A stretch of 64,000 bases of DNA, taken from Beggiatoa leptomitoformis. GTDB taxonomy: Bacteria; Pseudomonadota; Gammaproteobacteria; Beggiatoales; Beggiatoaceae. This document shows, piece by piece, positions 1 through 64,000 of this stretch. How positions within the stretch are numbered: the first letter of the stretch is position 1; each line of letters starts with the position of its first letter. The stretch covers positions 186,001-250,000 of the forward strand of contig NZ_CP012373.2 of assembly GCF_001305575.3 (NCBI RefSeq), in the 5' to 3' direction. The notes under the pieces were generated by a model that was not told the origin of the DNA, searched no databases, and saw only the letters and a program-made list of their open reading frames with translations. Both the position numbers and the translations under genes were made by a program.

Positions 1-1
1 T

Positions 2-448
2 AATTTTCACTCTTCCGAATATATCAATGCGTTAGCAAATGGCGACATTTGCGTTGCAATTGGTTGGTCAGGTGACGTATTACAAGCGGCTGACCGTGCT
101 AAAGAAGCGAATAAAGGTGTAACAGTCGCTTATAGCGTGCCAAAAGAAGGCACTATTATGTGGTTTGACATGATAGCCATTCCGAAAGATGCGAAAAACG
201 TAGCGGCGGCTTACAAATTTATCGACTTCGTTTTACGTCCTGAAGTCATTGCCAGTGTTACCAACTTTGTTCACTACGCAAACCCAAATCCTGCTTCTTT
301 AGAAACCGTTATAGACGAAGTAAAGAATAATAAAGGGGTTTATCCTGCGGATGAGGTGAAGAAAAAACTATTCATGTTAAAGATTCTGCCGCAAAAAGTT
401 GAACGTGTCTTAACCCGAGTGTGGACGACGGTAAAAACGGGTAAATAA
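2..448 (+). CDS. potF: Putrescine ABC transporter substrate-binding protein PotF (C-terminal part, 5' end outside window)
   Basis: The reading frame is open from base 2, so the gene begins before the window; about 148 C-terminal residues are visible. It reads as the last third of a PotF/PotD-type periplasmic polyamine-binding protein: YINALANGDICVAIGWSGDV, then PKEGTIMWFDMIAIPKDAKN, and an end resembling TRVWTTVKTGK. The Trp and Asp in these stretches belong to the polyamine pocket in the family. The close match to the PotF ending favours putrescine over spermidine as substrate, but that is family knowledge. A strong terminator follows directly, so this is the last gene of its operon; the permease and ATPase genes would lie upstream. 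Confidence 0.88.
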   Translation, partial: NFHSSEYINALANGDICVAIGWSGDVLQAADRAKEANKGVTVAYSVPKEGTIMWFDMIAIPKDAKNVAAAYKFIDFVLRPEVIASVTNFVHYANPNPASLETVIDEVKNNKGVYPADEVKKKLFMLKILPQKVERVLTRVWTTVKTGK

Positions 449-470
449 CCCATTTTTATGTTGTTATACA

Positions 471-506
471 AAAGCCTCGTAAAAACTTTACGAGGCTTTA
501 TTTTTT
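471..506 (+). terminator. Rho-independent terminator after potF
   Basis: A perfect 13-bp stem (arms 471-483 and 487-499, AAAGCCTCGTAAA and its complement) with a 3-base loop runs into a T-rich tail at 497-506. It lies 22 bases after the potF stop. Confidence 0.9.
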
Positions 507-533
507 GCAACCCGCTACGATAGATTATCAATT

Positions 534-2246
534 ATGCAAGTTCATTATCTCGTCAGCATTACCGCCCCTCACACTCACCTTGTTCAAGTAACCCTCAAGG
601 CGCAACGAGACAGCGAGCAACAACGGCTACAAGTTTTTCTCCCCTCATGGAGTCCCGGTTCTTATTTAATGCGTGAATATGCCCGCCATATTCGGACACT
701 TTCTGCAAGCACCCTCGATAATATTCCTTTATCTTGTCAACAAATTGCTAAAGGAACATGGGAAATTGACTGGACAAATAGCCCTGTTGCGACACAAGCA
801 ATCTTAGATTTTCAAATTGTCTATGAGGTATATTGTCACGAATTTAGCGTGCGAACCTGTCATGTTGATAGCACACATGCGTTTTTACATGCCCCTGCTT
901 ATTTATTAGGCATTAAAGATGTTGCCTTATGTAACCCAATTATTCGCCTACAATTTCCCGAAGAATGGCAAAATGTTACCACAGGATTAGAAGCCTTATC
1001 CAAATATCCACACTGCTATATTGCGACAGATTACGACCAATTATTAGATTGTCCTATAGAAATAGGTAATCATGAGACTGATACGTTTTACGTTAATAAT
1101 AAAGCCCATCATATTGGATTTTATGGCGATATTTTCCCTCATGTTTACGACTTACGCCAAGATATTCAATCCCTCGTAGAATTAATCAGTCACACCATGA
1201 ATTCTATGCCTTACACGCATTATGCGTTTATAGCCCATTTTATACCGCGATTGTATGGTGGAATAGAACATAGTAACTCCGCTGCATTGCAATTTGATGG
1301 GCGTAAATTAGCGAATCGTAAAGAATATATTAGATGGTTGGGATTGGTTGCGCATGAGTATTTTCACACGTGGAATATAAAACGCATACGCCCAACAGAA
1401 CTCGCGCAATTTGACTACTGCCAAGAAAATTACACCCGTATGCTCTGGTTAGCTGAAGGTTTAACCAGTTTTATGGATGATTTATTTGTATTACGGGCGG
1501 GTTTATGCACAATTGAGGAATATCTGGAAAAAATCCGCGAAGATTTCGCGCGTTACTATGCAACAGAAGGTCGACGTTTTCACTCTTTAGAAGATAGCTC
1601 GTTCAATGCGTGGATAAAACTGTATAGACCTGATGAAAATACAGCAAATAGCTCAATTAGTTATTATCTAAAAGGCGGACTGGTTTTCGCGCTGTTGCAC
1701 ATTCAACTATTAGCATTTGGTAAGAAAATTGACGACTTATTGCATTTATTATGGCAAGCCTATCAAGAGAATCCAAGCACAGGCGTGAGTCTTTCTGACA
1801 TATTAGCGATGATTACCCAGTTAAGTAATGCAAATCTTGCTGCGCAATTTCATCACTGGATTACCAACACTGACGAAATTAATTTTGCTGATTTCTATCA
1901 AAAAATCGGCATACAATTTGTCTGGAAACCAGAAAGTACCGTGTGGTTAGGCATAGAGTTTGAACCCCGTGTTGATAAAATAATTATTAAAAGCTTACGC
2001 TTAGATGCGCCTGCTTATCAATCAGGTTTAAACGCAGGCGACGAAATCATTGCCGTCAATCATCAACGAGTCACGCTAGAAGACATGCAAAAACTAGATA
2101 TTTTAATCCCTTATCAAAACTACCAATTTTTAATCGCTCGTTCTGAGCGCGTATTGGATATTGATGTTAATACCGGGGTAAAACCTGATACGCTGGACAA
2201 ATTGCTGATTATAGACCGTGATAAAGCATTAGCGGCTTTGTTATAA
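534..2246 (+). CDS. M61 family metallopeptidase (glycyl-aminopeptidase type) with C-terminal PDZ domain
   Basis: The 570-residue product matches the usual length of proteobacterial M61 peptidases. The zinc motif HEYFHTWN is at residues 274-281 (His274, Glu275, His278) and the third ligand is probably Glu308 in WLAEGLTSFMDD. The N-terminal 170 residues form the beta domain seen in the family, and a PDZ domain lies at about 470-550 (LGIEFEP...AGDEIIAVN). No signal peptide is visible, so it is probably cytoplasmic. In the family these enzymes remove N-terminal Gly or Ala from peptides. The start ATG lacks a clear Shine-Dalgarno sequence. It stands alone between two hairpins. Confidence 0.9.
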   Translation: MQVHYLVSITAPHTHLVQVTLKAQRDSEQQRLQVFLPSWSPGSYLMREYARHIRTLSASTLDNIPLSCQQIAKGTWEIDWTNSPVATQAILDFQIVYEVYCHEFSVRTCHVDSTHAFLHAPAYLLGIKDVALCNPIIRLQFPEEWQNVTTGLEALSKYPHCYIATDYDQLLDCPIEIGNHETDTFYVNNKAHHIGFYGDIFPHVYDLRQDIQSLVELISHTMNSMPYTHYAFIAHFIPRLYGGIEHSNSAALQFDGRKLANRKEYIRWLGLVAHEYFHTWNIKRIRPTELAQFDYCQENYTRMLWLAEGLTSFMDDLFVLRAGLCTIEEYLEKIREDFARYYATEGRRFHSLEDSSFNAWIKLYRPDENTANSSISYYLKGGLVFALLHIQLLAFGKKIDDLLHLLWQAYQENPSTGVSLSDILAMITQLSNANLAAQFHHWITNTDEINFADFYQKIGIQFVWKPESTVWLGIEFEPRVDKIIIKSLRLDAPAYQSGLNAGDEIIAVNHQRVTLEDMQKLDILIPYQNYQFLIARSERVLDIDVNTGVKPDTLDKLLIIDRDKALAALL

Positions 2247-2265
2247 ACCTAAGACCCAACAAAAG

Positions 2266-2303
2266 TCGGGAATGAGATGCCAACTCATTTCCGAACGATT
2301 TTT
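2266..2303 (+). terminator. Probable terminator after the M61 gene
   Basis: Arms 2267-2276 (CGGGAATGAG) and 2284-2293 (CTCATTTCCG) pair with one G-T wobble around a 7-base loop; a run of five T follows after a short gap, so it is weaker than the potF terminator. Confidence 0.5.
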
Positions 2304-2441
2304 GACAAAAAGTTAATATGATATATACAATTTTTTCAATCGGTTGTATAACACCATTTCATGGACTCACTTAATTATCCAAACGGGATATGTTCGGTTT
2401 GAAAGTCTTTTTCAACTCGTTCCCCTGAGAACACCGCATTT

Positions 2442-3233
2442 ATGTTGCATTACGATTCTTTTTTTACCATCGGTAAAACGCATACAATCTGTGAAGATTA
2501 TGCAATACAAGGTGATACCCCCTATCCTTTTCTGATAGTCTGTGATGGATGCTCCTCCTCCGCACATAGCGACGTTGGTGCGCGGGTATTGTCCCTTGTA
2601 GCAAAAGCCTTAATAGAAACACAACTTGATAACTTAATCGATAACTATCAACTTTTTGGGCAAAGACTGATTCACAATGCCGCAGCTATTGTGCATAAAC
2701 TAGCCATGCCCTTATCTGTTTTAGATGCAACAACCTTAATTGCCTTGCAACTAGCACAAAAAATTCGCGTTTATGTTTATGGTGATGGCGTGATTTTGCT
2801 TAAAGATAGACAGGGCAATGTCAACTATATTGAAATCGAATTCACCCACAACGCGCCCTATTACTTATCCTATTGGCTAACACCAACACGTCAGCAAGAA
2901 TATGCAAGCCATGATAGCCATCCGCTGATTATTAATGACTCGCGCGCACCACAAAAAGCCATTGTCCCCTACAATAAACAACTCATTTTTGATTTTTCCT
3001 TAACAGATTATCAAACGGTTGCTATTGCTTCTGATGGGATTGGACAATGCTACAATTTTGCGGATGGCATACGAATTTCTGTTGCTGATATTGCTGAACA
3101 ACTGTTAGCGTTTAAACAAATAGAAGGGGATTTTGTAAAACGTCGGGTAAAACGCGCCTTAGAACAATTGGCAAAACAAGGCGTTTATGCGGCAGACGAT
3201 TTAACCCTTGCCGCATTTGTAGATGCTACATAA
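2442..3233 (+). CDS. PP2C-family Ser/Thr protein phosphatase
   Basis: The 263-residue protein has PP2C hallmarks: an early Glu-Asp (CEDYA), the metal-binding VCDGCSSS...SDVGAR stretch, a central TTLIALQL, ASDGI near residue 198 and a C-terminal ADDLTLAAF. The acidic residues that hold the two metal ions are therefore present, so it should be an active phosphatase. The DGCSSS form fits the short bacterial PP2C group rather than the DGMGG type. No signal peptide or membrane segment is seen. No Ser/Thr kinase gene is adjacent. The ATG at 2442 places the ED motif at the expected distance from the start. Its last 8 bases overlap the convergent CopD-like gene. Confidence 0.82.
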   Translation: MLHYDSFFTIGKTHTICEDYAIQGDTPYPFLIVCDGCSSSAHSDVGARVLSLVAKALIETQLDNLIDNYQLFGQRLIHNAAAIVHKLAMPLSVLDATTLIALQLAQKIRVYVYGDGVILLKDRQGNVNYIEIEFTHNAPYYLSYWLTPTRQQEYASHDSHPLIINDSRAPQKAIVPYNKQLIFDFSLTDYQTVAIASDGIGQCYNFADGIRISVADIAEQLLAFKQIEGDFVKRRVKRALEQLAKQGVYAADDLTLAAFVDAT

Positions 3234-3690
3234 ATAAGGTTTTTCCTAATGTTGCAACCACAATCGTGACTAATCCTAAGACTAAATTAATGCCAATTAA
3301 ACGGCGAATTTGCCCTAAACGTGTAGCCCCTATTTGCCAGTTTTGCATCGCAACAGCATCTTGTAAATGACGATAGCTTATAAAAAACAAGTGAATAAAA
3401 ATCGTCATCATAATAAGCCCTGTTAGCAACATTAAATGCACATGCCACTGTACATGAGCCATTCCGCCATACAAATAAATCATTAATAATCCTGTGATTA
3501 ACAACGTCACTGTCGCCAGCCAAACCCAAGGGAAAAATTTCTTAAAAACCTGTGTCCATACTTGCAAACGCAATGGCAATTCAAGCCACTGCGCTGCAAC
3601 TGGGCGCAGTGCCATATACGCAAAAAACATCCCGCCCACCCAAATAACCATCGCTAACACATGGAGTGTTTTTAACAAATTAAATAACAT
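3226..3690 (-). CDS. CopD-like four-helix integral membrane protein
   Basis: The 154-residue product has four hydrophobic segments (about 5-27, 50-72, 80-105 and 128-150), with conserved His and Trp in LHVLAMVIWVGGMFF and a His-rich loop (HVQWHVHLM). This is the pattern of stand-alone CopD-type proteins, linked to copper handling or haem-membrane biology; the real substrate is unknown. It is transcribed leftward and its 3' end overlaps the PP2C gene by 8 bases, so the two are convergent with no room for a separate terminator. Confidence 0.8.
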   Translation of the reverse strand: MLFNLLKTLHVLAMVIWVGGMFFAYMALRPVAAQWLELPLRLQVWTQVFKKFFPWVWLATVTLLITGLLMIYLYGGMAHVQWHVHLMLLTGLIMMTIFIHLFFISYRHLQDAVAMQNWQIGATRLGQIRRLIGINLVLGLVTIVVATLGKTLFM

Positions 3691-3715
3691 AATGTTTCCT
3701 ATTTTTATAAAAAAC

Positions 3716-3800
3716 TTGTCAACATCAGGATTTTCAGAACTATCAAAATGAAAAGATGAAAAAACAACGCGATTGTAGCGTTAAATCCTGACACGGACAA
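3716..3800. repeat. Dispersed short inverted-repeat element, copy 1
   Basis: Left arm 3716-3733 (TTGTCAACATCAGGATTT) and right arm 3783-3800 pair at 14 of 18 positions around about 50 bases of unrelated sequence. The core TCAGGATTTT recurs in other intergenic regions here (27.7, 32.3, 43.6 kb). Confidence 0.55.
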
Positions 3801-3844
3801 ATCAAGTAACCACTGATAACCCCTGCTATTTTAATAATCCGTGA

Positions 3845-5449
3845 CTAATTCTGATAAACTTCATCCTGCGTAATCAGCGATAATACCCACGAAAAATCCC
3901 CCGTACTGACTTTTGAACCACAATAACCACATTCTGCCGCCATACTCATTTTATCCAATGGCGCGCCACAACTAGGACAACTATGCAAATCAAATTCACC
4001 CTCTGGTTTTACAATCCCCGCACGACGGATAAATGTCCAATACTCCGTAAACTTGCGCTGAGTATTCTTTGACCTCCCAATCACACTCCCTTTTTTATCC
4101 GTCACATAATCATAACAACTGGCGTAAATCCGCACAGTAATTGCCTCGTAGTAATAATCACACTCAATTTTAACGAGAATAACTTTTTGAATCGTTATTT
4201 TTTCCAGCCGATTTACCAACCCCTGTGCTTTGTATTGCTGAATCCAAAAATCATTGGTTTCATACAAACGGTCAGACAATAAATGTCGGGTTTCTTTCCA
4301 ATTTTGAGCCGTCCATGCGGCATAAATGGCTAAGAAAAAGGTTTTAACAATATTCGTTTGAAAATCCCGCCAATAATCATCCCAACTACTCAGATTACGT
4401 GCATGAACAAACGCATTTTGTTGTTCAGCTAAATCAGCTTGTCGGATAGTCGCAAGCTCTGTACCTTCTTCTTCCGCATAAGTACCTAATAACGCTGCTT
4501 TAAACTGCTCATTTTCCAAAATCATGCGTCGATCTAACATCCATTGCATTGTTCCACGATGGATAACCGTTTCACAATATTCGCATTGACCACCCTCGTT
4601 AAAATGCGCAGGCGCGCCACACTGCGGACAAGTGATGCTCCGCATTTTTTCAGGCGGGGATGACTGAACACCTTTACGTCGGACTAAAAACCACGTTTCC
4701 TTAACAAGATGTCGATAGATTTGTTTTTTATCAACATAATTAATCGTGTAATTTGCCTCAATTTCAACTTTAATCCCCTCGTTTTCTGTCCATTCTCCAA
4801 CATCTATAATATTCAAACTCCCCACCACAATTTCACTTACCTGTTGATTTTTATACTGTGGCTGATTCGCTTCGCTCAAAATACCTTTAGAAAAATAAGG
4901 TGTTAGCAACTGCATGTCGCTAGTTCCCCGATAACTATAATATTTATGATAAAGCGAATGTACAAAGTCTAAAAATAGAACTCGAGAAAATCCCAAATCA
5001 CGCTGGCGTAAAGCGTCTAAGCGTTTATCGATACTGACTTGTTTTTTAGATAAATTCTCGCGGGTGGCTTTAGAACTCACAACTCGTTGTGAGCGTTTTT
5101 CATCCCGCTGCTGAGAGTAATAATGTATTATTATAATAATCAATATGATAAAGATAATTACTAACAACTCCGTAACATCTAAATCTGTATCAATATATCC
5201 CCCGCTACTACTACTATTACTACCCCATGAAAAACCAGATGAACGACCTGAAGAACGACTGCTTGAAGAAGAACGCCGACTCCCTGATGACCGAAAAGAA
5301 GAGCCCCCCCCCGGACGCGCTTCAGCATTACTGATGCCTAATACGGGCAAACTAATCCTGTTTACATTGGGCAGAGAAATAATATTAATGGGTGCAAGTA
5401 GGGTTAAAAATACAAGAGAAACAAGCGTTATTAGTAACCAACGTTTCAT
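3845..5449 (-). CDS. Membrane-anchored Tim44-like protein with two zinc ribbons
   Basis: The 534-residue product starts with a signal-like helix (about 8-28), followed by a low-complexity Ser/Arg/Gly stretch (45-85) and a very hydrophobic helix (93-112). The soluble part looks duplicated: a Tim44-like domain (about 145-265) followed by a zinc ribbon CPQCGAP...CEYCE (about 272-297), then a second Tim44-like domain (350-480) and ribbon CPSCGAP...CGYCG (about 490-512). All eight Cys are present. Function is unknown; Tim44-like domains bind membranes or partner proteins. The start has a GAGGT ribosome site and overlaps the TPM gene stop by 4 bases, so the two are translationally coupled. Confidence 0.8.
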   Translation of the reverse strand: MKRWLLITLVSLVFLTLLAPINIISLPNVNRISLPVLGISNAEARPGGGSSFRSSGSRRSSSSSRSSGRSSGFSWGSNSSSSGGYIDTDLDVTELLVIIFIILIIIIIHYYSQQRDEKRSQRVVSSKATRENLSKKQVSIDKRLDALRQRDLGFSRVLFLDFVHSLYHKYYSYRGTSDMQLLTPYFSKGILSEANQPQYKNQQVSEIVVGSLNIIDVGEWTENEGIKVEIEANYTINYVDKKQIYRHLVKETWFLVRRKGVQSSPPEKMRSITCPQCGAPAHFNEGGQCEYCETVIHRGTMQWMLDRRMILENEQFKAALLGTYAEEEGTELATIRQADLAEQQNAFVHARNLSSWDDYWRDFQTNIVKTFFLAIYAAWTAQNWKETRHLLSDRLYETNDFWIQQYKAQGLVNRLEKITIQKVILVKIECDYYYEAITVRIYASCYDYVTDKKGSVIGRSKNTQRKFTEYWTFIRRAGIVKPEGEFDLHSCPSCGAPLDKMSMAAECGYCGSKVSTGDFSWVLSLITQDEVYQN

Positions 5450-6078
5450 ATATTTACCTCTAAATCATCAGGTAATTCATTAATATCATTTTCTATGGGG
5501 GGTAAATACTGACTAAATAAAGCCTGATGCGCCTCTAAAACCTGTAACAGCGCGTCAGCAGGATTAGGCGCGGTAAAAATCGTTTCTAGTTGCGTGTTAA
5601 ATTTTTCCCACTCATCAAAAGGAATTGCTGTATAAGCGGCGTTATCGGGCAAAATATGCACCATCCGTTCAAATAACGAGAGATAGATAAAAGTCCCTGT
5701 ACGATTATGCGTATTATAAATCCCTGCTTTTTGGAACAATGCCCGCGCCATGATTTCAACGCTACGCCGCATCCGTTTGCGTGGTAAACAAGCGCGGTGT
5801 AGGGCGGGAATAAACATGCTAAAAAGTGAACCTATCGTAAAAGCAGCAATTGTGCCTGTATAAATCAAATAATCCCCAAAAAACCAAGGTGAGAACATAA
5901 AAAAAGTATAAACAATAAAGCTAGTTAGCGTACCACACCACAAATTAATATCGGTATAAACTTCAGAACGTGGCTTAATAATAACAACGACCTCAACTAG
6001 AGAACGCTGTTCTATTTGCGCGATGGTATCCCACAAACGGGTTTTAAATGCGTCGTGATTAAAGTATTTAGTTAGCAT
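5446..6078 (-). CDS. TPM-domain integral membrane protein
   Basis: The 210-residue product begins like a TPM (TLP18.3/Psb32/MOLO-1) domain: an N-terminal amphipathic helix and RSLVEVVVIIKPRSEVY, where most relatives have SGEIVVVI. Two or three membrane segments follow (about 48-95), then the remaining TPM half with FIYLSLFERMVHILPD and a C-terminal AIPFDEWEKF helix. TPM proteins in bacteria are often encoded beside other membrane proteins of unknown function. It is the first gene of an operon with the Tim44-like/zinc-ribbon protein, with an ATGA start/stop overlap, so the products probably act together in the membrane. Confidence 0.78.
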   Translation of the reverse strand: MLTKYFNHDAFKTRLWDTIAQIEQRSLVEVVVIIKPRSEVYTDINLWCGTLTSFIVYTFFMFSPWFFGDYLIYTGTIAAFTIGSLFSMFIPALHRACLPRKRMRRSVEIMARALFQKAGIYNTHNRTGTFIYLSLFERMVHILPDNAAYTAIPFDEWEKFNTQLETIFTAPNPADALLQVLEAHQALFSQYLPPIENDINELPDDLEVNI

Positions 6079-6343
6079 AGTGTTAAATGTCGTCTGTAAT
6101 AGTATATTGATTTTTTTAGTGTATTTTTAATACTTATTATTTTAGTTTATTGACGGGAATGAAAGGGGGATTTTATGAATTTTTTCAGAAATTATAATCA
6201 CATTATGACAACTAATTGTATTAGTTATCGTTGAAATAAATCCGTTTTATATCTGATTTGGATTGGGTGGGGGTTAGGTGCGTTTTTTTGCACCATAACT
6301 ACTTTATTTTGAAATGAATTTTTTTGGGTTATGTTGACGTGCA

Positions 6344-8194
6344 CTAGACCTGCTTGTTATCAGGCTCAGGTATTGTTTCAATCTGTTCTTCCAAAGATTT
6401 CAAGTGTAAATAACTGACTTTTCCTTTTTTGTATCCTTTTTCTTTATCTATTTCTTTTTTAAGTTCGTTTAAAAAATTTTGTTCATCATTTATAAAGCGT
6501 TTTCCAAAATAGTTATATCTTTTAACTAATGCCTGAGATATTAGCTCTCTTAACTCTGGCTTTAAATTTAACCAAGTCTCTAAAAATTTTTCTACATTTA
6601 AATACTTAAGAACTGGCATATTATAGTTTTTATTATAAGGTTTTGATATTGGGTATAATATTTTTATAAATTCATCTGCATTTTCCTTCATCATATTCAA
6701 TAGGTTCAATCTTTGAACATATTGTTTAGCTTCTTTATCTCTAACTTCACTAATTTGTTCTTTTAAATAATTAAACATTTCTCTAAACTCCTCGGTTTCT
6801 CTTGAGGAATATCCACGTCCGTCCCAACCTTCAACTGAAGATTCATTATAATCACTGATTTCTTCAAGGGTTATGTTTGCTTCAGAGAAATAATGCTTAT
6901 ATTTTTTTACAATCTCGTTTGAAGATTGTGAGTATAAACCTTCTTTATATAGCCTTAAAAAAATGCAGTAGATATGCAGAATTATCTGTGGTTTTGTGTA
7001 AACTCTATTTTTTAAATCATTTTCAACTTGCTCTAATATTGTCGGAAACTCCTCATCTGTTAACTTATAAAAATTCCATAACTTTACCCATGCAGGTGTT
7101 TTAGAATCACTAAACTCACTCTGTTTCTCTAGCGTTTCAGAAATATCTTTTTTAGAAATAAAACCTTTTGTAAAAAATACGTTCCAAACCTTTGCAGAAA
7201 AGATTAAATTATAAATAGATACATATGGATATTTTTTTTCTAATAGTGTTTTTTCTTCCTCTAGTTCTTTTATTAATACCTTTTCTAAATATTCAAAAAA
7301 GACCATAGATAAAGAACCTTGTTTTATTTCAAAAGAGAGTACTAAATAGATAAATAATAATTTCTTTAGAAAGGACGTATTTTCTGAAAAAAGGTTATTA
7401 GTTGTTTCAATCTCTCCATATAATCGTTCAAATTCCCAAAGTGATTGTTTAATCAATCTCAAATTATCGTATTTCGATTGACGAAATACCCCTGTAATAA
7501 CCTCTCTCGCTTGATTCTGAAAAAAATCTTTTAATTTTTCTTTTTTTATTTCTAATATAAAAGTATTAATAGCATCTTCTAATATTGGTTCTGTGGTAAA
7601 AGAACGCCCGATTAACTTTTCCTTTATTCTTTTATATGCGTGTTGAACTTTATCGTCCGTTCCCGCCTTAATTTCCTCTTCATTTGCAATAATAATTGCT
7701 TTACATCCCTGATGTTCAACGAGGCTATTGATATAGCCTAAAACAACATCTAATTGAATTTTACACCGTTCTAAATCATCAAATATAAGCGTATAGCTTT
7801 TAACATCGCCCAAAAACTCAATAATTTTAGGTAATTCTGAGTTGATAGACATATCTTTTTTATCATCGCCACTAATATCAAGCTGTATAGAAGTCTTTAT
7901 TAATCCTCGAAAAAGAGCCCCTCCAAACTTTGCTGTTTTTGATGCAAGTAATGGGTGCAACTCTTTAAAGAAAGTATCTGATATTTCAGAAATTGTACTT
8001 ATCCCATATAAACTAACATATAAATATTTATTTGTTTTCTTTTCTTCTTTTTTCTTTTCTTCAATATATTTTTCAATAAACCATGTTTTACCACTTCCCC
8101 ATTTTCCATTAAGCATTACAGCAAATTGCGGGTTATCTGACTTTAGATAACTATCTAAATATTCTTTTATATAAAAATTTGGGTCATTTTCCAT
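6344..8194 (-). CDS. KAP-family P-loop NTPase, AT-rich
   Basis: The 616-residue product has a Walker A motif GKWGSGKT at residues 30-37 and a Walker B TLIFDDLERC at 135-144; DDLER is typical of KAP NTPases. The rest is Lys/Glu-rich, mostly helical and not recognised. No membrane helix is obvious, unlike many KAP proteins. The start is one of two adjacent ATGs (8197 or 8194); the AAGAGGA site fits 8194 best. A longer frame to 8287 would overlap aceF and is rejected. Base composition is clearly more AT-rich than the flanking genes, suggesting later acquisition. KAP NTPases occur in defence islands, but no partner gene is next to it, so a defence role is only a guess. Confidence 0.8.
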   Translation of the reverse strand: MENDPNFYIKEYLDSYLKSDNPQFAVMLNGKWGSGKTWFIEKYIEEKKKEEKKTNKYLYVSLYGISTISEISDTFFKELHPLLASKTAKFGGALFRGLIKTSIQLDISGDDKKDMSINSELPKIIEFLGDVKSYTLIFDDLERCKIQLDVVLGYINSLVEHQGCKAIIIANEEEIKAGTDDKVQHAYKRIKEKLIGRSFTTEPILEDAINTFILEIKKEKLKDFFQNQAREVITGVFRQSKYDNLRLIKQSLWEFERLYGEIETTNNLFSENTSFLKKLLFIYLVLSFEIKQGSLSMVFFEYLEKVLIKELEEEKTLLEKKYPYVSIYNLIFSAKVWNVFFTKGFISKKDISETLEKQSEFSDSKTPAWVKLWNFYKLTDEEFPTILEQVENDLKNRVYTKPQIILHIYCIFLRLYKEGLYSQSSNEIVKKYKHYFSEANITLEEISDYNESSVEGWDGRGYSSRETEEFREMFNYLKEQISEVRDKEAKQYVQRLNLLNMMKENADEFIKILYPISKPYNKNYNMPVLKYLNVEKFLETWLNLKPELRELISQALVKRYNYFGKRFINDEQNFLNELKKEIDKEKGYKKGKVSYLHLKSLEEQIETIPEPDNKQV

Positions 8195-8264
8195 CATATA
8201 TCCTCTTAAAATATTTATTAATTGGCTGGATACCAAATCAGCACCCAGCCAACCTGAACCTAAA

Positions 8265-9638
8265 CTACAGCAACAAATTCCTTTCATCCGCTAATAAATA
8301 ACATAGCGTTGTCGTAAACCGTGCGGCTGCTGCGCCATCAATAACACGATGGTCATAGGATAACGATAAAGGCAACATCAGGCGGGCGACGAATTCGCCG
8401 TTTTGATAGACAGGTTTCATGGCAGATTTGGAAACGCCTAAAATTGCAACTTCTGGGGCGTTTACAATCGGGGTGAAGGCTGTGCCACCAAGACCACCGA
8501 GTGAGGAAATGGTGAAGGTCGCGCCTTGCATTTCATTTGGCGATAATTTGCCATCACGGGCTTTTTTGCTTAACTCGCCTAAATCTGCCGCAATTTCAAA
8601 TAAACCCTTTCTATCCGCATTTTTCACCACAGGTACAACTAAGCCGTTTGGGGTGTCCACCGCAACACCGATATTATAGTATTGTTTTAATATCAGATTT
8701 TCTTTGCTGGGGTCTAGTGAGGCGTTGAAATCAGGGTAGGTTTTCAGCGCGTTGACGCAGGCTTTAATTAAGAAGGTTAAAAAGGTGACTTTCGCCCCGC
8801 GTTTTTCGCCTTCAGCACTCAAACTTTTACGGAAGGCTTCTAAATTGGTGATGTCTGCATCATCAAATTGGGTGACTTGTGGGACGTTAAGCCATGCGCG
8901 GTGTAGGGCGTTGCCTGAAATTTTCTTGATGCGACTGAGTGGGCGGGTTTCTATTTCGCCAAATTTGCTGAAGTCGATGGCAGGAATTTCGGGGATGCCC
9001 ATACCGCCTGTGGGTGCAGTTGCAGGGGCTGTGGCTTGTTGGACAATAACGGTTGGCGGTTGATTAATCACGCCTTTAACGAAGGCTTGTATGTCTTCGT
9101 GTAGGATGCGTCCACCGCGTCCACTGCCTTGTACTTTGTTTAAATCAACACCAAGTTCGCGGGCAAATTTGCGCACGGATGGGCTGGCGTAGCTTTTGTC
9201 AACATCGGGAATGTTGAGAGGAGCTATGGGTTTGTCAGGCGTGGCAGGCAGGGCATGGGGGCGACGGGGGTCGTTGATGCCATTGCGTGCAACAGGCATG
9301 TCGGGAACAGCAGGAACATTGACGACAGGCGGGCGGGGCATGTCGGATTGTGAGGCAATGGGGGCTGTTTCTACTGCTGTGGCGGGGGTTTCCGCACCCG
9401 CGCTGGTTTCAAGGATAAGGACGGCAGAGCCTTCGGATAGGCGGTCGCCGAGTTTGATTTTTAGTTCTTTGACAATGCCTGAGTCGGAAGAAGGAACTTC
9501 CATCGTGGCTTTGTCGCTTTCTAGGGTCACAAGGGATTGTTCTTTGTTGATGGTATCGCCAACGTTGACAAGAATCTCAATGACTTGTACGTCTTTAAAG
9601 TCGCCAATATCGGGGACTAGTATTTCTTTAATTGCCAT
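8265..9638 (-). CDS. aceF: Pyruvate dehydrogenase E2, dihydrolipoamide acetyltransferase (single lipoyl domain)
   Basis: E2 carries acetyl groups on a lipoyl arm and transfers them to CoA in the pyruvate dehydrogenase core. The 457-residue protein has one lipoyl domain (2-75, lipoylated Lys43 in ESDKATME), a Pro/Ala/Val-rich linker, an E1/E3-binding domain ([15 protein letters not shown], about 150-190) and the catalytic domain with SYDHRVIDG (His430, Asp434). E. coli AceF has three lipoyl domains. The start is the ATG at 9638 with GAGG upstream; an extension to 9692 has no homologous sequence. It follows aceE with a hairpin in the 68-base gap. No lpd gene follows. Confidence 0.95.
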
Positions 9639-9668
9639 GTTTTGTTCCTCAAAAGTGGTAGGACGGCA

Positions 9669-9694
9669 ACTTGTTCCCGTTATGGGGAACAAGT
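9669..9694 (-). promoter_or_regulatory. Perfect hairpin between aceE and aceF
   Basis: Arms 9669-9678 and 9685-9694 (ACTTGTTCCC and its exact complement) enclose a 6-base loop. There is no T run, so it looks like an RNA-stability or processing structure rather than a terminator. Confidence 0.6.
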
Positions 9695-9706
9695 GCGAGT
9701 TGGGGG

Positions 9707-12376
9707 TTATACCGTCGTTGGATTGGGCTTGTCGGGATTGATGCCATATTTTTGCATGGCTTCCGTGACCTTGTTGACGGGTATATCGCCCATGTCGGCG
9801 AGTCCTTTTAAGGCGGTGATAGCGACGTAGTAGCGGTCGACTTCGAAGAAGGCGCGGAGGGCGGTGCGTCGGTCGCTACGTCCAAAGCCGTCGGTGCCAA
9901 GTACGTAGTAGGGTTGGGTAATGAAGGGGCGGAGTTGGTCGCTGAACAGTTTCATGTAGTCGGTGGCGATAACAACAGGGCCTGCACGTCCTTCTAGGCA
10001 TTGGCTGATATAGGCTTGTTTGGGTTTTTGGTCGGGGTGGAGGAGATTCCAGCGTTGTGTGTCTAGTCCCTCTCGACGGAGTTCGGTGACACTGGGGACG
10101 CTCCAGATATCGGCGTGTATGCCGAAGTCTTGGGCGAGGAGTTCCGCGCCTGCGATGACTTCGCGCAGGATTGAGCCACATCCCATGAGTTGGACTTTTT
10201 TCGTGCCTTTTTTCTTAACGTCGCTTTCTTTAAGTAGATACATGCCTTTGAGGATGCCAGTGGTGTCGAGGTTGGCAGGCATGGCGGGTTGTGGGTAGTT
10301 TTCGTTTAAGGTGGTGATGTAGTAGAAAATGTTTTCTTGGTCTTTGTACATGCGCCGTAAACCGTCTTGGACGATAACAGCGAGTTCATAGCCATAAGTA
10401 GGGTCGTAGGTGACGCAGTTGGGGATGGTTTCTGCCATCAGGTGACTGTGTCCGTCTTGGTGTTGTAGGCCTTCGCCTGCAAGGGTGGTGCGTCCTGATG
10501 TACCGCCAACGAGGAAGCCACGGGCTTGGATGTCACCCGCTGCCCATGCGAGGTCGCCAATGCGTTGGAAGCCGAACATGGAATAGAAGATATAGAAGGG
10601 AATCATGTTAATGCCATGATTGCTGTAGGCAGTACCTGCGGCTATCCATGAGGAGAACGCGCCTGCTTCGTTGATACCTTCTTGTAGAATTTGCCCTTGT
10701 TTATCTTCACGATAAAACATGATTTGGTCGGCATCTTGGGGGCTGTATTTTTGCCCTTCGGAGGAGTAAATGCCGAGTTGGCGGAACATGCCTTCCATAC
10801 CGAATGTGCGCGATTCATCGGGGACGATAGGCACAATGTATTTACCCAGATTTTTATCGCGGGTGAGGATGGTGAGCAGGCGGACAAATGCCATCGTTGT
10901 GGATTGTTCGCGCTCGCCACTGCCTTGTAAGACGCTTTCAAAGGCGTTGAGTTCTGGCACTTCGAGCGGGGCTGCATTGCGTCGACGGGCGGGGAGATAA
11001 CCGCCAAGGGCTTCGCGTCGGGCTTTGAGGTATTGCATTTCGGGGCTGTCTTCGGCGGGGCGGTAGAAAGGCGCGTCAGCAATTTTGTCGTCAGGAATGG
11101 GAATATTGAAACGGTCACGGAATTCTTTAAGCTCTTCCGTCCCCATTTTTTTCTGTTGGTGGGTGATATTTTGGGCTTCGCCTGCACCGCCCATGCCGTA
11201 GCCTTTAATGGTTTTAGCAAGAATAACGGTGGGTTGTCCTGTGTGTTTGGTCGCGGCTGCATAAGCGGCATAGACTTTGTGCGGGTCGTGACCACCGCGA
11301 TTGAGTCGCCATATATCGTCGTCGCTCATATTGGCAACCATTTCTTTGAGTTTTGGATATTTACCGAAAAAATGTTCGCGGGTATAAGCACCGCCTTTGG
11401 CTTTGTAATTCTGATATTCGCCGTCGACGGTTTCTTCCATCAATTTGACGAGTAAACCATCGGTGTCCATTGCAAAAAGTGGGTCCCAATAAGACCCCCA
11501 AATGACTTTAATGACGTTCCAACCTGAGCCACGGAAATCCGCTTCTAACTCTTGAATAATTTTGCCGTTACCGCGTACAGGACCATCTAGGCGTTGTAAG
11601 TTGCAATTGACGACAAAAACGAGGTTGTCGAGTTTTTCTCGTCCTGCGAGGGAAATCGCGCCTAAAGATTCGGGCTCGTCCATTTCGCCATCGCCCATAA
11701 ATGCCCAGACTTTGCGCCCTTCATTATTGCTTAAGCCACGGTCATGTAGGTATTTCATGAAACGGGCTTGATAAATCGCCATTAGGGGACTTAAGCCCAT
11801 GGAGACAGTAGGAAATTGCCAGAAATCGGGCATTAACCAAGGGTGCGGATAGGAAGATAGACCATGCTCGGAGGTAATTTCTTGGCGGAAAAACTCTAGG
11901 TTTTCTTCGGTTAAGCGTCCTTCTAAGAAGGCACGGGCGTAAACACCGGGTGCGGTGTGTCCTTGAATATAAACTAAATCACCACCGTGTTGACTGGTCG
12001 GTGCGTGGAAAAAGTGATTAAAACCAACATCATATAAAGTCGCAGAGGATGCAAAACTTGCGATGTGTCCGCCTAATTCTGTTGTTTTACGATTAGCACG
12101 GACGACCATAGCAAGGGCGTTCCAGCGAATCAGAGAACGGATATTCCATTCTAAGGCGGCATCTCCGGGACTGTGTTCCTCCAAATGGCGGGGGATGGTG
12201 TTGACATAGGCTGTATTTGCGCTGAAGGGTAAATAAGTACCTGAGCGGCGGGCTTTCTCGATTAAAGATTCGAGTAAGAAGTGCGCACGTTCAGAGCCTT
12301 CACGGGCTAATACGGCTTCTAATGCATCTAACCATTCTTGTGTTTCTTGTGGGTCTATGTCGTGGTACTCTGCCAT
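9707..12376 (-). CDS. aceE: Pyruvate dehydrogenase E1, homodimeric type
   Basis: E1 decarboxylates pyruvate on thiamine diphosphate and passes the acetyl group to E2. The 889-residue length matches homodimeric gammaproteobacterial AceE. Recognisable stretches are the N-terminal [16 protein letters not shown]-like region, [20 protein letters not shown]-like sequence with the active-site His, and the thiamine-diphosphate motif [12 protein letters not shown] followed by [14 protein letters not shown]. The C-terminal part contains [10 protein letters not shown] and [18 protein letters not shown] precedes the ATG at 12376. It leads the aceE-aceF operon and is preceded by a 611-base intergenic region with two inverted repeats. 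Confidence 0.97.
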
Positions 12377-12528
12377 AACAAGTCCTTCCTTAATTATTTG
12401 GGTAATAAAATAAACTCATCGCGGGCATGTAATGCACAGGATGAGGGATAGGGGGGATGCACACCTTTTGAGTGACCAAATCCCCGATTTCCTAACCTTG
12501 CCTAAAGGCGGAAATAAGGCGTTGTGTC

Positions 12529-12562
12529 GGTAGGATAAACAAGTGGTTATGTTAATCCTACC
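12529..12562 (-). promoter_or_regulatory. Hairpin in the aceE upstream region
   Basis: Arms 12529-12540 and 12551-12562 (GGTAGGATAAAC / GTTAATCCTACC) match at 11 of 12 positions with a 10-base loop. It lies about 150 bases upstream of aceE and could be an operator or leader structure. It does not match the PdhR consensus. Confidence 0.45.
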
Positions 12563-12844
12563 AATACGTCAAAACGACAATGTAGCGTGTGAATTCCTTT
12601 GGTATGTTGTGGGATTCATTATTGCTATAGACATGCTGGGATGTCTTGATTATTTATCTATTATACGATTTATCGTGTAAGAACAGAATAAACTAACCAA
12701 TAATCTTGTGCTGCATAACAACATAAGGAATACCAAACGATTCAGACAGCTTTATTTTTGTCTGTTTGTATGATTTAAGGATGGGGATATTAAGCTGGGG
12801 TGTAAGAATGGTAGGTGTTGGAAGTGCTAAATAGACAAGATAGA

Positions 12845-12892
12845 ATTTCCAGAATTATTAACCTTATTTTTGTACCTGCTAATTCTGGAAAT
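12845..12892. repeat. Perfect 13-bp inverted repeat downstream of dnaN
   Basis: ATTTCCAGAATTA at 12845-12857 is exactly complementary to 12880-12892, separated by 22 bases. It lies about 95 bases past the dnaN stop. There is no T tract in the dnaN direction, so terminator status is doubtful; a protein-binding site or mobile-element footprint is possible. Confidence 0.55.
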
Positions 12893-12987
12893 CTTAACTT
12901 AGACATTCTGATATTTGTTGTTTTTAGCACTACCTTTTGCACAGTGGAGAATTTACTGTTACGATTTTTTAATAAAAACAAGCAAGT

Positions 12988-14121
12988 TTATAAACGCATT
13001 GGCATGATAACGTATTTGGTGTGTTCAATCTCTTTCGGTTTAATCAGGCAACTGGCATTTATATCACCAAAGCATAATTCAACTTCTTTGGTCATAATGG
13101 CGTTTAAAACGTCTAGTAAATACGTAACATTAAAGCCAATTTCAAAGGCTTCACCGTCATAGTCAACTTCTAGTTCTTCTTCTGCTTCTTCTTGTTCGGG
13201 GTTGCGGGCTGTAATAATGAGCCGTTGTGGATTAAAACTAAGGCGCACACCTTTATATTTTTCATTGGATAAAATGGACGCGCGTGATAGGGATTGTTTT
13301 AAAACATCGCAAGAAGTTGTTATAAATTTATCAGGATAGGCAGGAATCACGCCGCGATAATCAGGAAAACGCCCATCAATTAACTTACTGCTCAATACGA
13401 TACGGTCGGCAAAAGAAAATTTTATGTAGTTATCATAGACAGAAACGGTAATTTGCGCGTCAGCATTATCATTGAGCATTCGTGCTAATTCGTTGACAGC
13501 TTTGCGCGGAATGATAACTTGCGTCGGCTCAACCCCTTCTAAGGTAAATGTTTCTTTTGCCATCGCTAAACGGTGTCCATCGGTTGCGACTACCGCTAAT
13601 TCACCGGGCATTAAATCAAATAATAAACCATTTAAATAGTAGCGAACATCTTGTTGCGCCATAGAAAATTGGGTTTGCGCTAGTAAATCGCGGAGTGTGC
13701 GTTGCGCAACGGAGAATGTAAAACGTAACGTTGTTTCTGATTGTTTATCGGCGGAAAGGGTAGGAAATTCTTCTGCATTTAACGTTGATAATGTAAAACG
13801 ACTGCGTCCTGATTTGATTGATACACGACTTTCTGCATCGGTTTGGATTTCAATTTGAGTGCTATCGTTTAAAGAACGGCAAATATCAAGAAATTTACGG
13901 GCAGGAATGGTGGTGCGCCCTTCTACAATCTCGTTTTCTGCATCTAAAGGGATACAGCAGGAAATTTCAATTTCTGCATCAGTTGCAGTGAGGTATAGTG
14001 TTTGCTCTTTTACCTCAACAAGGGTATTGCCTAAAATAGGCAATGTTTGACGAGGCTCAACAGCACCATTGACCATTTTTAAGGGGTTTATTAAATCTTT
14101 ACGAACTATGGTTAATTTCAT
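12988..14121 (-). CDS. dnaN: DNA polymerase III beta subunit (sliding clamp)
   Basis: The ring-shaped processivity clamp holds polymerase III on DNA. The 377-residue length fits, and it carries MKLTIVRKDLINPL at the start, NTLVEV near residue 33, ATDGHRLA in the second domain and a C-terminal YVIMPMRL, the region bound by clamp partners. AGGA stands 7 bases ahead of the ATG. It lies 130 bases downstream of dnaA on the same strand and was probably co-transcribed with it. Confidence 0.97.
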   Translation of the reverse strand: MKLTIVRKDLINPLKMVNGAVEPRQTLPILGNTLVEVKEQTLYLTATDAEIEISCCIPLDAENEIVEGRTTIPARKFLDICRSLNDSTQIEIQTDAESRVSIKSGRSRFTLSTLNAEEFPTLSADKQSETTLRFTFSVAQRTLRDLLAQTQFSMAQQDVRYYLNGLLFDLMPGELAVVATDGHRLAMAKETFTLEGVEPTQVIIPRKAVNELARMLNDNADAQITVSVYDNYIKFSFADRIVLSSKLIDGRFPDYRGVIPAYPDKFITTSCDVLKQSLSRASILSNEKYKGVRLSFNPQRLIITARNPEQEEAEEELEVDYDGEAFEIGFNVTYLLDVLNAIMTKEVELCFGDINASCLIKPKEIEHTKYVIMPMRL

Positions 14122-14251
14122 GAATCGTTCCTGCTGAGGCTAAGCAACTAAATCTTAAAGGAAATAAGTGATACTTATTATAAGCGTTTCATTTGGAATT
14201 CTAAATAGGGGAATTATCTTGCGCTTCAGCAAGCCGTAAATGCCATCTGTT

Positions 14252-15610
14252 TTAGTGTGAAAGTCTTTTTAATAAGTGACTATAGTCTTGCTGTATTTGT
14301 TGGTCGGCTGTTTTGAGTTTTGCGACTGTACGACAGCTATAAAGCACGGTGCTATGGTCACGTCCACCAAATGCGTCACCGATTTCAGGCAGGCTATGTT
14401 GAGTGAGTTCTTTTGCTAAGCTCATCGCAATTTGACGTGGTCTAGCAATTTGACGTGTTCGTTGACGTGAACGCATGGTTGAAACAGGTACTCTAAAATA
14501 GTCTGCAACCGTTTTTTGAATAATCGCTAAGGTAATTAACGCTGATTGTGCATGACTAAGCAGGTCTTTTAATGTTTCTTGTACATTCTCTAAGGTAATA
14601 ACTGCGTTAGTAAAGCGTGCGGTCGCAATGATGCGGTGTAATGCACCTTCTAATTCTCTCACATTAGATTGAATATGATATGCAATAAAATAAGCCACTT
14701 CTTCAGGTAACACTGTTTGGGCAAGACGGGCTTTTGCATGAATAATGGCAACTCGAGTTTCTAAATCGGGTTGTTCTACGGCAACGGCTAGACCACAGCT
14801 AAAACGTGATTTTAAGCGTTCTTCAATTCCTTGTAGATTTTGTGGCGGACGATCACAGGTAAAAATAATTTGTTTTTGATTATCAAATAAATAATTGAAT
14901 GTATGAAATAACTCTTCTTGCGATTGGGCTTTATTCATAAAAAACTGCACATCATCAATTAATAAAGTGTCAACTGATCGATAGTGCCGTTTAAATTCAT
15001 TCATTTTTTTTTCATGTAAGGCTTTCACCATCTCACTCACGAATCGTTCAGAAGGAACGTATAAAACACGCGAATAGGGTTGTTTTTGTAAAATTTGATT
15101 ACCAACAGCATGAATCAGATGGGTTTTACCTAAGCCAACACCACCATAAATAAATAATGGATTATAAAGACTTGGTTCAGTTGCCGCTTGTTGGGCTGAG
15201 GACAAGGCAATTTGATTTGATTTACCTGCAACAAAATGATTAAAGAGTAATTTAGGATTGAGATGATTAACAATAGGACTTATTGTCGCGGTGCTAGCTA
15301 CTGTCGCTGTCGTGTTGATAACTTTCAACGTTTGCGCGGGGGGTGGACTACTGACAGAAACACGACTATTACCGACTTGCAGGGCGAGTTGAGGCGTACC
15401 ATTAGGACGCAGACGAACTAACAAATCCGTGATACGCTGACTATAGTGTTGCTTTACATAATCCATAACAAAGCGATTAGGCGCAAGGAGTCGTAGAGTT
15501 TGAGCGTCTTCGAGTGCTTGTAATGGACGTATCCAAACATTAAAGTCTTGCCCTGACAACTCACGCTCTAATGTTTTTAGACACTCACTCCACAGTTTTG
15601 TGGATACCAA
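14252..15610 (-). CDS. dnaA: Chromosomal replication initiator DnaA (TTG start)
   Basis: DnaA binds oriC and opens DNA for replication. The 452-residue protein has the N-terminal helicase-loading domain (LWSECLKTLERELSGQDFN), AAA+ Walker A GGVGLGKTHL, Walker B LLIDDVQFF and the C-terminal DNA-binding helix-turn-helix with the signature GGRDHSTVLYSC. The start is chosen as TTG at 15610, because GGAGG stands 6 bases upstream and the protein then begins right at the family N-terminus; the upstream ATG would add 11 unlike residues. The first codons of the gene contain TGTGGATAC, one base off a DnaA box. Confidence 0.95.
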   Translation of the reverse strand: MVSTKLWSECLKTLERELSGQDFNVWIRPLQALEDAQTLRLLAPNRFVMDYVKQHYSQRITDLLVRLRPNGTPQLALQVGNSRVSVSSPPPAQTLKVINTTATVASTATISPIVNHLNPKLLFNHFVAGKSNQIALSSAQQAATEPSLYNPLFIYGGVGLGKTHLIHAVGNQILQKQPYSRVLYVPSERFVSEMVKALHEKKMNEFKRHYRSVDTLLIDDVQFFMNKAQSQEELFHTFNYLFDNQKQIIFTCDRPPQNLQGIEERLKSRFSCGLAVAVEQPDLETRVAIIHAKARLAQTVLPEEVAYFIAYHIQSNVRELEGALHRIIATARFTNAVITLENVQETLKDLLSHAQSALITLAIIQKTVADYFRVPVSTMRSRQRTRQIARPRQIAMSLAKELTQHSLPEIGDAFGGRDHSTVLYSCRTVAKLKTADQQIQQDYSHLLKRLSH

Positions 15611-15910
15611 TTTAAACCTCCAAAAATAAAATTTAAGAAACAAACAAAATGGGGTAATGAGTTTATACTGCTTACCCTGTATAATCTAGTTGTTAAATAA
15701 CCTGCTATTTATTGAAAATGGTATTGATTTTATTATAAAAAAATATTTTTTCATAAAGAAATGTTGTTTAAAATTTAGCTTTTACATCAATATGATATAT
15801 CGGTAAATGCTTGAGCAAATTTTTTTTTTTGACCTTCGTCTATTGACAAGGTTTTTTCAGAAAAAATACAATTGTCTGTTTAACTACTCGATTACTAGAG
15901 GGGAAATCCC
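15611..15910. other. dnaA-rpmH divergent intergenic region
   Basis: About 300 AT-rich bases separate the divergently transcribed dnaA and rpmH. This is where oriC lies in pseudomonads, but I find no DnaA boxes matching TTATNCACA on either strand here. It carries the rpmH promoter on the right and presumably the dnaA promoter on the left, which I could not place firmly. Confidence 0.6.
15843..15872 (+). promoter_or_regulatory. Sigma70-type promoter for rpmH-rnpA
   Basis: TTGACA at 15843-15848 and TACAAT at 15867-15872 are 18 bases apart, a near-consensus pair about 40 bases before the rpmH ATG. Confidence 0.75.
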
Positions 15911-16045
15911 ATGAAAAGAACATTCCAACCCAGTCTTATTGTTCGTAAACGTCGTCACGGATTCCGTGCGCGGATGCAAACCCGTAGCGGCAGACTCATC
16001 ATTAAAGCACGTCGTGCAAAAGGACGGCATCGTCTGAGTGCTTAA
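15911..16045 (+). CDS. rpmH: 50S ribosomal protein L34
   Basis: The 44-residue, very basic protein begins [20 protein letters not shown] and ends [11 protein letters not shown], matching L34 end to end. It is preceded by a strong promoter and AGAGGGGA. Its stop overlaps the next start (TAATG), coupling it to rnpA. Confidence 0.98.
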
Positions 16046-16413
16046 TGGACGAGGTGCTGCATTATGCGTTTAGCCGTCAGCAACGTCTGCTAAAATCAGC
16101 CGATTTTAAAAAAGTTTTTGAAAAGTCCTATAAGTCGGGTGATCGCTATCTCACAGTGCTTGCCCGTGCCAATGGCTTTCCACAAGCTCGGCTGGGTTTA
16201 GCAATTGCTAAAAAGCAGATTAAATTGGCGGTTATGCGTAACCGCGTTAAACGTCTTGTACGTGATAGTTTTCGTCTTCATCAACACACGTTGGCGGGAT
16301 TGGATTGTGTAGTATTAGCCCGACAAAACTTAGCCGACATTGATAACTCCACTCTGTTATGTTCATTAACAAAGCATTGGCGGGTGTTAGCCGCACAATG
16401 CAAAAAGTCTTGA
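16045..16413 (+). CDS. rnpA: Ribonuclease P protein component
   Basis: The basic cofactor of RNase P helps the catalytic RNA trim tRNA 5' leaders. The 122-residue protein contains F...[12 protein letters not shown] near the start and the RNR signature [12 protein letters not shown] at about 71-82. The ATG overlaps the rpmH stop by one base and its end overlaps yidD, the usual rpmH-rnpA-yidD-yidC arrangement. Confidence 0.97.
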
Positions 16414-16634
16414 TTCTCTTGATTCAAGGCTATCGTCTTTTCATTAGCCCCTATCTAGGGCAACATTGTCGATTTCACCCAAGCTGTTCTGAATATGCCC
16501 AAATTGCCATCCGTGAACACGGCGTGCTACAGGGTTTATGGTTAGCTATTAGACGCTTGTTCCGTTGTAACCCTTGGCATGAGGGTGGTTATGACCCTGT
16601 GCCTGAGCGAAGGAAACCTGATCAACATGGATAA
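16398..16634 (+). CDS. yidD: Membrane protein insertion efficiency factor YidD
   Basis: The 78-residue protein reads as a typical YidD: an amphipathic helix ending [10 protein letters not shown], then [12 protein letters not shown] and [14 protein letters not shown], with the conserved Cys residues. It assists YidC-dependent insertion at the inner membrane. The ATG at 16398 is preferred over 16359 because it starts exactly at the family N-terminus; it overlaps the rnpA end by 16 bases and the yidC start by 8. Confidence 0.93.
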
Positions 16635-18321
16635 TATCAGACTCATCCTGATTTTTACCCTGCTATTCATTTTGTTACTGATTTATCAACAATGGCAACT
16701 CGATTACGGACCAAAACCTGTAAGCACTGCACCTGTTGCAATGAATCCTTTATCGGCGAATGGTAATCCCGTTACAAATACTGCTAACGAATTGCCACCC
16801 AGCATCTTAGATAAGAGTCATCAAGCAACCGCAACTGCTTTGCCAGATGTGCCTTCAACCCAGAGCATATTGCCCCGTCAAACAGCCATTACGGTAGAAA
16901 CTGATGTTTTAAAACTAGAGATTAATAGCGTTGGGGGGGATATTCGGCAAATTGCATTACCTAAATATCCTGTCAGTTTAGAAGAAGCTAATAAACCTTT
17001 TCAACTACTTAACGATACACTGCCTAATCTGTTTGTTGCACAGTCTGGTTTATTGCCCGCAGACTATGCACCTTCGCATCAAACCGTTTATCAAAGCACA
17101 GAAACGCAATACCATTTAGCTGATGGCGAACAAACCTTAAACGTTGTTTTAACATGGCACAATGCGCAAGGGATTCAAGTTGAGAAAATCTATACCTTTA
17201 CACGTGGCAGTTATGTCGTACAAGTAAAACACCATGTAAAAAATAATAGCGATGCACCATGGCAAGTACGGCAATACGCGCAATTCCAACGTACCCAAGT
17301 TGCAGAAGCAGGGCAATCCAGTTTTATTCATACTTACATGGGGGGAGCAATAGCAAGCCCTAACAGTCGGTATGAAAAATTAACTTTCGCCAACATCAAC
17401 GATGACAAACTGAATCAAGAAAAACGTCCAAGCTGGGCAAATGGCTGGGCGGCAATGATTCAACACTATTTTGTCAGCGCGTGGGTTCCAGATAAAGAAC
17501 AACTATTTAACTACTATACCAACGTTATCAAACAAGGACAGCGGTATGTATTAGGGTTTTATGGACAACTAGAAACCATTGCCCCTAAAACAGAACACGA
17601 ATTTAATCTCCAATTTTATGCAGGCCCTAAAATTCAAGACCACTTAGGCGCGCTCGCACCCGGATTGGAACTCACCGTTGATTACGGCTGGTTCTGGTTT
17701 ATTTCACAACCCCTATTCTGGTTACTTTCCTTATTACACAGCTTCTTTGGTAACTGGGGCTGGGCAATTATCATTTTAACTTTAATGATTAAACTTGCCT
17801 TTTTCCATTTGTCTGCAACCAGTTACAAATCAATGGCAAACATGCGTCGTGTCCAACCCCGTTTAATGTCAATTAAAGAACGTTACGGCGATGATCGGGC
17901 AAAGATGAATCAAGCCCTCATGGACTTGTATAAAAAGGAAAAAATTAACCCTTTGGGCGGTTGTTTGCCGATTTTGGTACAAATCCCCGTGTTTATTGCT
18001 TTATATTGGGTGTTACTAGAAAGTGTAGAATTGCGTCAAGCCGATTTTATTTTATGGTTAAACGACTTATCGCGTCCTGACCCCTTCTTTGTGTTGCCTC
18101 TTATCATGGGCGCAACCATGTTATTACAGCAAAAACTTAACCCTGCGCCTATAGACCCAATGCAGCAAAAAGTGATGATGGCATTACCCTTAGTATTTAC
18201 GGTATTTTTTGCCTTTTTCCCTTCAGGTTTAGTATTATATTGGGTTGTAAACAACAGCTTATCTATTGCCCAACAATGGGTTATTACGAAAAAAGTAGTT
18301 GGTGAAGTAAAACTGGATTAA
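16627..18321 (+). CDS. yidC: Membrane protein insertase YidC
   Basis: YidC inserts and folds inner-membrane proteins, alone or with SecYEG. The 564-residue protein has an N-terminal transmembrane helix (about 5-22), a variable linker and periplasmic beta domain (about 85-330), and the conserved C-terminal core with helices from about 350 to 540, including [18 protein letters not shown] and [20 protein letters not shown]. The ATG at 16627 starts the protein [10 protein letters not shown]; an upstream start would lie inside yidD. A strong terminator follows 16 bases after the stop, so mnmE, commonly next in line, is not in this operon. Confidence 0.97.
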
Positions 18322-18337
18322 GTCTCATTAAATCCAT

Positions 18338-18369
18338 AAAAAAAGGGTGAGTGATTCACCCTTTTTTTT
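18338..18369 (+). terminator. Rho-independent terminator after yidC
   Basis: A GGGTGA/TCACCC stem extended by A/T pairs (arms 18338-18350 and 18356-18368) has a 5-base loop and ends in eight T. Confidence 0.92.
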
Positions 18370-18599
18370 ACCCTGTCAAATGTCACCCTATTAGCAAATA
18401 TAGATAAAGTTAAAGTGTATAAGTGATAGTGTCACAAACCAAATTTGCAGAATGAATAGAATTCAAAGATAAAAATTAGCACCGTTAAATGCAGTCTCAC
18501 ACAGAAGAAAAAGAAAATTAATGCTAGAATCAGGGAAAAAATGAAAGGCTTATGTTTCTAACGATATTACTGTAAACCGTCATGATTGAGGACAGTTCG

Positions 18600-19922
18600 A
18601 TGAGTAAAAAACAAATTGGTGCGTTATTACTAGTGGGTATTTTTCTACAACCCGCCCAAGCAGATACCTTGCCAGAAGTGATTAAACGCACTTTAAACAA
18701 TAACCCTGATGTACTGATTACCACAAACACACGGCTTGCAGTTGACCAAGCGCTACGCCAAGCTCGCGCAAACTATTTACCTTCTATCGAATTAAATGGT
18801 GGTTATGGACGAGAAAAAAGTGACAATCCAACCACTCAAGCACAAACAGGCGGCGATAGAAGCCTAAATCGCAGTGAATTAAGTTTAACTGTGTCACAAA
18901 CCTTATTTGATGGATTTAGCACACGCTATGCCGTAGAAAATCAAAGTGCGCAAGTTGAATCCGCTGCGCATCGTGTTGCAGATGTTTCAGAAATCATTGC
19001 ATTACGCACGACTGAAGTCTATATCGACGTTTTTCGTCGGAAAGAACTACTCGAATTAGCAAAAGACAATTTAGTAACGCATCAAAAAACGTTAGACCAA
19101 GTGCGCGAAGTAGTAGAAAGTGGCGCAAGGGGTAAAGCCGATTTGCAACAAACGGAAAGCCGTCTAGCCCTTGCTAACTCTAATCTCATTAATGCACAAG
19201 GGAATTTACGCGACGCAGAAGCCAGCTATAAACGTGTAACAGATGAGTTGCCCAAAAACTTAGAGAAAGTTAATACAGATGCAGTTCGCCAAGCAATCCC
19301 AAGAAGTATAGAAGCCTTAATCGATCTTGCCTTACAAAATCACCCTTCCATACTCTCAGCCCAAGCAGACTTAGCCGCTGCTGAAGCCGCTTACCAACAA
19401 TCTGGCGCAAATTACATGCCGCATGTTTATGTAGAATTAGGCGCGAGTAAAAACGAAAATTTAGATGGGGTTGAAGGCGACAATGATGATTTAAGTGCTA
19501 TGTTAAAAATGCGTTACAACCTCTACAAAGGCGGTGCTGACAGTGCTAAACGCGCCGAAACTGCAAAACGCATCGATGTCGCAAAAGAAACACTACGCCG
19601 TAATCAACGCATTGTAGAAGAAAATGCTAAACTCGCTTGGAACAGCATGATAACCATTCGGGAACGCTTGCAATATATTCAACAACATGTTGATGCAACA
19701 AGCTTAGTTTTATCCTCATACCGTGAGCAATTTAAACTAGGACAACGCAGCCTCTTAGACGTGTTAGATTCAGAAAATGAATTATTCAGTGCGCGTTCAA
19801 CCCTCACAGCGGGACAATACACTGAATTATTAAGCCTGTTTAATGTATTAGAAAGTTCAGGCATGTTATTACAAACTTTAAGTATTCCGCGTCCAACCGA
19901 AGCGGCAATACAGAAAGATTGA
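18600..19922 (+). CDS. TolC-family outer membrane channel protein (type I secretion)
   Basis: The 440-residue protein starts with a signal peptide (ALLLVGIFLQPAQA, cut near residue 22) and carries two repeated outer-membrane-factor halves: LPEVIKRTLNNNPDV with VSQTLFDGFSTR in the first, and IDLALQNHPSILSAQADLAAAEA with MRYNLYKGG in the second. That is the TolC fold, a trimeric barrel plus helical tunnel that docks on inner-membrane exporters. The start at 18600 has GAGGA 7 bases upstream. No ABC or membrane-fusion partner is adjacent. Confidence 0.9.
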   Translation: MSKKQIGALLLVGIFLQPAQADTLPEVIKRTLNNNPDVLITTNTRLAVDQALRQARANYLPSIELNGGYGREKSDNPTTQAQTGGDRSLNRSELSLTVSQTLFDGFSTRYAVENQSAQVESAAHRVADVSEIIALRTTEVYIDVFRRKELLELAKDNLVTHQKTLDQVREVVESGARGKADLQQTESRLALANSNLINAQGNLRDAEASYKRVTDELPKNLEKVNTDAVRQAIPRSIEALIDLALQNHPSILSAQADLAAAEAAYQQSGANYMPHVYVELGASKNENLDGVEGDNDDLSAMLKMRYNLYKGGADSAKRAETAKRIDVAKETLRRNQRIVEENAKLAWNSMITIRERLQYIQQHVDATSLVLSSYREQFKLGQRSLLDVLDSENELFSARSTLTAGQYTELLSLFNVLESSGMLLQTLSIPRPTEAAIQKD

Positions 19923-19984
19923 TTAGAGCGTTATAATGCGCAATTTATTGACAGGGGCAGTTATCTGCCTATTGATGGAGTAAT

Positions 19985-20365
19985 ATGGAATCTGCACAAC
20001 TGCTGACGATTGTACAAACAGCCTTAGAAGATTTAAAAGCACATGATTTAAAAGTATTAGATGTGCGTCAGTTAAGTAATGTTACCGACTACATGGTCGT
20101 TGCGACGGGGCAATCTAGCCGTCAAGTCAGTGCATTAGCCAATAATGTCGTGGAAAAGGCAAAAGCCAACGGAATGCGCCCATTAGGACAAGAAGGCTTA
20201 GACGTTGGAGAATGGGCATTGATTGATTTAGGCGATGTGGTTGTGCATGTGATGCAACCTACGGTTCGCGATTTCTATCAAATTGAAAAACTCTGGACAG
20301 AATCCGAAGCCGCCGCAAACAGCCCTTATATGCAACGATTAATGCCACATCGTTCAGCAGTATAA
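19985..20365 (+). CDS. rsfS: Ribosome silencing factor RsfS
   Basis: RsfS binds L14 on the 50S subunit and blocks subunit joining when nutrients run low. The 126-residue protein has [20 protein letters not shown], the Ser-Arg-Gln-Val helix, [18 protein letters not shown] and an FYQIEKLW end, all family hallmarks. GGAG stands before the ATG. rlmH, its frequent neighbour, is not present downstream. Confidence 0.95.
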
Positions 20366-20406
20366 AAACACACAGAGCCGCGATTTCTCACGACGCTACA
20401 AAATAT

Positions 20407-20424
20407 GGGCGAATCCATTCGCCC
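20407..20424. terminator. Bidirectional hairpin between convergent rsfS and the glycosyltransferase gene
   Basis: GGGCGAA at 20407-20413 pairs exactly with 20418-20424 around a 4-base loop. Its position between convergent genes suggests shared termination, although the T tracts are weak. Confidence 0.55.
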
Positions 20425-20437
20425 TTAACACAATACA

Positions 20438-23400
20438 TCAACTTTGTTTTTGCCACACGGCGAAATATTCCAACGAATTCTGCTCTGCGGTACTCTCATA
20501 AACCAGAGTTGCTTGAATATTTAAAATATCTAGGGTTTGCCGTAAAAACGCTGCAAAATGCGGACAATCCCACACTTGTACGTTTTCCCGCCGTCGGCGC
20601 ACATGCGCAAGATGTGATTGCAACTCCTCTTCTCGCCGCACATTATTAAAAACCTCTTGATGAATATGCACAAAAAAGTCTAAATATTGTGCATCGCTAA
20701 CCACACACACATTATTTTGATATGCCTGTAACAATTGGCTAAATGTACTTAAATCCCGATTTTTATCAATTGAATAACGTTTATCAGGCACCGCCAAAAC
20801 GACATATCCCCCTGTTTTCACAATGCGGAATAAACCACGCAAGGCCTTAATGGGATTTGCCGTATCTTCCAACACATTCGCACATATCACAAAATCAAAA
20901 GTTTTAGGTGCAAATAGTCCCAATCCATCATTATCTACATCCAACACATAATCAACATCAACCAATTCAGCAGGATTTAATTCCGTAAAAATCTGCCCCG
21001 CTTGTTCACGACTTATCACATCCGCATAGGCAATCTCGCACGATTCAGGCAACAGAGCAGGCAAATGTAATGCCCCAATTTCTAAACCATAGCCCTGCAA
21101 CTGTTGATAACCTGCGTTACGATGGAGTAAAGAACCGATGGGCGGACGTTGGGGTGGTTTTCTGCCTACACGCATGGCTGTTGATGTGCTGACGGTGAAA
21201 ATATCCTCTGTCAACAAAGCTTCCAAGGTAGGCGGCGGTGGTAACATAAATAGATTATCAGAAGATTCAGAAGGTAACGTTTCTGTTCCTAGCGTTGGCA
21301 TAACCGCTTCTACAGTGGTATCTGTTATTGATAGCGACTGTTTTAAATACGATTTATCTCGACTATGCAAAATTGTTGGCAACAAACCCAAAACGCGCGG
21401 TGGCCAAGCTAATGCAAAATCCTCACTCACAACGGTTAAATTCGGGTTATATGCAGGGTCATTTGGCGGTTCTCCTAAATAACTGTGTTCCCACTGCTGT
21501 TTCATGTAATCCATTTCGCTTTGAAAGCGTTGAATTTTTTCTGGTGTATCTTCCTTACCACGACTAATTGATTCATGGTGATACAGCTCTGCATAAGGTG
21601 TCCACACGTTCCACAACCCTAATTTTTCCCGCACACGCAGGCAAAAATCTACATCATTAAAGGCAACGCGTAGATTGACTGCATCTAACCCATTGACTGC
21701 AAAATAGACTTCTTTCCGCATAATCATACATGCGCCAGTGACAGCAGAAAAGTTTTGTTGTAAAACAGCCCGTCCAAAATAACCCGCATCATTTTTCGGA
21801 AAATACTTATGCGAATGTCCTGCAACGCCACCCAACGCAACAATCACCCCACCATGTTGCAAGGTATTGTTTGGATACCATAAACGTGCGCCCACGACAC
21901 CTACTTCAGGGCGCAGGGCTTGTCCTACCATTTCGCTTAACCAATCGGGAGAAATAACTTCTAAATCATTATTTAACAAACCAATCAACGTTCCATTTGC
22001 ATATTCAGCCGCTAAATTATTAATTGCTGAATAATTAAACGCTTTTGGATACCGAATAATCCGTGCTTTACCACTATCCGCCAGCATTTGTAAATAATCT
22101 AATGTATCCGCATCGTTACTATTATTATCAACAATAATAATTTCATACGCAGGATAATCTGTTTTTGCCAAAATACTGTCGATACAAACTTTTAATACAG
22201 CTAACCCATTAAAAGTAGGAATTAATAAACTAACTAAAGGTAATTTTTCAGGTAATACATATTTCACTCGATTCGCACCTTTTAATTCAGGCGCGTCTAA
22301 CACGGTTGCATTAATACCTTGAGTATCTAAATATTCTTGAATGGCTTTTTGCGCAGCAACTTGTGCGTAGGGTTTCTCATTACTACTCACGGCGGTGCTG
22401 CCTTCAATCGCTCGCCAATGGTACAACACATGCGGAATATGGCGAATTTGTGCTGTGTTCAGCAACGGTAATAAACGTAAAACTAAATCATAATCTTGCG
22501 CGCCATCGTAACCCGTGCGTAACCCACCAACTTGGTGAATTAAACTGGCGCGATAGACCGCTAAGTGATTAACAAAGTTGTAACATAAAAATAAATCAGG
22601 ATTCCAATCAGGTTTAAAATGTACGTCATAGCGTTCATTTGCCGTATTAATTTTATCCTCATCGGAATACCACAACATCGCTGACGGATTTTCTAAAATA
22701 TCTTTTGCCATCCAAAATAGCGCGTGTTCGGCTAAGGTATCATCATGGTCCATAAATGCGATGAATTCGCCCGTTGCGAGGGCTAACGCGCTATTGCTTG
22801 CCGCAGAAATATGTCCATTTTCAGTCCGATAAACGACTTTAATACGCGCATCCTGTGCGGCATATTCGGCCAATACCTCGCGTACAGAGGCGTTAGGTGA
22901 AGCATCATCGGCAATACACAATTCCCAATGCGGATAAATCTGTGCTTGTACGGATTCAATCGCATCCCGTAAAAAGGCTTCGGGCGGGTTGTAGGTTGGC
23001 ATCACAATAGAAATTAACGGCGGGTTAATCCATTGCGCAACAAACTGTTTTGCCTGTTCAATTAAGGTGGGCGTTAATTCATCATAAGTAGAAAACCAAC
23101 GGGCATAATCACGCGGATTGTCCACCGTTTCTTGAAAACTCAATACTGCATTTTGTGTTTGAAACCGTGACCGCCAGTCGGCAATTTCCATTAACACCCG
23201 CTGAATGCTATCTTTTGCCGTGAGTCCTTGTTTTTTTAGCATAAGTGTTAGCAACATATTCGTTGCTGTATTGCCAATTTTCCACGTCAGCGAGTTAAAA
23301 GTTGCTTGAATATTAACGCCTAATGAATTTACCCAGTGATTTAAACGTTCCAGATGATGCGTTTGACGACGATTATTTGCTGTTAATTCGCCGATGGTTT

Positions 23401-24661
23401 GGTCTTGTTGTTTATAACGCTGTTGTAGCGTGCGATAATTCACTTGTAACTTATCAAGTAGTTGTTTTACCTGCATTAACTGGCTTTGGTAACGCTCGTG
23501 CAAGTCGTTCAGACATTGTTGCAAGTGGTTTAATTCTGTTTGATGTTGGGTATGCGCTGTTTGTTTTTCTTCTTGTTGGACGATGTCACGCGTTTGTAAT
23601 TTAGCAATAAACTCAGCTTGTTGCTGAATGTAGTTATCTTTCTCTGTTATCGCTTGTTTTAACGTTTGTAACCCTTGTTGTTGCTGAGAAATTATCTGGT
23701 TTAACCGCGTAATTTCTTGTTCTAACGTATATATACGCTGTTCTAAACACTGCACGGTGTCTTGGCTATCTTGCAAACTGGCTACATGCTTGGCAATGGC
23801 TATTTGTTGCTGAATCGCTTGTGCTTCTGCATTTTCCTGCTGTGTTTCATAGGCTTGTAATTCATCGCTTGCCCCATGTGATAACAAAGGAATGGGTTTG
23901 ACAAAAATACTGTTATCTTCAAACCATTGCAGTAGTTGCCATTGACAATAATTCACATACCCGCGTTGTAGCGTACTATCTCCTTGTTGGCGATATAATT
24001 GTGGGTCAATAAATGCCAATACTTCGCGGTCTGTGGGTAAATGTAAGCCTTGAACACCTAAGTTGCTTAATTGTGCATACAAGGCTTGAACTGTTGCGAC
24101 AGGTTCACGCATTAAATGCTCATAAGAAACAATGAGTCGTGGTAAACCTTGTGTTGCTTGTAACGCATGTAATGTGTATTTTTCCCATAAAGCAAGCCCA
24201 GCGGGAATGCTGATGCCATCCCGTTTTTGTAAGGATTGCGCAACTTGAATCGGACTGCGATGTACAAACAAAAATACGGGAACTTCTAACAATGGCAACC
24301 AAACGGGCAAGGTGATGGCTAAACGTGGGTCTTTTATCATCCATGGACGATAACTGTCTAACCCTGCAATAATTTCTTGCACTGCAGGTTTAAAACGGCT
24401 CACAATGTCAGGCGTAACCTGTTCGGCACTAAAAGTGCTGATTCTGTCCCATTCCAAGCCCATTGCCTGCATAATCTCTTCGTTGGTATGCACGACATCC
24501 CACCGCTCCCAATAGCCTTTAGGATTATCTTCGGTGGCGGGTAACGCGGATTTAGTGGGGGAGCTGCTTTTCTCGGGGGCGAAATAAGCCCCCATCATAT
24601 TTAGCAAACGCGCGACGCTAGACGTACCCGCACGGTGCATACCTAAAACAATCAGTTGCAC
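20438..24661 (-). CDS. Multidomain sulfotransferase-like / coiled-coil / double GT2 glycosyltransferase / methyltransferase
   Basis: The 1,407-residue product joins four parts. Residues 2-230 resemble a sulfotransferase with the P-loop-like VLGMHRAGTSSVARLL and IKDPRLAITLPVW. Residues 279-435 are a Gln-rich coiled coil. Two family-2 glycosyltransferase domains follow, at about 552-790 (ISIVMPTYNPP, FMDHDDT) and 809-1060 (LLIPTFNG, LLNNDLEV, NDVDFCLRV). The C-terminus (about 1185-1407) is a methyltransferase-like domain (GYGLEIGALHLP, ICANVLEDTANPIKAL). The GTG at 24661 is chosen because GAGGAG lies 9 bases upstream. No membrane segment is visible. It probably builds and caps a surface glycan; substrate unknown. 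Confidence 0.85.
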   Translation of the reverse strand: MQLIVLGMHRAGTSSVARLLNMMGAYFAPEKSSSPTKSALPATEDNPKGYWERWDVVHTNEEIMQAMGLEWDRISTFSAEQVTPDIVSRFKPAVQEIIAGLDSYRPWMIKDPRLAITLPVWLPLLEVPVFLFVHRSPIQVAQSLQKRDGISIPAGLALWEKYTLHALQATQGLPRLIVSYEHLMREPVATVQALYAQLSNLGVQGLHLPTDREVLAFIDPQLYRQQGDSTLQRGYVNYCQWQLLQWFEDNSIFVKPIPLLSHGASDELQAYETQQENAEAQAIQQQIAIAKHVASLQDSQDTVQCLEQRIYTLEQEITRLNQIISQQQQGLQTLKQAITEKDNYIQQQAEFIAKLQTRDIVQQEEKQTAHTQHQTELNHLQQCLNDLHERYQSQLMQVKQLLDKLQVNYRTLQQRYKQQDQTIGELTANNRRQTHHLERLNHWVNSLGVNIQATFNSLTWKIGNTATNMLLTLMLKKQGLTAKDSIQRVLMEIADWRSRFQTQNAVLSFQETVDNPRDYARWFSTYDELTPTLIEQAKQFVAQWINPPLISIVMPTYNPPEAFLRDAIESVQAQIYPHWELCIADDASPNASVREVLAEYAAQDARIKVVYRTENGHISAASNSALALATGEFIAFMDHDDTLAEHALFWMAKDILENPSAMLWYSDEDKINTANERYDVHFKPDWNPDLFLCYNFVNHLAVYRASLIHQVGGLRTGYDGAQDYDLVLRLLPLLNTAQIRHIPHVLYHWRAIEGSTAVSSNEKPYAQVAAQKAIQEYLDTQGINATVLDAPELKGANRVKYVLPEKLPLVSLLIPTFNGLAVLKVCIDSILAKTDYPAYEIIIVDNNSNDADTLDYLQMLADSGKARIIRYPKAFNYSAINNLAAEYANGTLIGLLNNDLEVISPDWLSEMVGQALRPEVGVVGARLWYPNNTLQHGGVIVALGGVAGHSHKYFPKNDAGYFGRAVLQQNFSAVTGACMIMRKEVYFAVNGLDAVNLRVAFNDVDFCLRVREKLGLWNVWTPYAELYHHESISRGKEDTPEKIQRFQSEMDYMKQQWEHSYLGEPPNDPAYNPNLTVVSEDFALAWPPRVLGLLPTILHSRDKSYLKQSLSITDTTVEAVMPTLGTETLPSESSDNLFMLPPPPTLEALLTEDIFTVSTSTAMRVGRKPPQRPPIGSLLHRNAGYQQLQGYGLEIGALHLPALLPESCEIAYADVISREQAGQIFTELNPAELVDVDYVLDVDNDGLGLFAPKTFDFVICANVLEDTANPIKALRGLFRIVKTGGYVVLAVPDKRYSIDKNRDLSTFSQLLQAYQNNVCVVSDAQYLDFFVHIHQEVFNNVRREEELQSHLAHVRRRRENVQVWDCPHFAAFLRQTLDILNIQATLVYESTAEQNSLEYFAVWQKQS

Positions 24662-24746
24662 GAGTAATAACTCCTCAATCAATAACATGAAATGCTGTGC
24701 ATTGTACGTGAAAGCAAGGGATGTGGGCAGTGCCTAATCCGCTCAT

Positions 24747-25841
24747 TTAGGATTGTCTTTTCTCGGCTAATTTTACGCGCTGTTCTGCCTCATTTTGTAA
24801 TGTAATGAGTGATTTATCTTCAAAACCTTGTGTATATTTAATAACTAACGCAGCTAGGGCTTGAATGTGTAAATCATCCGCATTTAAGGCGGGAATGTAA
24901 TGAAAGGTTTCACCGCCATTTTGTAAAAATAATGCCCGATTTTCTATATCAATTTCTTCTAATGTTTCTAAACAATCTACGGAAAAACCTGCACAGATAA
25001 CCGCAACCCGTTTAACACCTGTTTTTGCTAAATGAATTAAGGTTTCGTCGGTGTATGGTTTTAGCCATTCCTCGCGCCCAAAACGGGACTGAAACACAAC
25101 TTGCCATTGCGCTTCCGTCAATCCCAATTGTTCCGCCACTAAACGCGCTGTTTTATAGCATTCGCAATGATACGGGTCGCCTGATAAGAAAAAACGTTTT
25201 GGAATCCCATGAAAAGAAAATAATAATTTATCGGGCTGTCCATGTGTTGCCCAATGGGTTTGAATGCTGTTTGCGAGTGCGTGAATATAAGGAGGGAAAT
25301 CATGATAATGCGTAATAAAATGAATATCGGGTATCCAACGCCATGTTTTTAGTGCATCGCCAAGCGCATCAAACGTAGAACCTGTTGATGCAGATGAATA
25401 TTGTGGATAAAGCGGTAAGCAAAGAATACGTTGTGCCTGTGCTTGACGCAATTGTTCTAATCCTGCGGCAATAGAGGGGTTTCCATAACGCATTCCCATC
25501 GCAACGACAACGGGAGATTGAAATTTTTCCGCTAAAATCGCTTGTAATTTATCAACTTGAATATAGCTGGTAGCAAGCAAAGGAGAGCCTGCATCTGTCC
25601 AAATTTGTTGATATTTTTTAGCCGATTTTGCAGGACGGGTACGTAAAATAATCCCATGTAAAATAAACCACCACAACCAGCGTGGTAACTCAGTAATACG
25701 CGGGTCGGCAAGAAACTCGGCTAAATAACGACGCAATGCGGGGGCTGTCGGCGCATCGGGCGTGCCTAAGTTCATTAGTAAAACGCCTGTCGTTGGAATC
25801 GTATTGTGATTATAATTGGTTGTATTTAAGTAGCTTTTCAT
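24747..25841 (-). CDS. hemH: Ferrochelatase
   Basis: The last haem-synthesis enzyme inserts Fe2+ into protoporphyrin IX. The 364-residue product has GVLLMNLGTPDAP, the iron-site His in FSFHGIPKRF, and QSRFGREEWLKPYTDE with the family Glu. C-terminal CAGFSVDCLETLEEID matches too. The ATG at 25841 is preferred because the longer frame adds 24 residues without family similarity; the ribosome site is weak. It stands alone; the next genes are the divergent arsenic pair. Confidence 0.93.
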   Translation of the reverse strand: MKSYLNTTNYNHNTIPTTGVLLMNLGTPDAPTAPALRRYLAEFLADPRITELPRWLWWFILHGIILRTRPAKSAKKYQQIWTDAGSPLLATSYIQVDKLQAILAEKFQSPVVVAMGMRYGNPSIAAGLEQLRQAQAQRILCLPLYPQYSSASTGSTFDALGDALKTWRWIPDIHFITHYHDFPPYIHALANSIQTHWATHGQPDKLLFSFHGIPKRFFLSGDPYHCECYKTARLVAEQLGLTEAQWQVVFQSRFGREEWLKPYTDETLIHLAKTGVKRVAVICAGFSVDCLETLEEIDIENRALFLQNGGETFHYIPALNADDLHIQALAALVIKYTQGFEDKSLITLQNEAEQRVKLAEKRQS

Positions 25842-26044
25842 TGTTATGTTGAATATATGGTTGGTTATAAAAGTGGTAAAACTTAAGTTTGTCTTTAAAT
25901 GCAGCGAATGCAAGAGATTTTACGAGTTTTGATTTAAATAGTTTTTATATAATCGAGAAAAAATTTAATGATTACCTATATTATCTGCTAAAGCGAATAT
26001 ATAATGCACAAACCTTCTTTTTACAAATGGCAAGCTGATTCATT

Positions 26045-27121
26045 ATGAATCCACACTCTACAGCGATTCAACAAGCAAATTCTGACCCGTTAGGCATTTT
26101 CGGACGTTATTTAACCCTATGGGTTGCGCTTTGCATTATTATCGGCATTTTTTTGGGCAATGTGTTTCCTGCGCTTTTCAGGCTAATTAGTTATATAGAA
26201 CTGAGCCATATCAATTTAGTGGTTGCGGTGCTGATATGGATTATGATTTACCCCATGATGGTTAATGTGGACTTTAACGCACTCAAACATATTGGTGAAC
26301 GCCCTAAAGGCTTGATTATTACCTCTATTACTAATTGGCTTATTAAGCCTTTTACGATGGCTTTATTAGGCATGTTCTTTTTTAACATTTTATTTAAATA
26401 TTGGGTAAGCCCTGAAAATGCTAAAGAATATATTGCTGGAATGATACTACTAGGTGCAGCCCCTTGTACTGCAATGGTTTTTGTCTGGAGTCAATTAACC
26501 CGTGGCGATGCGACTTATACATTGGTACAGGTTTCTTTAAATGATTTAATTATGGTTTTTGCCTACGCGCCAATCGTCGCTTTTTTACTTGGTATGAGTG
26601 ATATTATTGTTCCATGGGAAACCTTGTTATTATCCATACTGTTGTATGTTGTTATTCCACTTATTGCAGGTTATTTCACCCGCGTTCGCCTTATGCAACA
26701 AGGTGATGAACAACAAATTAATCAATTGACTGAGAAGCTCAAACCACTGACTATTATTGGTTTACTCTTAACCGTTGTATTATTGTTTGGTTTTCAAGGG
26801 CAAACCATTTTATCAGAGCCGTTTATTATCTTCTTGATTGCAATTCCTTTAACAATTCAAAGTGTAGGGGTTGCAGGTATTGCCTATTATTGGGCTTGGT
26901 TATGGCGTGTCCCTTTAAATATTACCGCGCCTGTTACCTTGATAGGTTCATCTAATTTCTTTGAATTGGCCGTTGCTGTGGCGATTAGTTTATTTGGATT
27001 ACAATCAGGTGCGGCACTGGCAACTGTGGTTGGAGTCTTGGTAGAAGTACCTGTTATGCTTTTTGTTGTTTATTTGGTCAATAAAAATGCCGATTGGTAC
27101 ACGCGGAGCATTACATCATGA
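26045..27121 (+). CDS. acr3: Arsenite efflux permease, ACR3 type
   Basis: This inner-membrane carrier expels As(III). The 358-residue product has about ten hydrophobic segments and the ACR3 signatures [12 protein letters not shown] and [13 protein letters not shown], with the conserved Cys of the substrate path, plus [13 protein letters not shown] near the end. No Shine-Dalgarno is obvious before the ATG. Its stop overlaps the arsC start (ATGA), so export and reduction are co-expressed. No arsR regulator is adjacent. Confidence 0.93.
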
Positions 27122-27558
27122 GTTTACGGGTTGTTTTTGTTTGCATTCATAATAGTGCGCGTAGCCAAATGGCGGAGGCATGGTTTAATCATCTCGCGTT
27201 ACCCGCCTATCATGCGGAAAGTGCGGGTATTGAAGCGGGGCAATTAAATCCTTTGGTTATACAAGCCATGCAAGAAGTGGGTATTGATTTAAGCCAGAAA
27301 ACCACGCAAACCGTTGATGCCGTGATAACAGCAGGTAACTGTTTTGATTATGCTATCACGGTTTGTGACGAAACCAGTGCCGAGCGTTGCCCTATTTTTC
27401 CTGCAAAAACCCAGAGAATTCATTGGAATTTCCCCGACCCTTCGCGTTTTACAGGAACAGACGCAGAAAAATTGCAGCAAATACGTGAAATCCGTGATGC
27501 AATTAAAAGACAAGTACAAGCCTTTATTGCAACAGGTTTAAAATCTGTGTCCGCATAA
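27118..27558 (+). CDS. arsC: Arsenate reductase, thioredoxin-coupled (low-molecular-weight phosphatase fold)
   Basis: It reduces As(V) to As(III) for export by Acr3. The 146-residue protein has the P-loop CIHNSAR (Cys9 to Arg15) and two further Cys, 83 and 91, in [15 protein letters not shown], the triad used by thioredoxin-dependent Ars[12 protein letters not shown] matches the family C-terminal part. The ATG at 27118 overlaps the acr3 stop by four bases; an upstream start at 27094 would lie inside acr3. Confidence 0.94.
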
Positions 27559-27654
27559 ATACGGATATTGCTGTTCTAAACGGGGGCTATCTGTTTTTCG
27601 GTAGTGGTAAATGGCTCACTCCTCTTTGATAAAAGGGGATTTATTTTAAAAGAC

Positions 27655-27751
27655 TTATCTGAATCATAACTCACTGAATTAAGCAGATTATTAAAGACGA
27701 AAAATGAATGCTTTTAAGTTCTGTCAATTCCGTCAATTTTGATTCAGACAA
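27655..27751. repeat. Dispersed inverted-repeat element, copy 2
   Basis: Left arm TTATCTGAATCA (27655-27666) and right arm TGATTCAGACAA (27740-27751) pair at 11 of 12 positions. The interior includes AAAAATGAATG, similar to the copy at 43.6 kb. A further half-site CTTGTCTGAATTA lies at about 27768-27780. Confidence 0.6.
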
Positions 27752-27823
27752 TATTGATATTTAAGGCTTGTCTGAATTAGTCTTACTTAAGACTAGAAAA
27801 TCAATCCTATTCATGCTTTATCT

Positions 27824-28813
27824 TTATAAGTCAAAAATTTGTAGATGAATCTCTTCTAATGCAAGCGCGATACGATTTCGTAAGGTATCAATGGGTGAAA
27901 CTGCAATATCCATAAAGACGACGCGCGCATGATGTAACGGTACGTTTCGCTCGATAATGCTAATAATGCCTTTATTTCCCAAACTGTCGATATAACTATC
28001 GTATAAAACTTTATCTGTGGGTACGGTTTTTATTCCTTTGGATTCTTCACTATCAATGCCTAACTCGGGCAGTTGTAAATAAGTAATGCCTAATTCAGCA
28101 CAGTTGGTGCTAAGGCTTTCTTTATTAAAAGCAAAGTCGCTACTAATGGCGTTGCGACGAATATCAACCAAAACGCTGACGTTGGCTAGTCGTAACAACT
28201 CGCTGACTTGTTCCCATGTTCGTTGTGCATAGCCCATGGTGAAATGTTGATAATTTTGTAGTCCCATGCGTTGATAATTCCACATTAATTTGGCGTGAAA
28301 TTGCGCGTTAATCGAGAGGTTTGTGGCTTCTTTTTTGGTGGGTGTTGATGGTGTATATTGTGGTAATTCAACAGTTTCTTGAGATTCTTCTTGTTTAATA
28401 ATCGCATTAACGGCTTGTTTTACTTGTTTAGACGTTGGTTTTCCATCGGGTGACATTTCTACCGCTTTCTGCCACGCTTGGCGTTGTTTTTCGGGTTCTA
28501 ACTTAGCCAACGGACGGGCTTGCGCTTCATTATGTGGAACAGTTAAACCGACAGGACGTAAATTTTCTGTCACTTCGAAGGCTTGAATCAGCCTGTCTGC
28601 TTGTCGTCTAACAAAGCCCCATTTTTCTTGACAATACTCTTCAAAACTGTTGAATTCAGCACGGTATAAACGTTTATCCCGAATCGTCAATAAGGCTTCG
28701 CCAATATCGTAAAAGGTTTGTAAGCCTTCTTTAACAATCGCTTCATGTTGTGCAAATTCTTGAAATTCATTAGGGCTTAAGGGTGTATTTATTTGTTCAA
28801 TGCGTTGTGTCAT
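27824..28813 (-). CDS. ParB/KorB-like helical domain fused to DUF488
   Basis: Residues 1-150 resemble plasmid or integron-type ParB-like DNA-binding regions: FNSFEEYCQEKWGFVRRQADRLIQA looks like a helix-turn-helix, and EAQARPLAKLEPEKQRQAWQ with GKPTSKQVKQAV is the usual following stretch. After a linker, residues 185-329 look like DUF488 (GYAQRTWEQVSELLRLANV, LVDIRRNAIS, NCAELGITYLQLPELG), a small domain with conserved Arg, Glu and His found alone or in restriction-rich regions. Function is unknown. No partner genes are near, and repeat elements lie on its 3' side. Confidence 0.75.
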   Translation of the reverse strand: MTQRIEQINTPLSPNEFQEFAQHEAIVKEGLQTFYDIGEALLTIRDKRLYRAEFNSFEEYCQEKWGFVRRQADRLIQAFEVTENLRPVGLTVPHNEAQARPLAKLEPEKQRQAWQKAVEMSPDGKPTSKQVKQAVNAIIKQEESQETVELPQYTPSTPTKKEATNLSINAQFHAKLMWNYQRMGLQNYQHFTMGYAQRTWEQVSELLRLANVSVLVDIRRNAISSDFAFNKESLSTNCAELGITYLQLPELGIDSEESKGIKTVPTDKVLYDSYIDSLGNKGIISIIERNVPLHHARVVFMDIAVSPIDTLRNRIALALEEIHLQIFDL

Positions 28814-28960
28814 AAGTATCTTAATAAAAAAATTATGGGCGGAAAAAATGCTAGAGGATAGCTAACTATTTGTAATAATTCATTTTATCATAGACTGGCA
28901 GAAAACTTGCGTAGTATTTTAAAAATCTTATCTTATTTTTTGCACGCAAGGCACGTCATC

Positions 28961-31756
28961 ATGTTACAGAAGTTTTTAGCAACCTTCTTCAATGTTCGCG
29001 CGGGAGAAGGCACTTTATTACTATTGTTACTGGTGCAGTCTTTCTTTAATGATGTGTCGATTGTTTTTTTTGACACGATAGCCAATGCGTCATTTTTAGC
29101 CAATTTCGGCACGCAACAATTACCTTATGTTTATATTTTATCTGCTTTTGTTATTGTTTTTGTCGGTATCATTTATGCGCGCTTAGAATCTTATCTTTCT
29201 TCAACCCGCTTGTTAATCAGTATGATGTTGTTTTTACTGGTAGCCATTTTAGGGTTTTATGTTTTTTTTATGCTGACAGCTGCAAAGTCATTAGGCATGT
29301 TGTTAATGGTATGGCGGGGCGTGCATTTTACCTTAATTAATTTAGTTTTTTGGGCATTAATTGGATTTTTATTTAATGTTAGACAGGGCAAGCGGTTATT
29401 TGGATTGATTATTGGCGGAGAAGTCGCGGGTGATGTATTAGGTGGTATCACGGTGACACAATTAGTCTCTTTCATGTCAACGGTACATTTAATTTTATTA
29501 TCAGCCGTTTGTATCGTATTGTCGTTGGTATTTATGCTTTACACACTCCGCCATTATGCACATCAGTTTCAGCTTAATCCTGAAGAAGAAACAGACATTG
29601 AACGCAAGCCACTTAGTAAGTTATGGCAAGACCATTATTTAAAACTATTTTTTATTCTCTCAATTGTTTCTACCATTGGCGCGAATTTTACGGATTTTAT
29701 TTTTTATGACACGGTAGAAATGGTATATCGCAGTGAAACGGCAATTGCAGCTTTTTTTGGAACTTATTTCGCTGTTCAAGGTGTTATTAATCTGTTATTT
29801 ACGACTATTTTATCGGGTAAGTTATTAACCCGTTATGGTGTTGGTTTAGGTTTAATGGCATTACCTAGCGTGGTTTTAGTCGGATTAGGCATTGCTAGTG
29901 TATTTGCACAATTACACATGTTACCAAATGGCTTTTTTTGGGTTGTTGTTGCAACCACAATGGCCGATGTTGTTTTACGTATTTCCCTAGAAACCCCAAC
30001 TTTTCGCATTTTATATCAACCTTTTTTACCCAGTGAGCGTTTATATATTCAAGGGTTGCGCGAGTCCATTATTGAACCATTAGCTGTCGGATTAGCGGGG
30101 GTTATTTTATTGGTGTTAAATAATGTATTGCACTTAACTGGGTTACAAATTGTTTATATTACCCTTTTTATTTTACTGGGGTGGATTGCAACCGCTGCAT
30201 TATTGCGTCAGGAATATACCCATGTGTTGTTAAATGCTTTAGTAAAGCATAAGTTAGACAGAGGTGCGTTAGCGTTACATGATGGGTCAAGTATTGCTGT
30301 TTTACAACGCGGGTTAGCCAGTTCACACCCGACAGAGGTCGTGTATTGTTTAGCTTTGTTAGAAGAGCTTGAACATCAATCGTTAGTTGATACACTCATC
30401 AATTTATTAAAACATCCTAGTAGTATGGTACGAATTAGTGTGTTGCAAAAAATTGAAAAGCATTTAATCACTCGTGCAATAATTGAAGTAAAACAATGTA
30501 TTATTAAGGAAACGGATGCTATTGCAAAGGGGGCAGGCTTACGAGCCTTATGTGCATTACAAGAGTCTGAAGCGGTTGAATTTGTTATTAATTATTTACA
30601 GGCAGATGATTTAGCTATTAAAAAAGGTGCAATGGTTGGATTATTACGCAGTAGTGGATTAGACGGTATTTTAGCCGCAGGCGAAATATTGAATTGTTTA
30701 TTAAACTCTCCTGATGTTATTGATAGAAAATTCGCCGCTGAAGTATTAGGCGATATTGGTATTACTACTTTTTACCGCCCGCTACAAGTCTTATTACAAG
30801 ACAATGATTTAAAAGTGCGTCAACAAGCGATTATTGCAACCAGCAAGTTAAAAACGCCTAAATTAATTCCTTTGTTAATCGACAACCTTGCTTATTATAA
30901 TTTACGAAATTCGGTTACTGTCGTTTTAACTCAATTTGGTGAGGATGCACTCCCTTGTATTACTGATATATTTCACTCTAATACGCTTAATCATTTTGCT
31001 CGTATTCGTTTATTGCGCGTTTGTGGGCGGGTTGGTGGCGAACACATGCAGGCTTTTCTCCAACAACAAACTGCGTTTCCTATTCAAGAAGTGCGGCAGC
31101 AAGCATTTGAATCATTAGTTATTTGTGGGTATCAAGCGGAAAGCCACGCTGAAAAAATGCAGACGATAGCGTTAATACAAACCGCGACTGCAGACATTGC
31201 ATATATGCTTGCAAGTATTCGTGATATTGGTAATGCGCCTGCTGATGATTTATTAATCCGTGCCTTACAACAAGATATAAAAGAAAATTTATTGCAGATT
31301 TTTGCCTTATTATCTTTTATCTATCCCAAACGTTCTATTCAACGGGCAAAAGCGGAATTATTATTAAGTTTGCCAAAAGCGGTGTTAAAAGAACGACGTG
31401 CTTACGCATTGGAAGCCTTAGACAATTTATTAGCACAGGAATTAAAAACCTTGTTGTTTCCGCTGTTAGACGATGTGCCATTAAGCCAACAATTGCAACA
31501 TTTACAAAGTTATTTCCCACAAGCTGTGTTAAGCCGTGAACAGCGTTTGTTAGCTTTATTAGAACGTCCTAGAGAACAAGGCACGGTGTGGACGCGTGCT
31601 TGTGTTTTATTTCGTATAGGACAAATGTCTGATATTTCGTTTTATGACGCAGTTAAAAATATTATTCCGTGTCAGGAGGAAATTATTCATGAAACGGCTC
31701 TGTGGACATTGGATAAATTAGAGCTACAACAGTGTGTTGTAATAAGTGAACATTAA
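28961..31756 (+). CDS. Npt/ATP-ADP-translocase-like MFS membrane protein with C-terminal HEAT repeats
   Basis: The first 430 residues are strongly hydrophobic with about 11-12 membrane segments and read like the MFS-related nucleotide carrier (Npt1/Npt2) family. Residues 440-931 are soluble, made of repeated helical pairs such as VVYCLALLEELEHQSLVDTL and VRQQAIIATSKLKTPKLIPL, which fit HEAT or armadillo repeats. The HEAT part probably faces the cytoplasm as a docking platform; the substrate is unknown. ATG 28961 begins MLQKFLATFFNVRAGEGTLL, the point where family similarity starts; an earlier TTG frame is rejected. Confidence 0.75.
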   Translation: MLQKFLATFFNVRAGEGTLLLLLLVQSFFNDVSIVFFDTIANASFLANFGTQQLPYVYILSAFVIVFVGIIYARLESYLSSTRLLISMMLFLLVAILGFYVFFMLTAAKSLGMLLMVWRGVHFTLINLVFWALIGFLFNVRQGKRLFGLIIGGEVAGDVLGGITVTQLVSFMSTVHLILLSAVCIVLSLVFMLYTLRHYAHQFQLNPEEETDIERKPLSKLWQDHYLKLFFILSIVSTIGANFTDFIFYDTVEMVYRSETAIAAFFGTYFAVQGVINLLFTTILSGKLLTRYGVGLGLMALPSVVLVGLGIASVFAQLHMLPNGFFWVVVATTMADVVLRISLETPTFRILYQPFLPSERLYIQGLRESIIEPLAVGLAGVILLVLNNVLHLTGLQIVYITLFILLGWIATAALLRQEYTHVLLNALVKHKLDRGALALHDGSSIAVLQRGLASSHPTEVVYCLALLEELEHQSLVDTLINLLKHPSSMVRISVLQKIEKHLITRAIIEVKQCIIKETDAIAKGAGLRALCALQESEAVEFVINYLQADDLAIKKGAMVGLLRSSGLDGILAAGEILNCLLNSPDVIDRKFAAEVLGDIGITTFYRPLQVLLQDNDLKVRQQAIIATSKLKTPKLIPLLIDNLAYYNLRNSVTVVLTQFGEDALPCITDIFHSNTLNHFARIRLLRVCGRVGGEHMQAFLQQQTAFPIQEVRQQAFESLVICGYQAESHAEKMQTIALIQTATADIAYMLASIRDIGNAPADDLLIRALQQDIKENLLQIFALLSFIYPKRSIQRAKAELLLSLPKAVLKERRAYALEALDNLLAQELKTLLFPLLDDVPLSQQLQHLQSYFPQAVLSREQRLLALLERPREQGTVWTRACVLFRIGQMSDISFYDAVKNIIPCQEEIIHETALWTLDKLELQQCVVISEH

Positions 31757-31770
31757 TTGTAAGTATCATG

Positions 31771-32292
31771 CTATTTCTCTAACAAACGTGGCATGAGTTC
31801 TACTAGGTTGCAAGGACGGTGACGATAATCTAATTGGTCTTGAATCAATTTATCCCATGCCGTGCGACAAGCCCCTGATGAACCGGGAACGCAAAAAATA
31901 TACGTTCCATTAGCAACCCCTGCGATTGCACGCGATTGTATCGTTGATGTTTTAATTTCTTCGTAAGAAATCATGCGGAAAATTTCGCCAAAACCGTCTA
32001 GTTCTTTATCTAATAAGGGTTTAATTGCTTCTGGTGTGCCATCGCGTCCTGTAACACCTGTACCGCCTGTGCTGATAATAGCGTGAACATTTGTATCTGC
32101 AATCCAGCGTGATACAATCGCTCGAATATGATAAATATCATCTTTAACAATGGCTTTATCGGCTAATTGATGTCCTGCCGCAGTCAGTTTTTCTACTAAT
32201 AAATGTCCTGACGTATCATCTGTTTCAGTGCGTGTATCGGAAATAGTCAATATCGCAATGTTAATCGGCTTAAATTCTCGTGTTGTTGACAT
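31771..32292 (-). CDS. moaB: Molybdenum cofactor biosynthesis protein MoaB
   Basis: MoaB/MogA proteins adenylylate molybdopterin before molybdate insertion. The 173-residue protein has ILTISDTRT near the start, STGGTGVTGRDGTPEAI and VPGSSGACRTAWDKLI, and ends in PCNLVELMPRL. ATG 32292 has AGGGGG 8 bases upstream; the longer frame to 32373 runs through a dispersed repeat and is rejected. It converges on the HEAT-repeat transporter gene, 14 bases away. No other molybdenum gene is near. Confidence 0.93.
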   Translation of the reverse strand: MSTTREFKPINIAILTISDTRTETDDTSGHLLVEKLTAAGHQLADKAIVKDDIYHIRAIVSRWIADTNVHAIISTGGTGVTGRDGTPEAIKPLLDKELDGFGEIFRMISYEEIKTSTIQSRAIAGVANGTYIFCVPGSSGACRTAWDKLIQDQLDYRHRPCNLVELMPRLLEK

Positions 32293-32312
32293 AGCATAAT
32301 CCCCCTTGTGTT

Positions 32313-32357
32313 TTTCTGAATCAGGATTTACTGAGTTTTCAGAATGTAAAGACAAAA
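32313..32357. repeat. Dispersed repeat, single-arm copy 3
   Basis: CTGAATCAGGATTTA at about 32316-32330 plus adjacent TTTTCAGAATGTAAAGACAA match the left part of the 43.6 kb element. No clear right arm was found. Confidence 0.45.
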
Positions 32358-32415
32358 ATAACACGGATAACATGGCTTAAAGCGGTATTATCCGTTTTTT
32401 TAACACCACTGAATT

Positions 32416-33495
32416 TTAACCAAAATCATCGCTTTCTGTTCCACCATCTCCCGCTGTGCTTTCATTCCATAATGCAGGTAAAAGTAGCATTGCACCTGTT
32501 AAAACGGCTGTTCCTAATAGATTATTTAATACGCGTGGTGGGGCTGAATCGAGTGGAATTCGCATTCCTTCGCGGAGCATTTTTTCAGCTTCTTTAGTAA
32601 AAACAACGGATTTATTCGCAATGGTTGTCATCCAACCCAGTTCGCCTTTTGCCGTTGTTACCAAATCGCGAGAAAACCCTAAATCTTGCAAGCGGTCATG
32701 GGCAAATTGCCATTGTGGCTCTTTTTTTAGCTTTTCTATGAGTTGAAAACTATATAGTGATGCGTCATGTACAAGATAAATAGGTAAATCCGCTTGTTTT
32801 TTTACAAAGTGTTTGCACGCAGAAAAAACATGTGCAGGATAGCCTGATTGGCTGATGACCGCTGTTTTACACTGGAGATGGAAATGGTTACGAATGAGCA
32901 TATCAACCATATCATTACGTTCTACCACTAAAATATGCTCAGGCGCGTAATGAACGCCTTCTGCATCATTTAGTGTTTGTTCAGCAATATTGGATTCTTT
33001 TTCACTGACGGTTGGTCGTAAAAAGGCTTTACCGTCCGCCATTAAATCGGTTAACGGGTGCTGTGTTTGGTATTTATCGATAATGACCGTAATTTTCTGA
33101 TTAGTGATTGTAAAACCGCGTTTAGCCCGTATTTTTTTGCGGGCGAGCCATGCGTAAAGGCTGGTAATAACAATGAGACAAGCAGGTAGTAAAAAGGCCC
33201 AACCACCCAGTTTATCTGATAATAAAATAGCTGTAATGAATGCGGCAATCAGTAACCCAGCAATAAAACATCCTGTATTGTTAGATTTTGAACGAAAATG
33301 TCGTGCAATCTCTGCGAATAGCTGTCCTTTGGTGAAAACAAACTGCCCATCGCTTGAAAGTCGCTGAATAATTTGTTTCATCGCATAGTCAGAAATTCCA
33401 TCTACTTTGCTTGTAAGAACAAAGTGATAATGGCATTTGCTACAGGTCAAGCCTTCTTTGTATTTTTGGGTATGATTGCAGTTAGGACAGCGCAT
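32416..33495 (-). CDS. Zinc-ribbon membrane protein with a possible degenerate TOPRIM-like domain
   Basis: I do not recognise the family. The 359-residue product starts with a zinc ribbon CPNC...CSKCHYHF (residues 3-25), has two hydrophobic segments (about 75-115) and one near the C-terminus (325-348). Between them lies a soluble stretch with ILVVERND, QSGYPAHVF and PIYLVHDASLYSFQLIEKLKK, reminiscent of the TOPRIM fold in type VI topoisomerases and primases, but the second catalytic acidic residue appears replaced. It lies 87 bases downstream of a YfiR-like gene on the same strand. The start has no obvious ribosome site but follows the signature directly. Confidence 0.6.
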   Translation of the reverse strand: MRCPNCNHTQKYKEGLTCSKCHYHFVLTSKVDGISDYAMKQIIQRLSSDGQFVFTKGQLFAEIARHFRSKSNNTGCFIAGLLIAAFITAILLSDKLGGWAFLLPACLIVITSLYAWLARKKIRAKRGFTITNQKITVIIDKYQTQHPLTDLMADGKAFLRPTVSEKESNIAEQTLNDAEGVHYAPEHILVVERNDMVDMLIRNHFHLQCKTAVISQSGYPAHVFSACKHFVKKQADLPIYLVHDASLYSFQLIEKLKKEPQWQFAHDRLQDLGFSRDLVTTAKGELGWMTTIANKSVVFTKEAEKMLREGMRIPLDSAPPRVLNNLLGTAVLTGAMLLLPALWNESTAGDGGTESDDFG

Positions 33496-33582
33496 GGATT
33501 TTTATGAGAATGTGAAAAAGATATATCGCTAACCATCAGTTTTATATAAAAATTAATAACTGTATTCAATGCAAGATAGTAA

Positions 33583-34122
33583 TTATTGAATAACACGGGC
33601 TAATTGTAGAAGGCGTGAGCTGATTTTTAAATTAACTTTTTCTGCGGCACTGAGATTCACTTCTACTTTAATTCGCTCTTCATCACGCCATAAGTTCACA
33701 ATTCCGCCCATTTCCGCAAATGAATCGACATCACCAACGGTTAAAACAGACAGACGCGCAACTGTTCTAAAAATCGTTGCAAGGTTGTTACGTTCTGATG
33801 CAGAAATGAAAAGTAAATGACAGTTTTTAACAGTATTTAGTTGTATATTTTTTTTTAGCACTAACGGTCGGTCACGTACTGTTTTCCGTTCTAAAGCATT
33901 TAGTGAGTCGCCAAAGTAATTTTCGCCTATTAGACAGATACTAATAGGTGTTGTGTTGCCCTCACGGTCGTCGGGCCATTCTACCATGCGTATCACATTG
34001 TAAATGAAGGCTGTTTTAATGGCATACTCATCATTTAGTTCGTCAGGATAAGCAACGCCTGCATAGCAGCATAACCATATCATGCTAACTAATACAAATT
34101 GATAAGAAAAACGTGTTGGCAT
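33583..34122 (-). CDS. YfiR-family periplasmic protein (DUF4154)
   Basis: The 179-residue product has a signal peptide (ends near CYAGVAYPDE), then the YfiR pattern YAIKTAFIYNVIRMVEWP, ICLIGENYFG, LLFISASERNN and VLTVGDVDSFAEMGGIVNLW. In Pseudomonas YfiR represses a diguanylate cyclase from the periplasm; related proteins in other genomes stand next to large sensor kinases. It follows the hybrid kinase gene on the same strand after 220 bases, so a joint signalling role is likely. AAGGA precedes the ATG. Confidence 0.88.
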   Translation of the reverse strand: MPTRFSYQFVLVSMIWLCCYAGVAYPDELNDEYAIKTAFIYNVIRMVEWPDDREGNTTPISICLIGENYFGDSLNALERKTVRDRPLVLKKNIQLNTVKNCHLLFISASERNNLATIFRTVARLSVLTVGDVDSFAEMGGIVNLWRDEERIKVEVNLSAAEKVNLKISSRLLQLARVIQ

Positions 34123-34342
34123 TTGTTTAATCCTTATTCTGGTGTCGTTTTATGGTTTTGTATTGACAGTTTAAAGCACTTTATAGGTAAATTAATAATA
34201 TTTTTGGAGAAGATATTGTAAATCACCTAATGCGTGTGTCACTAAATAATACGTGATAGTACTAAATGGGGTTTTTTCTCAACCAGTTGTAAATATTTGA
34301 TTTTATCTATCTCTGGTTTAGGGAGAAATTAAATTTTGGTCT

Positions 34343-37300
34343 TTATCTTTTTGCTGTCTGTTGCATTTCTATCTGTTTTTTCAGAAAAGTTTTCAACTCA
34401 TTAATTTCCAATTTATCTGCTAAGGTATAAACATGGTTGATAAACAGGCTTAAGTCTGTTTCAGATGTTTTTAAACGTTGAATATATTCAATAATACCTA
34501 TAACATCTCCTGAAAATACAAGGTCTATCAGGGCTTCTAAATCAGAGATGGGTGGCGAGGTGAGTTGTTGATTAACATCTGCTGTGGATATTACCGTAGT
34601 GGCATAAGATGTGCCATAAACCCATTCTAGGTTTAAATGTTGCTGGAGGATGAAAAACAGTTGTTCTGCACGTACAGGCTTAGGGAGAAAAGCATGGCAA
34701 CCGTTGAGTAAACTTTGTTGTTGACGAATTTCAAACACACTGGCAGAGCTGGCAATGATGCAGGTATTGGCTAGGCTACTATTTTGTTTAATATGGTGTA
34801 TTAGGGTAAAGCCATCCATTTCTGGCATGTGTAAATCGGTAATGATTGCGACAGGGTGATAATTTTTTGCCAATGTTAGGGCTTGTGTGCCATTTTCTGC
34901 TTCTAGCACGATGCAACCAATATTTTTGAGTAGGTGGCTGACGACTTGTCGATTCTCCCGTAAATCATCCACCACTAAAATAATGGGATTTTGTCCTTTT
35001 ATCGATTTAATTTGTGCGGTTTTTTGGTCAGTTGTTTCAGCCTTTATAATACTGGGTATTTCAATTTCAAACCAGAAAGAGCTTCCCTTACCCAGTTGAC
35101 TTTCAACGTGTAAAATGCCGTCCATCATTTCAACCAGCCGTTTACTAATGGCTAGACCTAGCCCTGTTCCTTCTTTTTTCTTTAAGCGGTCGCCCACTTG
35201 TTCAAACGTGTCAAAAATGATGTTTAGATAGGTATTGTCAATACCTACACCAGTATCTCTCACTGTAAAACGGGCTTTTTTGTGTTGATAGTTGACATAA
35301 AAATCTACTTGCCCTTGTTCAGTAAATTTAATGGCGTTGTTTAGCAAATTAAGTAGTATTTGTCGGATGCGTTTCGGGTCGCCATGCACAACGTGCGGTA
35401 GGGTAGAAAGTGCGGTGTAGTTAAATTGTACTTCTTTCATAGTTGCCCGCATCGCGGATACATTGACAATGTCGCTGAGTAAATCAGGTAAGTTAAAATC
35501 TATGGGGGTAATTTCTAATTTGCCTGCTTCAATTTTGGCTAAGTCGAGAATATCTTCAATAAGGGTGAGTAAATATTCACCATTACGATAAATAGTCCGC
35601 GCATGGGCTTGTTGTTCTGACAATAGACTGGAATCGCGTTCTAATATTTGGGCAAACCCTAAAATGCCATTTAATGGGGTGCGCAGTTCATGGCTCATGG
35701 TTGCTAAAAATAAACTTTTTGCTTGGTTTGCTGCTTCAGCGGCTTCTTTTGCGTGGCGTAATTGCGCTTCACTATCGCGCAAGGCTTTTGTGCGTTCTTC
35801 AACTTCTTTTTCTAGGGTTTGATTGTAACTTTTTAACAGCGATTCCGCATCCTTACGCTTGGTAATATCTTGGATAGTGTTGAGGGCATAAAGGAGTTGT
35901 CCTTGTTCGTCAAAAATGGGATTACCCCATACTTCTAACGCAACCGTTTTGCCATTATAACGAATCTCCATATCATCTATGTTACTGGTTTCGCCCTGCA
36001 AGGCTTTGACTAATGGTAATTGTTCATAAGGATAGTGCTGTTGTGTACCCGCTAAATAGAGACCGTAATGCGCTTGCAAGCCTTCTAATGTAACGCCATT
36101 TAGTGGTTCACGCGCTAAAAGAATTCTCGCACAATGATTGTGATAGATTAATTTACCCTGTTTATCCACCATGCTGACACCAACGGGTATCACTTCTAAA
36201 AAGCGGGTAATTCTATCTATTTCTGATTGTTTTTGTTGTAAAGTACGGCGTTGGCGATGTAGATAATAAATACATAATAAAAATAAGGTTAAACCATAAA
36301 CCAAATAAGCCCACCATGTTTTCCACGGTGGGGGCAAAATGTGAATGGTAATGATTGCACCTGTTTCATTTTCATTCCACGTATTTTTATTGTTAGAGGC
36401 TAAAACATGGAAAACATAAGTTCCAACAGGTACATTGGTATAGTGCGCACTGCGTTTATTGCCTATATAATTCCATTCATGGTCAAAACCTTCTAAACGG
36501 TATTTATAAACATTTTTTTCTGTACGAATAAAATTGAGGGCTGTAAACTCAAAGGAGAAAAAAGTTTGTGTGTAATCCAGTGTAATTGTATTGGTTTCTA
36601 AAATGGATTGGGTAAGTGGGGGATTGGGTAAATCGGACATAGATTTATTAAAAATTTTAAAGTCTGTAATCATAACAACGGGAGGTGCAAGGTTTTCTGT
36701 AAAGTTGTCAGGTGAAAAAATGTTAAAACCATTGATACCGCCAAAAAACATGTCATTTTGCCGACTTTTAAAACAAGCAGGATTAAACTGATTGCTTTGT
36801 AAACCATCCATCACATCGTAGGTCATAATCAAGTGCGGTTCAGGTGTAAACTTCATTAATCCTTTGTTGCTGGCTAACCAAAGATTATTTTGTTTATCCT
36901 CAAGTAAGCAATGAATCGTATCGTTTGCTAAACCTTCACTTTCTTGATAACGCGTAAATTTTTCTGTTTGTGGATTAAATTGATTAAGTCCACCGCCTAA
37001 CGTTGCTATCCATAACGTGCCTGTGTTTGTTTCTAGGATGTTAGAAACAATGTCATTGCTCAAGCTGTTTTTATCATTATAGTTTGACTGGTATATTGTC
37101 CATTTTTTCGTGTCTAGTTGATATTTTTTTAATCCCATGCCTTGCGTTCCAACCCATAATGCACCCGTGTGATCTTCTAAAAGGCTTAAGACCGTATTTG
37201 CAGGATTAGAGGGATTACTAAAATAAGGTGCTGAAAAAATGTGTGTTTTGCGGTCAAAGGTAAATAGTCCTTGTCGTGTTCCAACCCAAAACGTGCCTTG

Positions 37301-38719
37301 GCTGTCCTCATATAGGGTGCGAATCATTTCTGCATTAGGCACATTTTCAACTAAATTAGGCTTTTGAATACGTATAAACTGTTCTGTTTTAGGAATAAAT
37401 TGATGTAATCCACCCGCATCAGTTCCTACCCATAAAACCCCTGTTTTGTCTTCATAAATTGCTCTAACTGTATTATTTATTAAGCTATTTTTATTTTCAG
37501 GTTCGTATTTATAAACAGTTACTTTTTTTCGTGTTGCATCATAACGGTTAAGCCCCCCGCCGTCTGTGCCTACCCATAATTCATTATGACTATCTACATA
37601 TAACGCCAGTACATTATTGTTACTTAAACTATTTTTCTCATTATTAGTATCAACAAAATAATGTGAGAAGATGGCATCATTACGGGCATCATAATAATTA
37701 ACCCCTCCCCCATCTGTCCCTACCCATAAAGTCCCCGCATTATCCCGATAAATAGAGAGAATGCGATTATTAGTTAAACTATATTTATCTTCTAATTCAT
37801 TGGTATAACGGGTAAATGTTTGCGTTTCCCAGTTTAGCCGATTTAATCCACCGCCATCAGTGCCTACCCATAAGTTTTTTTGTCTATCTTCCCCAATTGC
37901 CCAAATAACAGGGTGACTTAAACGGGTTTTATCGGTTGCATCAGCCGTGTAAGTATAAAAACTGTCTTTTTCACGCTCATAACGTAATAATCCCCCTGCG
38001 GTGCCTACCCATAAACGCCGTTGGCTGTCTTCAAACAGAGACGTTACACTGTTGGTTGCTTGATTGTTATTTGTTAAATAATGAATAAACTGCTTTGTTT
38101 TTCTATCAAACCGATTCAATCCATCTCCATCAGTGCCTATCCATAAGGTTTGGTAACTGTCTTCAAAAACTTGCCAGGTATTATTGCTACTTAAACTAGA
38201 TGGATTTGTCGAATCATGGGTGTAATGCGTAAATTGATTGGTTTTTTTATCTAAACAATTCAATCCGCCTTGTTGTGTACTTACCCACAGTAAGCCTGTA
38301 TGGTCTTCAACGATAGACCACACGTTATTGTCACTCAAACTAGCGGGATTGGTTGCATCGTGGAAATAACGTATGAATTGTTCTTGCTGACGGTCAAATC
38401 GATTTAACCCATTGGCAGTTCCTATCCATAAAGTTCCCGCTTTATCTTCATACAGTGTATTAATTTCATTATGACTGAGTGATGTTGTATTAAGCGGATT
38501 ATGACGGTAGCTGGTAAAACCATACCCATCATAACGATCCAAACCATCTTGTGTACCAAACCATAAAAAGCCGCGCTTGTCCTGCAAAATGGTAGAAACC
38601 TTATTTTGTGATAATCCTTCTTTTAGGGATAGGTTTCTAAATTTGATAGCTGGTTCTTCCGCAACGACGGAAAAAGACCATAAGCACCAACAAATTAACC
38701 AGCAGCATTGTTTATACAT
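34343..38719 (-). CDS. Hybrid histidine kinase with two-component propeller, PAS, HisKA, HATPase and receiver domains
   Basis: The 1,458-residue protein starts with a signal peptide (1-20), then more than a dozen reg_prop repeats of about 45 residues (LWVGTDGGGLNRYD type, 25-700), a Y_Y_Y domain (735-800), a membrane helix (808-828), PAS (845-945), a coiled segment, HisKA with MSHELRTPLNG (phosphoacceptor His1010), an HATPase domain (GDPKRIRQILLNLLNNAIKFT, GTGLGLAISKR) and a receiver (1244-1362, phosphoacceptor Asp1295). The C-terminal 80 residues are helical with no HPt-type His. Periplasmic ligand unknown; no cognate DNA-binding regulator is adjacent. Confidence 0.92.
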   Translation of the reverse strand: MYKQCCWLICWCLWSFSVVAEEPAIKFRNLSLKEGLSQNKVSTILQDKRGFLWFGTQDGLDRYDGYGFTSYRHNPLNTTSLSHNEINTLYEDKAGTLWIGTANGLNRFDRQQEQFIRYFHDATNPASLSDNNVWSIVEDHTGLLWVSTQQGGLNCLDKKTNQFTHYTHDSTNPSSLSSNNTWQVFEDSYQTLWIGTDGDGLNRFDRKTKQFIHYLTNNNQATNSVTSLFEDSQRRLWVGTAGGLLRYEREKDSFYTYTADATDKTRLSHPVIWAIGEDRQKNLWVGTDGGGLNRLNWETQTFTRYTNELEDKYSLTNNRILSIYRDNAGTLWVGTDGGGVNYYDARNDAIFSHYFVDTNNEKNSLSNNNVLALYVDSHNELWVGTDGGGLNRYDATRKKVTVYKYEPENKNSLINNTVRAIYEDKTGVLWVGTDAGGLHQFIPKTEQFIRIQKPNLVENVPNAEMIRTLYEDSQGTFWVGTRQGLFTFDRKTHIFSAPYFSNPSNPANTVLSLLEDHTGALWVGTQGMGLKKYQLDTKKWTIYQSNYNDKNSLSNDIVSNILETNTGTLWIATLGGGLNQFNPQTEKFTRYQESEGLANDTIHCLLEDKQNNLWLASNKGLMKFTPEPHLIMTYDVMDGLQSNQFNPACFKSRQNDMFFGGINGFNIFSPDNFTENLAPPVVMITDFKIFNKSMSDLPNPPLTQSILETNTITLDYTQTFFSFEFTALNFIRTEKNVYKYRLEGFDHEWNYIGNKRSAHYTNVPVGTYVFHVLASNNKNTWNENETGAIITIHILPPPWKTWWAYLVYGLTLFLLCIYYLHRQRRTLQQKQSEIDRITRFLEVIPVGVSMVDKQGKLIYHNHCARILLAREPLNGVTLEGLQAHYGLYLAGTQQHYPYEQLPLVKALQGETSNIDDMEIRYNGKTVALEVWGNPIFDEQGQLLYALNTIQDITKRKDAESLLKSYNQTLEKEVEERTKALRDSEAQLRHAKEAAEAANQAKSLFLATMSHELRTPLNGILGFAQILERDSSLLSEQQAHARTIYRNGEYLLTLIEDILDLAKIEAGKLEITPIDFNLPDLLSDIVNVSAMRATMKEVQFNYTALSTLPHVVHGDPKRIRQILLNLLNNAIKFTEQGQVDFYVNYQHKKARFTVRDTGVGIDNTYLNIIFDTFEQVGDRLKKKEGTGLGLAISKRLVEMMDGILHVESQLGKGSSFWFEIEIPSIIKAETTDQKTAQIKSIKGQNPIILVVDDLRENRQVVSHLLKNIGCIVLEAENGTQALTLAKNYHPVAIITDLHMPEMDGFTLIHHIKQNSSLANTCIIASSASVFEIRQQQSLLNGCHAFLPKPVRAEQLFFILQQHLNLEWVYGTSYATTVISTADVNQQLTSPPISDLEALIDLVFSGDVIGIIEYIQRLKTSETDLSLFINHVYTLADKLEINELKTFLKKQIEMQQTAKR

Positions 38720-39068
38720 AAATATTAGGTTGTGTTTTTAAGAAGGTAAGAAAATAAATAACCATACTAACTTGATTTAAATTGGTAAAAATAAATTTAT
38801 TATCATGCTGGGTTAAGTTATCAATAAGTTAATTTTTATGGTTGTGAACACGGATAATTTTGAAAATTCTGACTTGAATGATTTTTGCGTTTCAACTGAC
38901 AAGGATAGGTAATTATCGTATGAAATACCATAAAATATATTTCATATATACACATAATTATTATAAAATTTTAGTAGTATCAAATAAACACCCATTTGTT
39001 GAAAATAATAAATTTATACCAAATAATAATAGCTACGTTTCAATTTAAATCATAAATGGAAATTGACT
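38720..39068. other. AT-rich divergent intergenic region
   Basis: This spacer separates the leftward hybrid kinase gene from the rightward secreted-protein gene. It is about three quarters A+T and presumably carries both promoters, but I see no clear hexamer pair and no gene. Confidence 0.5.
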
Positions 39069-39614
39069 ATGTACTTTTCTAACATACTTGTTTTATTTAC
39101 TTTAGTTAGTTTGATACCCGTAGGATATGCTGAGGAACAAACGGGCAAACTCCATCCTAACAACGCACAAGATGAAACCGCACCTAAATTGCAACTGCGT
39201 CCACGTCCGCGTAGTAATTCAGAATTACCACCAACCGTATGGGCAATTAATGTTTATGAATCAGGTGATTTTTGTTACATTTCACAAGAAAACGTCAGTT
39301 TATGGCGTTCTGATGCCAGTGAACCCTTAAAAGTGACTATTCAACAATACGATACTGCCTCACAATCGGAGGTCATGCTCCGTTGGCCTACAAACCAGAC
39401 CATGCTCACATGGCCACAAAAAAAATTACCGCTAAGTGAAAACCTTTCCTATATGATTCAAGTTAATGATATAGGAAGAATTGTTAATACACATCGCTTA
39501 CCATCAAACTTAGCAACCGCAAGTAACACAGATAAAGCAAAGTGGATGCAAACGCAAGGATGTACACGCCAAGCGGATATGCTGACGAATACAACAAAGA
39601 TGGGTGCATCTTAA
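39069..39614 (+). CDS. Small secreted protein of unknown function
   Basis: The 181-residue product has a signal peptide (MYFSNILVLFTLVSLIPVGYA, cut near residue 21) and a Pro/Arg-rich linker (LQLRPRPRSN), followed by a beta-rich domain with DFCYISQENVSLWRSD. Two Cys, in DFCYI and QGCTRQ, could form a disulfide. No known domain was recognised. The ATG at 39069 is used because the earlier TTG adds only two residues. It is divergent from the sensor kinase gene, so a part in the same periplasmic sensing function is possible but unproven. Confidence 0.7.
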   Translation: MYFSNILVLFTLVSLIPVGYAEEQTGKLHPNNAQDETAPKLQLRPRPRSNSELPPTVWAINVYESGDFCYISQENVSLWRSDASEPLKVTIQQYDTASQSEVMLRWPTNQTMLTWPQKKLPLSENLSYMIQVNDIGRIVNTHRLPSNLATASNTDKAKWMQTQGCTRQADMLTNTTKMGAS

Positions 39615-39662
39615 CGCATTTATTTATCTACACTGGCGTAGTATGGCATGGATGATTTAACC

Positions 39663-40046
39663 ATGATTATAGGTATAGGCATTGATATTGCCGACCAAGT
39701 GCGTATCCGTGAAGGGATTAATGACTTTAAAGACCGTTTTACACAACGGCTCTTTACTGCGGAAGAAATCATAAGTTGTCAAAAATACCGCGACCCTACT
39801 GAACATTACGCAGGCAAGTTTGCAGTTAAAGAAGCCTTGATGAAGGCGATTGGCGCGGGGTTAAAACAACATGTTACCTTTCAAGAAATAGAAGTATTAA
39901 ATCATGATAGTGGCGCGCCATACATCACCTTATATGGAACAGCAAAACAAATTGCTGAACAATTGGGGGTTACGCAAACACATGTCAGTCTTTCACATTC
40001 TGTGGGAATTGCTGCCGCAGTTGTCATCTTGGAACGCTTGTCGTAA
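39663..40046 (+). CDS. acpS: Holo-[acyl-carrier-protein] synthase
   Basis: AcpS attaches 4'-phosphopantetheine from CoA to ACP. The 127-residue protein has GIGIDIADQVRI with the metal-binding Asp, FTAEEI and AGKFAVKEALMKAIGAG with the signature Glu and Lys. ATG at 39663 begins MIIGIGIDIA, the family start; the longer frame from 39648 adds five residues. A strong terminator follows. pdxJ, its usual neighbour, is absent. Confidence 0.94.
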   Translation: MIIGIGIDIADQVRIREGINDFKDRFTQRLFTAEEIISCQKYRDPTEHYAGKFAVKEALMKAIGAGLKQHVTFQEIEVLNHDSGAPYITLYGTAKQIAEQLGVTQTHVSLSHSVGIAAAVVILERLS

Positions 40047-40117
40047 GGACACATGGCAGATTATAGTTAATAATAATAGTCAACGATAATAGTATTAAAA
40101 AAATTTATATTTGGTGC

Positions 40118-40153
40118 AGGCGAATAGACAAGACCTATTCGCCTTTTTATTTT
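40118..40153 (+). terminator. Rho-independent terminator after acpS
   Basis: Arms 40118-40127 (AGGCGAATAG) and 40135-40144 pair exactly around a 7-base loop, with a T-rich tail after. Confidence 0.9.
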
Positions 40154-40241
40154 GCGGTTATTTTTGTTTTAAAAACAGATTAATGACTCGCTCACTTAGA
40201 CAAATACTGTGCCTAGTATCGCGTTTTCGCTTTTTGGGCAA

Positions 40242-40338
40242 GTGTACTAGAATACGGGTGTACTTCACGTCATAGATATAATGATTATGTGTAGATACAC
40301 ACCTCATAAATAGAAAAGCCACCTATGACATAGGCTTT
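40242..40338 (+). promoter_or_regulatory. Repeats and palindromes upstream of mtdB
   Basis: GTGTACT occurs twice, at 40242-40248 and 40258-40264 (16 bases apart). TGTGTAGATACACA at 40288-40301 is a perfect palindrome apart from its central pair. CCTATGACATAGG at about 40322-40334 is another. Together they look like a regulator binding region about 50-145 bases upstream of the ATG, without an assigned protein. Confidence 0.4.
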
Positions 40339-40385
40339 CACCTTATCACCATTGGAACAGAAGAGAATAACGGAGGCATAACAAC

Positions 40386-41288
40386 ATGGAAAAAGCCACT
40401 ATCCTACACATCTTTACCCCTGAAAAAAATGTTAGCCCTTTTGATGTCAACATGGCAATCGATGCGGGATTTGAACATATTATTCCCTACACATCAGTAG
40501 AAGTGAGTGAAATTGCAGGTTTGGTACAAGATGCAATTTTTTCCAGAGGCCCAAAAGGCGTAAAACGCACAGGTATTTTTATTGGAGGGCGTGATATTGC
40601 CGTTGCGGATGACATGCTAAAACAAGCCAAACAAGCAATGGTTCCCCCCTTTGAAGCCTCTGTCATGCTAGACCCTAGCGGTTCAGCAACCACTGCCGCA
40701 GGTTTAGTCGCCTTAGTGATTAAAGCCCTAAAAAGCTATCAAAAAACCCTACAAGGGGAACAAGTTGCAATTTTTGGTGGCACAGGTCCTGTGGGCTTAT
40801 GTGCGGGGGTTATTGCCGCCCGCTGTGGTGCTGACGTTCGTATCGTAAGCCATCGGGGGATGGAAGCTGCCTGCAAATTAGTAGATGCCTATAGTGAACG
40901 TTATGCAATCAAACTGTTACCTGCCGACGGTAGCACCCCGAAAAAACGCCTTGAGTTATTACAACAAACCACTGTTGCATTCAGCACTGCAAAAGCAGGC
41001 GTGCAAGTTTTAACGGCTGAAGATTTATTAACCGCCGACAAATTATTAGTGGCTGCCGATGTCAACGCCGTACCCCCTGAAGGGATTGCAGGGGTAGGTG
41101 TGATGGACAATGGTAAAGCCTTAAATACACCACTCCACGCGAAGGCTATCGGCGCGTTAGCCATTGGTAACGTCAAGTATCAAGTGCAACATAATCTCTT
41201 AAAAAATATGTTAGCAACAGATAAACCCGTTTATCTGGAATTACCCAGTGCATTTGAGCTAGCCTGTCAATTCGCAGAAAAATCATGA
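40386..41288 (+). CDS. mtdB: NAD(P)-dependent methylene-tetrahydromethanopterin dehydrogenase
   Basis: It oxidises methylene-H4MPT to methenyl-H4MPT in the bacterial formaldehyde-oxidation pathway. The 300-residue protein has ILHIFTPEKNVSPFDVNMA at the start, GIFIGGRD, a central ASVMLDPSGSATTAAG and a nucleotide-binding loop GGTGPVGLCAGVIAA with ADVRIVSHRG. It reads as the MtdB type rather than the folate-linked FolD. A strong GGAGG precedes the ATG. The stop overlaps the next start by four bases, forming an operon with an ATP-grasp protein and mch. Confidence 0.92.
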   Translation: MEKATILHIFTPEKNVSPFDVNMAIDAGFEHIIPYTSVEVSEIAGLVQDAIFSRGPKGVKRTGIFIGGRDIAVADDMLKQAKQAMVPPFEASVMLDPSGSATTAAGLVALVIKALKSYQKTLQGEQVAIFGGTGPVGLCAGVIAARCGADVRIVSHRGMEAACKLVDAYSERYAIKLLPADGSTPKKRLELLQQTTVAFSTAKAGVQVLTAEDLLTADKLLVAADVNAVPPEGIAGVGVMDNGKALNTPLHAKAIGALAIGNVKYQVQHNLLKNMLATDKPVYLELPSAFELACQFAEKS

Positions 41289-42391
41289 ACACCCCTGTGC
41301 TTATAGCAGCGGTTTCTGCCCGCTCTTTAGCAACAGCCGCACACAAAACTGGATTGCCTGTTTACGTACTGGATTTATATGATGATGTAGATACACAACG
41401 CATCACTCTTGCCAGTCGGCGCGTAAAAACAGAATCAGACGGTTTTGATGCGGTGGATTTATTAACCCAAGCACAAGAGTTATGTCCACCGCATACCCCA
41501 TTAGTCTATGGTGCAGGATTTGAACATTGTCCGCATTTGTTAGCTCAACTAGCGAGGGGACGGCACTTATACGGTAATTCGCCCGATGTTGTTCAAGCAG
41601 TAAAAGACCCGCGTTATTTTTTTTCATTACTCAAACGCTTAAATATTCCCCATCCAGAAACCCAATTAGAAATGCCCGATATTACAACTAACCGCTGGTT
41701 AGTTAAAACCATTGGGGGAACAGGTGGATATCATGTACATCCACTAAAACAATCCTTTAGCATTGGTGGGCAACCCTGTTATTACCAACGCTATTTGGAA
41801 GGTAAACCCCACTCAGTTTTATTTCTTGCCGATGGAAAACAATCGCGCGTCGTTGGCTATAACGAACAATGGATTAACGAAGAATTTGCCAGCGCGCCCT
41901 ATTTATATGCAGGGGCGATGAGTGTTGATGACATGCCTTTTCAAACTGAATTGACTGAGGTTGTTGCCTTACTAGTGCGTGAAACAGGGCTGCGTGGATT
42001 ATGTGGGATGGATATTCTTCTTAATGCAACGGGTTTTCATGTATTAGAAATTAACCCCCGTCCTCCCTCAACCTTTGAATTACATCAACAAAAAGGTGAT
42101 TTATTCTATTGGCACTTACAAGCCTGTGATGGTGTCTTACCTGAAATACTATTACATCCTCATCATTTACGGGCAAAAATTATTTTATATGCCCAACGAA
42201 CCCTCAAAATTCCCGCCCATCCTGAATGGCCTGCGTGGACGGCTGACCATCCACGACCCAATAGTATCATTCAGCGGGGAGAACCCATTTGTACGGTGTT
42301 CGCACAAGGTAAACAAAGTCAGCTCACCGTAATTAAAAGAGAAAAACAATTACAAACATGCTTAAAACGATGGCAGGAGATAGCAGTATGA
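41285..42391 (+). CDS. ATP-grasp family protein of the H4MPT cluster
   Basis: The 368-residue protein has an N-terminal Rossmann-like part ([23 protein letters not shown]), a middle substrate region and an ATP-grasp core, with the Mg-binding [13 protein letters not shown] (Glu255, Asn257). ATP-grasp enzymes join acids to amines through acyl phosphates; proteins of this type recur in bacterial methanopterin and methylofuran gene clusters, so a role in cofactor assembly is likely. The exact substrate is unknown. It overlaps mtdB and mch by four bases at each end. Confidence 0.75.
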
Positions 42392-43338
42392 ATAGTAGAT
42401 TAAGTATTAATGCCCTAACCCAACCACTGGTAACGCAACTGTTAAAAGAAGCAGAAAAATTGCGCCTATTAGTGGAAAAACCTCATTGCACCGTGATTGA
42501 TGCAGGCATTAATACCGCAGGCAGTATTCAAGCAGGACTACGCATTGCTGAAATTTGTATGGGTGGACTTGGGCATGTGCAACTCGTCAACACAGGACAA
42601 GGTGCGTGGTCATGGCAAGTACAAGTTAATACCAGTAATCCCGTGTTAGCTTGTTTAGGTAGTCAATACGCAGGCTGGAGTTTAAGCCATGAAAAATTTT
42701 ACGCATTAGGTTCAGGGGCAGGGCGCATTTTAGCCCAAAAAGAACCGCTGTTTGCTGAATTAGGACTGACAGATAACGCCACCAATACAACGCTTGTTTT
42801 AGAAGTTGATAAAATTCCCCCACAAGCAATTATCGACAAAATTGTCCAAGACTGTCGTTTACCCTCCGCCGAAGCCTTAACCCTGATTCTCACACCAACC
42901 CGCAGTTTAGCGGGATGCGTGCAAATTGTTGCACGGGTGTTAGAAGTCGCAATGCACAAAGTGCATACCCTACACTTTCCCCTAGAACGTGTTATAGACG
43001 GCATGGGAAGCGCGCCCTTGCCTCCTCCCGCAAAAGATTTTGTTACAGCAATGGGACGAACTAACGATGCCATTTTATTCGGTGGACAAGTACAACTATT
43101 TGTAACAGGCGACGACAGCGACGCAAAACAACTTGCCGAACAATTGCCCAGTAGTGCATCCCGCGATTATGGCAAACCCTTTGCAGAAATTTTTAAAGAC
43201 TATCAATATGATTTCTTTAAAATTGACCCCATGTTATTCAGCCCTGCTCAAGTTATTGTTACCGCCTTAGATAGTGGTCGGAGCTTCCGTGCGGGACAAA
43301 TAGACAACCAAGGTTTAGCGGTTTCTTTTGGGGAATAG
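42388..43338 (+). CDS. mch: Methenyltetrahydromethanopterin cyclohydrolase
   Basis: It hydrolyses methenyl-H4MPT to formyl-H4MPT, the step after MtdB. The 316-residue protein starts [15 protein letters not shown] and contains [41 protein letters not shown] and [20 protein letters not shown], all cyclohydrolase hallmarks. The ATG at 42388 overlaps the ATP-grasp stop; an earlier start at 42358 is inside that gene. Formyltransferase and fae genes are not in the window. Confidence 0.94.
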
Positions 43339-43664
43339 AGGCATAACTTAACTTTATCCTAAGCCTTTTTATCAACAGAAATAGATAAAATATCCTCTGT
43401 TTACAGTTTATTAATTGAAAGTCATCGATTGATAAAATACTTAAAGGTGTCAAAGATTCCTTCTTTTTTAAAGAAGAAAGCCAAATGTCGGCATTGCCTA
43501 TCACTAACATGCTAAATAAATATCCTTGCTGCTTGTTTATTTAGCGTCGATAAAATGTCTGAATCAGAATTTTCAGGATTGACAGAATGATAGAGACAAG
43601 AAATGAATATTTTTCTATCCAATTATCTTAAAAATCCTGATTCAGATAATCTCTGGAGAAAACC
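43339..43664. other. Intergenic region between mch and the DUF58 gene
   Basis: It contains dispersed-repeat copy 4 just upstream of the DUF58 ribosome site. Otherwise nothing clear; a strong terminator for mch was not identified. Confidence 0.5.
43556..43649. repeat. Dispersed inverted-repeat element, copy 4 (best-formed)
   Basis: Left arm TCTGAATCAGAATTTT (43558-43573) and right arm AAAATCCTGATTCAGA (43631-43646) pair at 15 of 16 positions around 57 bases. It ends within 20 bases of the DUF58 start. Confidence 0.65.
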
Positions 43665-44582
43665 ATGCTCATGCCCCGTTTTGATGAATTGGTTCAACTT
43701 CGCTATCAAGCACATAGCGTTGGTTTAGTCTCTGCACAAAAAACACATACTCCCTTAAGTGGTTTATATGCATCCGTTTTTCGGGGGCAAGGAATGGATT
43801 TTGATGAAGTACGTGAATATCACTATGGTGATGAAATCAGACATATTGATTGGCGCGTTACCGCACGGGTACGTAAACCGTATTTAAAAACCTATCGAGA
43901 AGAACGCGAGCGTAATGTATTGTTATGTATAGATATGAGTGCGGTTATGCAGTTTGGCACACGCGGCACGTTTAAACACATTCAAGCGGCGCGGGCGGCA
44001 GCTTTATTAGGCTGGAGTGCGCAAGGGCATGGCGATAGAGTGGGCGGGCTTATTATTGGACAAGGTGAACCACGTTTATATCGTCCTAATCATTCACAAC
44101 GGGCTTTTTGGCACTTGTTAAAAGGGTTAAGTGACAGTACGACTGATGTAAAACCTAAGGATACAGCCCTACAACAGGGATTACACTTGTTACAACGCAA
44201 TGCACAGACAGGGGCTTTAGTATTCATTATCAGTGATTTTCATCAAATAGAAAAAGCAATGCTCGCGCAATTATTACGTCCCCTACATCAACGACACGAG
44301 ATTGTATTAATTACAATTGATGATGTTGCCGATTATACTCTGCCCGCTATTGGCAAGATTTATTTTACAGCAGCCGATGGCACAAACGCCTTGATTGATA
44401 CAGATAATCCCATAGGCTGTTTAGCTTATCGTCAAAGTTGGGAACAACAACGGGCAGAATTACAGACATTAACCCGTCAATTACAAATGGATTTTTTTAG
44501 TTTACGGACAGATGAAGATGTTTACACAGGGATTCTAAACGGATTGCGTCAACGCGCACGACGACAACAAGCACATTTTTAA
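43665..44582 (+). CDS. DUF58 domain protein
   Basis: The 305-residue protein has the DUF58 signature SGLYASVFRGQGMDFDEVREYHYGDEIRHIDWRVTARV (given here as the region of residues 31-65; key residues G, D, R, W) and a von Willebrand-like core with CIDMSAVMQFG and LVFIISDFHQ. DUF58 proteins are usually co-encoded with a MoxR ATPase and with DUF4381 and VWA proteins of the Bat cluster. Here the gene stands alone, with DUF4381 2.5 kb away. GGAGA precedes the ATG. Confidence 0.88.
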   Translation: MLMPRFDELVQLRYQAHSVGLVSAQKTHTPLSGLYASVFRGQGMDFDEVREYHYGDEIRHIDWRVTARVRKPYLKTYREERERNVLLCIDMSAVMQFGTRGTFKHIQAARAAALLGWSAQGHGDRVGGLIIGQGEPRLYRPNHSQRAFWHLLKGLSDSTTDVKPKDTALQQGLHLLQRNAQTGALVFIISDFHQIEKAMLAQLLRPLHQRHEIVLITIDDVADYTLPAIGKIYFTAADGTNALIDTDNPIGCLAYRQSWEQQRAELQTLTRQLQMDFFSLRTDEDVYTGILNGLRQRARRQQAHF

Positions 44583-44750
44583 TAGGGTTTAGTTGAAAAA
44601 AACTTTATCAAACAGTTTATATAAAATAAGATGGATATTATTGGATTATCCGAATTTAAAAAACTAAATTAAATGCTTTATATATTTAAAATTCATTAGT
44701 TATATGAATAGATACCATCGGTTTAAGCAATGGTATAGTAAACGCACTAT

Positions 44751-44795
44751 AAAAAAATACAGAGGGTTAGCAGTCCTCACAGGATTGCTAACCCT
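44751..44795 (-). terminator. Terminator of the LTA-synthase-like gene
   Basis: Arms 44763-44777 and 44781-44795 pair over 15 bases with one wobble around a 3-base loop. On the minus strand a run of seven T (44751-44757) follows, about 6 bases beyond. A second 7-bp inverted repeat lies at 44712-44736. Confidence 0.8.
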
Positions 44796-44864
44796 AAATT
44801 TAAATCACTTTATGGCACGTTTGCTATATCTATTTTTTTACACAGGAAACATTGGTATTTCTGT

Positions 44865-46778
44865 TTAATGTTTCTGATGATGCTGGAATTGTTCGACCGC
44901 GAGTTGATAATACGCAGTGGTTAAATCCAGTTGATTTTTATCAACTTGCTGTAACGGTGTAAACCGCTCATGCGTTGCGTCATAAGTGACTTGGTTTGTT
45001 TTACCGTTTAAATCTAATAAAGATAAAATATCACCCTGTTTTAAAGCGACTGCATGATTATGATTAAACAGTAAAATACTGGGCTGTTCAGGAGGGAGAT
45101 TAAACACATTTTGCCCAAAGAAAGGGGCTTCATATTCCAACCCCAGTAATCCTAATACTGTTGGTGCAATATCCATTTGCCCGATGGGACGTTCTACAAC
45201 GGTTGGTTGTATATGGTTAGGCGCGAAAATTAATAAAGGGATTTGATAAGTCCGCAATGGAATATCTGCCTTGCCATACACCCGCGCTCCGTGGTCAGCA
45301 ACCACTATAAACACAGTTTGATTAAACCACTCTTTTTGACGTGCCGCTTCTATAAACTTTCCTAGCGCGTAATCTGCATAACGAATACCCGCATCACGCC
45401 CGCCACCTGTCGCGGGAATTTGTGGAATACCTTCAGGAAAAGTAAATGGTTTATGATTAGACGTTGTCATAATTATAGAGAAAAAGGGTTGTTTTTTAGC
45501 CGTTTGTTGGTCGTAATAATTCAACGCATGATTGAATAAATCCTCATCACTCACCCCCCAAATATTGGCAAAATGTGGAGGGGGCATATCGCTGCGGTCT
45601 TGCACCGCAAACCCATTGTGGCTATAGAAATAATTCATATTGTCAAAATAGCCATAACCACCGTATAAAAAGCTACTTTGATAACCTTGCGCTTGCATAA
45701 CGGTTCCCCAATTGGGCATATCTTCATTATTAGGGCGTTTTAAAACCGATTCGCTAGGAATTGGCGGAAATGACAAGGTAATTGCTTCTAAACCACGCAC
45801 TGTACGTGTACCTGTTGCATAAGCGTGATTAAATAACATCCCTTGTTGTGCTAATTGGTCAAAATAAGGGGTGAGTTTACGATCATCGCCTAAACAACTA
45901 ACAAACTCTGAACCAAATGATTCTTCAACAACAACAACGACATTTAATTTACCTAATCCTTGTGGATTGGCGGGAAAATGTCGGTCTATATGTCGCTCTG
46001 CTAGATGTGTAAATTCGCCACCACCGACTTTTAAGCTGTTCGTAAGGGTATCGAATAATGCTGTCGTGTCACCCGTGCGATAGTAAAGATGGTAATCTAA
46101 CTCATTGGTTGATAAGGCTTGAAAAAAGCTACTAACCCCATTGACGGTTATTTCATTTGCAACCCGATTTTCTGAGAAAGCAAGGCTATTCGTCGAAACG
46201 CTGTATGCAAAAACCCCGATACAGGATAAATGTAGCCCAAGAAAAGCAAACCGCTGTTTTACAGTTACTTTTTGCGCTAAAAACGGAGATAGCTTTTGCC
46301 AACCTGCGTAAAGCAAGGCGAGAACTAATAAGAAGTTAAATGCCAAAACAGCGGGAACAGGGTATGACTCCCAAATATTAATAAATACTTCATGTGGATA
46401 AATTAGATAATCTACCGCAACCAGATTAAAGCGCGCATTAAATTCTTCAAAAAAGAAAAACTCGGCTTCAACCAGATAAACAAAGCTGTAGGCATAGAGA
46501 AACAGAAGTATCAGGCTGAGTATTTTCCCTGATTTTCCTTGAAACCAACGATTAGGAATAACTAGTAAAAACAGTGATAATGGTAAAAGTAAATAAGTTA
46601 AAACAACGCCATCATTAACCAATCCTGCTAATAAGATAAGTGGCAAGGCATACGGTGTTACATCTGCATCTGTTCCAAATTTAACCCACAAGGTAACACG
46701 CAATAATGTGGATAAAATCAGATAAATGACTATTAAAAACGGGATAAAGTTATAGCGACTGTTGAATAAATTTCTCAC
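44865..46778 (-). CDS. LTA-synthase-family phosphoglycerol-transferase-like membrane protein
   Basis: The 637-residue product has five N-terminal membrane segments (about 12-210) and a periplasmic sulfatase-fold domain (about 270-560) with VVVEESFGSEF, the probable nucleophile Thr in YATGTRTVRGLEA, and metal ligands in VVADHGARV. Gram-negative members may decorate periplasmic glucans or other envelope polymers with phosphoglycerol; the substrate here is unknown. The start is GTG at 46778; the nearby ATG at 46791 is out of frame. It is transcribed against the DUF58 gene, with a terminator between them. Confidence 0.87.
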   Translation of the reverse strand: MRNLFNSRYNFIPFLIVIYLILSTLLRVTLWVKFGTDADVTPYALPLILLAGLVNDGVVLTYLLLPLSLFLLVIPNRWFQGKSGKILSLILLFLYAYSFVYLVEAEFFFFEEFNARFNLVAVDYLIYPHEVFINIWESYPVPAVLAFNFLLVLALLYAGWQKLSPFLAQKVTVKQRFAFLGLHLSCIGVFAYSVSTNSLAFSENRVANEITVNGVSSFFQALSTNELDYHLYYRTGDTTALFDTLTNSLKVGGGEFTHLAERHIDRHFPANPQGLGKLNVVVVVEESFGSEFVSCLGDDRKLTPYFDQLAQQGMLFNHAYATGTRTVRGLEAITLSFPPIPSESVLKRPNNEDMPNWGTVMQAQGYQSSFLYGGYGYFDNMNYFYSHNGFAVQDRSDMPPPHFANIWGVSDEDLFNHALNYYDQQTAKKQPFFSIIMTTSNHKPFTFPEGIPQIPATGGGRDAGIRYADYALGKFIEAARQKEWFNQTVFIVVADHGARVYGKADIPLRTYQIPLLIFAPNHIQPTVVERPIGQMDIAPTVLGLLGLEYEAPFFGQNVFNLPPEQPSILLFNHNHAVALKQGDILSLLDLNGKTNQVTYDATHERFTPLQQVDKNQLDLTTAYYQLAVEQFQHHQKH

Positions 46779-47079
46779 AGAAAATACTCATGAACGTAAA
46801 AGATGTCGCGCTAGTATTTCACGTTTTACTTAAATCTCTATGAATAATGTGTAAAACGCTAACCTAGCAAATCAGAAAAATTATTATTTAATAACTAGTT
46901 AGTTACAACAATCATTAATCATTAAATTAACTTAATTAATCTGATTTAAACCGTTCATTCTACTCAAGCAGTGTTTAACAAGTTATTTTGCTCTGATGGA
47001 AACAAAACCTCATTTTTCTGGTGCTAACTTTATGGGAAAGTAATAACAGATAACACCGCTTGAGGCGGTGGTATCTACG
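46779..47079. other. AT-rich intergenic region upstream of the LTA-synthase-like gene
   Basis: No gene is seen. It includes an imperfect hairpin at 47049-47075 (arms GATAACACCGC/GCGGTGGTATC) near the DUF4381 stop, a possible weak terminator, and AT-rich palindromic stretches. Confidence 0.45.
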
Positions 47080-47586
47080 TTATTTTTGTGGGTGATTCAA
47101 TTGTGATGATTGAGCGGGCAGCTTTTTTAACCATTCACGACAGAGTGTAATTAGCGCAGGTGCATCAACATTTGCTGTTGCCTGATAAGGCATCTCCGAT
47201 AATGCTCGCCCAATGCCTTGTGAAAAGGGTTGATTGACCAAAGGTTTATCTAAAAACTGTAGCCATGCTTCACCTGTTAAACCAGCAACTTGTTGACGAT
47301 TATAATAACTTAAGCACGCACGCCGTAATAAACGCGATAATTCAATTACTAACTGCTGTGTATTTTGATGCGTTTGATATTGCTGTTCTAATTGTTGCAG
47401 ACGGGTTAGCGCGTTTTTTTGCGGACTGGTTTGTATTCTTTGACGATAACGCCATACCCAAAATACTAGCCCTATCAGTAGTGGCACGATGATTAATAAC
47501 AACCACCAGCCTAAAGCAGGTGGAAACCAACTGACAGGGTCGGGTAAATGAATATCACGTAATGCCAATTCAGGAGTGGGATTCAT
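47080..47586 (-). CDS. DUF4381 domain protein
   Basis: The 168-residue product has the DUF4381 layout: LRDIHLPDPVSWFPPALGWWLLLIIVPLL with one membrane helix (about 22-45), a basic stretch WRYRQRI and a helical tail with LVIELSRLLRRACLSYY and GEAWLQFLD. In other genomes it is encoded beside DUF58 and VWA proteins. The start at 47586 puts the family N-terminus first; the ribosome site is weak and an upstream ATG (47616) cannot be excluded. Confidence 0.75.
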   Translation of the reverse strand: MNPTPELALRDIHLPDPVSWFPPALGWWLLLIIVPLLIGLVFWVWRYRQRIQTSPQKNALTRLQQLEQQYQTHQNTQQLVIELSRLLRRACLSYYNRQQVAGLTGEAWLQFLDKPLVNQPFSQGIGRALSEMPYQATANVDAPALITLCREWLKKLPAQSSQLNHPQK

Positions 47587-47998
47587 AACAAAAAAATATA
47601 GGTAAACGGGCAACATTGCACCGCTACTATCAATAAGGGCAATGCGACTTATATCAATAATTTTACTGTCTATAATTTTATACCTATAGTTTTGTCTCAA
47701 TTAGCAATATTTGGAAGAATAGTTTTACATTTAACTATTTATAAATATTGATAATTAAATTAACCTATCTGTAAATAAAACGTAGTGTGTTATGCTTAAA
47801 ATATTATAAAAAATGGCTTTATAACAGAACAAACGGTGTGCCAAATAAAAATTAGGTAAATGCAAGACTTATCTGAATCAAAATTTTCATTTTTTAATCT
47901 TATCCATTTGAAAATTTTGTGAATATTGATTTGTTGTGTATTACCAAAAGCTTAAATAGTTAATAACTATTTATACCCCACCACACAAGGAGAAAAAC
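47587..47998. other. Intergenic region upstream of dctP
   Basis: The divergent region between DUF4381 and dctP contains repeat copy 5 at 47865-47889. It must hold the dctP promoter, but I could not place it. No gene is seen. Confidence 0.5.
47865..47889. repeat. Dispersed repeat, single-arm copy 5
   Basis: AGACTTATCTGAATCA is identical to 16 bases of copy 2 (27651-27666) and is followed by AAATTTTCA, the shared arm sequence. No matching right arm was found. Confidence 0.5.
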
Positions 47999-49066
47999 AT
48001 GCGTTTTGTACGCCATCAATTACTTGTAACCGCAATCGCGGCAACCTTTACTTTTGGTAGTTGTTTTAGTTCACTCACCACGGCAGCCGAAAAAGTGCGC
48101 TGGCGTGTACCTGTTGCGTTTGCTTCTGACTTACCGGGTTTAGGTGATCCTATCACTTATGTCGCTGATAGCTTGATGAAAGCCAGTGGCGGTGATATTG
48201 AATTGCGTGTATCAGAACCGGGTAAACTCGTTCCGCCGTTTGAAATTACGGATGCAGTAAAAAATAATAAAGTGCCTGCGGGCTATACGTGGATAGGCTA
48301 TGACCAAGGCAAAATTCCTGCCTCGCCTTTGTTTGCAGCCGTTCCTTTTGGTATGGAGCCTTGGGAATATACCGCATGGTGGTATGAAAGCGGTGGTCGA
48401 CAATTAGGCGAAGAGGTGTATGGCAAGCAAAATGTACATCCTATTTTGTGTAGCATTATTGGCCCTGAAACAGCGGGTTGGTTTCGTAATCCGATTAATG
48501 TCTTAGATGATTTAAAAGGCTTAAAAATTCGTTTTGCAGGCATTGGCGGGCGTGTTATTCAACAAGTTGGTGCGTCCGTTACCATGTTACCGGGGGGAGA
48601 AATTTTCCAAGCCCTAGAAAAAGGGGCGATTGATGCGACCGAATTTTCTATGCCTGCCATTGACCAAAAATTGGGATTTGACAAGATTGTTAAATACAAT
48701 TACTTCCCCGGATGGCATCAAGCCTTTACGGCTAGCTACTTACTGGTGAATAAGGATGAGTGGGGCAAACTCAGTGAAGCGAATAAAACCATGATTGATA
48801 TGGCATGTACCGCAGCCGTCGCACGTTCTACGGCTAAAGGGGAAGCCATACAAGGTGGTGTAATTAAAACGTTGCAAGAGAAAGGGGTGACTGCGAGTAA
48901 GCTACCAGAACCTATATTGCGTGAACTACAAAAAGTAACCCAGCAAGTAATGGCTGAAGAAGCCTCAAAAGATGCTGATTTTAAAAAGGTGATGGAAAGC
49001 CAGAAAGCCTTTATGGAAACTTACAAAATTTGGAAGGGTTTGGCGTATTTACCACGTGATTTTTAA
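47999..49066 (+). CDS. dctP: TRAP transporter substrate-binding protein
   Basis: The 355-residue periplasmic protein captures a carboxylate for the dctQM permease. It has a signal peptide (cut after TAAA, near residue 30), and the TRAP signature FRNPINVLDDLKGLKIRFAG with the family Arg, then LPGGEIFQALEKGAIDATEF. The sequence is closest in style to 2-oxo acid or mannitol/chloroaromatic-type TRAP binding proteins, so the exact substrate is open. AAGGAG precedes the ATG. A hairpin separates it from dctQ. Confidence 0.9.
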   Translation: MRFVRHQLLVTAIAATFTFGSCFSSLTTAAEKVRWRVPVAFASDLPGLGDPITYVADSLMKASGGDIELRVSEPGKLVPPFEITDAVKNNKVPAGYTWIGYDQGKIPASPLFAAVPFGMEPWEYTAWWYESGGRQLGEEVYGKQNVHPILCSIIGPETAGWFRNPINVLDDLKGLKIRFAGIGGRVIQQVGASVTMLPGGEIFQALEKGAIDATEFSMPAIDQKLGFDKIVKYNYFPGWHQAFTASYLLVNKDEWGKLSEANKTMIDMACTAAVARSTAKGEAIQGGVIKTLQEKGVTASKLPEPILRELQKVTQQVMAEEASKDADFKKVMESQKAFMETYKIWKGLAYLPRDF

Positions 49067-49090
49067 ACTCACGACCATTAAGGAAAGACT

Positions 49091-49127
49091 AAAAAAGGGA
49101 ATGTGAGACTGCAATATTCCCTTTTTT
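49091..49127 (+). terminator. Attenuator-type hairpin between dctP and dctQ
   Basis: Perfect 12-bp arms (49091-49102 AAAAAAGGGAAT and 49116-49127) with a 13-base loop end in six T. It probably lets dctP be made in excess over the permease genes. Confidence 0.82.
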
Positions 49128-49157
49128 CCTTAATACCTATCTGACAAGGAGAGGCTT

Positions 49158-49754
49158 ATGAACCCATCTGTCGACCCCACCCCTAGTGAGGGGTCTATTC
49201 ATTTTTCCCATATTGTTCATCATACGACCTTACCAAGTAATATTATCTCCCTAAAATTGGACGGTTTTATTCGTCGTTTAGGCGAGATTATTTCATGGGT
49301 TTGGTTGCCATTGATGCTGGTGATTATTTTTAATGTCACTATGCGTTACGCTTTTGGGCAAGGGCGTATTGAATTGGAAGAAATTCAATGGCATTTTTAC
49401 TCCATTGGATTTATTTTTGGATTATCTTATTGTTATCAATCCGATTCACATGTTCGCATTGATATCCTACATGACCGACTGAGCTTAAAGCTTCAAACAT
49501 GGATTGAATTATTGGGAATTTTTTTCTTTTTGTTGCCATTTATCGCGTTAGTCATTATTTACGCAACACCTTTTGTTTATGATGCTTATAAAATCAATGA
49601 AGTATCACAGGCACCGGGGGGATTACCTTATCGTTGGCTAATTAAATCTGTTTTACTAATAGGTTTTATTTTATTAGCCATTGCTGCCATTTCGCGCTTG
49701 TTACGTTGTACAAGTTTGTTATTTGGCTTGCCTAAACCAATTCGTCAGGGGTAA
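49158..49754 (+). CDS. dctQ: TRAP transporter small membrane subunit
   Basis: The 198-residue protein has four membrane segments (about 48-65, 85-105, 118-140, 160-182) and the DctQ pattern LVIIFNVTMRYAFGQGRIELEEIQW and YCYQSDSHVRIDIL. It joins DctM in the inner membrane. AAGGAGAG precedes the ATG, and dctM starts 6 bases after its stop. Confidence 0.9.
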   Translation: MNPSVDPTPSEGSIHFSHIVHHTTLPSNIISLKLDGFIRRLGEIISWVWLPLMLVIIFNVTMRYAFGQGRIELEEIQWHFYSIGFIFGLSYCYQSDSHVRIDILHDRLSLKLQTWIELLGIFFFLLPFIALVIIYATPFVYDAYKINEVSQAPGGLPYRWLIKSVLLIGFILLAIAAISRLLRCTSLLFGLPKPIRQG

Positions 49755-49760
49755 ACCATC

Positions 49761-51119
49761 ATGGAATTAGACCAAATTCTTGCACTTTCCATGTTTTTAT
49801 CCTTTATCCTATTGTTATTTACAGGGTTTCCCGTTGCATGGATTTTAGGGGGGTTAGCGGTTGTTTTCAGTGCAATCTCAATTTTTATTAGTGCAAATTA
49901 TGATGTAAATGTCTTTATTATTGAAAGTTGGGCAGAAACCTCGTTAGTTGTTGAACGTATTTGGGACATTATGAACAACTGGGTATTGGTTGCCCTACCT
50001 ATGTTTGTTTTTATGGGGTTGATGTTAGACCGTTCAGGCATGGCAGAGCAGTTAATGAGTAATTTGGTTAAATTATTCGGGCGTGTGCGAGGTGGATATG
50101 CGATAACCGTCGCGTTAATTGGTTTATTGTTGGCAGCCTCAACGGGAATTATTGGCGCGTCAGTTACCTTATTAACATTGCTCGCACTGCCGCCCATGTT
50201 GGAACAGCGTTATAGTAAAGAATTAGCTTGTGGTACGATTTGCGCGGTTGGCACGTTGGGCATTTTAATTCCGCCCAGTATTATGTTGGTATTAATGGCT
50301 GACCGTTTGTCTTTACCCGCAGGTGATTTATTTTTAGGTGCATTATTACCGGGTATTTTGTTAGGTGTATTGTTTATTCTGTATATTTTGGTTATTTCTT
50401 ATCTTAAACCAGAACTTGCGCCTTTGCCTGAAAATGCTGAACCTGTTACTTTAAAAGTAGTTGTGTTAGCACTCATTGCTGTGTTGCCGCCAGCACTGCT
50501 AATTTTGGCTGTGTTGGGTAGTATTTTTATGGGAATTGCAACACCAACAGAAGCGTCTGGTGTGGGTGCATTTGGTGCAGCATTATTGGCTTTATTTAAA
50601 GGTCGCTTGAATTTTCGGATGTTGAAAGATGTCTCTATTGAAACAACTAAAACGACGGCTTTTATCTTTGCTATTTTTGTTGGCGCAACAGCTTATTCTT
50701 TGGTATTGAGAGGATTAGGTGGCGATGAGTTAGTTGCTAGTGGTTTAAAATCACTCCCCTTTGGACCTGATGGGGTTGTTATTGCCATTTTATGTGTTGT
50801 CTTTATCTTAGGGTTTTTCTTAGATTGGGTAGAGATTACATTAATTGTCTTACCACTGGTTGCACCAGTCGTTGTAGAGCTAGGCTTTGATTTAGTTTGG
50901 TTTACGGTTGTGTTTGCCGTTTGTTTGCAAACATCATTTTTAACGCCTCCTGTTGGTTTTGCACTGTTTTATCTTAAAGGGGTTGCACCACCAGAAATTC
51001 GAATAGGACATGTTTATCGTGGTGTTGTGCCTTTTATTATCTTGCAACTTGTAGGGCTAATGATTACTTATCTTTGGAAAGATTTGGTTTTATGGTTACC
51101 AAGTGTTGCGTATGGGTAA
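49761..51119 (+). CDS. dctM: TRAP transporter large permease subunit
   Basis: The 452-residue protein is the ion-driven channel of the TRAP system, with about 12 membrane segments and DctM landmarks GFPVAWILGGL, TGIIGASVTLLTLLALPPML, GTLGILIPPSIMLVLM and ATPTEASGVGAFGA. The C-terminal FLTPPVGFALFYLKGVAP is typical. It follows dctQ by 6 bases, completing the dctPQM operon, and a strong terminator follows. Confidence 0.95.
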   Translation: MELDQILALSMFLSFILLLFTGFPVAWILGGLAVVFSAISIFISANYDVNVFIIESWAETSLVVERIWDIMNNWVLVALPMFVFMGLMLDRSGMAEQLMSNLVKLFGRVRGGYAITVALIGLLLAASTGIIGASVTLLTLLALPPMLEQRYSKELACGTICAVGTLGILIPPSIMLVLMADRLSLPAGDLFLGALLPGILLGVLFILYILVISYLKPELAPLPENAEPVTLKVVVLALIAVLPPALLILAVLGSIFMGIATPTEASGVGAFGAALLALFKGRLNFRMLKDVSIETTKTTAFIFAIFVGATAYSLVLRGLGGDELVASGLKSLPFGPDGVVIAILCVVFILGFFLDWVEITLIVLPLVAPVVVELGFDLVWFTVVFAVCLQTSFLTPPVGFALFYLKGVAPPEIRIGHVYRGVVPFIILQLVGLMITYLWKDLVLWLPSVAYG

Positions 51120-51758
51120 ATCGGTAAAGCGTGTATTACCCATTTTTGTAACGTATTAAATAATAAGATGGGCAACCCACTGAATGGTTGCCCTTTTTTG
51201 TGGCATGTGACTGTGAATGTTGATTAGTTTCTAACTTTGGCATGGATTCAGCATAAATTATATAAAATATAGAACTTACGCAATGAGCAGAAGGGTGTGT
51301 GTTATCTTAGAGAATCGCAGTCATACATGTATTATGTCAGTTTTAACGTATTTTATAGCGTAACTGTTATTGTACTGGGTCACTATCAGACAGGTGACTA
51401 AATCGTGAGCGTTCCAAATAAGCAGTTATCAAGCTATCTTGTGTTTGTTTAGAGAAGTAATTTAAAAATAATTGTATAGAATTAAAGTAATATTATTGGA
51501 CATCCTTAATGGGGTTAAACCCCTAGTAGATGAAATCCCTCTTTTATTTACCCACGTTAGGGCGTATTAATCACATCTGTTTTCTTACGTGGTCTGATAA
51601 TTGATAAAATGTAAAACTGATTTGAAAGCAGAGAAAAAGTGGATAGTTTTTCTACCTACTTTTTCAAACTGTTGAGCCTTGCGTTATAACAGTTGGGGAA
51701 TAGCGCAAAACCCTACTTAACTGTATGACTTTCCGATAAGATAAAAACTAATAATTCT
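51120..51758. other. Intergenic region between dctM and the receiver gene
   Basis: It holds the dctM terminator (51170-51199), a tight palindrome GGGGTTAAACCCC at about 51511-51523, and an imperfect hairpin at 51633-51665 (GAAAAAGTGGATA arms, two non-Watson-Crick pairs) upstream of the response regulator. No gene, tRNA or recognised riboswitch was found. Confidence 0.5.
51170..51199 (+). terminator. Rho-independent terminator after dctM
   Basis: GGGCAACC (51170-51177) pairs exactly with 51186-51193 around an 8-base loop, followed by six T. Confidence 0.92.
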
Positions 51759-52157
51759 ATGGAAACCAGCGTTATGCAAAATCAAGAGAAAATAACTCTT
51801 CTCATTGTTGACGACGAAATTGTGTCACGTTCCAGCTTAGAAGCCTTGTTGGAATCAGATGAGTACCAATTATTTTTTGCAGAAAATGGGGCGCAGGGGT
51901 TAGAAAAAGCAGAATCTATACATCCTGCCCTTGTTATATTAGATGTAATGATGCCGGGGATGAATGGCTTTGAAGTGTGTCGACGATTGCGTGCAAACCC
52001 CACGCTCGCCCAGACACCCATTATGATGATTACCGCATGGGATGACCCAACCGCTAAACAACGTTGTTTGGATGTTGGTGCGAATGATGTTATTTGTAAA
52101 CCGTTTAACCGTGCTGATTTACATGCACGCGTACAAAAATTAATTATTACTGCCTAA
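51759..52157 (+). CDS. Stand-alone receiver-domain response regulator
   Basis: The 132-residue protein is a single CheY-like receiver, with acidic pair Asp18/Asp19, phosphoacceptor Asp62 (LVILDVMMPGMNG), Thr in MMITAWDD and Lys in CKPF. It lacks an output domain, so it acts through a partner. Its sequence strongly resembles the receiver of the next gene, 50 bases downstream, indicating tandem duplication. No ribosome site is clear; ATG 51774 is an alternative start. Confidence 0.88.
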   Translation: METSVMQNQEKITLLIVDDEIVSRSSLEALLESDEYQLFFAENGAQGLEKAESIHPALVILDVMMPGMNGFEVCRRLRANPTLAQTPIMMITAWDDPTAKQRCLDVGANDVICKPFNRADLHARVQKLIITA

Positions 52158-52207
52158 TTTTCAGTAATTCACTTACGCCCTCTTATTTTTCACTATTTGC
52201 GTTCATT

Positions 52208-53956
52208 ATGGCGGATAAAAGCACAGTACTCATTGTTGATGATGAAATCGTTTCACGCTACACCGTTGAAGTGCTTTTAGAATCAGAAGGTTATAACCTC
52301 ATTTTTGCAGAAAGCGGTGAGGAGTCTTTACGTAAAGCGGAAGAGATTATTCCAGACTTGATGTTGTTAGATGTCATGATGCCCGGTATGGATGGTTTTG
52401 AGGTGTGTCAACGGTTACGTACCAACCCAAAACTTGCAGAGTTGCCCATTGTGATGATTACGGCACTAGACGACCGAGAATCGCGTTTACGGGGTCTTGA
52501 AGTAGGTGCTGATGATTTTATGAGTAAACCGTTTGACCGTGCAGAATTACGCGCACGGGTGCGAACAATTACCCGTTTAAATCGTTATCGTCGTCTGATA
52601 GAAACCGAAGAACAACTGGTTTATTTAGCCAATTATGATGTTTTAACGGGATTACCGAATCGCAATTTAGTTCTCGAACATCTTCGCCAATCCATTGAAA
52701 ATGCAAGTCATAGCAAAACAACGTTTGCACTAATGTCCTTAGATTTGGATGGCGTGCAAATCATCAACGAATCTTTAGGGCATAATTTTGGTGACCTACT
52801 GTTAAAAGAAATTGCCCATCGTTTACGTCACTTATCCCTACCAAAAGGCACGATTACCGCCCGAATGGCAGGGGATGAATTTCTACTGATATTACAAACC
52901 ACACAAAACGCCATCAAAGAAGCCAGCCATGTTGCACAAGATTTATTAGAGTCGATTCGTCAGCCCATTTCATTGGCTAAACAACATGAAATTGTTATCA
53001 CTGCAAGTGTTGGGATTAGTATTTACCCCAGTGATGGTGAAGATACACAAAATTTACTCCGTAATGCCAATATTGCAATGTCGCGGGCAAAGCTACAGGG
53101 TAAAAATAATTATCAGTTTTTTAAAATAGAAATGAACGAAGCGGCGGTAAAACGCTTAGTTTTTGAAAATCAATTGCGTAAGGTGTTAGAACGTGAGGAA
53201 TTATGTTTATATTATCAACCGCAAATTGAATTGATAAGTAAACGAGTTGCAGGGTTAGAAGCTTTATTGCGTTGGGAAAATACTACATTGGGTGGAATGA
53301 TATCACCTGATAGATTTATCCCCATTGCCGAAGAAATGGGTTTAATCGTACCGATTGGTGAGTGGGTATTACAGACAGCTTGTAAACAGGGAAAAGAGTG
53401 GTTAGAGCAAGGCTTACCCCCTGTGCGTATTGCCGTCAATATTTCCAGTCGGCAATTTCAACAACCTGGTTTATTGGCTAAAATTAAAGAAATTTTGGAA
53501 TATACCCGTTTCCCAGCCGAATTATTAGAAGTAGAAGTGACGGAAAGTTTATTTATTGGTGATGACAGTGTGCGCAACTGCTATAAAATGCTTAAAGAAT
53601 TACAAGAAATGGGTGTAAAAATTGCGATTGATGATTTTGGAACGGGTTACTCGGCATTAAATTATTTAAAACGTTTTCCAGTGAATACATTAAAAATAGA
53701 CCGTTCTTTTATCAAAGATATTTGCGTAGATAAGGATGATGCCGCGATTACAACGGCAATTATCGCTATGGCACATAGTCTGAATTTATCAATTATTGCT
53801 GAAGGCGTGGAAGAAGTGGAACAACTCGCTTTTTTACATTTTCATAAATGCGAAATGGCACAAGGTTATTTATTTAGCCCTCCTGTTCCTGCCAAACAGA
53901 TTGAAAAAATCCTCACAGGTGGCAGTATTTTTCAAACTATTTCTACACGGTCATGA
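52208..53956 (+). CDS. Receiver-GGDEF-EAL cyclic di-GMP enzyme
   Basis: The 582-residue protein has a receiver (1-125, phosphoacceptor Asp55), a diguanylate-cyclase domain (about 140-305) whose signature reads AGDEF, not GGDEF, without an RxxD inhibitory site just ahead, and an EAL phosphodiesterase domain (about 315-565) with GLEALLRW, EVTESLF, IDDFGTGYSAL, LKIDRSF and AEGVE intact. The EAL half should be active; the cyclase half may be weakened or serve as a GTP sensor, since AGDEF forms are sometimes active. It probably lowers cyclic di-GMP under control of phosphorylation and shares an operon with the preceding receiver. Confidence 0.92.
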   Translation: MADKSTVLIVDDEIVSRYTVEVLLESEGYNLIFAESGEESLRKAEEIIPDLMLLDVMMPGMDGFEVCQRLRTNPKLAELPIVMITALDDRESRLRGLEVGADDFMSKPFDRAELRARVRTITRLNRYRRLIETEEQLVYLANYDVLTGLPNRNLVLEHLRQSIENASHSKTTFALMSLDLDGVQIINESLGHNFGDLLLKEIAHRLRHLSLPKGTITARMAGDEFLLILQTTQNAIKEASHVAQDLLESIRQPISLAKQHEIVITASVGISIYPSDGEDTQNLLRNANIAMSRAKLQGKNNYQFFKIEMNEAAVKRLVFENQLRKVLEREELCLYYQPQIELISKRVAGLEALLRWENTTLGGMISPDRFIPIAEEMGLIVPIGEWVLQTACKQGKEWLEQGLPPVRIAVNISSRQFQQPGLLAKIKEILEYTRFPAELLEVEVTESLFIGDDSVRNCYKMLKELQEMGVKIAIDDFGTGYSALNYLKRFPVNTLKIDRSFIKDICVDKDDAAITTAIIAMAHSLNLSIIAEGVEEVEQLAFLHFHKCEMAQGYLFSPPVPAKQIEKILTGGSIFQTISTRS

Positions 53957-54090
53957 TTTAACATCTATTGGTTAAAAATTCATATTTGTTGTTAGTTTAT
54001 TCACATTACCGTTGCGTCAATTATCACAAAAAGAGTTAGAGATAATCATGACAATTTAGATAAAATAGTGTTAATATTTCTGCAATTAAG

Positions 54091-54119
54091 ACCCGCTAGA
54101 TTGCGGGTTTTTTATTTCT
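54091..54119 (+). terminator. Terminator after the GGDEF-EAL gene
   Basis: ACCCGC (54091-54096) pairs with GCGGGT (54103-54108) around a 6-base loop, followed by a T-rich tail. Confidence 0.8.
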
Positions 54120-54214
54120 TTGTAGCTTTTTATATCCACATATAAACCGCCTTAATTCATGGTCAATTATATATCGACCCCATTCTGCCTGACACGACAC
54201 ATTCAGATAATCTC

Positions 54215-56431
54215 ATGCGTAAATTATTGTTATTAAAACCAACAGCTCTATTACTATCTCTAGCCTTATTAAGTGGTTGTGTTGATGGTAATGCTACTCT
54301 TGGCGTGATATTGGGCTTAGCAGCAGCGGCAGGAATTGCAAGTTTGGGTGGCGGTGGTGGTGATAGTGGTAGTTCCACAACAACTCCCTCCCCAACAGAA
54401 GAAAGCAAGTTAATTCTTAAAACGTATGATGGTTTTAGTGACGATTTATTAACCGCAGGCGTGGGGGTGTCAGGATTACGCAATAGAAATCCGCTTGCTG
54501 TCACAGATACTGTCAATCCTACGGCAACAGAAGTTCGACGGGATACGATTGTTCGTCAATATCAAGCCACGCATGATATGCGCACAACCTCAGGTTATGG
54601 CACCTTATACGGTGCAACCGTTCCGACTGCGTTTGCAACACCCAGTAGTGAGGATGGTACGGTTGCGGGTAAAGAATACTTAGTGTATATAGATGATAGT
54701 GAAGGAAAAAATGTTAGTTTAATGGTGCATATTCCCACTACTTTTCAGGTTAAAGACCCTTGTATTATTGCAACGGCTTCGCCCACTTTTCGTGGCATTT
54801 ATAGTGCTGTTGGTTTAGCGGGCGAATGGGGATTGAAAAACAATTGTGCGGTCGTTTATACGGATAAAGGGGCAGGGGTTGGCGAGCATGATTTGAATAC
54901 CAATACCGTGTTTTTAGTAGATGGTGTTCGACGCTTAGCTAATGAATCAGTAAGCGATATAAAAACTAAACCCAATTTTGTAGCAAAAGGGTCTGAACAA
55001 TTGGATTTAGCCGCTTATAGTTCCGCATCGCCTTTCCGTATTGCTTATAAAGCGGCGCATTCACAAAAAAACCCCGAAGCGCAATGGGGAACGAATATAT
55101 TAAATGCCATTGAATTTGCCTTGTATGTTTTAAATCTTGAGGAAAATTATGGCAGTAGTACAGCAGGTAGCAGTCTTACCGCAGATAACACCTTAATTAT
55201 TGCAGCAGGTACTTCAATGGGCGGGGCTGCAGTTCTACAAGCGGCGGAGCAGGATACCGATGGATTAATTGATGGTGTTGTTGTTATGTCACCCGCAATG
55301 AGTCCAAAAAAATTAGTAAATGCTAATGGCTTTACGATTAAACACGGTAGAATCAGTTACTTCAATAGTACACACGGTAGAAGTTTGTTTGATGTATTGA
55401 CATATCAGAATATTTATCAACCTTGCGCAAGCGTGAATACATCGGTTGCTGGGGTACGTGGGCGTTGTAGTGCGTTATTTGCAGAGGGATTATTAAGTAG
55501 CACGACGTTGAATGCACAAATCGCCGAAGCCCGTCAGCGGTTAATCGATTATGGCATTTTAGCCAGTGCCAGTGCTATCAGTGATATTTATTGGGATTCT
55601 TCTGTTTATGCAGGCTTATCTGTGTTATATGCCAATGCTTACGGTCGTTTTAGTGTCACAGAAAACCTGTGTGATTATAGTTATGCAGGTACAAACCCTG
55701 ATACGGGTGTGGTTCGGGCAAAATTTTCGGTAGATTTAGCGGATGATTATCAAACAAGTAGTGGTTTTCCTCCTAGCAGTGGCACGGAATTGGTGAATAA
55801 TTTTGGTAATAATGGCAAAGGTATTCCTTACCGTGAAACGATTAATCTGAATGGTGTTTCTGATGAGTATTTGCAGGGTGCGTTGTGTTTACGTCGCTTA
55901 TTCACAGGGACAACAGGCGTTTTAGCCAGCGAAGGAACTGCTTTAACAGGAACTGCACTAAATAATGCAAATCGTGTGCAGCAAGGATTACGTGAAACGA
56001 TTGTCAGTGGCAATTTACGAGGCAAACCCGCCATTATTGTGCATGGTCAAGATGATGCCTTAGCACATGTTAATTTTACATCCCGTTCTTATTATGGATT
56101 GAATAAACAGGTTGAAGGGGATAACAGCCATTTAGTTTATGTTGAAGTAACTAATGCCAATCACTTTGATGCTTTTAATGAAGATTATGAGCTAAATACG
56201 CAGATTCCCTTATTGTATTATTTTAATAACGGACTAGATCGACTTTATGGGTATTTGCACAATCGGGCGTTATTGCCTCAAAGCCAAGTTATTCCAACAA
56301 CGCTACCCAGTACAACAGGTAATAAAATTACCGCAAGCAATCTCCCCAAAATGGATAATGGGATTGTTGATTGTCAAATTACCTTTGATGGACAAACACT
56401 TAATATTCCTGATTGCGCTGGTGATTTGTAG
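54215..56431 (+). CDS. D-(-)-3-hydroxybutyrate oligomer hydrolase, lipoprotein form
   Basis: The 738-residue protein has a lipoprotein signal with lipobox LSGC (Cys near residue 22) and a Gly-rich stretch, so it is probably anchored in the periplasm or on the surface. The body reads as the 3HB-oligomer hydrolase family: the nucleophile Ser334 in GTSMGGAAVLQAAEQD, a late Asp/His region in IIVHGQDDALAHVNFTSR and NANHFDAFN. It cleaves oligomers released from polyhydroxybutyrate to monomers. Most relatives are close to this length. It stands alone between a cyclic di-GMP gene and a peptidoglycan gene. Confidence 0.87.
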   Translation: MRKLLLLKPTALLLSLALLSGCVDGNATLGVILGLAAAAGIASLGGGGGDSGSSTTTPSPTEESKLILKTYDGFSDDLLTAGVGVSGLRNRNPLAVTDTVNPTATEVRRDTIVRQYQATHDMRTTSGYGTLYGATVPTAFATPSSEDGTVAGKEYLVYIDDSEGKNVSLMVHIPTTFQVKDPCIIATASPTFRGIYSAVGLAGEWGLKNNCAVVYTDKGAGVGEHDLNTNTVFLVDGVRRLANESVSDIKTKPNFVAKGSEQLDLAAYSSASPFRIAYKAAHSQKNPEAQWGTNILNAIEFALYVLNLEENYGSSTAGSSLTADNTLIIAAGTSMGGAAVLQAAEQDTDGLIDGVVVMSPAMSPKKLVNANGFTIKHGRISYFNSTHGRSLFDVLTYQNIYQPCASVNTSVAGVRGRCSALFAEGLLSSTTLNAQIAEARQRLIDYGILASASAISDIYWDSSVYAGLSVLYANAYGRFSVTENLCDYSYAGTNPDTGVVRAKFSVDLADDYQTSSGFPPSSGTELVNNFGNNGKGIPYRETINLNGVSDEYLQGALCLRRLFTGTTGVLASEGTALTGTALNNANRVQQGLRETIVSGNLRGKPAIIVHGQDDALAHVNFTSRSYYGLNKQVEGDNSHLVYVEVTNANHFDAFNEDYELNTQIPLLYYFNNGLDRLYGYLHNRALLPQSQVIPTTLPSTTGNKITASNLPKMDNGIVDCQITFDGQTLNIPDCAGDL

Positions 56432-56652
56432 TCTTTTACGGCGTGATGGAAGTGCTTAATTGTCCGCAAGTGTAGTTTTATTTTAAAAAATTATGCTTGA
56501 TGTTTACTTGATATGAGAAAAAACATCTGGTGAATTTGTCTTGTTTTATATGCGTTACTAGAATTTATATAAGTTATTTACGTTATATTGAGAGTAACAT
56601 ATAAAAGGGTTTTATATACCCGTTATTGCCCTTAAGAATCAGGTTATTAATT

Positions 56653-58407
56653 ATGCAAACTGTTTTCCGTTTTCGTTCATCTTTGTTAGCCGCAGGGCAT
56701 CTCAGCTTATTTTTGTGGATGGGAATGACGGCAGGTTATGCAATGGAGTCTGTGGACACGCCCGCCATGACGATACCCATTGTTGAACCTGTGCAAGAGT
56801 CTCCGCCTGTTGTACCTGAGTTTGTTCCTTCGCGACCAGAAACTCCCTTAGCGGAGAAGATATTTCAGCGTTTAAATCAGTCATCTGTTATTACTGTGCA
56901 AACCATCAGTAAGACGCTGCAAACCCAAATGCAGCAAAAACAGCTTTATGATCGTCGTGCTTACAGCCCCATTTGGACAGATACTCAAGCACTTACAGCA
57001 AATGGAACAGCTTTATTAAAGACGTTGGCACAAGCCGAATTAGAGGGCTTAAATCCTGAAACTTATTCGGTATCATTATTGCAGGCTTTGGTTGCACAAT
57101 ATCCTCAGACCTTAGAAAACATTGCGGAATTAGAGTTGTTGTGTAGTGAGGCTTTTTTATTGTATGGCACACAGGTACATGATGGGCGGATTAATCCCAT
57201 AACAGTTAATCGGGAATGGTATATTGCTCCGACTGTTGCATGGGATGCTATTGGGGAATTAGAAACGGCATTAGCCGCACAACAACCAATGGCGCAGTTT
57301 TTAGCAACCTTACCTCCGCCGCATGTTGAATACACACGTTTACGCACTGCGTTAAAAGTATATGACGATTATTTAAAGACAGCAGGGGATTGGATTAATT
57401 TACCGATGGGTAAAAAAATTCAACCGGGTGAGAGTAACCCACAAATTAAGCTATTACGACAACGGTTACGTTTTAGTGGTGAATTAGCGGATGACGTAAA
57501 AGTGACTAATGAAGAGTTGTATGACACTAAGTTAGTAACTGCCCTAAAATATTTTCAAGCGCGTCATGGTTTGGTAGATGATGGTGTGTTAGGCGATACG
57601 ACGCGCAAAGTGCTTAATGTGTCACTGACAGAACGTATTGAACAGATTAAGTTAAATATGGAACGCTGGCGTTGGGTTCCACGTAACTTTGGTGAACGCT
57701 ATATTTCTGTGAATATTCCAGACTATAAATTAACCGCGTATGATCAAGGTAAACCTGTTTATGATATGAAAGTCATGGTTGGACGAATAGATCGCAATAC
57801 GCCTATTTTTACTGAAAACATGACTTATTTGGTGTTAAATCCGCATTGGGGTGTTCCTTATAGTATTGCTGTAAAAGATATTTTGCCAAAATTGCGCAAA
57901 GACTCCTCTTATTTATCGCGTCAAGGTATGCGGGTTTTTGTAAAGGGAACAGAATTAAATGGACAGTCCATAGACTGGTCACAAGTTAGCTCGTCTAATT
58001 TCCCTTATCAATTGCGACAAAATCCGGGAGATGGAAATGCTTTAGGTAAGATTAAATTTATGTTTCCTAATCGCTTTTCGATTTATCTCCATGACACACC
58101 GAAACGGAGTTTGTTTAGTCGTCCTGACCGTGCATTAAGTTCAGGATGTATTCGTGTTGAACAACCTTTAAGCCTTGCAGAATATGTGTTGGGTAATACA
58201 ACATGGAATAAAGAAAGTATTCAAAAGGCAATTCAAACGGGAAAACATCGGATTGTTAATTTGGATAAACCGCTACCTGTTTATTTAATGTATTGGACAG
58301 CATGGATTGATGACGAAGGGGCGATGCAATTCCGTGAAGATATTTACCAACATGATACGCGAGTACAACAAGCATTGACGAAATTACAACTGGTTGCAAA
58401 AAAGTAA
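56653..58407 (+). CDS. ldtD: L,D-transpeptidase, YcbB/LdtD type
   Basis: It makes 3-3 cross-links in peptidoglycan in the periplasm. The 584-residue protein has a signal peptide (1-30), a Pro-rich linker, a scaffold domain (RAYSPIWTD), a peptidoglycan-binding domain with VDDGVLGDTTRKVL (about 250-315) and the YkuD domain with His480 and the nucleophile Cys499 in SSGCIRVEQP. ATG 56653 is preferred over a TTG at 56626. In E. coli ycbB lies beside ycbK (mepK); the same order is seen here. Confidence 0.9.
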   Translation: MQTVFRFRSSLLAAGHLSLFLWMGMTAGYAMESVDTPAMTIPIVEPVQESPPVVPEFVPSRPETPLAEKIFQRLNQSSVITVQTISKTLQTQMQQKQLYDRRAYSPIWTDTQALTANGTALLKTLAQAELEGLNPETYSVSLLQALVAQYPQTLENIAELELLCSEAFLLYGTQVHDGRINPITVNREWYIAPTVAWDAIGELETALAAQQPMAQFLATLPPPHVEYTRLRTALKVYDDYLKTAGDWINLPMGKKIQPGESNPQIKLLRQRLRFSGELADDVKVTNEELYDTKLVTALKYFQARHGLVDDGVLGDTTRKVLNVSLTERIEQIKLNMERWRWVPRNFGERYISVNIPDYKLTAYDQGKPVYDMKVMVGRIDRNTPIFTENMTYLVLNPHWGVPYSIAVKDILPKLRKDSSYLSRQGMRVFVKGTELNGQSIDWSQVSSSNFPYQLRQNPGDGNALGKIKFMFPNRFSIYLHDTPKRSLFSRPDRALSSGCIRVEQPLSLAEYVLGNTTWNKESIQKAIQTGKHRIVNLDKPLPVYLMYWTAWIDDEGAMQFREDIYQHDTRVQQALTKLQLVAKK

Positions 58408-58817
58408 CCAGACTGTCATTGTACAAATAAAAGCGGTTGTATTAGGATGAGCGGTATTGCGTCGCAAGGAAGGCGAGATGAATTGACAATCATATAGCAA
58501 AGGTACTGACCAATGCTATATGATTTGTTTGTGTCAACGTGATAAAAACAATCAGTAAATTTCCTTACTCAAACCCTTGCTATAAACAGTAAGGGAATTA
58601 GATGAGAATTTATTGGTTGATATATCACTTGTCTTCGAGTATCTATTGTTCAGCTAACTAATGGTTGGACGAATAGATACATCTATCACGGCAATTATTG
58701 CTGAATATAATACGTCATTTTTTGACGTTTAGTCAAGAATTACGGTTACACACGACAGATAACATAGTCGAGGTACTTTGCGTGCCAATTTTTAGCGACT
58801 AAAGGGGAAACTAATAT
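58408..58817. other. Intergenic region between ldtD and the MepK-like gene
   Basis: A perfect 12-bp inverted repeat (58488-58499 / 58514-58525, AATCATATAGCA) lies 80 bases past ldtD, and a second hairpin (58563-58569 / 58588-58594) follows. ACGTCA/TGACGT at 58712-58728 is a third, and TGACGTTTAGT recurs at the start of the next gene. These could be terminators or operators; no gene is seen. Confidence 0.5.
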
Positions 58818-59450
58818 ATGACGTTTAGTAAAAAAACGACGCGCCGTCAATTTTTATATAACACTCTCATAGCAGGAACAGGTCTGCTAACCTTACCCAA
58901 TTTCGTTTATGCCAGCCAAGATAAACACAAAACATCTGACGTGGATACTTTTAATGCCATTTGGGATAAAGCACAACCACTAGTCGTTAAAAACAAAAAA
59001 CTCGCATTTTCTAACCTCAACACTAACGAAGAGTTAGAATTGGTTTACTGGTCAAATGGTTCTTATGTTAAATCTGCTTTAGACCGTATTAACCAATTAT
59101 TTCGTGACCATCGCACGGATGAAGTGCATGTCATAGACCCTAACTTGTTAGACCTGTTCTATGACCTACAACAGGTACTTTCAACCCCCGAACCCCTACA
59201 ATTGATTTCTGGTTTCCGCTCGCCAGACACGAATGCAATGTTGCGTGGCAAACGGAAAAACTCCGGTGTTGCAAAGAACAGCTTACACATGATTGGTAAA
59301 GCGGCTGATATTCGTCTGCCCGACAAAAGTATTGACCAAATTTATCAAACGGCCGTTCTTATGCAACGTGGAGGAGTCGGATATTACTCAGGGTCTAATT
59401 TTGTACATGTTGACGTAGGAAATGTGCGCTCATGGGGTAAGAAAGAATAG
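58818..59450 (+). CDS. mepK: MepK-like murein endopeptidase (DUF882, peptidase M15 type)
   Basis: MepK cleaves 3-3 cross-links, the product of LdtD. The 210-residue protein has a twin-arginine-like signal (TTRRQFLYNTLIAGTGLL), followed by the M15 zinc site: SLHMIGKAADIRL with His157 and Asp164, and FVHVDVG with His197 and Asp199. SGFRSPDTNAML is the usual start of the catalytic domain. It follows ldtD by 410 bases on the same strand, the ycbB-ycbK order of E. coli, supporting a make-and-break pair. Confidence 0.88.
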   Translation: MTFSKKTTRRQFLYNTLIAGTGLLTLPNFVYASQDKHKTSDVDTFNAIWDKAQPLVVKNKKLAFSNLNTNEELELVYWSNGSYVKSALDRINQLFRDHRTDEVHVIDPNLLDLFYDLQQVLSTPEPLQLISGFRSPDTNAMLRGKRKNSGVAKNSLHMIGKAADIRLPDKSIDQIYQTAVLMQRGGVGYYSGSNFVHVDVGNVRSWGKKE

Positions 59451-59669
59451 GGATTATTCCTTATTTGTGCTTTTATTTCAGATAATCGTATGGCTGTACC
59501 ATTAAATTGACAATTGAAAGTCAGGATTTTCAATTATCAATTTGCGGAAATGATTTAACCTTGAAAACTAGGTTAGCAAAGCGTATCTATGGATTTATAC
59601 GTGCTACCCTATTTTTCAATTTCATTACCTTGTTTCTTCTTACGGAGCGATTTTCGTATTTAACTTATC

Positions 59670-61496
59670 ATGTTCCGTCAACTGAAAATCGCTAGCAAAC
59701 TCATCCTACCCACGCTAACACTGGTTACGTTAGGCGTTGTATTAATTTTATTATTTATTCAACAACAATTTCAAACAAGTGTAATACAACACACACAACA
59801 ATATCTCGAAGCAATTACCTACCAATATGCAACGTTTGTTAAAGCAGAATTAGAAACCCCTCTCAGCGAAGTAAGAGCCATTGCTCGTCTGGTTGAAATA
59901 ACGGCAAATCCGACAGAGGTCGTTGTTACACGTCAAGTATTAAATACCCAACTTAAGAACTACATTGAAAAAAATCCGACCATCTTCGCGGTCTATCTCA
60001 TCTTTGAGCCAAATGCTTTTGATGGATTAGATTCTACTTATAAAAACACAGAACAATATGACACAACAGGACGATTTGCACCTTATTGGACACGTACCCA
60101 AATGGGCGTAGGAACGGTTGAATTCGCTAAAAACAGATTGCTCGACGCATATCAAACGCTCAAAAGTACGGAACAAGAAGAAATCTTAAGCCCTTATTTA
60201 ACCACAGTAAAAAACCAAGATGTATCACTGATTTCTTTTCTTGTCCCTTTGTTTGATAAGCAAAAAAGGTTTATTGGTGTAGCAGGTGCTGATTTATTAG
60301 TATCCAGCCTAAACTATATCGCAACTGTACATTTGACTGATGCAACAGATACTTTACTAGAGGTCTATGCTGAAGATGGAACAATTGCCATCAGCCATGA
60401 TAAAACCCACATTGGACAACCTGCAAACGCCTTGTACTATGACGAACAAATTCTAACGGGTATTTCTAAAGCCCAAAGCTTCTTTAGTCAGCGGACACTA
60501 GGACAACACACTTTTCTTACCTATGGTATGCCTTTTCGGATTGGGTTTAGCAATACATCATGGCTTATTACAATAGACATTCCTGAAAGTCGTCTAATGG
60601 CAACTGAACACTATGTAACCCGCTCCATCATCGCGTTAGGCGTGACTATTATTATTGGGACGATGCTCATCTTAATACCACTAACACGACGCTTAACCAA
60701 GCCACTACAACAACTCAATATTTATCTGCAACACCTAGCACAAGGACAACTTAACCAAAAACAAGATTATCAATACACAAGTCAAGATGAAATCAGTGAG
60801 CTACTAGATGCAACCAGACGATTACAAACAGGTTTATACCGTATAATTCAACAAACCAATGCCATTGCGATAGGCGATTATCACCGCCAAATAGAACTCC
60901 TGTCTGATAATGACCAACTGGGTTTAGCCTTGTCTAATATGACCGCTATGTTACATCAAGCTAATGAAAAAAATAGATTACAAGACTGGCTAAAAACAGG
61001 ACAAACCCGTTTAAACGAATGTATGAGTGGCGAACAAGACAAATACATGCTTGCAAAAAAAGTAATCGTATTTCTAACACGCTATTTAGAAATGCAAGTA
61101 GGAACACTTTACGGAGTCATACCCGCTAAACAACCAACCACCCTAAAACTCCTTGCTAGCTACGCCTACAACCAACGTAAAACCATTGCTAATGAATTTA
61201 TTTTAGGCGAAGGTATTATCGGACAAGTCGCCTTAGAATGTCGCCCGATTATCATGACGGACATACCCGAAGATTACATGATAATTCGCTCAGGATTAGG
61301 CAATACAACCCCCCGCGTTTTACTGGTTTTTCCTATTTTGTACGAAAATGAATTAAAAGGTATTGTTGAACTAGGAACATTCAAAATTCTCAACAACGAC
61401 CATGTCGAATTTTTAAAACAAGTTATTCCTAGCATCGGTATCGCATTAAACACCACCGATACTAACCAAAAAATGCGCGATTTATCAAAAATCTAA
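59670..61496 (+). CDS. Double-Cache, HAMP and GAF sensor without output domain
   Basis: The 608-residue protein has a membrane helix (12-32), a periplasmic dCache-type sensor (50-295, AVYLIFEPNAFDG and VAGADLLVSSL), a second helix (318-338), a HAMP linker (LTRRLTKPLQQLN) and a GAF domain (448-595, LGEGIIGQVALECRPI). It ends straight after the GAF domain (QKMRDLSKI), where relatives usually run on into a coiled coil and a histidine kinase or cyclase. No kinase remnant is visible in the next 130 bases. It may signal through a partner or be a truncated form. No ribosome site is clear. Confidence 0.82.
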   Translation: MFRQLKIASKLILPTLTLVTLGVVLILLFIQQQFQTSVIQHTQQYLEAITYQYATFVKAELETPLSEVRAIARLVEITANPTEVVVTRQVLNTQLKNYIEKNPTIFAVYLIFEPNAFDGLDSTYKNTEQYDTTGRFAPYWTRTQMGVGTVEFAKNRLLDAYQTLKSTEQEEILSPYLTTVKNQDVSLISFLVPLFDKQKRFIGVAGADLLVSSLNYIATVHLTDATDTLLEVYAEDGTIAISHDKTHIGQPANALYYDEQILTGISKAQSFFSQRTLGQHTFLTYGMPFRIGFSNTSWLITIDIPESRLMATEHYVTRSIIALGVTIIIGTMLILIPLTRRLTKPLQQLNIYLQHLAQGQLNQKQDYQYTSQDEISELLDATRRLQTGLYRIIQQTNAIAIGDYHRQIELLSDNDQLGLALSNMTAMLHQANEKNRLQDWLKTGQTRLNECMSGEQDKYMLAKKVIVFLTRYLEMQVGTLYGVIPAKQPTTLKLLASYAYNQRKTIANEFILGEGIIGQVALECRPIIMTDIPEDYMIIRSGLGNTTPRVLLVFPILYENELKGIVELGTFKILNNDHVEFLKQVIPSIGIALNTTDTNQKMRDLSKI

Positions 61497-61633
61497 CTAC
61501 TACAAAACCTCGTCAACACACCAGCTAAACATCCCCATTCTACACAACGTAAGACATAGGATTTCTGCTTGACATAGCGTAAAATGAACAGATTTCACCA
61601 TCCTGTCTTAAAAAATAACGAGGAGAATTACTC

Positions 61634-62557
61634 ATGTCGATGGCTGACCGTGATGGAGTCATCTGGTTTGATGGTCAATTAGTCCCTTGGCGCGATGCAC
61701 AAGTCCATGTTTTAACGCATACCCTACACTATGGTATGGGCGTATTTGAAGGCATTCGTGCTTACAAAACCGAACAAGGCACCGCCATATTTCGTTTAAA
61801 AGAACATACCCGCCGTTTATTCGAATCGGCACACATCCTCGCTATGCCCATGACCTACGAACAAGCGACGATTAATCAAGCCATTATTGATGTTGTGCGC
61901 GAAAATAAATTAGAATCTGCCTACATTCGCCCCCTTTGTTTCTATGGCTCTGAAGGTATGGGATTACGCGCGGATAATCTAAAAGTTCATATTGCCATTG
62001 CTGCATGGACATGGGGTGCATATTTAGGCACAGATGGGATGGAAAAGGGCATTCGCATTCGCACCTCCTCTTATACCCGTCATCACATTAACGTGACCAT
62101 GTGTCGTGCAAAAGCCGTCGGTAACTACATGAATTCTATGCTAGCATTACAAGAAGCATTAAGCTGTGGTTACGATGAAGCACTGCTACTAGATGCACAA
62201 GGTTATGTTGCTGAAGGCAGTGGCGAAAATATCTTTGTCGTGCGTGATGGCATTATTTACACCCCCGATTTAACATCTGCGTTAAACGGCATCACCCGCG
62301 ATACAATCTTTACCTTAGCAAACGAATTGGGCTTAACCATCAAAGAAAAACCCATCACCCGTGACGAAATATATATTGCTGACGAAGCCTTTTTCACAGG
62401 AACTGCGGCAGAAGTTACCCCAATTCGAGAATTAGATAACCGCCCTATTGGAACAGGCAAGCGTGGCGTTATCACCGAAAAATTACAAAAATTATTCTTT
62501 GATGTCGTTCATGGTCGTCATGGGCAACACCAAGAATGGTTAACTCCCGTTCAATAA
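61634..62557 (+). CDS. ilvE: Branched-chain amino acid aminotransferase
   Basis: It makes Leu, Ile and Val from their 2-oxo acids. The 307-residue protein has WFDGQLVPWRDAQVHVLTHTLHYG, YIRPLCFYG, the PLP-binding Lys160 in CRAKAVGNYMNS, and DEALLLDAQGYVAEGSGENIF with ALNGITRD later. GAGGAG precedes the ATG at 8 bases. It leads an operon-like set with the zinc-finger and waaF genes, an arrangement seen in other gammaproteobacteria. Confidence 0.95.
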   Translation: MSMADRDGVIWFDGQLVPWRDAQVHVLTHTLHYGMGVFEGIRAYKTEQGTAIFRLKEHTRRLFESAHILAMPMTYEQATINQAIIDVVRENKLESAYIRPLCFYGSEGMGLRADNLKVHIAIAAWTWGAYLGTDGMEKGIRIRTSSYTRHHINVTMCRAKAVGNYMNSMLALQEALSCGYDEALLLDAQGYVAEGSGENIFVVRDGIIYTPDLTSALNGITRDTIFTLANELGLTIKEKPITRDEIYIADEAFFTGTAAEVTPIRELDNRPIGTGKRGVITEKLQKLFFDVVHGRHGQHQEWLTPVQ

Positions 62558-62589
62558 TGGCTAATTTTTTACCAAAAGGATTGTGCTTT

Positions 62590-62799
62590 ATGAGTCGTCA
62601 TGCCGATGCAACGCCCAACGATAAAAATGAATACCAAGTCACAGAAAAAGACTTACCGTTACACTGCCCCACACCAGCCATGAGCTTGTGGAATTCCCAC
62701 CCGCGCGTATTCTTACCCGTTACAGACTCAGGAAAAGCCAAATGCCCCTACTGTGGTGCGGTATTCGTCTATGTTGGGGAAAAACACGCACACCACTAA
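62590..62799 (+). CDS. CHCC-type zinc-finger protein
   Basis: The 69-residue protein carries the zf-CHCC pattern LPLHCPTP...SHPRVFLPV...AKCPYCG, with one His and three Cys as metal ligands, related to the C-terminal part of NADH dehydrogenase subunit NDUFS6. Bacterial members are of unknown function. ATG 62590 is preferred, with AAAGGA 9 bases upstream; a longer frame from 62536 would overlap ilvE. It ends 3 bases before waaF. Confidence 0.85.
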   Translation: MSRHADATPNDKNEYQVTEKDLPLHCPTPAMSLWNSHPRVFLPVTDSGKAKCPYCGAVFVYVGEKHAHH

Positions 62800-62802
62800 A
62801 TA

Positions 62803-63813
62803 ATGTCCGAATCAACATCCGCTACCCTCATCGTCGCCCCCTCATGGGTCGGCGATATGGTGATGGCACAAAGCCTATTCAAACTACTCCATACACAAGC
62901 CCCCACTAGCGCAATAGATGTTCTTACCCCCCGCTGGAGTGCAGGCTTATTACAACGTATGCCAGAAGTACGAACCGTTATAGAACATGATATTGCACAC
63001 GGACAATTTGCATGGCGGGCGCGTCGTCAATTAGGGCGCGCACTAAACGGACACTATCAACGCGCCATCATATTACCTAACTCATGGAAATCTGCCTTAA
63101 TTCCCTTTTGGGCAAAGATACCGCAACGTATTGGTTTTTTAGGCGAATGGCGATACGGAATATTGACAGATGCCCGCCGCAAAGATAAACGACAATATCC
63201 TAAAACAGTTGAACAATTTATCGCTTTAGCATTACCTGCTAATACCCCCGTTACAACATACCCCCGCCCACAACTATATCCCCACCCTGCAAATACCGTT
63301 TTGCACCGCTTAGGTCTAACCAAACATGCACCACTATTAGTGCTTTGTCCCGGTGCAGAATATGGTATTGCTAAACGCTGGCCACCCACCTATTTTGCAG
63401 ATATTGCAGATTATTTTATCCAACAAGGGGGACAAGTTTGGCTGTTAGGGTCACAAAAAGACGCACCTATTGGTCAAGAAATAATCAATACGCTAAAGTC
63501 AGATAACTGCAAAAATTTATGTGGCTTAACCAATCTAGCCGAAGCTGTGGACATTATGGCGTTAGCCGATACCGTTATCAGTAACGACTCAGGTTTAATG
63601 CACGTCGCGGCAGCGTTAGATAAGCCCTTGATTGCCCTCTATGGCTCATCAGACCCCAACATGACCCCGCCATTACACCCCGCCGCCCAAATTTTATATT
63701 TAGGATTACCTTGTAGCCCCTGTTTTAAAAGAGTTTGTCCTCTAGGAGACACCCGCTGTTTACAAGATTTAAAACCTGAGCGTGTCATTCAAATTTTACG
63801 TGCAACTTTATAA
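62803..63813 (+). CDS. waaF: ADP-heptose:LPS heptosyltransferase II
   Basis: It adds the second heptose to the LPS inner core at the inner membrane's cytoplasmic face. The 336-residue protein has VAPSWVGDMVMAQSL at the start, LPNSWKSALIPFWAKIPQRIGFLGE, and GAEYGIAKRWPP and VISNDSGLMHVAAALDKPLIALYG near the C-terminus, the GT9 fold signatures. The CPLGDTRCL end is the usual WaaF tail. It follows the zinc-finger gene by 3 bases. Confidence 0.94.
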   Translation: MSESTSATLIVAPSWVGDMVMAQSLFKLLHTQAPTSAIDVLTPRWSAGLLQRMPEVRTVIEHDIAHGQFAWRARRQLGRALNGHYQRAIILPNSWKSALIPFWAKIPQRIGFLGEWRYGILTDARRKDKRQYPKTVEQFIALALPANTPVTTYPRPQLYPHPANTVLHRLGLTKHAPLLVLCPGAEYGIAKRWPPTYFADIADYFIQQGGQVWLLGSQKDAPIGQEIINTLKSDNCKNLCGLTNLAEAVDIMALADTVISNDSGLMHVAAALDKPLIALYGSSDPNMTPPLHPAAQILYLGLPCSPCFKRVCPLGDTRCLQDLKPERVIQILRATL

Positions 63814-63849
63814 TAAGCAAAGAAAAAACCTTATTAAATAACCAACTAG

Positions 63850-64000
63850 ATGACAATGAACAGAAAAGTAATCCTCTATATTGCAACAAGTTTAGATGGC
63901 TATATAGCTAAACCAAATGATGATTTAAGTTTTTTATCCATCGTCCAACAAGACAATGAAGATTATGGATATGCGGATTTTGTGTAATCAGTAGATACCG
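63850..64000 (+). pseudogene. Dihydrofolate-reductase-family (RibD C-terminal-like) gene, interrupted by an early stop and cut by window end
   Basis: From the ATG at 63850 (or 63856) the frame reads MTMNRKVILYIATSLDGYIA and then a KPNDDLSFL stretch, a clear match to the DHFR/RibD-like family. A TAA at 63985-63987 falls after GYADFV, and the same frame goes on with Ser-Val-Asp-Thr, which is what the family usually continues with. One base change would restore it. It is therefore probably a nonsense-mutated gene or a sequencing error; the rest lies beyond the window. Confidence 0.7.

What the first reader, a model, noticed from the sequence alone, without database searches (positions are those of the whole stretch)
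40386..43338. H4MPT one-carbon operon in a likely sulfur bacterium
mtdB, an ATP-grasp protein and mch overlap by four bases each, giving a tight operon for methylene- to formyl-H4MPT conversion. This pathway is best known from methylotrophs. The fae and formyltransferase genes are not in the window. The ATP-grasp protein may make an H4MPT or methylofuran side chain.
Basis: partly seen in the sequence, partly recalled or inferred. Interest (0 to 1): 0.55.

Follow-up and report, generated by a model that had tools for sequence, protein, structure and literature searches.

The report
Formaldehyde-oxidation operon in a sulfur bacterium
Three tightly packed genes encode two steps of a well-known formaldehyde-burning pathway and one enzyme that probably helps build its coenzyme; the other main steps are encoded elsewhere in the same genome, so this is an ordinary working part of a known methanol-oxidation system.

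Summary
Observation confirmed: mtdB (40386-41288), an ATP-grasp gene (41285-42391) and mch (42388-43338) are intact and overlap as ATGA at both junctions. Not a relic: the same closed 4.27 Mb genome encodes two Fae, FhcA, FhcC, FhcD, FhcB (full length but below its curated cut-off), two XoxF-like dehydrogenases, an Fds-type formate dehydrogenase and RuBisCO. FTHFS gave no match; hexulose-6-phosphate synthase stayed far below cut-off. Best reading: formaldehyde oxidation to CO2, with carbon entering by the Calvin cycle (inferred). The ATP-grasp protein is best read as OrfY/MyfA, a glutamate ligase of methylofuran; a closer MfnD relative and a MyfB relative lie elsewhere. The block is the front half of a standard proteobacterial island. 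A MyfB relative follows mch in 45 of 46 other-family genomes examined but in neither of the two genomes of the window's genus; here it lies about 1.9 Mb away beside fae. Split islands are known elsewhere (Methylosinus). In the family, mch passes its cut-off in 2 of 42 genomes, both of this genus. Genome size points to Beggiatoa leptomitoformis D-402, whose C1 metabolism has a 2018 paper (title seen only). Ordinary; modest evolutionary interest.

The parts
40118..40144 (+). terminator-like hairpin (10 pairs, T-rich tail) after acpS; suggests that the operon starts on its own downstream of it
   Evidence: pattern match only (4 such sites found in the region, 4.3 expected in shuffles)
40386..41288 (+). 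mtdB-type methylene-H4MPT dehydrogenase (300 aa)
   Evidence: Mpt_N; solved MtdA-type sequences 6tlk, 6tge, 1lu9, about 129 bits; MtdB rather than MtdA by island context, not by a sequence test
41285..42391 (+). ATP-grasp ligase, OrfY/MyfA type (368 aa): predicted methylofuran glutamate ligase
   Evidence: PMC8141765
42388..43338 (+). mch, methenyl-H4MPT cyclohydrolase (316 aa from the ATGA start)

Best explanation
A working operon of the H4MPT-linked formaldehyde oxidation pathway. Shown from sequence: XoxF-like PQQ dehydrogenases, Fae, MtdB-type dehydrogenase, Mch, FhcABCD homologues and an Fds-type formate dehydrogenase are encoded in the genome. Inferred: methanol (or another formaldehyde source) gives formaldehyde; Fae loads it on H4MPT; MtdB makes methenyl-H4MPT and NAD(P)H; Mch makes formyl-H4MPT; Fhc, with methylofuran as its bound arm, releases formate; Fds oxidises formate to CO2; carbon is fixed by RuBisCO. 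The middle gene is MyfA: it adds a glutamate (the second, by the M. flagellatus mutant) to the methylofuran precursor before MyfB extends the chain. The ATGA overlaps suggest that its translation is coupled to that of its two neighbours.
For: Over curated cut-off: Mch, Fae twice, FhcD, FhcA, FhcC, TIGR03123, Fdh-alpha, formate dehydrogenase gamma and FdhD. FhcB matches along its length at 286.9 bits. Three PQQ alcohol dehydrogenases pass their cut-off, two of them with the WDYDG motif, a cytochrome c neighbour and a binding-protein-like neighbour. An ATP-grasp relative is the next hit upstream of mch in 39 of 46 genomes of other families. The window protein matches MfnD weakly and in part (37.6 bits) while a paralogue matches better (87.1 bits), the pattern PMC8141765 describes for MyfA and a second MfnD homologue. 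D243, E255, N257 and R259 are kept in at least 37 of 41 sequences. FTHFS no match, HxlA 24.6 bits against 200, RuBisCO present.
Against: No expression or enzyme data were seen. FhcB is below its curated cut-off (327.8), the NuoF-like Fds subunit is below the NuoF cut-offs, and one XoxF-side binding protein is below Pfam's cut-off. mptG, orf17, orf19-22, mfnA, dmrA, PQQ genes and most serine-cycle genes were not searched. MtdB and MtdA are not separated by sequence here. No solved structure matches the ATP-grasp protein by sequence; the MyfA name rests on weak similarity plus position, and 7 of 46 other genomes lack an ATP-grasp hit upstream of mch.
Confidence: 0.9

Rival explanations
1. The operon serves formaldehyde detoxification only, without growth on methanol.
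For: That the same enzymes protect cells from formaldehyde is general knowledge; neither a RuMP synthase over its cut-off (24.6 vs 200 bits) nor FTHFS was found.
Against: Two XoxF-like dehydrogenases with cytochrome and binding-protein-like neighbours, an Fds-type formate dehydrogenase and RuBisCO give a route to energy and carbon. PMC11172852 (passages) says that methylotrophic growth was shown for the Beggiatoa group, citing Jewell 2008 and Orlova 2018.
Confidence: 0.15
2. The ATP-grasp protein is the MfnD-type tyramine/tyrosine-glutamate ligase (first glutamate), not MyfA.
For: Its best NCBIfam match is MfnD (37.6 bits), and it shares the ATP-grasp_3 domain with the MfnD-like paralogue.
Against: The paralogue, next to an MfnF-like gene and pabB, matches MfnD over nearly its length (87.1 bits); the window protein matches only with residues 134-259. 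Neither reaches the 400-bit cut-off.
Confidence: 0.1
3. A degenerate relic of a lost pathway.
For: The island is split, with parts scattered over the genome.
Against: The three frames are open; mtdB and mch are 91% identical to the sister-genome copies; the other main pathway genes are present.
Confidence: 0.02

Closest known systems
H4MPT/methylofuran formaldehyde oxidation island of methylotrophic proteobacteria (mtdB, orfY, mch, orf5, orf7, fae, orf17 ...)
   Same: Same three genes in the same order. The named Hyphomicrobiales MAG locus L003 has mtdB-ATP-grasp-mch-RimK-like-CitG-like-fae with fhc genes beside it.
   Different: In this genome the island is cut after mch; RimK-like/myfB-CitG-like-fae lies about 1.9 Mb away, and fhcDC, fhcA and fhcB are three separate places. 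Splitting as such is not new: PMC3615186 (passages) reports five separate islands in Methylosinus trichosporium.
MyfA (OrfY), methylofuran glutamate ligase (PMC8141765)
   Same: ATP-grasp protein with partial MfnD similarity, beside a distinct closer MfnD homologue in the same genome; here the gene lies between mtdB and mch.
   Different: Substrate not tested; no direct sequence comparison with the M. flagellatus protein was made.
C1 metabolism of Beggiatoa leptomitoformis D-402 (Orlova et al. 2018, Indian J Microbiol 58:415; title seen in a reference list only)
   Different: Not readable here, so whether it named this operon or MyfA is unknown.

Membership tests
Mch (methenyl-H4MPT cyclohydrolase) | full-length match over curated cut-off | tested here: met
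   397.7 vs 228.8 bits, profile 1-313 of 313
MtdB | methylene-H4MPT dehydrogenase N-terminal domain | tested here: met
   Mpt_N 131.2 vs 27 bits
MtdB | specific for H4MPT, not folate (separates MtdB from MtdA) | not testable with these tools
   needs an assay; context only
MyfA/OrfY | ATP-grasp domain with partial MfnD similarity, distinct from a closer MfnD paralogue | tested here: met
MyfA/OrfY | gene lies with mtdB and mch | tested here: met
   for this gene; an ATP-grasp relative is the next hit upstream of mch in 39 of 46 genomes of other families
MyfA/OrfY | adds glutamate to the methylofuran precursor | not testable with these tools
   inferred from an M. flagellatus mutant by LC-MS (PMC8141765), not shown for this protein
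MfnD equivalog (archaeal) | NF040722 over its cut-off of 400 bits | tested here: not met
   37.6 bits, partial
H4MPT formaldehyde oxidation pathway | fae, mtdB, mch, fhcA, fhcC and fhcD in one genome | tested here: met
H4MPT formaldehyde oxidation pathway | fhcB over its curated cut-off | tested here: inconclusive
   profile 2-421 of 421 matched at 286.9 bits, cut-off 327.8; the L003 island's fhcB region matches it at 31% identity
RuMP methylotroph | hexulose-6-phosphate synthase | tested here: not met
   24.6 vs 200 bits; the same search rings in 12 of 14 controls, over the cut-off in 2
Serine-cycle methylotroph | FTHFS for formate entry | tested here: not met
   no match (3 of 14 controls over the cut-off); other serine-cycle genes not tested

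The most novel reading that the evidence does not exclude
Within its family the H4MPT module is confined to the genus of the window (freshwater Beggiatoa), which gained it as one island from another gammaproteobacterial lineage and then broke it into at least six loci while keeping mtdB-myfA-mch as one mobile block. There it drives autotrophic methylotrophy: methanol is burned wholly to CO2, which is fixed by RuBisCO beside sulfur oxidation.
Probability: 0.4. Interest if true: 0.3.

Novelty: already known. Interest (0 to 1): 0.15.

Why it matters
It shows that the seemingly lone three-gene operon belongs to a near-complete formaldehyde-oxidation pathway in a sulfur bacterium, and it turns an unnamed ATP-grasp gene into a testable methylofuran glutamate ligase. 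The patchy spread within the family and the split island make this genus a handy case for gain versus loss of an ancient C1 module. It does not change what is known of the pathway.

Tried and rejected
Relic hypothesis: rejected once fae, fhc, xoxF-like and fds genes were found. ATP-grasp as an H4MPT side-chain enzyme (MptN type): rejected for the window protein, because the MptN-like protein is the one at L004 (196.4 bits to MptN, below its 350-bit cut-off) and PMC8141765 argues that M. extorquens, which makes dH4MPT, needs no MptN activity. RNA families in the window: none at the gathering threshold. A protein scan for the ATP-grasp gene in genome contigs gave only one locus, so synteny was taken from the genome search. 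The mch tree does not place the genus below class level; the ATP-grasp tree puts it with family f12 of the same class (97/97), but that is one fast-evolving gene whose letter make-up departs from the model in many rows, the sister genome's among them. Papers not held: Orlova 2018, Jewell 2008, Kalyuzhnaya 2005. Two papers on the species were searched for C1 terms and gave nothing relevant (PMC7356093; PMC11507549; passages only). Structure prediction was not run, since it would not settle the substrate.

Full report
WHAT IS THERE. The three ORFs are intact on the + strand at the coordinates given: 40386-41288, 41285-42391 and an ORF ending at 43338. Both junctions are ATGA overlaps. The ORF list starts mch at 42358, but 42388 is the better start: the protein from 42388 aligns over its whole length with the sister genome's mch, which also begins in an ATGA overlap; the sister's mtdB and ATP-grasp genes are 3 bases apart instead. 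A terminator-like hairpin at 40118-40144 follows acpS (a pattern match, no more sites than in shuffles), so the operon probably has its own promoter in the roughly 240 bases before mtdB. No promoter was shown. A DUF58 gene starts at 43665, about 330 bases after mch.

WHAT THE PROTEINS ARE. Mch matches its equivalog model end to end (397.7 bits against 228.8) and four distinct solved Mch sequences. The first protein carries the Mpt_N domain and matches three distinct solved MtdA-type sequences at about 129 bits; I call it MtdB from context, not from a test that separates the two. The ATP-grasp protein has an ATP-grasp_3 domain (79.3 bits), a weak partial match to MfnD (37.6 bits against 400, residues 134-259) and no solved relative by sequence. 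Across 41 homologues (window included) D243, N257 and R259 are invariant and E255 is kept in 37; that such residues bind ATP/Mg in ATP-grasp enzymes is recalled knowledge.

THE REST OF THE PATHWAY. The window is positions 186001-250000 of a single 4,265,317-base contig. In the same genome: Fae twice (232.8 and 194.8 bits over a 27-bit cut-off; 237.3 and 137.4 over 118.05); FhcD (445.5 over 292.6) with FhcC next to it (273.2 over 130.65); FhcA (740.2 over 392.75); FhcB (286.6-286.9 bits over nearly the whole profile, but below its 327.8 cut-off). Controls: of 14 well-known genomes, Fae, FhcD and TIGR03123 ring in 2 each (both methanogens), FhcA in 11 and FhcB in 10, each over the cut-off in 2. 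Three PQQ alcohol dehydrogenases pass their cut-off, which none of the 14 controls does. Two of them have WDYDG (recalled as typical of lanthanide-type XoxF), a cytochrome c neighbour and a binding-protein-like neighbour, the second of which (23 bits) is under Pfam's 26.4. The third has WDFSG. A cluster of FdhD, Fdh-alpha, a NuoF-like and a formate dehydrogenase gamma subunit is present (FdhD 222.8 over 140.9; alpha 924.7 over 666.25; gamma 240.2 over 198; the NuoF-like one is under the NuoF cut-offs); that it is NAD-linked is inferred. A RuBisCO large subunit is present (454.9 bits; 791 over 438) with a 139-aa ORF behind it that I read by eye as the small subunit. FTHFS: no match, while 3 of 14 controls pass the cut-off. 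Hexulose-6-phosphate synthase: 24.6 bits against 200; the same search rings in 12 of 14 controls and passes the cut-off in 2.

THE ATP-GRASP GENE. PMC8141765 (abstract, passages, and sections 4 and 10 read) renamed OrfY and Orf5 as MyfA and MyfB: both are ATP-grasp proteins needed for methylofuran. A myfA mutant of M. flagellatus piles up MYFR-Glu0 and Glu1; a myfB mutant of M. extorquens piles up MYFR-Glu2. MyfA resembles MfnD in part, and several strains hold a second protein closer to MfnD; MyfB resembles MptN. This genome fits: the window protein resembles MfnD in part; the paralogue at L019 8540-9565 resembles it more (87.1 bits) and lies beside a TIGR03123/MfnF-like gene (327.1 over 244.1; MfnF model 123.9 against 520) and a pabB (TIGR00553 359.3 over 328.4); the L004 protein resembles MptN (196.4 against 350) and lies beside a CitG-like gene and fae. 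PMC3615186 (passages) gives mch-orf5-orf7-fae1 as an island in Methylosinus trichosporium, and PMC4109929 (one table passage) lists mptG, mtdB, orfY, mch, orf5, 7, 17, 1, 9, pabB for Methylophilaceae, a list that may or may not be the map order but holds these three blocks in sequence. So the window gene is best read as MyfA, a methylofuran enzyme. Against a universal role: Methylosinus trichosporium lacks orfY, and no methylofuran was detected there.

NEIGHBOURHOOD IN OTHER GENOMES. Mch was searched in 369 genomes of the class (48 over the cut-off, own included) and 398 of the phylum (18 over the cut-off, own included). Loci were obtained for 29 of 47 and 17 of 17 others over the cut-off, 46 of 64 in all; the 18 without loci are the lower-scoring ones of the class and were not examined. 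By tblastn with this genome's proteins at E <= 1e-4 a MyfB relative is the next hit after mch in 45 of 46 (exception L068), an ATP-grasp relative the next hit before mch in 39 of 46 (missing in L031, L034, L047, L048, L065, L070, L072), and mtdB > ATP-grasp > mch is visible in 35 of 46. G756, split over two contigs (L074, L075), is counted as one. The named alphaproteobacterial MAG locus L003 carries the whole island plus fhc genes. In the two genomes of the window's own genus no MyfB relative follows mch (0 of 2; none in the 6.6 kb after the sister's mch). In the window's genome it is about 1.9 Mb away in the fae operon. Where it is in the sister genome was not searched. The surroundings differ too: acpS and DUF58 here; yidC-like and mnmG-like genes in the sister (names read by eye). 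So the island was probably cut after mch and the three-gene block moved as a unit. Dispersal as such is known: PMC3615186 describes five separate islands in Methylosinus.

SPREAD AND DESCENT. In the family, 2 of 42 genomes have mch over the cut-off, both of the window's genus; 30 of the 42 are at least 90% complete and at most 5% contaminated. A third, G017 of another genus, has a weaker match (113.5 bits, under the cut-off). The mch tree (48 rows; G017 and G756 were left out) puts the two copies inside a well-supported group of 36 rows, 32 of the same class and 2 of another class of the phylum, unresolved further. The ATP-grasp tree (41 rows, the seven genomes without that gene dropping out) joins them to two genomes of family f12 of the same class (97/97), with the caution that many rows have an odd letter make-up. 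Gain from another gammaproteobacterial lineage fits, but repeated loss within the family is not excluded. The ATP-grasp gene changes faster than its neighbours: 66% identity between the two species against 91% for mtdB and mch.

WHO IT IS AND WHAT IS IN PRINT. Its length, 4,265,317 bases, is 21 from the 4,265,296 reported for Beggiatoa leptomitoformis D-402T (PMC4675945, whole text) and 969 from D-401 (PMC5920184, whole text); this is inference from size alone. [quoted passage not shown] Both are not held, so I saw only their titles. Topic searches for Beggiatoa with methylotrophy and methanol (28 papers, 20 listed), tetrahydromethanopterin (11) and methanol dehydrogenase (11) show nothing on this operon by title or abstract start; of these I opened only PMC11172852. 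PMC5020050 (passages) treats the wide spread of H4MPT genes in bacteria as established.

VERDICT. Real, functional-looking and ordinary: a known pathway, in an organism group already reported to grow on methanol, with a probably published C1 reconstruction. The additions here are the MyfA reading, the split island and the genus-limited spread in the family.

Noticed in passing
L027 (G017:C32:4741-5427): A weaker, partial mch match (113.5 bits, below cut-off) in another genus of the same family, without the usual neighbours within about 1.5 kb; could be a divergent type or a stray contig.
   Followed up: no
window 34343-38719 (-): A 1458-aa ORF with many repeated blade-like motifs followed by sensor kinase and receiver regions, by eye a hybrid two-component sensor.
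   Followed up: no
window 44865-46778 (-): A 637-aa membrane sulfatase-type ORF with only sub-cut-off matches, best to a lipoteichoic acid synthase model and a phosphoglycerol transferase model.
   Followed up: partly
window 47999-49066 (+): TRAP transporter substrate-binding protein (TRAP_S1 58.1 bits over cut-off 50).
   Followed up: no
window 41285-42391 vs L028 11295-12407: The ATP-grasp gene is 66% identical between the two genomes of the genus while mtdB and mch beside it are 91% identical.
   Followed up: partly
L005 9062-9595: A second, divergent fae (35% identical to the L003 fae against 72% for the main fae) near chemotaxis-type ORFs (by eye).
   Followed up: no
L016 9166-11142: A third PQQ alcohol dehydrogenase with WDFSG instead of WDYDG, next to response-regulator and histidine-kinase ORFs (by eye).
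   Followed up: partly
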